A DNA stretch of 25,373 nt from a virus. Position numbers and translations under genes: made by a program. Below are positions 1 through 25,373 of the stretch, piece by piece (position 1 is the first letter of the stretch; the number at the start of each line of letters is the position of its first letter). The notes below the pieces were generated by a model, which was not told the origin of the DNA, ran no database searches, and was given only the letters and a program-made list of their open reading frames with translations. Location: positions 1 through 25,373 of the IMG/VR virus record IMGVR_UViG_3300030099_002053. The stretch is one strand, 5' to 3'.

Positions 1-719
1 GTGTATTTTTAGCAGTAGAAGGTATTGTTGATATATTTTCAGCATTCTTTGGTAGTGGAACTTTTAAGGAAAGATTGGAAAGTCTTGGAAAAGGATTTGT
101 TAAAATCTTTGCAGGTTTAGGAGGTATAATTATGTCTGTTATGGTTGGTATCGTTGCATTAACATTAAAGGGTTTATTTGCTTTACTTAAAACTATATTT
201 TGGGATGCGAGTCTTAAACCTGTATTTGATTTTATAAAAAAAGGATATACAAAATTTATGGAATTTCTTGTAAGTTTAGGCAACCTTCCCTTCGTTGTAG
301 CGACTTTAGCATTTTTTGGAGTGGTAGGCCAAATTGTTGCTAGTATAAGCGACTTTATAGGTAATTTCTTTACAGCATTAGGGGAAACCGCAGGTGCAAT
401 AGGAGAGATGATTTATGGAGCAATTAAGGGAGAAGGAGTTCCCTTTGTTCCATTCTTTGCAAATGGTGGAGTATCAGCGGGTGGTTTAGCAGTTGTAGGA
501 GAAAAGGGTCCAGAGTTAGTTAATTTACCAAAAGGTGCAAGAGTTCATTCCAATGCAGAAAGCAGAAAAATGGCTGGAGGTAATACAATTCATGTTCATG
601 TTAATGGCCGTTTAGGAGCATCAGATTCAGAGTTAAGAGATATAGCAAAGAAAGTGGGAAGAATGGTAAGTGCCGAAATAAATAGAAGTACTTCTTCATC
701 AACAAACGTGAGGTATTAA
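1..719 (+). CDS. tail tape measure protein, C-terminal part (5' truncated by window)
   Basis: The reading frame is open from base 3 at the window edge, so the gene begins upstream and a TTG at 75 is only an internal codon. About 238 C-terminal residues are visible. Long hydrophobic, glycine-rich helices come first, as in tape measure proteins. The tail is typical of the family: a Gly-rich stretch, then GEKGPELVNLPKGARVHSN (about nt 502-558), then HVHVNG and an amphipathic helix. Tape measure proteins run down the tail tube lumen, set tail length and are ejected during infection. The position directly upstream of distal-tail and hub-like genes fits the standard order of long-tailed viruses. 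The family call is firm. Which type of tail (siphovirus or myovirus) cannot be decided from this fragment. Confidence 0.88.
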   Translation, partial: VFLAVEGIVDIFSAFFGSGTFKERLESLGKGFVKIFAGLGGIIMSVMVGIVALTLKGLFALLKTIFWDASLKPVFDFIKKGYTKFMEFLVSLGNLPFVVATLAFFGVVGQIVASISDFIGNFFTALGETAGAIGEMIYGAIKGEGVPFVPFFANGGVSAGGLAVVGEKGPELVNLPKGARVHSNAESRKMAGGNTIHVHVNGRLGASDSELRDIAKKVGRMVSAEINRSTSSSTNVRY

Positions 720-720
720 A

Positions 721-1548
721 ATGGTAGCAACAGATTATGATGGACATTTTGTGTTTCTTGATTTAAGTTCAAGAAGTCCTATAACAGATAGAACAGATAC
801 AACTACTATGAAAAACTTTGATACTAATAGAATAGCATTAAAATGTGAAACTGTAGCAATATCTACAACTAAAGATGTTTTGGCAATGCCTATTCCTCTT
901 AGTGGTATCTTTACTGGTGAAGCAAATACTCAACCTATTGATTTAGGAATATCCAGTAAAAGTATTACTCTTAGTGGTATTATAACTGAACAACAGATTT
1001 CTAAACAATTTAAAGCGGATGATTTACCGAAAGAAAAAGTTGATACTACAGTGGATGTTGGTGTTGCAGATAGAACTTATACAGATGTGGATGGTAAACA
1101 CGTAATTGTAAAAATGACAGCACAAGAAATATGTCAACTAATACATTCTTATGTTGATTCTTCTGCCGCCCAAGTTCAACAAAATCTTAACAACTTAATT
1201 ATTTTTATACCTTCAAGAGTTGGAAATGATTTCATCTATCATGATAAAGATGCGGCTGGTAATGATGTTACAGATATAGATGGGAATGCAATCGGTAAAA
1301 ATACTCCAGTTGAAAAATGCCCTTTAGTTCCCTTTAACTATGGGGTTAGAAGTGGGAACGGTTCTAGTTTAGATGCATTCGGTAGTTTTGGGGGTAGCCC
1401 CTTTCCAAAACCTTTAGGCGACACTACTAAACATAACAAACTTGAGGCGATTGCTGGTTTTATTCGTTCTTTTGATACTACATTTGTTGGGGGTCAACCC
1501 TATGTAGAATTTAGTATGTCATTTGAGGTTGCAAGAGGGTTAGTATGA
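721..1548 (+). CDS. distal tail / baseplate-like protein
   Basis: This 275-residue protein starts one base after the tape measure stop, with a GTGAGGT ribosome-binding site ending about eight bases before the ATG. No signature motif gives a firm family. The N-terminal third is beta-rich and contains PIPLSGIFTGEANTQPIDLG followed by SKSITLSGII. That 'Ile-Asp-Leu-Gly, then Ser-Ile-Thr-Leu-x-Gly' pattern is common in phage distal-tail and baseplate proteins that report a field of strands. A Gly/Pro-rich stretch lies near residues 215-235. Position between the tape measure and the large tail-tip genes is the main argument for a distal tail (Dit-like) or baseplate ring role. It could instead be a myovirus-type baseplate component. 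Confidence 0.5.
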   Translation: MVATDYDGHFVFLDLSSRSPITDRTDTTTMKNFDTNRIALKCETVAISTTKDVLAMPIPLSGIFTGEANTQPIDLGISSKSITLSGIITEQQISKQFKADDLPKEKVDTTVDVGVADRTYTDVDGKHVIVKMTAQEICQLIHSYVDSSAAQVQQNLNNLIIFIPSRVGNDFIYHDKDAAGNDVTDIDGNAIGKNTPVEKCPLVPFNYGVRSGNGSSLDAFGSFGGSPFPKPLGDTTKHNKLEAIAGFIRSFDTTFVGGQPYVEFSMSFEVARGLV

Positions 1549-3956
1549 GTTATAGAGTTTATAGTGAAAATAAAAAATCATTAGTATTCCCAATAATGGG
1601 TGATGGTTATGTTCATTTAGATTATAGCAAACACATCCCGACTGACTCTGAAGAACCTTATGGATTATGGGGCCATAAAGATTCTTTTATGATAGAAACT
1701 ATTGTAACTCCTTATGATGTAAATGGTTTTGCTTGGTTATTAGGTGGTGATTACGAAACTGGCGGTGGTAATGCTAGTTCTAATATAACTGCTAATCCAA
1801 ATGTTTTGGAATTACCTTTTAATGATAAATACTTTTCAGCGGTTGGAAATGAGTCTAATGCGGCTTCTTCTAGGTCAAAGGCTTATTTTTCACATATGCA
1901 TGTTGCTTATTTAGCAGAAGCATTAGATAGTTCTGAAACTGTAATTGATGTTAGTAGATTAGAAGACTTAGATGGTGGAGATTATATTCGTATAGATAAT
2001 GAAAAAATGAGAATAGTTTCTACTGCAAGAAATTTTGGTAATGGATATCAAGTAACAGTTGCTAGAGGTTTTGATGGCACTACTGCTACAACTCATGATG
2101 TTAATGCCCCTATTTATACAGATAATCGTAAGAATCACAAAATGTCATTATTTTATAATCCTAATTGTGAATTCTACTTAAAAAATATGACAAGAACAAA
2201 TATGAATCAACCTGCTGAATATAAAATTGGTTGTACCATAAAAGGAAAAGACTCAAACGGCATTACTAGAACTGTAACTATTGAAAGCAATAACCCAGTT
2301 ATAACTGCTGATAAAGAATACTATGGTGTAACTGTTGACCAGCCAGCATTAATTGATAGTGTGTTTGGAAAGCCCATTTATCTAGGTAGAGAGGACAGAG
2401 TAAAATATCATAAAATGGTAGACTCTAGTGCTAATCAAATATACTTTGAAAGATTATTTAATGGGGTAGATACTATTGCTGATGTAAGTCTTAATGTTGT
2501 AACTTTTAGTGCTAGTACTAATACTATAGTAAGGGCTACTGGTAGTTGGGCCTCCAATATGAGATATATTAAAGTTGTAGGTTCTGATAACAATGATGGT
2601 TACTTTAGAGTTAGAGGACAAAGTGGGGGAACATTAACTTTAGAAACTGCAAATTGGATAGCGGCTGGAGGGACCAATACTGGTAATAATTTATTAACAA
2701 CTGAAATTCATAACTCTGGAGCATTAAAAGTTTATTACACAACGAGAGCAACTAGCACCCATGGAGTTTTATCCTTTGCTGATGGTAGTACAAATTATAA
2801 TGCAGATGGTACTTCTGCTTTAGATATGGTTGATAGGGTTTGGAGAGGAAGAAAACTTTATGGTCAAATAAATTCTAGTAAAACCTTTTCAACTTCTTTA
2901 CAGCAAAAAGAACCCATTTCTTTAGGATATATTGATTCTTTATATTCTCATATTAGTGGTGATAAAGTTGTTTATATTTATATGGCGGCCTGTAGATTAA
3001 CTAAACCTGTAAGAACAACAACTGAAACTATCTTTTATGTTGACGATGCAAGAGATTTATCTGTTGGAGATTCTCTAAGATTCTTTGATGAAATAATAAC
3101 TATTAGTGCTATTAGTGGTAATGCTATTACAGTTGCTAGAAATCAGGATGGAGGTACAGCAAGAACTAGTAAGATAGATGGTTTCGGTGGAGGTGATTCT
3201 ACTCCTACAGATTATTACATAGACCCATTAGAGGAATATAATTTTTCAAGAACTTTGTATAAAATATTACCAAGTGATTTATTTGATGGTGTTAGGCTAA
3301 TAGATGGAAGTGGTGATAGTATTAGTGACAGTGATAACTTTGGTGGTCATTTGATAGCGGAATGTTGGAAAGAAGCATCTTACGTTTTAAGACCTTTTTA
3401 TTTAGGTATGTCTTATGATAGTTTAGCAAACAGAGTTAACTTAGTTATAGATGGAGATGTAGTAGAAACTTCTATTTTCAGTGAGGGTGATTTGAGAATA
3501 CACAATATAGTTGGTGATGGTAGCACAACAGTAACTATCAATACAATAGGCGCACATGGTTTATCAGTTGGAGATTGGATAAGTATTGACGGAACAGGAG
3601 TTACTAATTTAGATGGAGTTTTTCAATTACCTAGTCAAACAGTTGGGACTAGTTCATTTACAATAACAACTCAAAGTGCTGTTGCTTCTGCTACAACTAC
3701 TGCTGGAACATTAAAGGATGTAACTATAAGAACTTCATTAAATTTTACAGAGTTTGAATTTGACCAAAGTGATTGCTTTTTAGGTTCTAATGGTAATGAT
3801 ACTTTAGAAACAAGAAGGGCTTCACAGTTTATGGGAGAGATACATGAGTTTTCTATTACTAAAGATGTTAAAACTACTTTTCAAAGTTTAGATACTTTGC
3901 TTCCTAATTTCAGAAATACATTACTTTATTTTAGATTTGAAGGTGAGGATTCATGA
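1545..3956 (+). CDS. large tail protein with repeated beta modules
   Basis: This 803-residue protein has an ATGA overlap with the gene before and another with the gene after, so the three are probably translationally coupled. It is beta-rich and Ser/Thr/Gly/Asn-rich, like virion proteins. At least two copies of a virion module are visible: one near nt 1914-2120 with DYIRIDNEKMRI and VARGFDGTTATTHD, and one near nt 3015-3170 with SVGDSLRFFDEIITI and VARNQDGGTARTS. A separate 'AHGLSVGDWISIDGTGVTNLDGVF' type loop, common in phage structural proteins, lies near nt 3546-3620 (quoted only as a pattern). The C-terminal part could be a lectin-like sandwich, but I see no decisive motif. Placement next to the hub suggests a tail-tip or baseplate component. 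Confidence 0.55.
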   Translation: MSYRVYSENKKSLVFPIMGDGYVHLDYSKHIPTDSEEPYGLWGHKDSFMIETIVTPYDVNGFAWLLGGDYETGGGNASSNITANPNVLELPFNDKYFSAVGNESNAASSRSKAYFSHMHVAYLAEALDSSETVIDVSRLEDLDGGDYIRIDNEKMRIVSTARNFGNGYQVTVARGFDGTTATTHDVNAPIYTDNRKNHKMSLFYNPNCEFYLKNMTRTNMNQPAEYKIGCTIKGKDSNGITRTVTIESNNPVITADKEYYGVTVDQPALIDSVFGKPIYLGREDRVKYHKMVDSSANQIYFERLFNGVDTIADVSLNVVTFSASTNTIVRATGSWASNMRYIKVVGSDNNDGYFRVRGQSGGTLTLETANWIAAGGTNTGNNLLTTEIHNSGALKVYYTTRATSTHGVLSFADGSTNYNADGTSALDMVDRVWRGRKLYGQINSSKTFSTSLQQKEPISLGYIDSLYSHISGDKVVYIYMAACRLTKPVRTTTETIFYVDDARDLSVGDSLRFFDEIITISAISGNAITVARNQDGGTARTSKIDGFGGGDSTPTDYYIDPLEEYNFSRTLYKILPSDLFDGVRLIDGSGDSISDSDNFGGHLIAECWKEASYVLRPFYLGMSYDSLANRVNLVIDGDVVETSIFSEGDLRIHNIVGDGSTTVTINTIGAHGLSVGDWISIDGTGVTNLDGVFQLPSQTVGTSSFTITTQSAVASATTTAGTLKDVTIRTSLNFTEFEFDQSDCFLGSNGNDTLETRRASQFMGEIHEFSITKDVKTTFQSLDTLLPNFRNTLLYFRFEGEDS

Positions 3957-6900
3957 AAATAAACAGTTTTGCTAATACCAATGTTTTTGCTATGCGTAAA
4001 GGTCAAACAGAACAAGCATTAGGCACAACTACAACTGATACAGATATAACACAAACTGATTCTGCTCATGCTCAATATTATCCAACTAAAAATTTCTTAA
4101 CAAAATCTTTGTATAAAGTTCCTGTAAATCCTTTATTGTTAAGAGGAAATATTAGTGAAGACTTTGCTGACTTTACTGTTTCTGGTGGCTTTTATGATAC
4201 AGGTGTTTTAGTCAATGGGGCTATTAGTGCTGATACTACTAAAACTATAATAGTAGATACAGTTGATGCTACTACTAGGTTTAAAGTAGGAGATTTCGTT
4301 TATGATGATAGCCAAGCATTAGTAGGTACAATTAAATCTTTAACTGCAACCGTTATAACTTTAGAAGAAAATAATATTGTTGCTTTAGCAAATAACGAAG
4401 AACTTAAAGTTATATATCAAACAATTAACAGTTATGAAATTCATAAAGCAGATAATGATGTGTTAACTCACGCTACTGCTGGTATTAATCAGGCTCATCA
4501 GGTTAAAGCGACTTTTACTCTAAATAGTAATACTACTGCAAATAGCGGAGACACTACTGGTGTATTTGCTGGAATGTCTGTAACTGGTACTAATATACCT
4601 GATGGAACAACTGTTACTTCGGTAACTAATACGACTACTTTTGTTTTATCTGCTAGTGCAACTGGAAGTGGGTCAACCGAACTCACATTTACTAAACAAA
4701 CATATAACGCTGTTAATAGGATATATCCTAATAACAATACAGGAATAACATCTGTTAATGAATACTTATCTAATTTAGAAACTACTAGAGGTAATGCTAT
4801 TAAAACCTATGATGTAGATAGAGATAGCGGTCAAAGATTTATTACAGATGGTGGCACTTTAGACGGGGCGGTAACTTCTACTGCTACAACTATAACTTTA
4901 CAAGGAGGCACTAACCCAACTGCGGGGCAAGTATTAATAGTTGATAATGAACATATGTTAGTTACTGCTTTTAATTCTATTACTTTGGTAGCGAATGTTG
5001 TAAGGGGTTTTGAAGGAACAGATATACCTGACTCTAGTTATGCTGATGAAACTCCTGTATTTATTAAAGATAATATAGACCACTTATGGGTTTTAGTTTT
5101 TGCAGATGACCCTAATACTCACCATTTTGCTAAAATAACTAACTTATTAGAAAATGAAGTTTTAGGTGATGGGATACAATTTGAACCTGCTATAAAAGGA
5201 GATATACCTAAAGACACTAAATACGCTATCTTTTCTTCTTTAGATTCTAATTTACCCAAAATTGATTCTGATAATCAAACTTTAGTGGCATGCGCTTATG
5301 GGTTACAAGGAACTCAAGATAATACTAGACATCATGCTAACACTCATGTTTCACGTCCTTTCTTTTACTTTCTAAATAATAAAGATAGATTAGAACACTC
5401 AACACGATATGTATTAAGGACAACTTATTCTACAGGCATTTCTAATCATTATGCTTACAGTGTTTTTGTTACTGCTCCTGAATATGGAACTGACGTTATA
5501 GATTATGGTCCCTTTACAATGGAAGCAACCGTTGTAGATATGTTGTATAAAGCAGATGACCCAACTGCTGTAGATACTTTGATTTATACTAGTGATTTTT
5601 TATCATTAACTAATGGCTCTCCCGATACAGTTTTTCTTGATGGTGGAGGTAGTAATGATGTTAGTTTTGATAATTCTATTACAGATTTAGACGGTTCTAC
5701 TACTAATTGGGGATTACAAGGTATCTTAAAAGATTCAAGATTTAGATTAACAGGAGCGCAAACTGGTATTTACATTGTAGAAGGTAATAATTCAACGGCC
5801 ACAACTTTAACAATGAGTGCAGATGATTTTAGTGGGGCTTCTACTTCTACCAATTTGGCTTTATTTTTTACTGGACACGCTGTAGATTTAGACCACAATA
5901 AGATGTATTGTGTTTTTAGTCCGTCCCATTACGGTTCAACTTCAGGTGGATTCTTTAAAATGAAAGATGCCTTTAGGATGGCACATAGACCTAAAGATGA
6001 TGACGGTTATTATTATGGTCACGCAATAGGACAGACTAGATATATGCATTATACTAAATCACCATTAACTAATTGCATAATGCCCAATATCATAAATATA
6101 GATTTATTTGAATCTGTAACTACTAGTGGTGGATATGTAGATATTACTCTAATAGATATACAAAAAATACTTGCTAAAAAGTTTAAAGAAGGAGATAAAA
6201 TATCTATTCATAGGACAATTAAGAATGAAGAATTTGATGTATCTAGGGACTTTCCAATAGGAACTTTTGACTATAACGGTGGGGCAACTATTGATATTAT
6301 AAATTTAGAAAATAATCAAGATTTAAGATTCGTGTTAGAAAGTTCTATTCCTAAAACTAATACAGATACTACTAGTCGTTTAGACCCATTATTTGAGTCT
6401 TTTACTGTTAATGTAGACGATGTTCTATATCATATTGTTCCAGATAAAATAAGTAATGTTAGTTCTGATTCTCAAGAATTTGCAGTTAGACTATGGAGAA
6501 AAGAAACTGATACTGAATATAACACTACGACCCTAGTTGCTGGTTCTGTTCCTAATTTTAACACAGATGGTTTTAGAAGAAAATACTCCTTTTTAGCAGA
6601 TAACTTATTAACTAATTTAGATATTGATACTGATATATCTAATTATGACTTAGATTATGATGGGGCTTCTGCTCAACCAACAAATAGAAATGTTACTAAT
6701 TTTAAAAATTTATTTGAAACTGCTGGAGCGTCTTTAAAATTTGGAGAAACCGCTTTAGAGAAAGTAAACTTTAGTAGAATAAATGATATTAATTTAGTGT
6801 TTAAAGGTAGTAATATTTCAGGACATAGAATTAAAGTAGAATACGGAGATAAAAATAATAACTTTGTTAAATTAAAAACCCATTTAAAAGATGAAAGATT

Positions 6901-9900
6901 TTTAGAACTATATAATAAAACAGATTATCTTCCTTATGCAGACGGATTATCTAATGTATCTTTATATGGTTATCCAATAAATAGTGGTGATGACCCAGAA
7001 GGAACGGGAGTAAGATTTAGATATGATTTAGCACGTTCACCTTCCAGTTCGGCTTCTTCGCATGTAAGGGGAGTAACATCTTACATAGATTATTTTAGAG
7101 GTAATTTAGATATAGAGCGTAAGGTTTTTACTGGTACTATAGAAAGTGTAGAGCAACTAATAGAGGATGGGGCGTTTAAACTAAAAATAAGAGGGAGAGA
7201 TTCTAGTTCTAAATTATTAGGGCCAATAGTAAATAAAAACTTTAAATTTACAGAAGATATAGTTTATTCAACGATTGGGCCAATAGAAAGGATGGCTCTT
7301 TATGGGCAAGTTAGTCATACTGATAGTAATGGAGTTTATGAGGTAGGGGCAACTCAAATTGTATTAGTTAAAGATAGTAATGCTTTAATTGATGCGGCTG
7401 TAGGGGATTTATTATTCACTTCTTTAGGAACCTATATTGGTAGAATTTTCAATGTACCTTCAAGTAATACTTATGACTTAGAAGAAGGAATACCAACTAG
7501 ATTAAAAGAAAATGAAGCCGTTATGATTAGTAGTCAATTTTCAGGATTGCTAGAGGATGTTATACCAAGTTTCTTAGTTGATACTAATGCTACTACTAGT
7601 CAAATAGCAAAACAAAATATAAGAGGAAATATAGTTAGTTTTGCTAAAGCCATGAGTGCAAACCCTTATTCGACTATAAGAGTTAATTCTTTAAGTGGTA
7701 CAGGTAATAAAGGTATAATTTTTAATGGTGGAAATGCTCTCACTAATAGCGCTAAAAATGCCCCAGTCTTAGAAGGTAATAGTTTAATAGGTTCTTCTAG
7801 TAGTCCTCATCCTTTAGCAAAAGGATATAATATACACGCTCCAAATGGAGTAGATTTTGATTTGCCCTTTTATTGTCATTTAGCAGATGAGGTGACAAAG
7901 AGTAACAATATAGATTATGTAAATTTACACACTGTTAATTCATTAACTGATTATGATATTGTTAGTGTTTCTTCTAAAGAAGAAGGAACTGTTATAGAAG
8001 TTGCACCAATTTGTCCAGCGGTTTTAGGTAGAGTAGATGATAATCCTTTAGATGGAAGAGATAAAACTTTAGTTCATATTGGTCATTTCCCAGATGCTAC
8101 TACATTTTTAGGTTCTGACTCTATACCGAGTGGGCATAATGGTATATTTTCTTACACTACATGGATTGAAGAATTAAAAGAGGGAGATTTTATATTCGAT
8201 TCTGAGGGTAATTTATTCGGCAGAATTATAGATATTAGTGCTAGTTCTACTGGTGGAATTGCTAATGACGCTACTTGTTTCACTTTAGATAGACCTTTAT
8301 TTAAGGCTGTTAATAGTGGTGAAGGTATTTACAAATATTTTTCTTCTGCTAGTCCACCAACATATCATAGTGCGGCTGATATAACATTTGATGGAGATAC
8401 AACCTCTATTTCTGATTTTGGTGGAACAGCGTTTAAAACACATGTAATATCCTCTGATGAAACGGCAGGGCGAGCCTTTTTAGAAAAACTAGAGGCTGGT
8501 ATGAGAATAAAAATAGAAGGTAGTTCTAATGAACATAATAATGGAGTATTTTCTATCGCTCATGTATTTACTGATAGTAATGATAAAGAAGTTATTCTTT
8601 ATATGAGAAAGGCTAAATCAGGTTCTATAGCAGGTGGACCTGATGATGAATCTAAAGGGGCAACCATTAGAATAACAGTATTAACTGATTATTTTACTCA
8701 AGGGTTATATCTTCTAAATACACAAGGATTAAGTCAAGGCGGTGTATTAACTTTAGTTAATAATAACTTATCAAGTCCTAATGCAGTAGATAATATATGT
8801 AAACCTATTAAATGGAATGGTGGAATATATCATTATTTTACTAATAATACAGTTAATGGTGTTAGCCATAATGCCACTGGACATGCAATATATTCAGATT
8901 ACATATACAGATATGGTAATACTAAATGGAGATATTTTGGTTTACAAAAAGGTTTAGCATTATCTTACATAAATAGAAGAAAAAGAGATGGACAAATTAA
9001 GGGAGCATATACATCTGAAAAGGGAAGAATAAACGGTTATGCTACCGCTTATAGAATTGAAGATGCTAAATACGGAACTGATAAAGTTATTAAATATCCA
9101 TATGGTTATCATAATAATGATTTTGCTTTTAATAGTGAATATTTTAACGAAGCAAGTAATAGTAATGTAAACTTATTTGATTCTACAAATAAAATTAGAG
9201 AACATCCATATTTCTTAGAATATCTTTCACCCGAATCAAGAGATTTTAGACCAGTAACAGGTAGTAACTTTGCCGACTTTAGTAAACATGGAACTACTAT
9301 CGCTACTCCAGAACATTCTGATTATAACACTTTATTGTATCCTAGATTTATGCCTAGAATTCATGATAACCATAGAGGGGGTGATTGGCAAGAAGATACA
9401 GAGGGGCCAGTTGATAGTATAGATACTTCTTTAATTTATCAAAAGTTTACTGCGGCTGGCGGGGCTTCTAATGCTCATGATTATGATATAGAATGGGATG
9501 GTGCTGATGATGATGCGGCCTTTATTGACCCTGCCGCTAGTGATAGTGCAAACTTTACAACTAGATTGGCTAATAGATGGGTTAAGTTAGGTGGATGGCC
9601 TGATAAAAACAGCAATAGAACATTCAAGTTAGGAAGTTTATCTAGTAGTAAATATACAATGGAAGTAGCACAGATGCCTTTTACTCAGATAGGAGTTGAA
9701 ACATTAGATACTAAAACTGGAGTGGGGGGTTCAGCAGATACTACTACTGGTTTTGAACATATTACAGTTCTATATGAACCGTTTATTGGACCTAAGTTTG
9801 ACGGTATTACTAGAGCAAAAGACCATTGGGAATTACCTGACCCTAAAACATTAAGATTGTCTATATTCTCTCCATCCGATATGTATCCCGATTCTATGGC

Positions 9901-12900
9901 TAGAAAACATCACATTGGTTATTCTGGTACAGTTGATAGTACGGCTATTGCTAGGAAGTTTACAGATTATAATATATTCTTAAAAGGTAAAAGTGCTACA
10001 AAATCTAGTTCTGTTTTACATGAATACTATGAAGGTAGTTTACCTGATGAACAAGAAGTAGATGACCAATACGAAAACTTACCGATTAGTGAAGCATCTA
10101 TTCTTCCATCCGAAATGAAAAGATTTGGTTTGATGCGTTTAATAGATTGCACTTATGATTGGCATTTCAATCTAATAGACCCTGAGAGATTACCAAGTGA
10201 TATGTCTAAACTTAATACTCCTAATTTTGAATATACAAGGTATCAACCTCTAAAGGCTCTTAATCTACTTATAACCGCTTATGATGGAAATGATACTTTA
10301 ACTGTAAGTGCCGCACCTAGCGGGTTATTAGAAATAGGCGACCAAATATTTACAGATAAAGGATATTATCTTGGTAAGGTTTTTGCTATGAATGATAGTG
10401 GTAGTAGTAGCACTATAGATATAGTTGGAACTGTTGCTAGGCATCCTATTTTAAAATCAGATGGAACTGGAAATAAATATTATGGGTATGTATATGTTTG
10501 TGGAGATGGAGCAGTTAGTTTAGCAAATCAAGATAGACATGATTCGTTCTTTACATTTAGAACTAAAGGTAGAGGTGGTAAAAATACATTTACAGAAGTA
10601 GGAGATAATGACCTTAATATGTTACAAGGTATGATTAACGGAATGCATCATACTTCTGGAGTCTATAAACAAACACCTTATGGAAGTATCAATAGCGCTG
10701 TATTTGCAGATGGAGAGGGGACTGATGCGGGGGGCTTTACAGATACTACTTGTGATACTAATCATACTTCGGGATTATCTGATGGTTCATCCACAAGTGT
10801 TAGACATATTACTCATGATGTTAATGCTAATATTGTTGTAGGTTTAATTGTTAGTGGTACTGGAATACCAGCAGGTGCTACTGTTGTTGCTATAAACAGC
10901 ACCACATGTTTTACATTAAGTGTAGATACTACTGCTACTAATTCTAATACCACATTAACTTTTACCTCTAATAAAATAACTGAGTCTAAATTTATGACTC
11001 ATTTTAATGAAAACTTTACGGCATTAAGCACTACTTTTTCTTCTCATTTTGTTTTACCACCTTCTTTTAGGGCATATTTTTCGGCTCATACTACTTCGTC
11101 TAATTCGACAGAATCAGGTAGAACTGTTAATGCTATGCAAGTAAAAAGTTATCTTGTTAATAGAGCAGATAATACTATACAAAATCCTATAGCAACTGAA
11201 TATTCTCACGCCTCTAATGTTTTAGAGTGGGTTCAAACGGGTGATAATCCTTACAAGAATTGCGATGTAGTTGCTTTAGGGCGATATAATATTGAACAAT
11301 CTATTACTAATATACCATTAGGAGGTAAATTTAAAATTTCTAAACAAGTAGATGCGGAAGGATTTCCCTTTGCCAAACCAGCGGTATTTATTGTTGGAAG
11401 TTGTGATTATAATGATAGTACAACAATAGATACTCACAGCGGGGCTGTTGGCGGAACCATAACAGAGGGACAAGGAGTAATGGGAGATGGTATTCCTGAA
11501 GGGGCTTATGTTGTTACTGTAACTGATTCTGATACTTTTGAGATAAGTGTTAGCACTACAGGGGGCGCTAAAAGTAATGTTGACCTTTTCCTAACTAATG
11601 GGCCTTTATCCGATATACCATATGGAAACAGTAAGGGAGGAATAACAGATTCAGATTTAGCAAACGCTAATAGTGGTGAATATACTTTTATTACTGCTGG
11701 AACACATGATTCATATCCTTATGCTAAACTTCGTTCTGATACTAAAACTGAAACATTTTTCGAAGACCCTGATGGAACTAGTTATGTTGCCGATGGAGTT
11801 TATGGTGCTTTTGTGCCTCATTTACAGTTAGGCGATTATAATGGCGATTTAACTGACGGCAGTCTTGCAGTAACTAAAATAGGAGTTAACAGTATAAATT
11901 CTATAAACGGAAGTAATAGTAAAGAAGGATGGCTTAGGATTATTAATGGAACTAATAATGGCTTTTTAAATTTTGTAGATTTAACAGGTATGTATTTAGT
12001 TGGTAATTTAGGAACGGCTATTGATACTCAGCCTACTTTAGTTGACCATTTGCCATTTAAAAATGGTGGCTCTGTTCATGTAAATAATGACACTCTCCCT
12101 AATGCTAAAGGGATAATAGATGCAAGTGGCGGGGCTATAACTTCTATGGCTGATACTATGGTAGACCCTAAACATATTCTTTTTGTTAAAGAACATAGAA
12201 GAGAGATAACGGGTAATGCTGTGGCTCATGAATTATTAATAGATAATTTGCCTATAGATAATACTGGTAATTTAAGTTTTTTTAATGATTATAGAGTTAT
12301 GCGCCCCGCTGAAACTTGTATATGGCCCGAATCACCCAATGAATTAAACTTATATTGTTTATCTGCACAAACTACTAAAGAACCGCAAAGTCCCTCTATG
12401 TATGGTTTTATTCCTCCAGTAAATAGATTAAACAATAAAGGTGAGTTCACTGGTGGGGAATTAAGTAGTATTCATAATATTGATTTAAGAACTTCGGGAG
12501 AACAAGGAGAAAATGAAGCAATTATGTCTATGTATGTGGCTATAGATATGGATGGTAGACACTCACAACAACAAACTTTAACTGGAACTATTTCTAATAT
12601 GGATATAGGTAATACTACTTTAACTGGAAGTAGCACTAAATTTACAGATGAATTAAAAGAAGGAGATGTTATTTTATTAGACCATCAAAGGTGCTATGTT
12701 AAGTCTATTATCAGTGATACTTCTTTGGTGATAGCAGGTAAGTTTGGCAATGACGCTGATTTATCCTCTGGAAATATAACATTATTAAATAATACATTTA
12801 CTGTTCTTAGAGATTATATTCATTTATTTAATCCAACGGGAAATAGAAATACGTTCAAATCAGGTTCATCATTTAATATGTTATTAACAGATGGAGTATC

Positions 12901-14014
12901 AAAACAAAAAATGTCTATAGGGGTAGAGGCAGATTATTATGATGATAGAGCACTATGTAGGTTAACTCTAAGTGATAGTGCGAGTCAACCTATGTATGGT
13001 ATAGTTTCTTTTGGAGAAATATTCTCTCTTAAAAGTCCTCTAGTAACTAAAGTTAATGAACCAACTACTTTAAAAATAGGTTCAACTATAGTAATAGGAG
13101 AAGAAGTTGAAGATGTTATTAATAATTTATTGAGTGAAGAAGATATTATTTATGAGATAAGAGATAATAAAGAATATCCTTATTTTATTTCACCTAATTA
13201 TCAAGGAGTTGATATATTTTCGGCCGCTACCTTTGCCGCTAGATATAAAGAAAAAGAATTAAGAATAGATGAAACAGGAATATCCCTCACAAAAGAAAGA
13301 ACAACTTTAGATTCACAACCTATAGATTTATCATACTCTAGTCCTAATGTGAATATTACAGGGGTAACTAGAAATAAATCAACTTTTGACCTTTTTAATG
13401 AAATAATAGTTTATGGTAGTGGGGTAAAATCTATTAAGCGTAATCGTAAGAGTATAGACAAGTTTGGTAAAAAAACTCTCGAAGAAGTAAATATGGAACT
13501 TATTTCACAAGATGATGTAGACTCAAGAGCAAAGAGTTTATTATCCGTACATTCAGATGGTGAAGATAGATTCACAATTAAAATGTCAAATAAAGGTATT
13601 GATTTTATTAAGGCTGGAGATTTAGTAACTTTAGATTTCCCACAAGAAGGTATTGTTAAAGGACAATATAAAATATATGAAATTAAAAGGGATACCCAAA
13701 ATTTAGTTGAGTTAGAAGTGGGAACCTATCGTAAAGATTTAGCAAATAGATTTGCTGAATTATCAATTCAAAATAAATCTAATTCTGCTTCTATAAGGGG
13801 TTCTCAATTCGGTGCTACTACTGCTCCTTTAGACTTTTTCGATTCAATCAAACTGAAAGAATTAAGACTAGTAATAAAGAAGATTAGTTTAGCGGACAGT
13901 GATGCATTCACATTAGGATTTCAAACCTTAACAACAAGAAAGTTAGATTTCGGAGATACAATGGGGCCATTAGAAACAATAACGACAATAATAACAGACG
14001 AGGACTTTACATGA
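3953..14014 (+). CDS. giant baseplate hub / tail-tip protein (3353 aa)
   Basis: This is by far the largest gene of the window, and it overlaps both neighbours by ATGA. Two segments look like halves of a gp27/gpD-type tail hub. Residues about 1056-1085 carry VFTGTIESVEQ...KLKIRGRD. Residues about 3100-3265 carry NEIIVYGSGVKSI...DDVDSRAKSLL...KAGDLVTLDFPQEGIVKGQYKIYEI. The intervening 2000 residues look like inserted beta-rich modules. Repeats include three 'xVxGTxIPxGxxV...F.lS' units near residues 193-246, 2266-2338 and 2483-2547. Five 'GDxhhxxxGxxhGxI'-like units begin near 107, 1148, 1410, 2125 and 2902. One 'VDNEHMLV...VRGFEGT' unit lies near 304-373. It probably forms the tail tip and binds host surface structures. 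The hub call is by pattern, not by search. Confidence 0.65.
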   Translation: MKINSFANTNVFAMRKGQTEQALGTTTTDTDITQTDSAHAQYYPTKNFLTKSLYKVPVNPLLLRGNISEDFADFTVSGGFYDTGVLVNGAISADTTKTIIVDTVDATTRFKVGDFVYDDSQALVGTIKSLTATVITLEENNIVALANNEELKVIYQTINSYEIHKADNDVLTHATAGINQAHQVKATFTLNSNTTANSGDTTGVFAGMSVTGTNIPDGTTVTSVTNTTTFVLSASATGSGSTELTFTKQTYNAVNRIYPNNNTGITSVNEYLSNLETTRGNAIKTYDVDRDSGQRFITDGGTLDGAVTSTATTITLQGGTNPTAGQVLIVDNEHMLVTAFNSITLVANVVRGFEGTDIPDSSYADETPVFIKDNIDHLWVLVFADDPNTHHFAKITNLLENEVLGDGIQFEPAIKGDIPKDTKYAIFSSLDSNLPKIDSDNQTLVACAYGLQGTQDNTRHHANTHVSRPFFYFLNNKDRLEHSTRYVLRTTYSTGISNHYAYSVFVTAPEYGTDVIDYGPFTMEATVVDMLYKADDPTAVDTLIYTSDFLSLTNGSPDTVFLDGGGSNDVSFDNSITDLDGSTTNWGLQGILKDSRFRLTGAQTGIYIVEGNNSTATTLTMSADDFSGASTSTNLALFFTGHAVDLDHNKMYCVFSPSHYGSTSGGFFKMKDAFRMAHRPKDDDGYYYGHAIGQTRYMHYTKSPLTNCIMPNIINIDLFESVTTSGGYVDITLIDIQKILAKKFKEGDKISIHRTIKNEEFDVSRDFPIGTFDYNGGATIDIINLENNQDLRFVLESSIPKTNTDTTSRLDPLFESFTVNVDDVLYHIVPDKISNVSSDSQEFAVRLWRKETDTEYNTTTLVAGSVPNFNTDGFRRKYSFLADNLLTNLDIDTDISNYDLDYDGASAQPTNRNVTNFKNLFETAGASLKFGETALEKVNFSRINDINLVFKGSNISGHRIKVEYGDKNNNFVKLKTHLKDERFLELYNKTDYLPYADGLSNVSLYGYPINSGDDPEGTGVRFRYDLARSPSSSASSHVRGVTSYIDYFRGNLDIERKVFTGTIESVEQLIEDGAFKLKIRGRDSSSKLLGPIVNKNFKFTEDIVYSTIGPIERMALYGQVSHTDSNGVYEVGATQIVLVKDSNALIDAAVGDLLFTSLGTYIGRIFNVPSSNTYDLEEGIPTRLKENEAVMISSQFSGLLEDVIPSFLVDTNATTSQIAKQNIRGNIVSFAKAMSANPYSTIRVNSLSGTGNKGIIFNGGNALTNSAKNAPVLEGNSLIGSSSSPHPLAKGYNIHAPNGVDFDLPFYCHLADEVTKSNNIDYVNLHTVNSLTDYDIVSVSSKEEGTVIEVAPICPAVLGRVDDNPLDGRDKTLVHIGHFPDATTFLGSDSIPSGHNGIFSYTTWIEELKEGDFIFDSEGNLFGRIIDISASSTGGIANDATCFTLDRPLFKAVNSGEGIYKYFSSASPPTYHSAADITFDGDTTSISDFGGTAFKTHVISSDETAGRAFLEKLEAGMRIKIEGSSNEHNNGVFSIAHVFTDSNDKEVILYMRKAKSGSIAGGPDDESKGATIRITVLTDYFTQGLYLLNTQGLSQGGVLTLVNNNLSSPNAVDNICKPIKWNGGIYHYFTNNTVNGVSHNATGHAIYSDYIYRYGNTKWRYFGLQKGLALSYINRRKRDGQIKGAYTSEKGRINGYATAYRIEDAKYGTDKVIKYPYGYHNNDFAFNSEYFNEASNSNVNLFDSTNKIREHPYFLEYLSPESRDFRPVTGSNFADFSKHGTTIATPEHSDYNTLLYPRFMPRIHDNHRGGDWQEDTEGPVDSIDTSLIYQKFTAAGGASNAHDYDIEWDGADDDAAFIDPAASDSANFTTRLANRWVKLGGWPDKNSNRTFKLGSLSSSKYTMEVAQMPFTQIGVETLDTKTGVGGSADTTTGFEHITVLYEPFIGPKFDGITRAKDHWELPDPKTLRLSIFSPSDMYPDSMARKHHIGYSGTVDSTAIARKFTDYNIFLKGKSATKSSSVLHEYYEGSLPDEQEVDDQYENLPISEASILPSEMKRFGLMRLIDCTYDWHFNLIDPERLPSDMSKLNTPNFEYTRYQPLKALNLLITAYDGNDTLTVSAAPSGLLEIGDQIFTDKGYYLGKVFAMNDSGSSSTIDIVGTVARHPILKSDGTGNKYYGYVYVCGDGAVSLANQDRHDSFFTFRTKGRGGKNTFTEVGDNDLNMLQGMINGMHHTSGVYKQTPYGSINSAVFADGEGTDAGGFTDTTCDTNHTSGLSDGSSTSVRHITHDVNANIVVGLIVSGTGIPAGATVVAINSTTCFTLSVDTTATNSNTTLTFTSNKITESKFMTHFNENFTALSTTFSSHFVLPPSFRAYFSAHTTSSNSTESGRTVNAMQVKSYLVNRADNTIQNPIATEYSHASNVLEWVQTGDNPYKNCDVVALGRYNIEQSITNIPLGGKFKISKQVDAEGFPFAKPAVFIVGSCDYNDSTTIDTHSGAVGGTITEGQGVMGDGIPEGAYVVTVTDSDTFEISVSTTGGAKSNVDLFLTNGPLSDIPYGNSKGGITDSDLANANSGEYTFITAGTHDSYPYAKLRSDTKTETFFEDPDGTSYVADGVYGAFVPHLQLGDYNGDLTDGSLAVTKIGVNSINSINGSNSKEGWLRIINGTNNGFLNFVDLTGMYLVGNLGTAIDTQPTLVDHLPFKNGGSVHVNNDTLPNAKGIIDASGGAITSMADTMVDPKHILFVKEHRREITGNAVAHELLIDNLPIDNTGNLSFFNDYRVMRPAETCIWPESPNELNLYCLSAQTTKEPQSPSMYGFIPPVNRLNNKGEFTGGELSSIHNIDLRTSGEQGENEAIMSMYVAIDMDGRHSQQQTLTGTISNMDIGNTTLTGSSTKFTDELKEGDVILLDHQRCYVKSIISDTSLVIAGKFGNDADLSSGNITLLNNTFTVLRDYIHLFNPTGNRNTFKSGSSFNMLLTDGVSKQKMSIGVEADYYDDRALCRLTLSDSASQPMYGIVSFGEIFSLKSPLVTKVNEPTTLKIGSTIVIGEEVEDVINNLLSEEDIIYEIRDNKEYPYFISPNYQGVDIFSAATFAARYKEKELRIDETGISLTKERTTLDSQPIDLSYSSPNVNITGVTRNKSTFDLFNEIIVYGSGVKSIKRNRKSIDKFGKKTLEEVNMELISQDDVDSRAKSLLSVHSDGEDRFTIKMSNKGIDFIKAGDLVTLDFPQEGIVKGQYKIYEIKRDTQNLVELEVGTYRKDLANRFAELSIQNKSNSASIRGSQFGATTAPLDFFDSIKLKELRLVIKKISLADSDAFTLGFQTLTTRKLDFGDTMGPLETITTIITDEDFT

Positions 14015-14421
14015 TAACACACACAACAAAAAAGAAAGTAGCCTTATTTTTGAGAGAAATGTTTGGGGCAACAAGTGGAACAACAAAAGTAGGAACTGGT
14101 GGTGGAGGAACTAATCCAACCGCTTCTGATTTAGATGTGCCTTTGAGTACATCTGCCACTAATACCGCCATATCCTCAGATGATAAAGTTGTAGAATTTA
14201 CTAGTAGTTTCACTGGCTCAACTTTACAAGGATATACAATTAGAGAGATGGGAATATTTGGTAATCTTCCTACTGATGCTGAGATGGCATTAATAGATAC
14301 TAGTAGTTATGATTATAATCCTACAGAAAATGTTATGCTCGCTAGAGTCAACTTCGAAGGAATAGGAAACTTTTCAACTAGTGACACTATTGAGATAATA
14401 TATACAATGGAGGTTGAATAA
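14011..14421 (+). CDS. small tail-fibre / baseplate-wedge-like protein
   Basis: This 136-residue protein starts in an ATGA overlap with the giant hub gene. It begins with a Lys-rich helix, then a Gly/Thr-rich loop (TKVGTGGGGTNPTASDLDVPL) of the kind seen in phage fibre N-terminal domains as 'the protein is constant, value depends on...GTG..TPP..SD..L'. Residues near 74-84 read GYTIREMGIFGN, and later MLARVNFEG. That 'IREhGlF...hhARh.F' signature is typical of phage tail-collar, baseplate wedge or fibre-attachment domains. It is likely the short adaptor that joins the following long fibre to the tail tip. Its end carries GGAGGT, which serves as the ribosome-binding site of the next gene. Confidence 0.6.
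   Translation: MITHTTKKKVALFLREMFGATSGTTKVGTGGGGTNPTASDLDVPLSTSATNTAISSDDKVVEFTSSFTGSTLQGYTIREMGIFGNLPTDAEMALIDTSSYDYNPTENVMLARVNFEGIGNFSTSDTIEIIYTMEVE
14409..14414 (+). promoter_or_regulatory. ribosome-binding site GGAGGT setting the fibre start
   Basis: A perfect GGAGGT ends eight bases before the ATG at 14423 and lies inside the last codons of the upstream gene. It favours the ATG at 14423 over the in-frame TTG at 14414, which overlaps the site itself and could not use it. Confidence 0.75.
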
Positions 14422-14422
14422 G

Positions 14423-16888
14423 ATGGTGGCAAATAGTGGAATACTCAGTAGTTTGACAACAACAGCAAGCACACAATTAGTTGATAAAATAGATTCTCCA
14501 CATTCGGGATTGTTTAAGGGATTACATTCAATGGCACAGGGTAATTATGCTTTAAAGGATGGCGCAACATTAGGTTTTGCTCACACCTTTACAACTAGTA
14601 GTTCTAATATTCAAGTAGCATTGACCGCAGGTAAAGGGTTTTCTAATGGTCAATTTATTGCCGTTGATGCTCTTTCGGCTACTACAATCAATAAACCTTC
14701 TTCGGGTGCTTTCTATCATTGGGTGGCTTTTGCAGATGACGGTGATGGAACAGGAACTATTAGTGTAATTATGGGTTCGAGTGACGGAGTTATTCCTGAC
14801 CTAACTGTTACCTTAACTCCTATTTCCTTAATTAGAGTTCAATCAACTGATACACATTCTACAGTTGCTTTTCAAACATTTACTACTAGTAAAACAGAAA
14901 ATAAATTATCAATTGGTTATGAGAATTCTAATACTTATACTGAAGCAGGTTCTATTTCGGGAACATCAAGTGGATTATTCATTACTGGTATTGGGACTGC
15001 TACTGTTGCTACTGATGATAAAGTTTTAATCCAAGATACCAATGCTTCTGATGTAATTAAATCAGTAACCGTTTCTAGTATTGTAGCATTAGCAGGTGGG
15101 GCATCTTTAGCAAATGATGGTAATAATAGAATAACAACTGCTGATGGTGCTGGTGGAATCAATGGAGAAGCCAATTTAACTTTTGATGGTAAATCTATGG
15201 TGGTTAACACAGATACTTCTGGAGATGGAGCAGAAGATTTAGTAGGACTTCACGTTGATTTTGATAGAACAGTTGCTAGTTCTGGAACAAACGCACATAA
15301 CGATATTGGAATTAACTTAGATGTTAACTCTGCTAGTTTAGGAACATCAACTGTTATAGGTATGGATATTGATGTTGTTGGGGCAACTAGTGGAACATCA
15401 ACAGCAACAGGTCTTACAGTTGATGTAGGTTCAGCGGATACAAATTACGCCGCTTTATTTAATGGTGGTAACGTTGGTATTGGAACTAGCACTCCAACTA
15501 CATTATTAGAAGTTAAAGGAGATACAACCTTAGCGAGAAGTGCTGATAATAGTGAAACTAGGACATTAAGTATAGAAGGTGCGAGATTTGCAACTGGAAC
15601 GGATTTCGCTAGAATTGATTTAAAAAATTATGATTCTAATAGTGGTGCTTCTTCATATGTAGGTGTTAGGATTGCCGCTATCAATGAAGCAACGGGAGTT
15701 GATGACGGGAGTTTAGTGCTTTCAACTGCTAACGCTGGAAGTTTAGCAGAAAGAATGAGAATAAAAGATTCAGGAGAAGTAGTGATTGGAACAGACTTAC
15801 AACTTTCAACATCTTCTGATGATGTTATAATTCAAAACGTAACTTCAAATAAAGATATTATTTTACAAGTAAATGATGGAGGTTCTGCGGGAACAGAAGT
15901 AATGAGGATTGATGGTTCAGAATCGAGAGTTGGTATTGGCGCAACTGCTCCTTCGGCTAAATTAGAAGTAAGTGGTGATACTACAATTTCAAGAAGTTCT
16001 GATAGTGGCGAAACAAGAACGGTTATCATTGAAGGAGCAAGAAACGCAACGGGTACAGATTTTGCGAGATTAGATTTAAAAAACTACGATTCACATGGAC
16101 CAACTTCTTATGTTGGTGCTAGAATTTCTGCTATCAATGAAGTAACTGGGGTCGATGATGGAAGTTTAACGATATCAACGGCCGATGCTGGAACATTGGC
16201 AGAAAGGATGAGGATTACTGATACGGGTACTGTTGGTATTGGAACTACAAGTCCTTCTAATATTTTACAAGTTAATGTTACTGGTGCTGATGGTAATGAC
16301 GGAATAATGGTTGTTAGAACAGATAGTTCTACTTCCGATGGAGATTTGCTTGGTGGTATTGGTTTTGATTCTACTGATGGTAATGTACCTTCTTCTGTTT
16401 TAGAATCCTCTGCTTTTATTGCTTCTATTGCGACAGAAGACCATAGCACAACAGATAAAGGTGGTAATCTTAAATTTGGTGTATCTTTAATTGATGATGA
16501 TGATGATTTAACTTCAACTATTGTAGCAAATGTAGGGCAACCCGATACTACTGCTAATGCTACTACTCATGCTGGATTCAACTCAAGAGCGACAACTGCT
16601 ATTGTTGCGGCGGCTACTTATGCTCCTACTATCGGAGACTCAGGAACTTTAGTAATTTTTGATAATGCTAGTTCTAATTTAACTTTACCTTCTATAAACA
16701 ACACTACTAGTGTAGGTGTTCAGTTTACGGTGTATAATCAAACAGGTTCGACAATTAGCGCACAGATAGCAGTTTCTAATTCTGCGACTATCAACGGTGT
16801 TGCGGCTAGTAATCATGATGATATAGAATCTTTTAAAGCGGCTACGTTTGTTTGTAGTGGTAATAATACTTGGATAAGAATAGGGTGA
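14423..16888 (+). CDS. long tail fibre protein with internal duplication
   Basis: This protein of 821 residues uses the ATG at 14423, placed correctly behind GGAGGT. It is almost entirely Ser/Thr/Gly/Asp/Asn-rich beta sequence, as in fibres of marine tailed viruses. Repeated 'VGIGTTSPSxxLEV.GDTT' blocks mark shaft segments. A near 100-residue unit occurs twice (nt 15494-15793 and 15950-16246) and shares ATGTDFAR, DLKNYDS and GVDDGSL. The C-terminus has an AAATYAPTIGDSGTLVIFDN...LTLP pattern and ends NTWIRIG, a layout common at fibre tips. The role is presumably host recognition. Fibre modules are exchanged readily between viruses, so the sequence says little about the host. Confidence 0.75.
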   Translation: MVANSGILSSLTTTASTQLVDKIDSPHSGLFKGLHSMAQGNYALKDGATLGFAHTFTTSSSNIQVALTAGKGFSNGQFIAVDALSATTINKPSSGAFYHWVAFADDGDGTGTISVIMGSSDGVIPDLTVTLTPISLIRVQSTDTHSTVAFQTFTTSKTENKLSIGYENSNTYTEAGSISGTSSGLFITGIGTATVATDDKVLIQDTNASDVIKSVTVSSIVALAGGASLANDGNNRITTADGAGGINGEANLTFDGKSMVVNTDTSGDGAEDLVGLHVDFDRTVASSGTNAHNDIGINLDVNSASLGTSTVIGMDIDVVGATSGTSTATGLTVDVGSADTNYAALFNGGNVGIGTSTPTTLLEVKGDTTLARSADNSETRTLSIEGARFATGTDFARIDLKNYDSNSGASSYVGVRIAAINEATGVDDGSLVLSTANAGSLAERMRIKDSGEVVIGTDLQLSTSSDDVIIQNVTSNKDIILQVNDGGSAGTEVMRIDGSESRVGIGATAPSAKLEVSGDTTISRSSDSGETRTVIIEGARNATGTDFARLDLKNYDSHGPTSYVGARISAINEVTGVDDGSLTISTADAGTLAERMRITDTGTVGIGTTSPSNILQVNVTGADGNDGIMVVRTDSSTSDGDLLGGIGFDSTDGNVPSSVLESSAFIASIATEDHSTTDKGGNLKFGVSLIDDDDDLTSTIVANVGQPDTTANATTHAGFNSRATTAIVAAATYAPTIGDSGTLVIFDNASSNLTLPSINNTTSVGVQFTVYNQTGSTISAQIAVSNSATINGVAASNHDDIESFKAATFVCSGNNTWIRIG
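15494..15793 (+). repeat. fibre shaft repeat, copy 1
   Basis: This 100-codon unit starts at the Pro of STPTTLLEV and ends GEVVIGT. It matches copy 2 closely at the protein level (ARFATGTDFARIDLKNYDS against ARNATGTDFARLDLKNYDS). Confidence 0.85.
15950..16246 (+). repeat. fibre shaft repeat, copy 2
   Basis: This 99-codon unit starts at the Pro of APSAKLEV and ends GTVGIGT. It is one residue shorter than copy 1, in the loop after KNYDS. A spacer of about 52 codons separates the two copies. Confidence 0.85.
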
Positions 16889-16892
16889 TTAC

Positions 16893-17375
16893 TTGGGTTT
16901 GCACTGGCAATTTGGAGTTGTGCAGAATGCTGTATCTGCCGTAGTTACCGCACCTGCTGGTCTTAAAATTTTAGACATCAATGACAATGCTAGGCAAGTT
17001 ACATTAAATTGTGACATAGACATTCCGAATCCGTCTGGTGGTGGAACACTTTCAGCGGGTACTGATTTTGATGTAGCCAATAATGCTAGTTTTTTTATTA
17101 ATACTGGTACAAATCCTACGCTTACAGTGAAGGCTTTCAGTAACTCTGGTACTGGTGGAACCGCTACCACACATAGTTGGACTTTATCTCAGAATTCAGG
17201 CCCGAGCGAAACTTTAACTAATACAACGGGTAGTTCCGCTAATTATACAAATGGTACTATAGAGATAACTAGTGTGGCTAGGACTACTTATGCAATGGAA
17301 GTTGAATATCAAGGTAGTAATTCAGCGGGGAGTGATACTGCTCTATCTGTACAGTTTGCGATTAGAGGTCTGTAG
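16893..17375 (+). CDS. beta-rich virion-associated protein, function unknown
   Basis: This 160-residue protein is best started at TTG 16893, four bases after the fibre stop. The bases AGGGTGATT before it match the later part of an archaeal Shine-Dalgarno sequence; no ATG is available nearby. A later start at GTG 16917 is possible. The sequence is beta-rich with Ser/Thr/Gly/Asn loops and looks like an immunoglobulin-like or jelly-roll fold: SHSWTLSQNSG-like central strands, then GTIEITSVARTTYAMEVEYQ, and a final strand ALSVQFAIRGL. No Cys residues beyond one near the N-terminal third are seen. Position after the fibre suggests a fibre accessory or decoration protein. The function is not recognised. 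Confidence 0.5.
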   Translation: MGLHWQFGVVQNAVSAVVTAPAGLKILDINDNARQVTLNCDIDIPNPSGGGTLSAGTDFDVANNASFFINTGTNPTLTVKAFSNSGTGGTATTHSWTLSQNSGPSETLTNTTGSSANYTNGTIEITSVARTTYAMEVEYQGSNSAGSDTALSVQFAIRGL

Positions 17376-17381
17376 ATAAAA

Positions 17382-17528
17382 ATGTCAGAAAGAATTTCAC
17401 TAGATACTGTTGATATTTGTGGACTGAGCGTTTTAGGAGTGTGTTATTTATGGTTCTTTTCTATTGCTCTTTATCAATTGATGAAAAAACCTCCTAAAAA
17501 TAAAAATACTTCCGATTGGGAAAATTAA
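17382..17528 (+). CDS. 48-aa single-span membrane protein
   Basis: A small ORF starts six bases after the preceding stop. It has a short polar N-terminus (MSERISLDTVDI), one hydrophobic segment at about residues 12-33 (CGLSVLGVCYLWFFSIALYQ), and a Lys/Pro-rich tail KKPPKNKNTSDWEN. By the positive-inside rule the C-terminus faces the cytoplasm. AGAGGT at 17364-17369 is a possible ribosome-binding site but rather far away (12 bases). It is the last gene of the rightward operon. Small membrane proteins here may act in lysis or in virion assembly, but nothing in the sequence proves either. Confidence 0.55.
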   Translation: MSERISLDTVDICGLSVLGVCYLWFFSIALYQLMKKPPKNKNTSDWEN

Positions 17529-17563
17529 TGTTGAAATTCTAGTCTAGCGATGAAAAATGTATG

Positions 17564-17574
17564 TTTTTATTTTT
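17564..17574 (+). terminator. T-tract terminator of the rightward tail operon
   Basis: TTTTTATTTTT lies 36 bases after the stop of the last + strand gene. Archaeal RNA polymerase terminates at such T-runs in the non-template strand without needing a hairpin. The position at the end of the operon supports the call. Confidence 0.5.
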
Positions 17575-17598
17575 AATGGCTTATAAAGAGAGTTAAGT

Positions 17599-17619
17599 TA
17601 GGTAACAATAATATTACCT
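17599..17619. repeat. short inverted repeat in the convergent gap
   Basis: TAGGTAA and TTACCTA arms flank an eight-base AT-rich loop. It lies between the two operon ends, just beyond the U-tract of the leftward terminator. It may be a weak secondary terminator or chance in AT-rich DNA. Confidence 0.35.
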
Positions 17620-17668
17620 ATTAAAAATAAAATAAAAAAAAGGAGAGAGGCCGTAGCCCCCCTCCCTT
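17618..17668 (-). terminator. hairpin-plus-U-tract terminator of the leftward replication operon
   Basis: Read on the - strand, arms 17665-17656 and 17651-17642 form a ten-pair stem with two G-U pairs and no mismatch, closed by C(UACG)G, a UNCG-type stable tetraloop. One G-U and two A-U pairs extend the base. Eight U residues follow directly (17641-17634), then more U-rich sequence. On the + strand the two wobbles would be A-C mismatches and no T-tract follows, so it acts leftward only. It overlaps the stop codon of the last gene of the operon. Confidence 0.8.
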
Positions 17669-17801
17669 AAGTTCTCCATAAATAGTCGCACTTGTTACAC
17701 TCCCATATCTTTATCATATCGTTAGAGCCAATATAATATCCTTTGATACGTCTAGGTATAACTACTTTACCACATTTTTTACATTTATGCTTTATTGACA
17801 T
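17667..17801 (-). CDS. 44-aa zinc-ribbon protein
   Basis: This small gene is the last of the leftward operon. It has two CxxC knuckles: HKCKKCGK near residues 6-12 and WECNKCDY near 33-40, spaced as in a zinc ribbon. The loop between them is basic (VVIPRRIKG). The ATG at 17801-17799 lies one base after the stop of the upstream membrane protein gene, which argues for coupled translation. Such tiny ribbons in archaeal viruses are usually nucleic-acid or protein binding accessory factors; no specific role can be read. Its stop codon lies in the base of the terminator stem. Confidence 0.7.
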   Translation of the reverse strand: MSIKHKCKKCGKVVIPRRIKGYYIGSNDMIKIWECNKCDYLWRT

Positions 17802-17802
17802 A

Positions 17803-17964
17803 TTATTTCTTTCTATTCATTGCTCGTTGTTCTTCAGCCATTAGATTATTAATATATTCTTCGACAGTATCTTCTGTTACAGATGCACTGCCAAACGCCG
17901 CAAAGAACAAAATGCTAACAAATATGAAGAAAAATATCCAACCAAATACTTCTCCAGTGTCCAT
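17803..17964 (-). CDS. 53-aa membrane protein with charged C-terminal helix
   Basis: The start ATG overlaps the stop of the exonuclease gene as TAATG. GGAGGT lies nine bases upstream within the exonuclease codons. An in-frame ATG two codons earlier is too close to that site. Residues about 7-25 are hydrophobic (FGWIFFFIFVSILFFAAFG). A charged amphipathic segment, TEDTVEEYINNLMAEEQRAM, and a basic end NRKK follow. This predicts a single membrane anchor with a cytoplasmic helical tail. Its place in the replication operon may mean membrane tethering of the replication complex, but that is inference. Confidence 0.6.
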   Translation of the reverse strand: MDTGEVFGWIFFFIFVSILFFAAFGSASVTEDTVEEYINNLMAEEQRAMNRKK

Positions 17965-18563
17965 TACCATTCAACCTCCATTTTTACTTCTTCTTCTTTT
18001 TCTATATTAAATGCTTTTACGAATCCTTCATTTTTACCATGTTTCCACAAATCATATACTAGTTGAGAATCCTTTAAACAATAATCAACTACAGTATCGT
18101 ATTCTCCCTGTTTCCATAATCTAGGTGCATCCATACTATCTAGTGTTTTTTGTTTTCCTAAAGTGTGGTCTACTAAGTTATTTAAAGAATATCTTTCTCC
18201 ATGATTTTTAACAAAGTATTGGCTAGTATCTATATATTGATTAGAAGACATATATTTTCTAATACAGTATATATCTAAAGCATCTCTTAAAACTGGCATA
18301 TCAAACGACACGATATTGTGTCCTAATAACAAACCACCTTTCATGAAGTGGTCATCTAAATCAAACTTAAGTTCTCTAATAGATTTAGTTTGTATTCCTG
18401 ATTTAGAAAAAGTATCCGATACTGGTTCATCTACATAGACTGTTCCTGTATCTCCATTCCAAGTTGTTACAGTTGAAACTAAAAACATATGAGTATTACC
18501 CCACCCACCAATATCTGTTGATAGATTTTTAGTTTCTAAATCTATAGCCATTACATTGTTCAT
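17964..18563 (-). CDS. DEDDy-type 3'-5' exonuclease (stand-alone, DnaQ/PolB-exo-like)
   Basis: This 199-residue RNase H-fold exonuclease shows all three Exo motifs. Exo I is AIDLET (D8, E10). Exo II is GHNIVSFDMPVL (N83, D88). Exo III is DYCLKDSQLVYDLW (Y161, D165), so the Y-x3-D form makes it DEDDy rather than DEDDh. Length fits a single exonuclease domain with no polymerase attached. The start chosen forms an ATGA-type overlap with the preceding DUF4177-like gene. It presumably removes nucleotides from 3' ends during replication or recombination. Because the split PolB's N-terminal fragment lies mostly outside the window, it is unknown whether this enzyme replaces or supplements the usual PolB proofreading domain. 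Confidence 0.82.
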   Translation of the reverse strand: MNNVMAIDLETKNLSTDIGGWGNTHMFLVSTVTTWNGDTGTVYVDEPVSDTFSKSGIQTKSIRELKFDLDDHFMKGGLLLGHNIVSFDMPVLRDALDIYCIRKYMSSNQYIDTSQYFVKNHGERYSLNNLVDHTLGKQKTLDSMDAPRLWKQGEYDTVVDYCLKDSQLVYDLWKHGKNEGFVKAFNIEKEEEVKMEVEW

Positions 18564-18793
18564 TTGTTACCGCCCCATAATTTTAGCACTTCATCTCTTT
18601 TTTCTTCTTCGGGTGTGGGTTTATCAATATAGTTTCCTTTCTTTAAGAAAGCGCATAACTTATTACCTGCTACGCTAACTATAGATGCTACTTCCCATCC
18701 ATCTTGCCCTTCTAAGTTTAGTGCATCAATCATGGTTTTAGGTCCATCTTGAACATCAAACACTACATATTTATTCTCCCATGTTACTTCCAT
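18560..18793 (-). CDS. DUF4177-like small protein
   Basis: This 77-residue protein shows the pattern of the DUF4177 family: an opening strand with YVVFDV, then LNLEGQDGWEVASIVSV (residues about 25-41) with the hallmark G-x-x-GWE, then a closing strand KLCAFLKK. Beyond it a charged C-terminal extension, TPEEEKRDEVLKLWGG, is predicted helical. GGAGGG lies eight bases before the ATG. The biochemical role of the family is not known to me. Its location between the ATPase and the exonuclease suggests a replication accessory. Confidence 0.6.
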   Translation of the reverse strand: MEVTWENKYVVFDVQDGPKTMIDALNLEGQDGWEVASIVSVAGNKLCAFLKKGNYIDKPTPEEEKRDEVLKLWGGNK

Positions 18794-18795
18794 AT

Positions 18796-20427
18796 TTATC
18801 CCTCCGTAGTTTTTAGTTTAATATAAGCCTGTTTTCCTTTCTTGGTTGTTTCGAAAAATTCACTTATTTTTTCAAATTTTCTATATGTGCTTGCAGGGCT
18901 TACTTTAAGTATTTTAGACGCTTCTGCTAATACATTCTTTTTCCAAACATAACCTCCAGCCATTGTTTCCTGTGGTTTAGCCCTATCTAACGCTAGTTGA
19001 TAAGCCTGTTGGAATTCTTTGAAGTTGCTTTTCTCTTTGAATACTTTAGTATTATTTTTCATAGCATCTTCTAACCAAGACACTAAGGCAGTATAACATT
19101 TCCTTACAATGTATGCGCCCTGTCTAATATTTTGAGAGTGAACAATATACCTGTCTTGTTCTCTTGAAATAGATGGGGCCATTGCTATTGTACTAAGTAC
19201 AGCCAATTTACCCATATATTCTAACAAATTCATTTCAAATAAACGAACCACATTTCGTATTTCAGGTTTTAAATTATCTATGTATCTTAACACATTGTCA
19301 TATTCCATATCCAATACGTCTTTCGCTGATGCACTGTAAACAATTGTTTTGTCTCTATCTTTACCTACAGATTCAAACCTTCTTTTTAGTAATCTATATA
19401 TTTGTAATATTCCATCTTTTAGATGTAAAGGTGGCCCTTGTGTTTCTGCTCTTGTTCCAAATCCTCTAATTACTTCTTTTCTCATGTTAGTAACTATATC
19501 ATCTGGAACGGTCCAAATGTAAGGTAGAAATCTTTGTAAAATACCTTTTTCTGCTACAGTTTTCAACATATATTCTGGAGGAAAAGTACAAGCAATAATA
19601 GTATATCTTGAATCTAAGAAAATAGTAGGTTTACCAGTCAAAATTCTTGCATATACATTAGAGCCATTATGGAAGTTATTCATTAATGTTTGAAAAACAA
19701 TATTCATATTTTCTTTATGACTTTTATCTTTGAATACACCACTACCTTCAAACTCATCTGCGAACCAAAGTCCTTGTCCATGAATAGGCCCGTATTCTAT
19801 TATCCATCTTTCTTTAGCCAAGTCTCTAGTTTCTTCTGCTAATCTTACTTGTTTATTACGTTCACTCATAAGTGGTGCTTCTTCGACCACAAACTGTTCT
19901 TGGGTTAAGGTTCTTCCTCTTAATCTCTCTTCTAATTTTCTTACTTCATCAGCATAGTTAGTTTCTATTTTACGTACTTCATCATCATAAATTTGTTGAA
20001 TCTTATTAGGGTCTTCTATAAATTTTTTATTTTCATAGTAAGTTCCTACTAATGCGGCAGTAGTATAATCTGCAAAGTTTAAAACTTTAGATTCTACATA
20101 AGGGTCATCTTCTAATTCTTTGAAGATTTCTTTAGCAACTGGATTTAACACATAAGAAATCAATGTCGTCTTTCCAGTTCTTGCTGTTTGAATCCAACAA
20201 AAATGTACTCTCGTATCTGTACTAGTTGGACCAAATGGTATCTCAACCATATTTTTAGCCAAATCTCCTAATAAAGAATAAAACCCGATAATAGAAGGTA
20301 TGTTATTATATCTTGAATAACTAGTTGCTACCTTCTCCCAGTTTCTAACTATGTAGGGTAAATCTATCTCCCTAACTTCTTCTTGTTCTTTATCTAATAT
20401 TTCATCATCATAATCATATTCATTCAT
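18796..20427 (-). CDS. P-loop ATPase, probable replicative helicase
   Basis: This is a 543-residue ATPase. The Walker A loop is WIQTARTGKTTL (residues 79-89), in which the usual first Gly is Gln. The Walker B motif is LWFADEFEG (220-228). A sensor-1-like strand is TIIACTFPP (276-284), and GILQRFLPYIW (295-305) supplies a likely arginine finger. This plan resembles DUF3987-type helicase ATPases, though not closely enough to be sure. A charged coiled-coil insertion (about 135-205) separates Walker A and B. The last 45 residues look like a winged helix (LAEASKILKVSPASTYRKFEK). Neighbours are the primase and the ERCC4 nuclease, so a DNA-unwinding role is likely. It is not an obvious MCM. Confidence 0.65.
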   Translation of the reverse strand: MNEYDYDDEILDKEQEEVREIDLPYIVRNWEKVATSYSRYNNIPSIIGFYSLLGDLAKNMVEIPFGPTSTDTRVHFCWIQTARTGKTTLISYVLNPVAKEIFKELEDDPYVESKVLNFADYTTAALVGTYYENKKFIEDPNKIQQIYDDEVRKIETNYADEVRKLEERLRGRTLTQEQFVVEEAPLMSERNKQVRLAEETRDLAKERWIIEYGPIHGQGLWFADEFEGSGVFKDKSHKENMNIVFQTLMNNFHNGSNVYARILTGKPTIFLDSRYTIIACTFPPEYMLKTVAEKGILQRFLPYIWTVPDDIVTNMRKEVIRGFGTRAETQGPPLHLKDGILQIYRLLKRRFESVGKDRDKTIVYSASAKDVLDMEYDNVLRYIDNLKPEIRNVVRLFEMNLLEYMGKLAVLSTIAMAPSISREQDRYIVHSQNIRQGAYIVRKCYTALVSWLEDAMKNNTKVFKEKSNFKEFQQAYQLALDRAKPQETMAGGYVWKKNVLAEASKILKVSPASTYRKFEKISEFFETTKKGKQAYIKLKTTEG

Positions 20428-21119
20428 TGTTTCACCTTCTTTTCTGAGTTAAAAACGGATAAGATTTTATCTGCTGTTACATCTCCTATTCCGTCTAAGG
20501 AACATAGTTCCCTTTTACTACAGTCTCCTATCTCCATAAGTGACCCGTATTTCTTAATAAGCATCTTTGCTTTCTTTTCGCTTATACCTTTAATTGATGT
20601 TAACATATTAATGCGTATATCATCAGTAGTTAATCTTTTAAAGATATGAGGTTTAATTGGTTCTCTTTCGTGACCTTGCATTTTAGAAACGGTACAAATA
20701 ATTGAAGCCGCCGCATGTTCACTTGTAACCCATACAGGTTTAATATCTGAGTCTAACATTATTCTTCCTAATGCTCCGAAAAACCTATTCGTTAGAAATC
20801 TCTTTTTATCTCCAATGGGTCTTTTATCATATTTAGCAGAATGGTCTGTATATTGTAAAGCATCTCCTAGTGAACCATAAATAATAACAATATTAGTTTT
20901 GTAACATCTATCCATATTATCTAGTTGTGTCCATAATCTTCTACTCATTACTGAGCCTAAGAAATCAAGGCTTGATTTAGCCTCAAAGCATACATCGCCA
21001 ATTACATAATCTCCGACTTCAATCCATTGTTTAGTAGTCTGTATATTTAATGACTTAGCCTTTTCAATTACTAAGTCTGTGAGAATTGATTTCTCTCTAC
21101 TATCAATTATTAAACTCAT
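20424..21119 (-). CDS. XPF/Hef-like ERCC4 nuclease with helix-hairpin-helix tail
   Basis: This 231-residue structure-specific endonuclease has the ERCC4 core: IDSRE (5-9), EVGDYVIGD (34-42), then FEAKSSLDFLGSVMSRRLWTQL (45-66, quoted by motif; key residues E46, K48, D52, R60/R61, Q65). The usual ERK triad reads EAK. Two helix-hairpin-helix motifs follow: TSIKGISEKKAKMLIKKYG (174-192) and SLDGIGDVTADKIL (207-220). There is no helicase domain, so it resembles crenarchaeal XPF or viral single-domain forms. Family members cut flaps and forks next to duplex DNA. The start lies two bases after the stop of the tandem PIP-like microprotein, and its end overlaps the ATPase start by ATGA. Confidence 0.88.
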   Translation of the reverse strand: MSLIIDSREKSILTDLVIEKAKSLNIQTTKQWIEVGDYVIGDVCFEAKSSLDFLGSVMSRRLWTQLDNMDRCYKTNIVIIYGSLGDALQYTDHSAKYDKRPIGDKKRFLTNRFFGALGRIMLDSDIKPVWVTSEHAAASIICTVSKMQGHEREPIKPHIFKRLTTDDIRINMLTSIKGISEKKAKMLIKKYGSLMEIGDCSKRELCSLDGIGDVTADKILSVFNSEKKVKQ

Positions 21120-21121
21120 AA

Positions 21122-21205
21122 TTATTCCTCAATTTCTAATCCAAAATCTAACAGCGTCATTTGTTCTTCTAATATTAATCCATATTCAAACAGTGTTTTT
21201 TGCAT
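21122..21205 (-). CDS. 27-aa tandem PIP-box-like microprotein
   Basis: This ORF is too short for standard gene callers but is well supported. GGAGGT lies six bases before the ATG, there is one base between it and the primase stop, and two bases separate its stop from the ERCC4 nuclease start. The product is a start Met plus two exact 13-residue units: QKTLFEYGLILEE and QMTLLDFGLEIEE (7 of 13 identical; about 28 of 39 bases). Each unit begins with Q-x-x-L-x-x-aromatic, the core of an archaeal PIP box (compare QATLFDF of archaeal RFC large subunits and QKTLDEWF at the end of this virus's PolB). It presumably binds PCNA. The second aromatic of a full PIP box is Gly in both units. Confidence 0.72.
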   Translation of the reverse strand: MQKTLFEYGLILEEQMTLLDFGLEIEE

Positions 21206-21206
21206 T

Positions 21207-22322
21207 TTATAACCTCCAACATTTTCCTACACAATACCCTTGACCAATTAAAGTTTCACATCTGGGAAAACTGTAATCTTTTTCCAAAATAGAACCCATT
21301 CTTTGTTTCGTTATTGATTCATTGAAATCTAACCACACGTTATAACTTTCGTGTAAATTTTTTATCTCCGCAACAATTTGATTTCCTATTCTGTTACGGG
21401 TTTCTTTATCGGGAACCACGTTTGTATTCATAAATGGAATACTTAAATCAGTCCACAATAATAACTCTTTATACCAACTAACTAATCTCATTCTAGCATC
21501 ATCAGTTGGATTTTCTACCATAATAGCACTATGCATACATGGAGGCATCGGTAGATTACCCACATTAATCACATCGGCCTCGACTTTTGATTGTTTTATC
21601 GGTGCTACTTTAGGCCATTCAACTAGTGTTTTTCCATAAGTTTCTCTTACTTCGAATCTTGGTTTCATCGCTAGCCTTAATAATTCATCCCCATTTAAAA
21701 GAGTATCATTAACAGTTAAAGGAATACAATAAAAACAACCAGTTCCGTAAGAAGATTTTAGATTCATAGTATTTCTAATGCGTCTTAGTCTTCTTTCCTG
21801 TATTCCAGAACTATCCAAAGTTCCGTTTACTGTTACTTTTTTAACTTCGTTAAAGAAAGCAGTTAATCTTCTAATGTCCTTTATTTGTTTTCCATAAACA
21901 TATAAATGAAAACCTCTACCTGAAAAAGACATATCAAATTTATAATCTCTTTCGAGTAAATAATTTTGTACTAAACGTAAATCTACTAAACATTTATCTA
22001 TAGCATTGGGACTAATCATTGTAGCCCCTGTTATTTTATCTACTTCTCCATGATGAGAGTCGAAATCTAAGAACACTCTATCGAGAATAACTGTAGATGT
22101 TACTGCTTGTTTGAATGTATATTGTTCATAATCATAAACAGATGTAAAACAATTCATCTTTCCATTGTGTGTTTTAACCCAACTATTGAAATCCTCTCTA
22201 CTATGAACTACAATTCTTTTACTACCAAAAGTATTAGTTTGTTTATTAGCACTAGGCCAAACTTCTCTAGGGAACTTCATATCATCTATGGGTTTATCCC
22301 TATTCATATTTAGTAAACTCAT
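21207..22322 (-). CDS. archaeo-eukaryotic primase fused to PriL-type Fe-S domain
   Basis: This 371-residue protein starts with a primase small-subunit (PriS/AEP) core. Motif I is VFLDFDSHH (D86, D88). Motif II is SGRGFHLYVYG (S134 to H139). The motif III Asp is probably D170 in TLDSSG, and RLRRIRNTMN (178-187) matches the 'RxxGTxN' region. From about residue 255 it looks like the C-terminal domain of the large subunit PriL: MPPCMHSAI, then a helix-rich stretch, then FPRCETLIGQGYCVGKCW. The four cysteines C262, C355, C364 and C368 are placed as [4Fe-4S] ligands. It thus combines both primase subunits in one chain and should make primers for the viral polymerase. AEP-PriL fusions are known from archaeal plasmids and viruses (pTN2-like). 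Confidence 0.82.
   Translation of the reverse strand: MSLLNMNRDKPIDDMKFPREVWPSANKQTNTFGSKRIVVHSREDFNSWVKTHNGKMNCFTSVYDYEQYTFKQAVTSTVILDRVFLDFDSHHGEVDKITGATMISPNAIDKCLVDLRLVQNYLLERDYKFDMSFSGRGFHLYVYGKQIKDIRRLTAFFNEVKKVTVNGTLDSSGIQERRLRRIRNTMNLKSSYGTGCFYCIPLTVNDTLLNGDELLRLAMKPRFEVRETYGKTLVEWPKVAPIKQSKVEADVINVGNLPMPPCMHSAIMVENPTDDARMRLVSWYKELLLWTDLSIPFMNTNVVPDKETRNRIGNQIVAEIKNLHESYNVWLDFNESITKQRMGSILEKDYSFPRCETLIGQGYCVGKCWRL
21212..21217 (-). promoter_or_regulatory. ribosome-binding site GGAGGT of the microprotein gene
   Basis: A perfect GGAGGT lies inside the last Trp-Arg-Leu codons of the primase, six bases before the microprotein ATG. It is as strong as any site in the operon and is the main evidence that this 27-codon ORF is translated. 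Confidence 0.75.
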
Positions 22323-22474
22323 TGAAATAACACCAAACCAACTACGATAATAGTTAATATGTTTACAACATTAACCATCATAATTATTCTATTACTAAAC
22401 TTAAGAGTAGCATGAATTTCTTCCATAGTTTCTGTAAGTTTCTTTTGCCCTTCTAACATTTCATCAAAAACCAT
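22319..22474 (-). CDS. 51-aa coiled-coil plus membrane-anchor protein
   Basis: This small ORF overlaps the upstream 162-residue gene by 11 bases and ends TGA inside the primase start (CAATGAG). The N-terminal half is a charged helix with heptad-like hydrophobics (MLEGQKKLTETMEEIHATLK). The C-terminal half, about residues 31-50, is a hydrophobic membrane segment (MMVNVVNILTIIVVGLVLF). A GGTGG ribosome-binding site precedes the ATG. It is the only gene that fits the otherwise unfilled gap between its neighbours. Together with the 53-residue protein it gives the replication operon two small membrane proteins. Function unknown. Confidence 0.6.
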   Translation of the reverse strand: MVFDEMLEGQKKLTETMEEIHATLKFSNRIIMMVNVVNILTIIVVGLVLFQ

Positions 22475-22952
22475 TTCCACCAACTCTCTTAACTTTTACA
22501 TTCCCAACTCTAGTTTTTACTTTACCATCTTTTTCTTCTAAAGACGGTTTATTATTTACTATAACATCTTTACCTTCTATTAAATCTTCTAACTCTGTAA
22601 CTGGATTATTAATATGTTTATATTTATCAGTTAAAGTTGCGGGCTTTTCCACTGGAAGTATAGGTTGACTTTTTTCATTCTCATTAAAGTTAACCGTAGC
22701 CGATTCGAACTTCTCTTGAAATGCTTTCATTACTTCTTCCTCCAGTTTAGAAATCACTGATTCTTTAAACAGTTTACCGAATGTCAAATCATCTTTAACT
22801 CTCATTTCCCATATAAGTTCTAATTGGTCTTTCAACTCGACTTCATGATAAAGTTCTTCTGACAGATTTTTTGCTACATTTTTCAACTTCAATAACTCAT
22901 GAAATTTCCAGTCCTTACTATTAATTTTTGTCTTTATTTTATCTTGCATCAT
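22464..22952 (-). CDS. helical hypothetical protein with disordered tail
   Basis: This 162-residue protein is not recognised. Residues 1-90 are strongly charged and helical (many Lys, Glu, Leu: KDWKFHELLKLKNVAKNLSE), with no cysteines. Residues about 91-150 are low in hydrophobics and rich in Pro, Asn, Glu and Lys, probably disordered. The end is basic (VKTRVGNVKVKRVGG). The start codon overlaps the zinc-ribbon stop; a second ATG follows immediately and either may be used. The layout of a helical domain, a linker and a basic tail suits a protein- or DNA-bridging accessory factor, but this is only a reading of composition. Confidence 0.6.
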   Translation of the reverse strand: MMQDKIKTKINSKDWKFHELLKLKNVAKNLSEELYHEVELKDQLELIWEMRVKDDLTFGKLFKESVISKLEEEVMKAFQEKFESATVNFNENEKSQPILPVEKPATLTDKYKHINNPVTELEDLIEGKDVIVNNKPSLEEKDGKVKTRVGNVKVKRVGGNGF

Positions 22953-23098
22953 ATATCACCTAATTTTCTTATGTTTCTATTATCTACCACTATCCTTAAT
23001 TGTCCGCCACAACTTTTACATTTGTTTGATTTCTTATGTAGTTCAAATCTTTCACTACATACTTTGCATTCTTTTATTCTTTTATACCCTTTAGCCAT
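22949..23098 (-). CDS. 49-aa zinc-ribbon protein
   Basis: The true start is the ATG at 23098-23096, one base after the nuclease stop, with GGTGAT before it; the frame extends further upstream but that part lies inside the nuclease gene. It holds two CxxC knuckles, KECKVCSERF (about residues 9-18) and NKCKSCGGQL (about 25-34), then a strand RIVVDN. The short 12-residue spacing suggests a compact ribbon. The overall charge is basic. Likely a nucleic-acid-binding accessory; no specific function is seen. Confidence 0.65.
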   Translation of the reverse strand: MAKGYKRIKECKVCSERFELHKKSNKCKSCGGQLRIVVDNRNIRKLGDI

Positions 23099-23099
23099 A

Positions 23100-23960
23100 T
23101 CACCACTCCCACAATTCTGACTGTTGTGCTGAATCACAAAGAGCAGTATAAGAGCAATATTGACATTTAGCGTAATGGTATGAAGCGGGAAATACGCCTT
23201 GCTCATAAGCATGAATTAACACGCCTATTCTTCTTTTGATTCTATTTACATTACCTTTCTTAACTTCTTCTAATTGAAAATAATTAGAATCAGGATAATA
23301 CCAAGCCCAATGGGTTACTTCTCCTAAGTTACAATCAGGGTCGGCTTCCATTAACACTTTATAAAAGGCCATCTCATTTCTCATGTGTGCTTGTTTTCTA
23401 TCCTTCCATGCTCCAGTCTTTAACTCTACAGGGATTATACTATTACCTTCTTGGAACACTCTATCTATAATACCTTGAAGATGAACTGTGTAATCTCTTT
23501 TTAACATAAACTTAGTTCCTCTACCTGACATCCCAACATCTTTAGGAATTATTAGTTTCGCATTACATTGTATTTCGTTGCCCACTGGTAAGAAAGTATC
23601 TAAAATATCTTCTTTTCTCGATTGAATAAATCTTTCAGTTTCAAACGCAGAAATAGTTTGATAAAGGTCGCCATAATCATCTATTGGAAATAATCCCATG
23701 CAATAATCATAGACACTATTTTCATCTAATTCTTCTGCTTTTTTTAAATCAAATTGATTATAAAAATCTTCATATGAATTATGGACTATTGTTCCTTTAA
23801 TCATAGCCATATTTGGTTCTGTCTTTCTTCTTTCTATGTAACTAAATTCATACTGCTTTCTACAAAATTCAAATGTATTTAATGACGATTTAGTTACTTT
23901 TAACTGCGGCATAGCAGGGTCTTCTTCCCATTCGGGATTCCATTGATATGTATATTCCAT
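23100..23960 (-). CDS. Cas4/RecB-like PD-(D/E)XK nuclease with Fe-S cysteines and PIP-like C-terminus
   Basis: This 286-residue nuclease shows the RecB/Cas4 motifs in order. KSSLNTFEFCRKQYEFSYI (24-42) holds C33. KGTIVHNSYEDF (55-66) holds the motif I His60. QGIIDRV (162-168) holds D166, and VELKTG (178-183) holds E179 and K181. The QxxxY-like helix is MRNEMAFYKVLM (193-204). Then come C266, C269 and C275 (KCQYCSYTALC), which with C33 should ligate a [4Fe-4S] cluster. Such enzymes resect DNA ends. No CRISPR genes are near, so a replication or recombination role is likely. The last seven residues, QSELWEW, have the PIP spacing Q-x-x-L-x-x-W. AGGAGG precedes the ATG. Confidence 0.85.
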   Translation of the reverse strand: MEYTYQWNPEWEEDPAMPQLKVTKSSLNTFEFCRKQYEFSYIERRKTEPNMAMIKGTIVHNSYEDFYNQFDLKKAEELDENSVYDYCMGLFPIDDYGDLYQTISAFETERFIQSRKEDILDTFLPVGNEIQCNAKLIIPKDVGMSGRGTKFMLKRDYTVHLQGIIDRVFQEGNSIIPVELKTGAWKDRKQAHMRNEMAFYKVLMEADPDCNLGEVTHWAWYYPDSNYFQLEEVKKGNVNRIKRRIGVLIHAYEQGVFPASYHYAKCQYCSYTALCDSAQQSELWEW

Positions 23961-23986
23961 TATATTTTCCTCCTTTTATTTAGACA

Positions 23987-24922
23987 TCAAAACCATTCAT
24001 CCAATGTTTTTTGTTTCCCATCCTCTTTCACTTTTGATATATCCCAATTCATAGCATCAAATATAGGTTTTACCTTTTTTAAAACTTCTGACTCTGATAG
24101 AAATAACCAATCAGGTTCGTAGTCTTTTAATTCTTCTATATTTCTAACTGCTATGTAACCTGCTTTCTTTTCTTCCCCATTCCAATTAGTATATGTTTGG
24201 GGTTGTCCGATTTTAAAATTACATTTCATGTGATAAAATGAATCATCCAATTTATCCTTTTTATTTACGTGTTCATTATAATAAAGAACACCTGCGAATC
24301 CTCCACCGAAAGCAGGTCTTTTTCCTTCAACGGTTGTGCATTGTTTTAATTTTTTATTACAGGATTCCTTTTCACAGACAGCGCTAGATAAAACACTTAG
24401 TAATCCTCTGATATAATCAACATCATATATTTTCTTACATTTAAATTCGGGACATTTAACTTTTAATCTGTTTTCTTTTACTCTACTTCTTTTAATTAAA
24501 TCGGTTTTATCAACTTGACCAGTTCTAACTTTATCATACATATCTCTTACATAAGATATAATATCTTCTTCTGTCTTTTGATTAATCCACATCTCTAATG
24601 CTGTCTTTTGAACTTCTTTCCCAATGACAGATTCAGCAATTCTTTTTAGAGTAAAACCAGTGCAAACAAATTCAGGTTCTTGTAAATGAACACCATCCTT
24701 CCAATTAATAAAACCTGCATTTCTATTTCTAGTTGCTCCAACTCCTAATACAGAATAGTATTTCTCGAACTCTAAATCCATAGGATGGTCTTCTAATCCC
24801 ATAAGATTAGGAAATACATTTTCTTGTATATGTGTATTCAATATCTCTCTAACTTCTTGAGCCTTCTCAATAGAAGGAACAGGAACATAAAGAGAATCAG
24901 TATGTGCATAAACTACTTGCAT
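23987..24922 (-). CDS. polB: family B DNA polymerase, C-terminal fragment (motif C, thumb, PIP box)
   Basis: This 311-residue protein begins MQVVYAHTDSLYV, which is polymerase motif C; the usual YxDTDS is YAHTDS (H7, D9). Next comes the LEFEKYYSVLGV strand, a KKRY-like TRNRNAGF (64-71), then TGFTLKRIAESVIGKEVQKTALE. A Cys-rich insertion (C157, C162, C183, C188, C195, C234) lies in the thumb. The last 50 residues, with DYEPDWLFLSESEVLKKVKPI, match the usual thumb end. The protein closes with QKTLDEWF (304-311), an excellent PIP box for PCNA. The polymerase is split: the preceding part ends at 25299 and another ORF lies between. The two chains must assemble to give an active palm. AGGAGTGA precedes the ATG. 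Confidence 0.85.
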   Translation of the reverse strand: MQVVYAHTDSLYVPVPSIEKAQEVREILNTHIQENVFPNLMGLEDHPMDLEFEKYYSVLGVGATRNRNAGFINWKDGVHLQEPEFVCTGFTLKRIAESVIGKEVQKTALEMWINQKTEEDIISYVRDMYDKVRTGQVDKTDLIKRSRVKENRLKVKCPEFKCKKIYDVDYIRGLLSVLSSAVCEKESCNKKLKQCTTVEGKRPAFGGGFAGVLYYNEHVNKKDKLDDSFYHMKCNFKIGQPQTYTNWNGEEKKAGYIAVRNIEELKDYEPDWLFLSESEVLKKVKPIFDAMNWDISKVKEDGKQKTLDEWF

Positions 24923-25302
24923 TATAATTCACTCCTGTTAAATTTATTTGCAAAGTATTCTGCTTCTCCTTTATATTTAAAATCCCTTCCATCCACATCG
25001 CAATAAATTATTTTTACTCTTGGGTTTAATTTATACATAATTTCAACTCTACGGTTGGGTAATGTGCAGTTAGGATTTTTACAATCTAAGGCCAACCTTT
25101 TATCGGGGTCTACCCTCTTACTTTTGAAGGCGTTTGCCCAACCACATTTACAGAACCATACTCCGACATTAAGGTGTTTTTTCATTGTAGGTTCAGTATT
25201 ATCTAATTTATTAAGTAATTTTATACCTTCGTCTATTACTTCTTTATGTGTAGCGTTTAGTAAAATAAACAATTTTTTTAAATTTATATTTTCTAATTTC
25301 AT
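24922..25302 (-). CDS. Cys-rich putative zinc protein lodged inside the split polymerase gene
   Basis: This 126-residue ORF lies exactly between the two polymerase fragments. Its ATG overlaps the stop of the N-terminal piece (ATGA), and its stop overlaps the start of the C-terminal piece (TAATG). The N-terminal half is helical (NLKKLFILLNATHKEVIDEG). The middle holds WFCKCGWANAF (C51, C53) and LDCKNPNC (C74, C79), a likely zinc site, with a fifth Cys at 101. No LAGLIDADG, GIY-YIG or HNH signature of homing endonucleases and no intein block is visible. It might be a polymerase accessory, a distant or degraded homing nuclease, or an unrelated insertion. Confidence 0.65.
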   Translation of the reverse strand: MKLENINLKKLFILLNATHKEVIDEGIKLLNKLDNTEPTMKKHLNVGVWFCKCGWANAFKSKRVDPDKRLALDCKNPNCTLPNRRVEIMYKLNPRVKIIYCDVDGRDFKYKGEAEYFANKFNRSEL

Positions 25303-25373
25303 GTTAACTCCCTCACTTTAAATGCCGCTTCTCTAATTGCTTCTCTAGCACTGGCTGTAATAGATGCGGCTAA
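25299..25373 (-). CDS. polB: family B DNA polymerase, N-terminal fragment (only its 3' end in window)
   Basis: The last 24 codons of a gene entering from the right edge read LAASITASAREAIREAAF and then KVRELT before TGA. This matches the palm helix of family B polymerases that comes just before motif C ('xAasITaxgRexIrexxxxv.elG'). The downstream fragment resumes with MQVVYAHTDS, so joining RELT to MQVVYAHTDS restores the normal spacing with no residue missing. Motifs A and B and any exonuclease domain should lie outside the window. The TGA stop forms ATGA with the next ORF, so a frameshift error is unlikely to explain the split. Confidence 0.75.
   Translation of the reverse strand, partial: LAASITASAREAIREAAFKVRELT

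Follow-up and report, generated by a model that had tools for sequence, protein, structure and literature searches.

The window analysed here is a 25,373-base virus record from IMG/VR and carries within its replication block a 27-codon ORF whose product consists of little more than two PIP-like motifs. Judged by comparison with related viral loci, this microprotein ORF is a real, conserved and recurrent gene under purifying selection. The microprotein is very likely a clamp ligand, as predicted from its motifs, and probably regulates access to the clamp that the virus itself encodes. Our preferred reading, held with somewhat more confidence than doubt, is that a disordered peptide with two motifs acts as a bivalent ligand and regulates pocket occupancy on the viral PCNA; that it binds, that it prefers the viral to the host clamp and that it regulates are all predictions. 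The usual explanation of clamp traffic is that enzymes carry PIP tails. A viral two-PIP gene present in several archaeal virus lineages would, if this reading is true, amount to a naturally occurring regulator or inhibitor of clamps in minimal form. It would make it possible to study how short bivalent motifs compete on PCNA, and PCNA-targeting peptides might be modelled on it. The case also illustrates that comparison suffices to recognise and test genes of about 27 codons in uncultured virus genomes.

A tandem-motif ORF between primase-like and ERCC4 genes

The features of the window that concern us are the following:

20424..21119, minus strand: ERCC4 (XPF-type) nuclease with helix-hairpin-helix, downstream of the microprotein (Pfam ERCC4, E 5e-14)
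21122..21205, minus strand: microprotein ORF, 27 aa, MQKTLFEYGLILEEQMTLLDFGLEIEE (translated frame and homologues)
21125..21130, minus strand: GAGGAA in the last codons (EE) of the microprotein, 5 nt (SD distance) from the ERCC4 start; several relatives alike
21125..21163, minus strand: PIP-like repeat 2, QMTLLDFGLEIEE (sequence and column conservation)
21164..21202, minus strand: PIP-like repeat 1, QKTLFEYGLILEE (sequence and column conservation)
21207..22322, minus strand: primase-like gene, upstream; PHROG 9660 (unknown function), primase by position and by the sequence-only reading
21212..21217, minus strand: Shine-Dalgarno (SD) GGAGGT serving the microprotein, located within the 3′ end of the primase gene and 6 nt before the ATG; homologues have a comparable SD
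23987..24922, minus strand: C-terminal part of a split family-B DNA polymerase (PolB)
23990..24013, minus strand: PIP box QKTLDEWF at the PolB C-terminus, the microprotein motif in cis in the window virus

The sequence-only reading had described a 27-codon ORF with a perfect GGAGGT, separated by 1 base from the primase stop and by 2 bases from the ERCC4 start, and encoding Met followed by two 13-residue repeats. Every element of this description, including the translation, was recovered exactly; the strand, left unstated there, is minus, so that the SD reads ACCTCC on the plus strand at 21212-21217. A Pfam match was sought for the primase-like gene and none was found, and the ERCC4 nuclease of the window is without a C-terminal PIP. 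Among 3000 Markov-simulated windows with matched dinucleotide composition, none contained a tandem motif (single motifs occurred at 0.26 per window). The tandem motif in the window is not due to chance.

Conservation and recurrence of the microprotein gene

A search with the ERCC4 protein returned 80 related viral loci, gathered without regard to the motif. A homologous tandem ORF was found directly upstream of ERCC4 in L001-L006 and L008; L007 keeps it with two small genes between microprotein and ERCC4, and L110 is likewise separated by two genes. The ORF is absent from the ERCC4-upstream site in the sister subclade L009-L012, and its presence requires three changes on the ERCC4 tree. Decay of the ORF in relatives with intact neighbours, named earlier as the observation that would speak against the gene, was looked for and was not encountered apart from this absence in L009-L012.

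The window-type family was aligned over 10 sequences (the window, L001, L002, L004-L008, L082 and L095), some first found by motif search and most through ERCC4. Repeat 1 keeps columns Q1, T3, L4, E6, F/Y7 and G8, and repeat 2 keeps Q, T/S, L, D/E and F/Y, while position 2, the linker and synonymous sites vary across the alignment. Pooled pN/pS in these 10 sequences is 0.48. Each homologue has its own start and a recognisable SD, which disfavours a fusion with PolB or primase by readthrough or frameshift.

According to another reading, the ORF would be non-functional and its conservation would come from ribosome-binding or coupling signals between primase and ERCC4. Such a reading can point to the GAGGA in the last codons, at SD distance from ERCC4, and by the same token the acidic C-terminus of the microprotein may partly reflect an RNA-level constraint. 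It is nevertheless very improbable, since conservation is at the amino-acid level with synonymous changes, the ORF persists in L007 and L110 despite the two intervening genes, and the design recurs in other gene contexts. Mere translational coupling as the explanation of the 27-residue frame was rejected on the grounds of amino-acid conservation and recurrence.

The junction between primase and ERCC4 was also inspected in viruses devoid of the microprotein. In L009-L012, L048, L051, L058, L060, L061, L069, L074 and L077 it holds unrelated small ORFs instead, either 39-42-aa hydrophobic or 110-117-aa, which marks it as a site of small-gene exchange.

Recurrence was examined by pattern scans, in which part of the motif is fixed, so that motif identity is independent evidence in the ERCC4-found rows and not in the pattern-found ones. 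A degenerate tandem-PIP pattern matched 30 stretches in viral contigs, mostly short ORFs of marine archaeal-type viruses, against 1 match for a reversed-peptide version of the pattern. The forward pattern matched 6 times in 257 Gb of cellular genomes, in no case as a short tandem-PIP ORF. Variable-gap scans yielded further examples. Over 34 long records, a relaxed tandem pattern matched exactly once in every microprotein record (11/11), never in the records without the microprotein (0/23), and never in the backward control. A tblastn of the microprotein against named phage records gave no credible match. Pattern matches L089, L093, L100, L102, L103, L107, L113, L118-L122 and L166-L168 were discarded as bacteria or repeats, and L123, a Euryarchaeota MAG, was likewise set aside as its two motifs lie within a 727-residue open frame.

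The microprotein lineages and the placement of the gene are as follows:

Lineage A (window clade): primase-ERCC4 junction
Lineage A2 (L095/L099): primase-ERCC4 junction, MEEKKMRQTTLIEFGLKVNRQMTLIEFGLDVDN
Lineage B (L086/L090/L094/L112 and relatives): directly behind PolB, e.g. MEEKKKYRQTTLHEFMPEATRQTTLEEFL
Lineage C (L114/L116): order clamp-PolB-microprotein, with a 4-base overlap with the PolB stop, MTKKKKKTRQTTLDEFGFEFTEPKGKSKQKTLKDYGLVIEGEEE
Lineage D (L106/L115/L117/L164): before a lipoprotein gene, in a different small-gene cluster, e.g. MNKENSRQTTLDEFGFVLETRQTTLEEFGFEFD

Placement between primase and ERCC4 is thus not essential, as shown by the lineages with the gene behind PolB or in another cluster. 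Across lineages the microprotein measures 27-45 aa with only short tails beyond the motifs, Q-to-Q spacings are 13, 14 or 19 residues, and the inter-motif linker is 5-7 residues in most forms and 12 in one. The proposal that the protein is made essentially of two PIP-like motifs is supported by purifying selection, by conservation in relatives and by its rediscovery in independent gene contexts. In L106 (5815-6243), where the record has an N, the tandem-PIP frame continues into a lipoprotein-like signal sequence (142-aa ORF); the two genes are separate in its relatives L115/L117/L164.

The window shows a layout like that of magroviruses (Aoguangviridae), with split PolB, primase-like gene and ERCC4, and its relatives also hold an RFC-S-like gene, PCNA and both PolB parts. 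The gene layout of the replication block thereby suggests that the carriers are magrovirus-like marine archaeal viruses.

PIP-like motifs and the viral replisome

On PCNA, the binding pocket for PIP peptides lies beneath the interdomain loop. The microprotein repeats follow the pattern Q-x-[TS]-L-x-[DE]-[FY]-G. Q-x-x-[LIM]-x-x-aromatic is found in both repeats of all 10 window-type sequences and in the other lineages, some of these rows having been selected by pattern. Q1, hydrophobic 4 and aromatic 7 are shared with archaeal PIP boxes (RFC-L QATLFDF, FEN1, PolB; A. fulgidus consensus KTTQSTLDSFFK), and the form is the same as that of viral PolB and AAA+ C-termini. Archaeal PIP boxes are, in contrast, single tails of large enzymes, whereas the microprotein has little beyond its pair of motifs, with Gly predominating at position 8. 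Indeed the second aromatic or hydrophobic residue of the PIP box is missing at position 8, which is Gly in both window repeats and in most repeats overall. Gly occupies this position in 3/17 FEN1 C-termini with a recognisable PIP, all from one archaeal phylum and one of them QKNLFDFG. The PIP of A. fulgidus RNase HII also lacks the second aromatic, indicating that the position is dispensable in some archaeal partners (PMC3504372). Given this Gly, our claim is that the microprotein works like a PIP ligand, not that it is a canonical PIP-box protein.

Magrovirus (Aoguangviridae) genomes encode PCNA, RFC-S and a split PolB (PMC10768690). In the window clade, the gene before the N-terminal part of PolB (L130:18721-19500) has homologues in several related records, and its model (pLDDT 91.5) matches Haloferax PCNA with Z 22.1 and rmsd 2.4 over 216 aligned residues. 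For the clamp gene before PolB in lineages B and C, the model is of low confidence (pLDDT 56.8) with PCNAs as best matches, and only the fold match was used. A Pfam PCNA_N search over 27 related records gave no match; the viral clamps have diverged, and they were recognised from gene position, profile and fold. The window itself is devoid of the clamp gene, as the record ends just past the C-terminal part of PolB. Viruses of its group thus appear, from the modelled folds of relatives, to encode their own PCNA, and each lineage probably has its own clamp. The earlier suggestion that the microprotein recruits the host clamp is accordingly not favoured, the relatives of the window virus having a PCNA of their own.

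PolB C-terminal parts in the group of the window end with Q-x-x-L-x-x-W-[FW], with one exception (L025/L026). The tail of L025/L026/L146, SSIRTGWIPMSLTEWF, has Pro in place of the PIP Gln kept by nearly all relatives. No PIP tail was found in PolB of lineages B and C. In the window (23987-25373), palm motif C (AHTDS) marks the very start of the PolB C-terminal piece; its N-terminal counterpart, absent from the window, presumably lies beyond the record end.

A second protein with a PIP in cis is an AAA+ of about 283 aa encoded beside RFC-S. It is clamp-loader-like by RFC-S adjacency, P-loop and C-terminal PIP, its profile search having returned no RFC structure by sequence. A C-terminal Gln-PIP was found in 18/23 records without the microprotein (the other 5 are also without the AAA+ Gln) and in 0/12 microprotein records holding the AAA+, counts that are not independent as the microprotein label represents 2 changes and Gln loss 4 on the AAA+ tree. 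In the microprotein records position 1 is changed and the rest is PIP-like at best; lineages B and C gave no match to the AAA+. The combined AAA+ and PolB pattern suggests a link between microprotein and viral replisome. One contig (G027, the contig of L080, 184,733 bases) encodes the AAA+ protein twice, at sites about 90 kb apart and with differing C-termini; it may combine two virus genomes or belong to a single very large one.

Proposed target and mode of action of the microprotein

The viral clamp is, we estimate, somewhat the likelier target. We base this judgement on gene adjacency in lineages B and C, where the microprotein lies right behind the PCNA-PolB pair, and on concordance with the viral PIPs. 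Blockade of host PCNA is the main rival and ranks second. In this scenario the microprotein would plug the pockets of host PCNA and displace host polymerases, FEN1 and RFC while the virus uses its own clamp. Published magrovirus replisomes are complete, so that host PCNA would be dispensable (PMC10768690), and small clamp-disabling proteins do exist, namely TIP in Thermococcales and Gp168 of phage Twort. The window-clade microprotein moreover keeps T/S at position 3, where PolB PIPs drift to D/E, as would fit a conserved host target. We nonetheless consider host shut-off rather unlikely: in two lineages the gene immediately follows PCNA and PolB of the virus, the match of its motifs to the PIPs of viral PolB and AAA+ means that the viral clamp would be occupied too, and its presence accompanies changes in viral replisome PIPs.

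These changes could be read in another way, in which the microprotein is a subunit tethering PolB or AAA+ to the clamp where the PIP in cis has been lost or weakened. PolB is without a PIP in both lineages where the microprotein follows it, the AAA+ Gln is lost in the remaining microprotein lineages, and small PolB subunits are known in archaea, PBP1 and PBP2 (PMC5418573). Nevertheless, such a tether is unlikely, with hardly any non-motif sequence to contact a second partner (only a basic N-terminus in some lineages) and a window-clade PolB that retains its own PIP.

In our preferred reading, that of a bivalent ligand of the viral clamp, two PIP boxes with a short linker would be translated from their own ribosome-binding site among the replication genes. 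The peptide would act in trans, occupying the PIP pockets of viral PCNA and thereby setting their occupancy, and would compete with, and hand over, PolB, the clamp-loader-like AAA+ and other partners. PCNA pockets are roughly 50-60 Å apart. By this estimate a linker of 5-7 residues cannot span two pockets of one ring, and the idea, raised in the sequence-only reading, that the protein bridges two subunits of one PCNA trimer is therefore doubtful (the linker reaches 12 residues in one form). The short flexible linker might instead promote rebinding, so that apparent affinity rises, or link one ring to another; such avidity or ring joining could offset the missing second aromatic. A bolder and distinctly tentative extension starts from the viruses with the peptide having an AAA+ without the PIP Gln or a PolB without PIP. 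In it, PIPs were detached from replisome enzymes onto a diffusible two-motif peptide, which would be a true replisome component, schedule clamp traffic in trans and perhaps join clamps face to face.

Known small clamp and polymerase ligands differ from the microprotein. TIP (64 aa) is a PCNA inhibitor of Thermococcales that breaks the trimer (PMC4929162, PMC10506467). TIP resembles the microprotein as we picture it: it is small, largely disordered and binds archaeal PCNA, with a PIP proposed at the N-terminus. It differs in its host origin, in a partial PH-like domain at the C-terminus and in its one possible PIP, whereas the microprotein is viral, with two PIPs and no domain. The microproteins fall short of the roughly 64 aa and partial PH-like C-terminal domain of TIP, and no sequence relation between the two was evident. 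Gp168 and other phage clamp inhibitors are similarly small and viral, but Gp168 blocks the bacterial beta clamp by sitting in its DNA channel, not in the motif pocket (PMC11139829). PBP1 and PBP2, small subunits of Sulfolobus PolB1 (PMC5418573), are overlooked accessory proteins of an archaeal PolB to which the microprotein might be likened; their binding partner is PolB1 rather than PCNA, PBP1 binds zinc and has an acidic tail, and neither carries a PIP. Human Pol eta has three PIP boxes in one chain, but spread through a large enzyme, whereas the microprotein is PIP-only. No description of a two-PIP peptide of this form was found in searches of open-access full text.

Beside the clamp-loader genes we also observed a protein of about 410 aa (L130:16342-17568 and L154:2539-3795) with an acidic-aromatic tail (EEDDDYSWF and EEDFDWF). 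This tail is reminiscent of bacterial SSB tails, and the protein is perhaps SSB/RPA-like.
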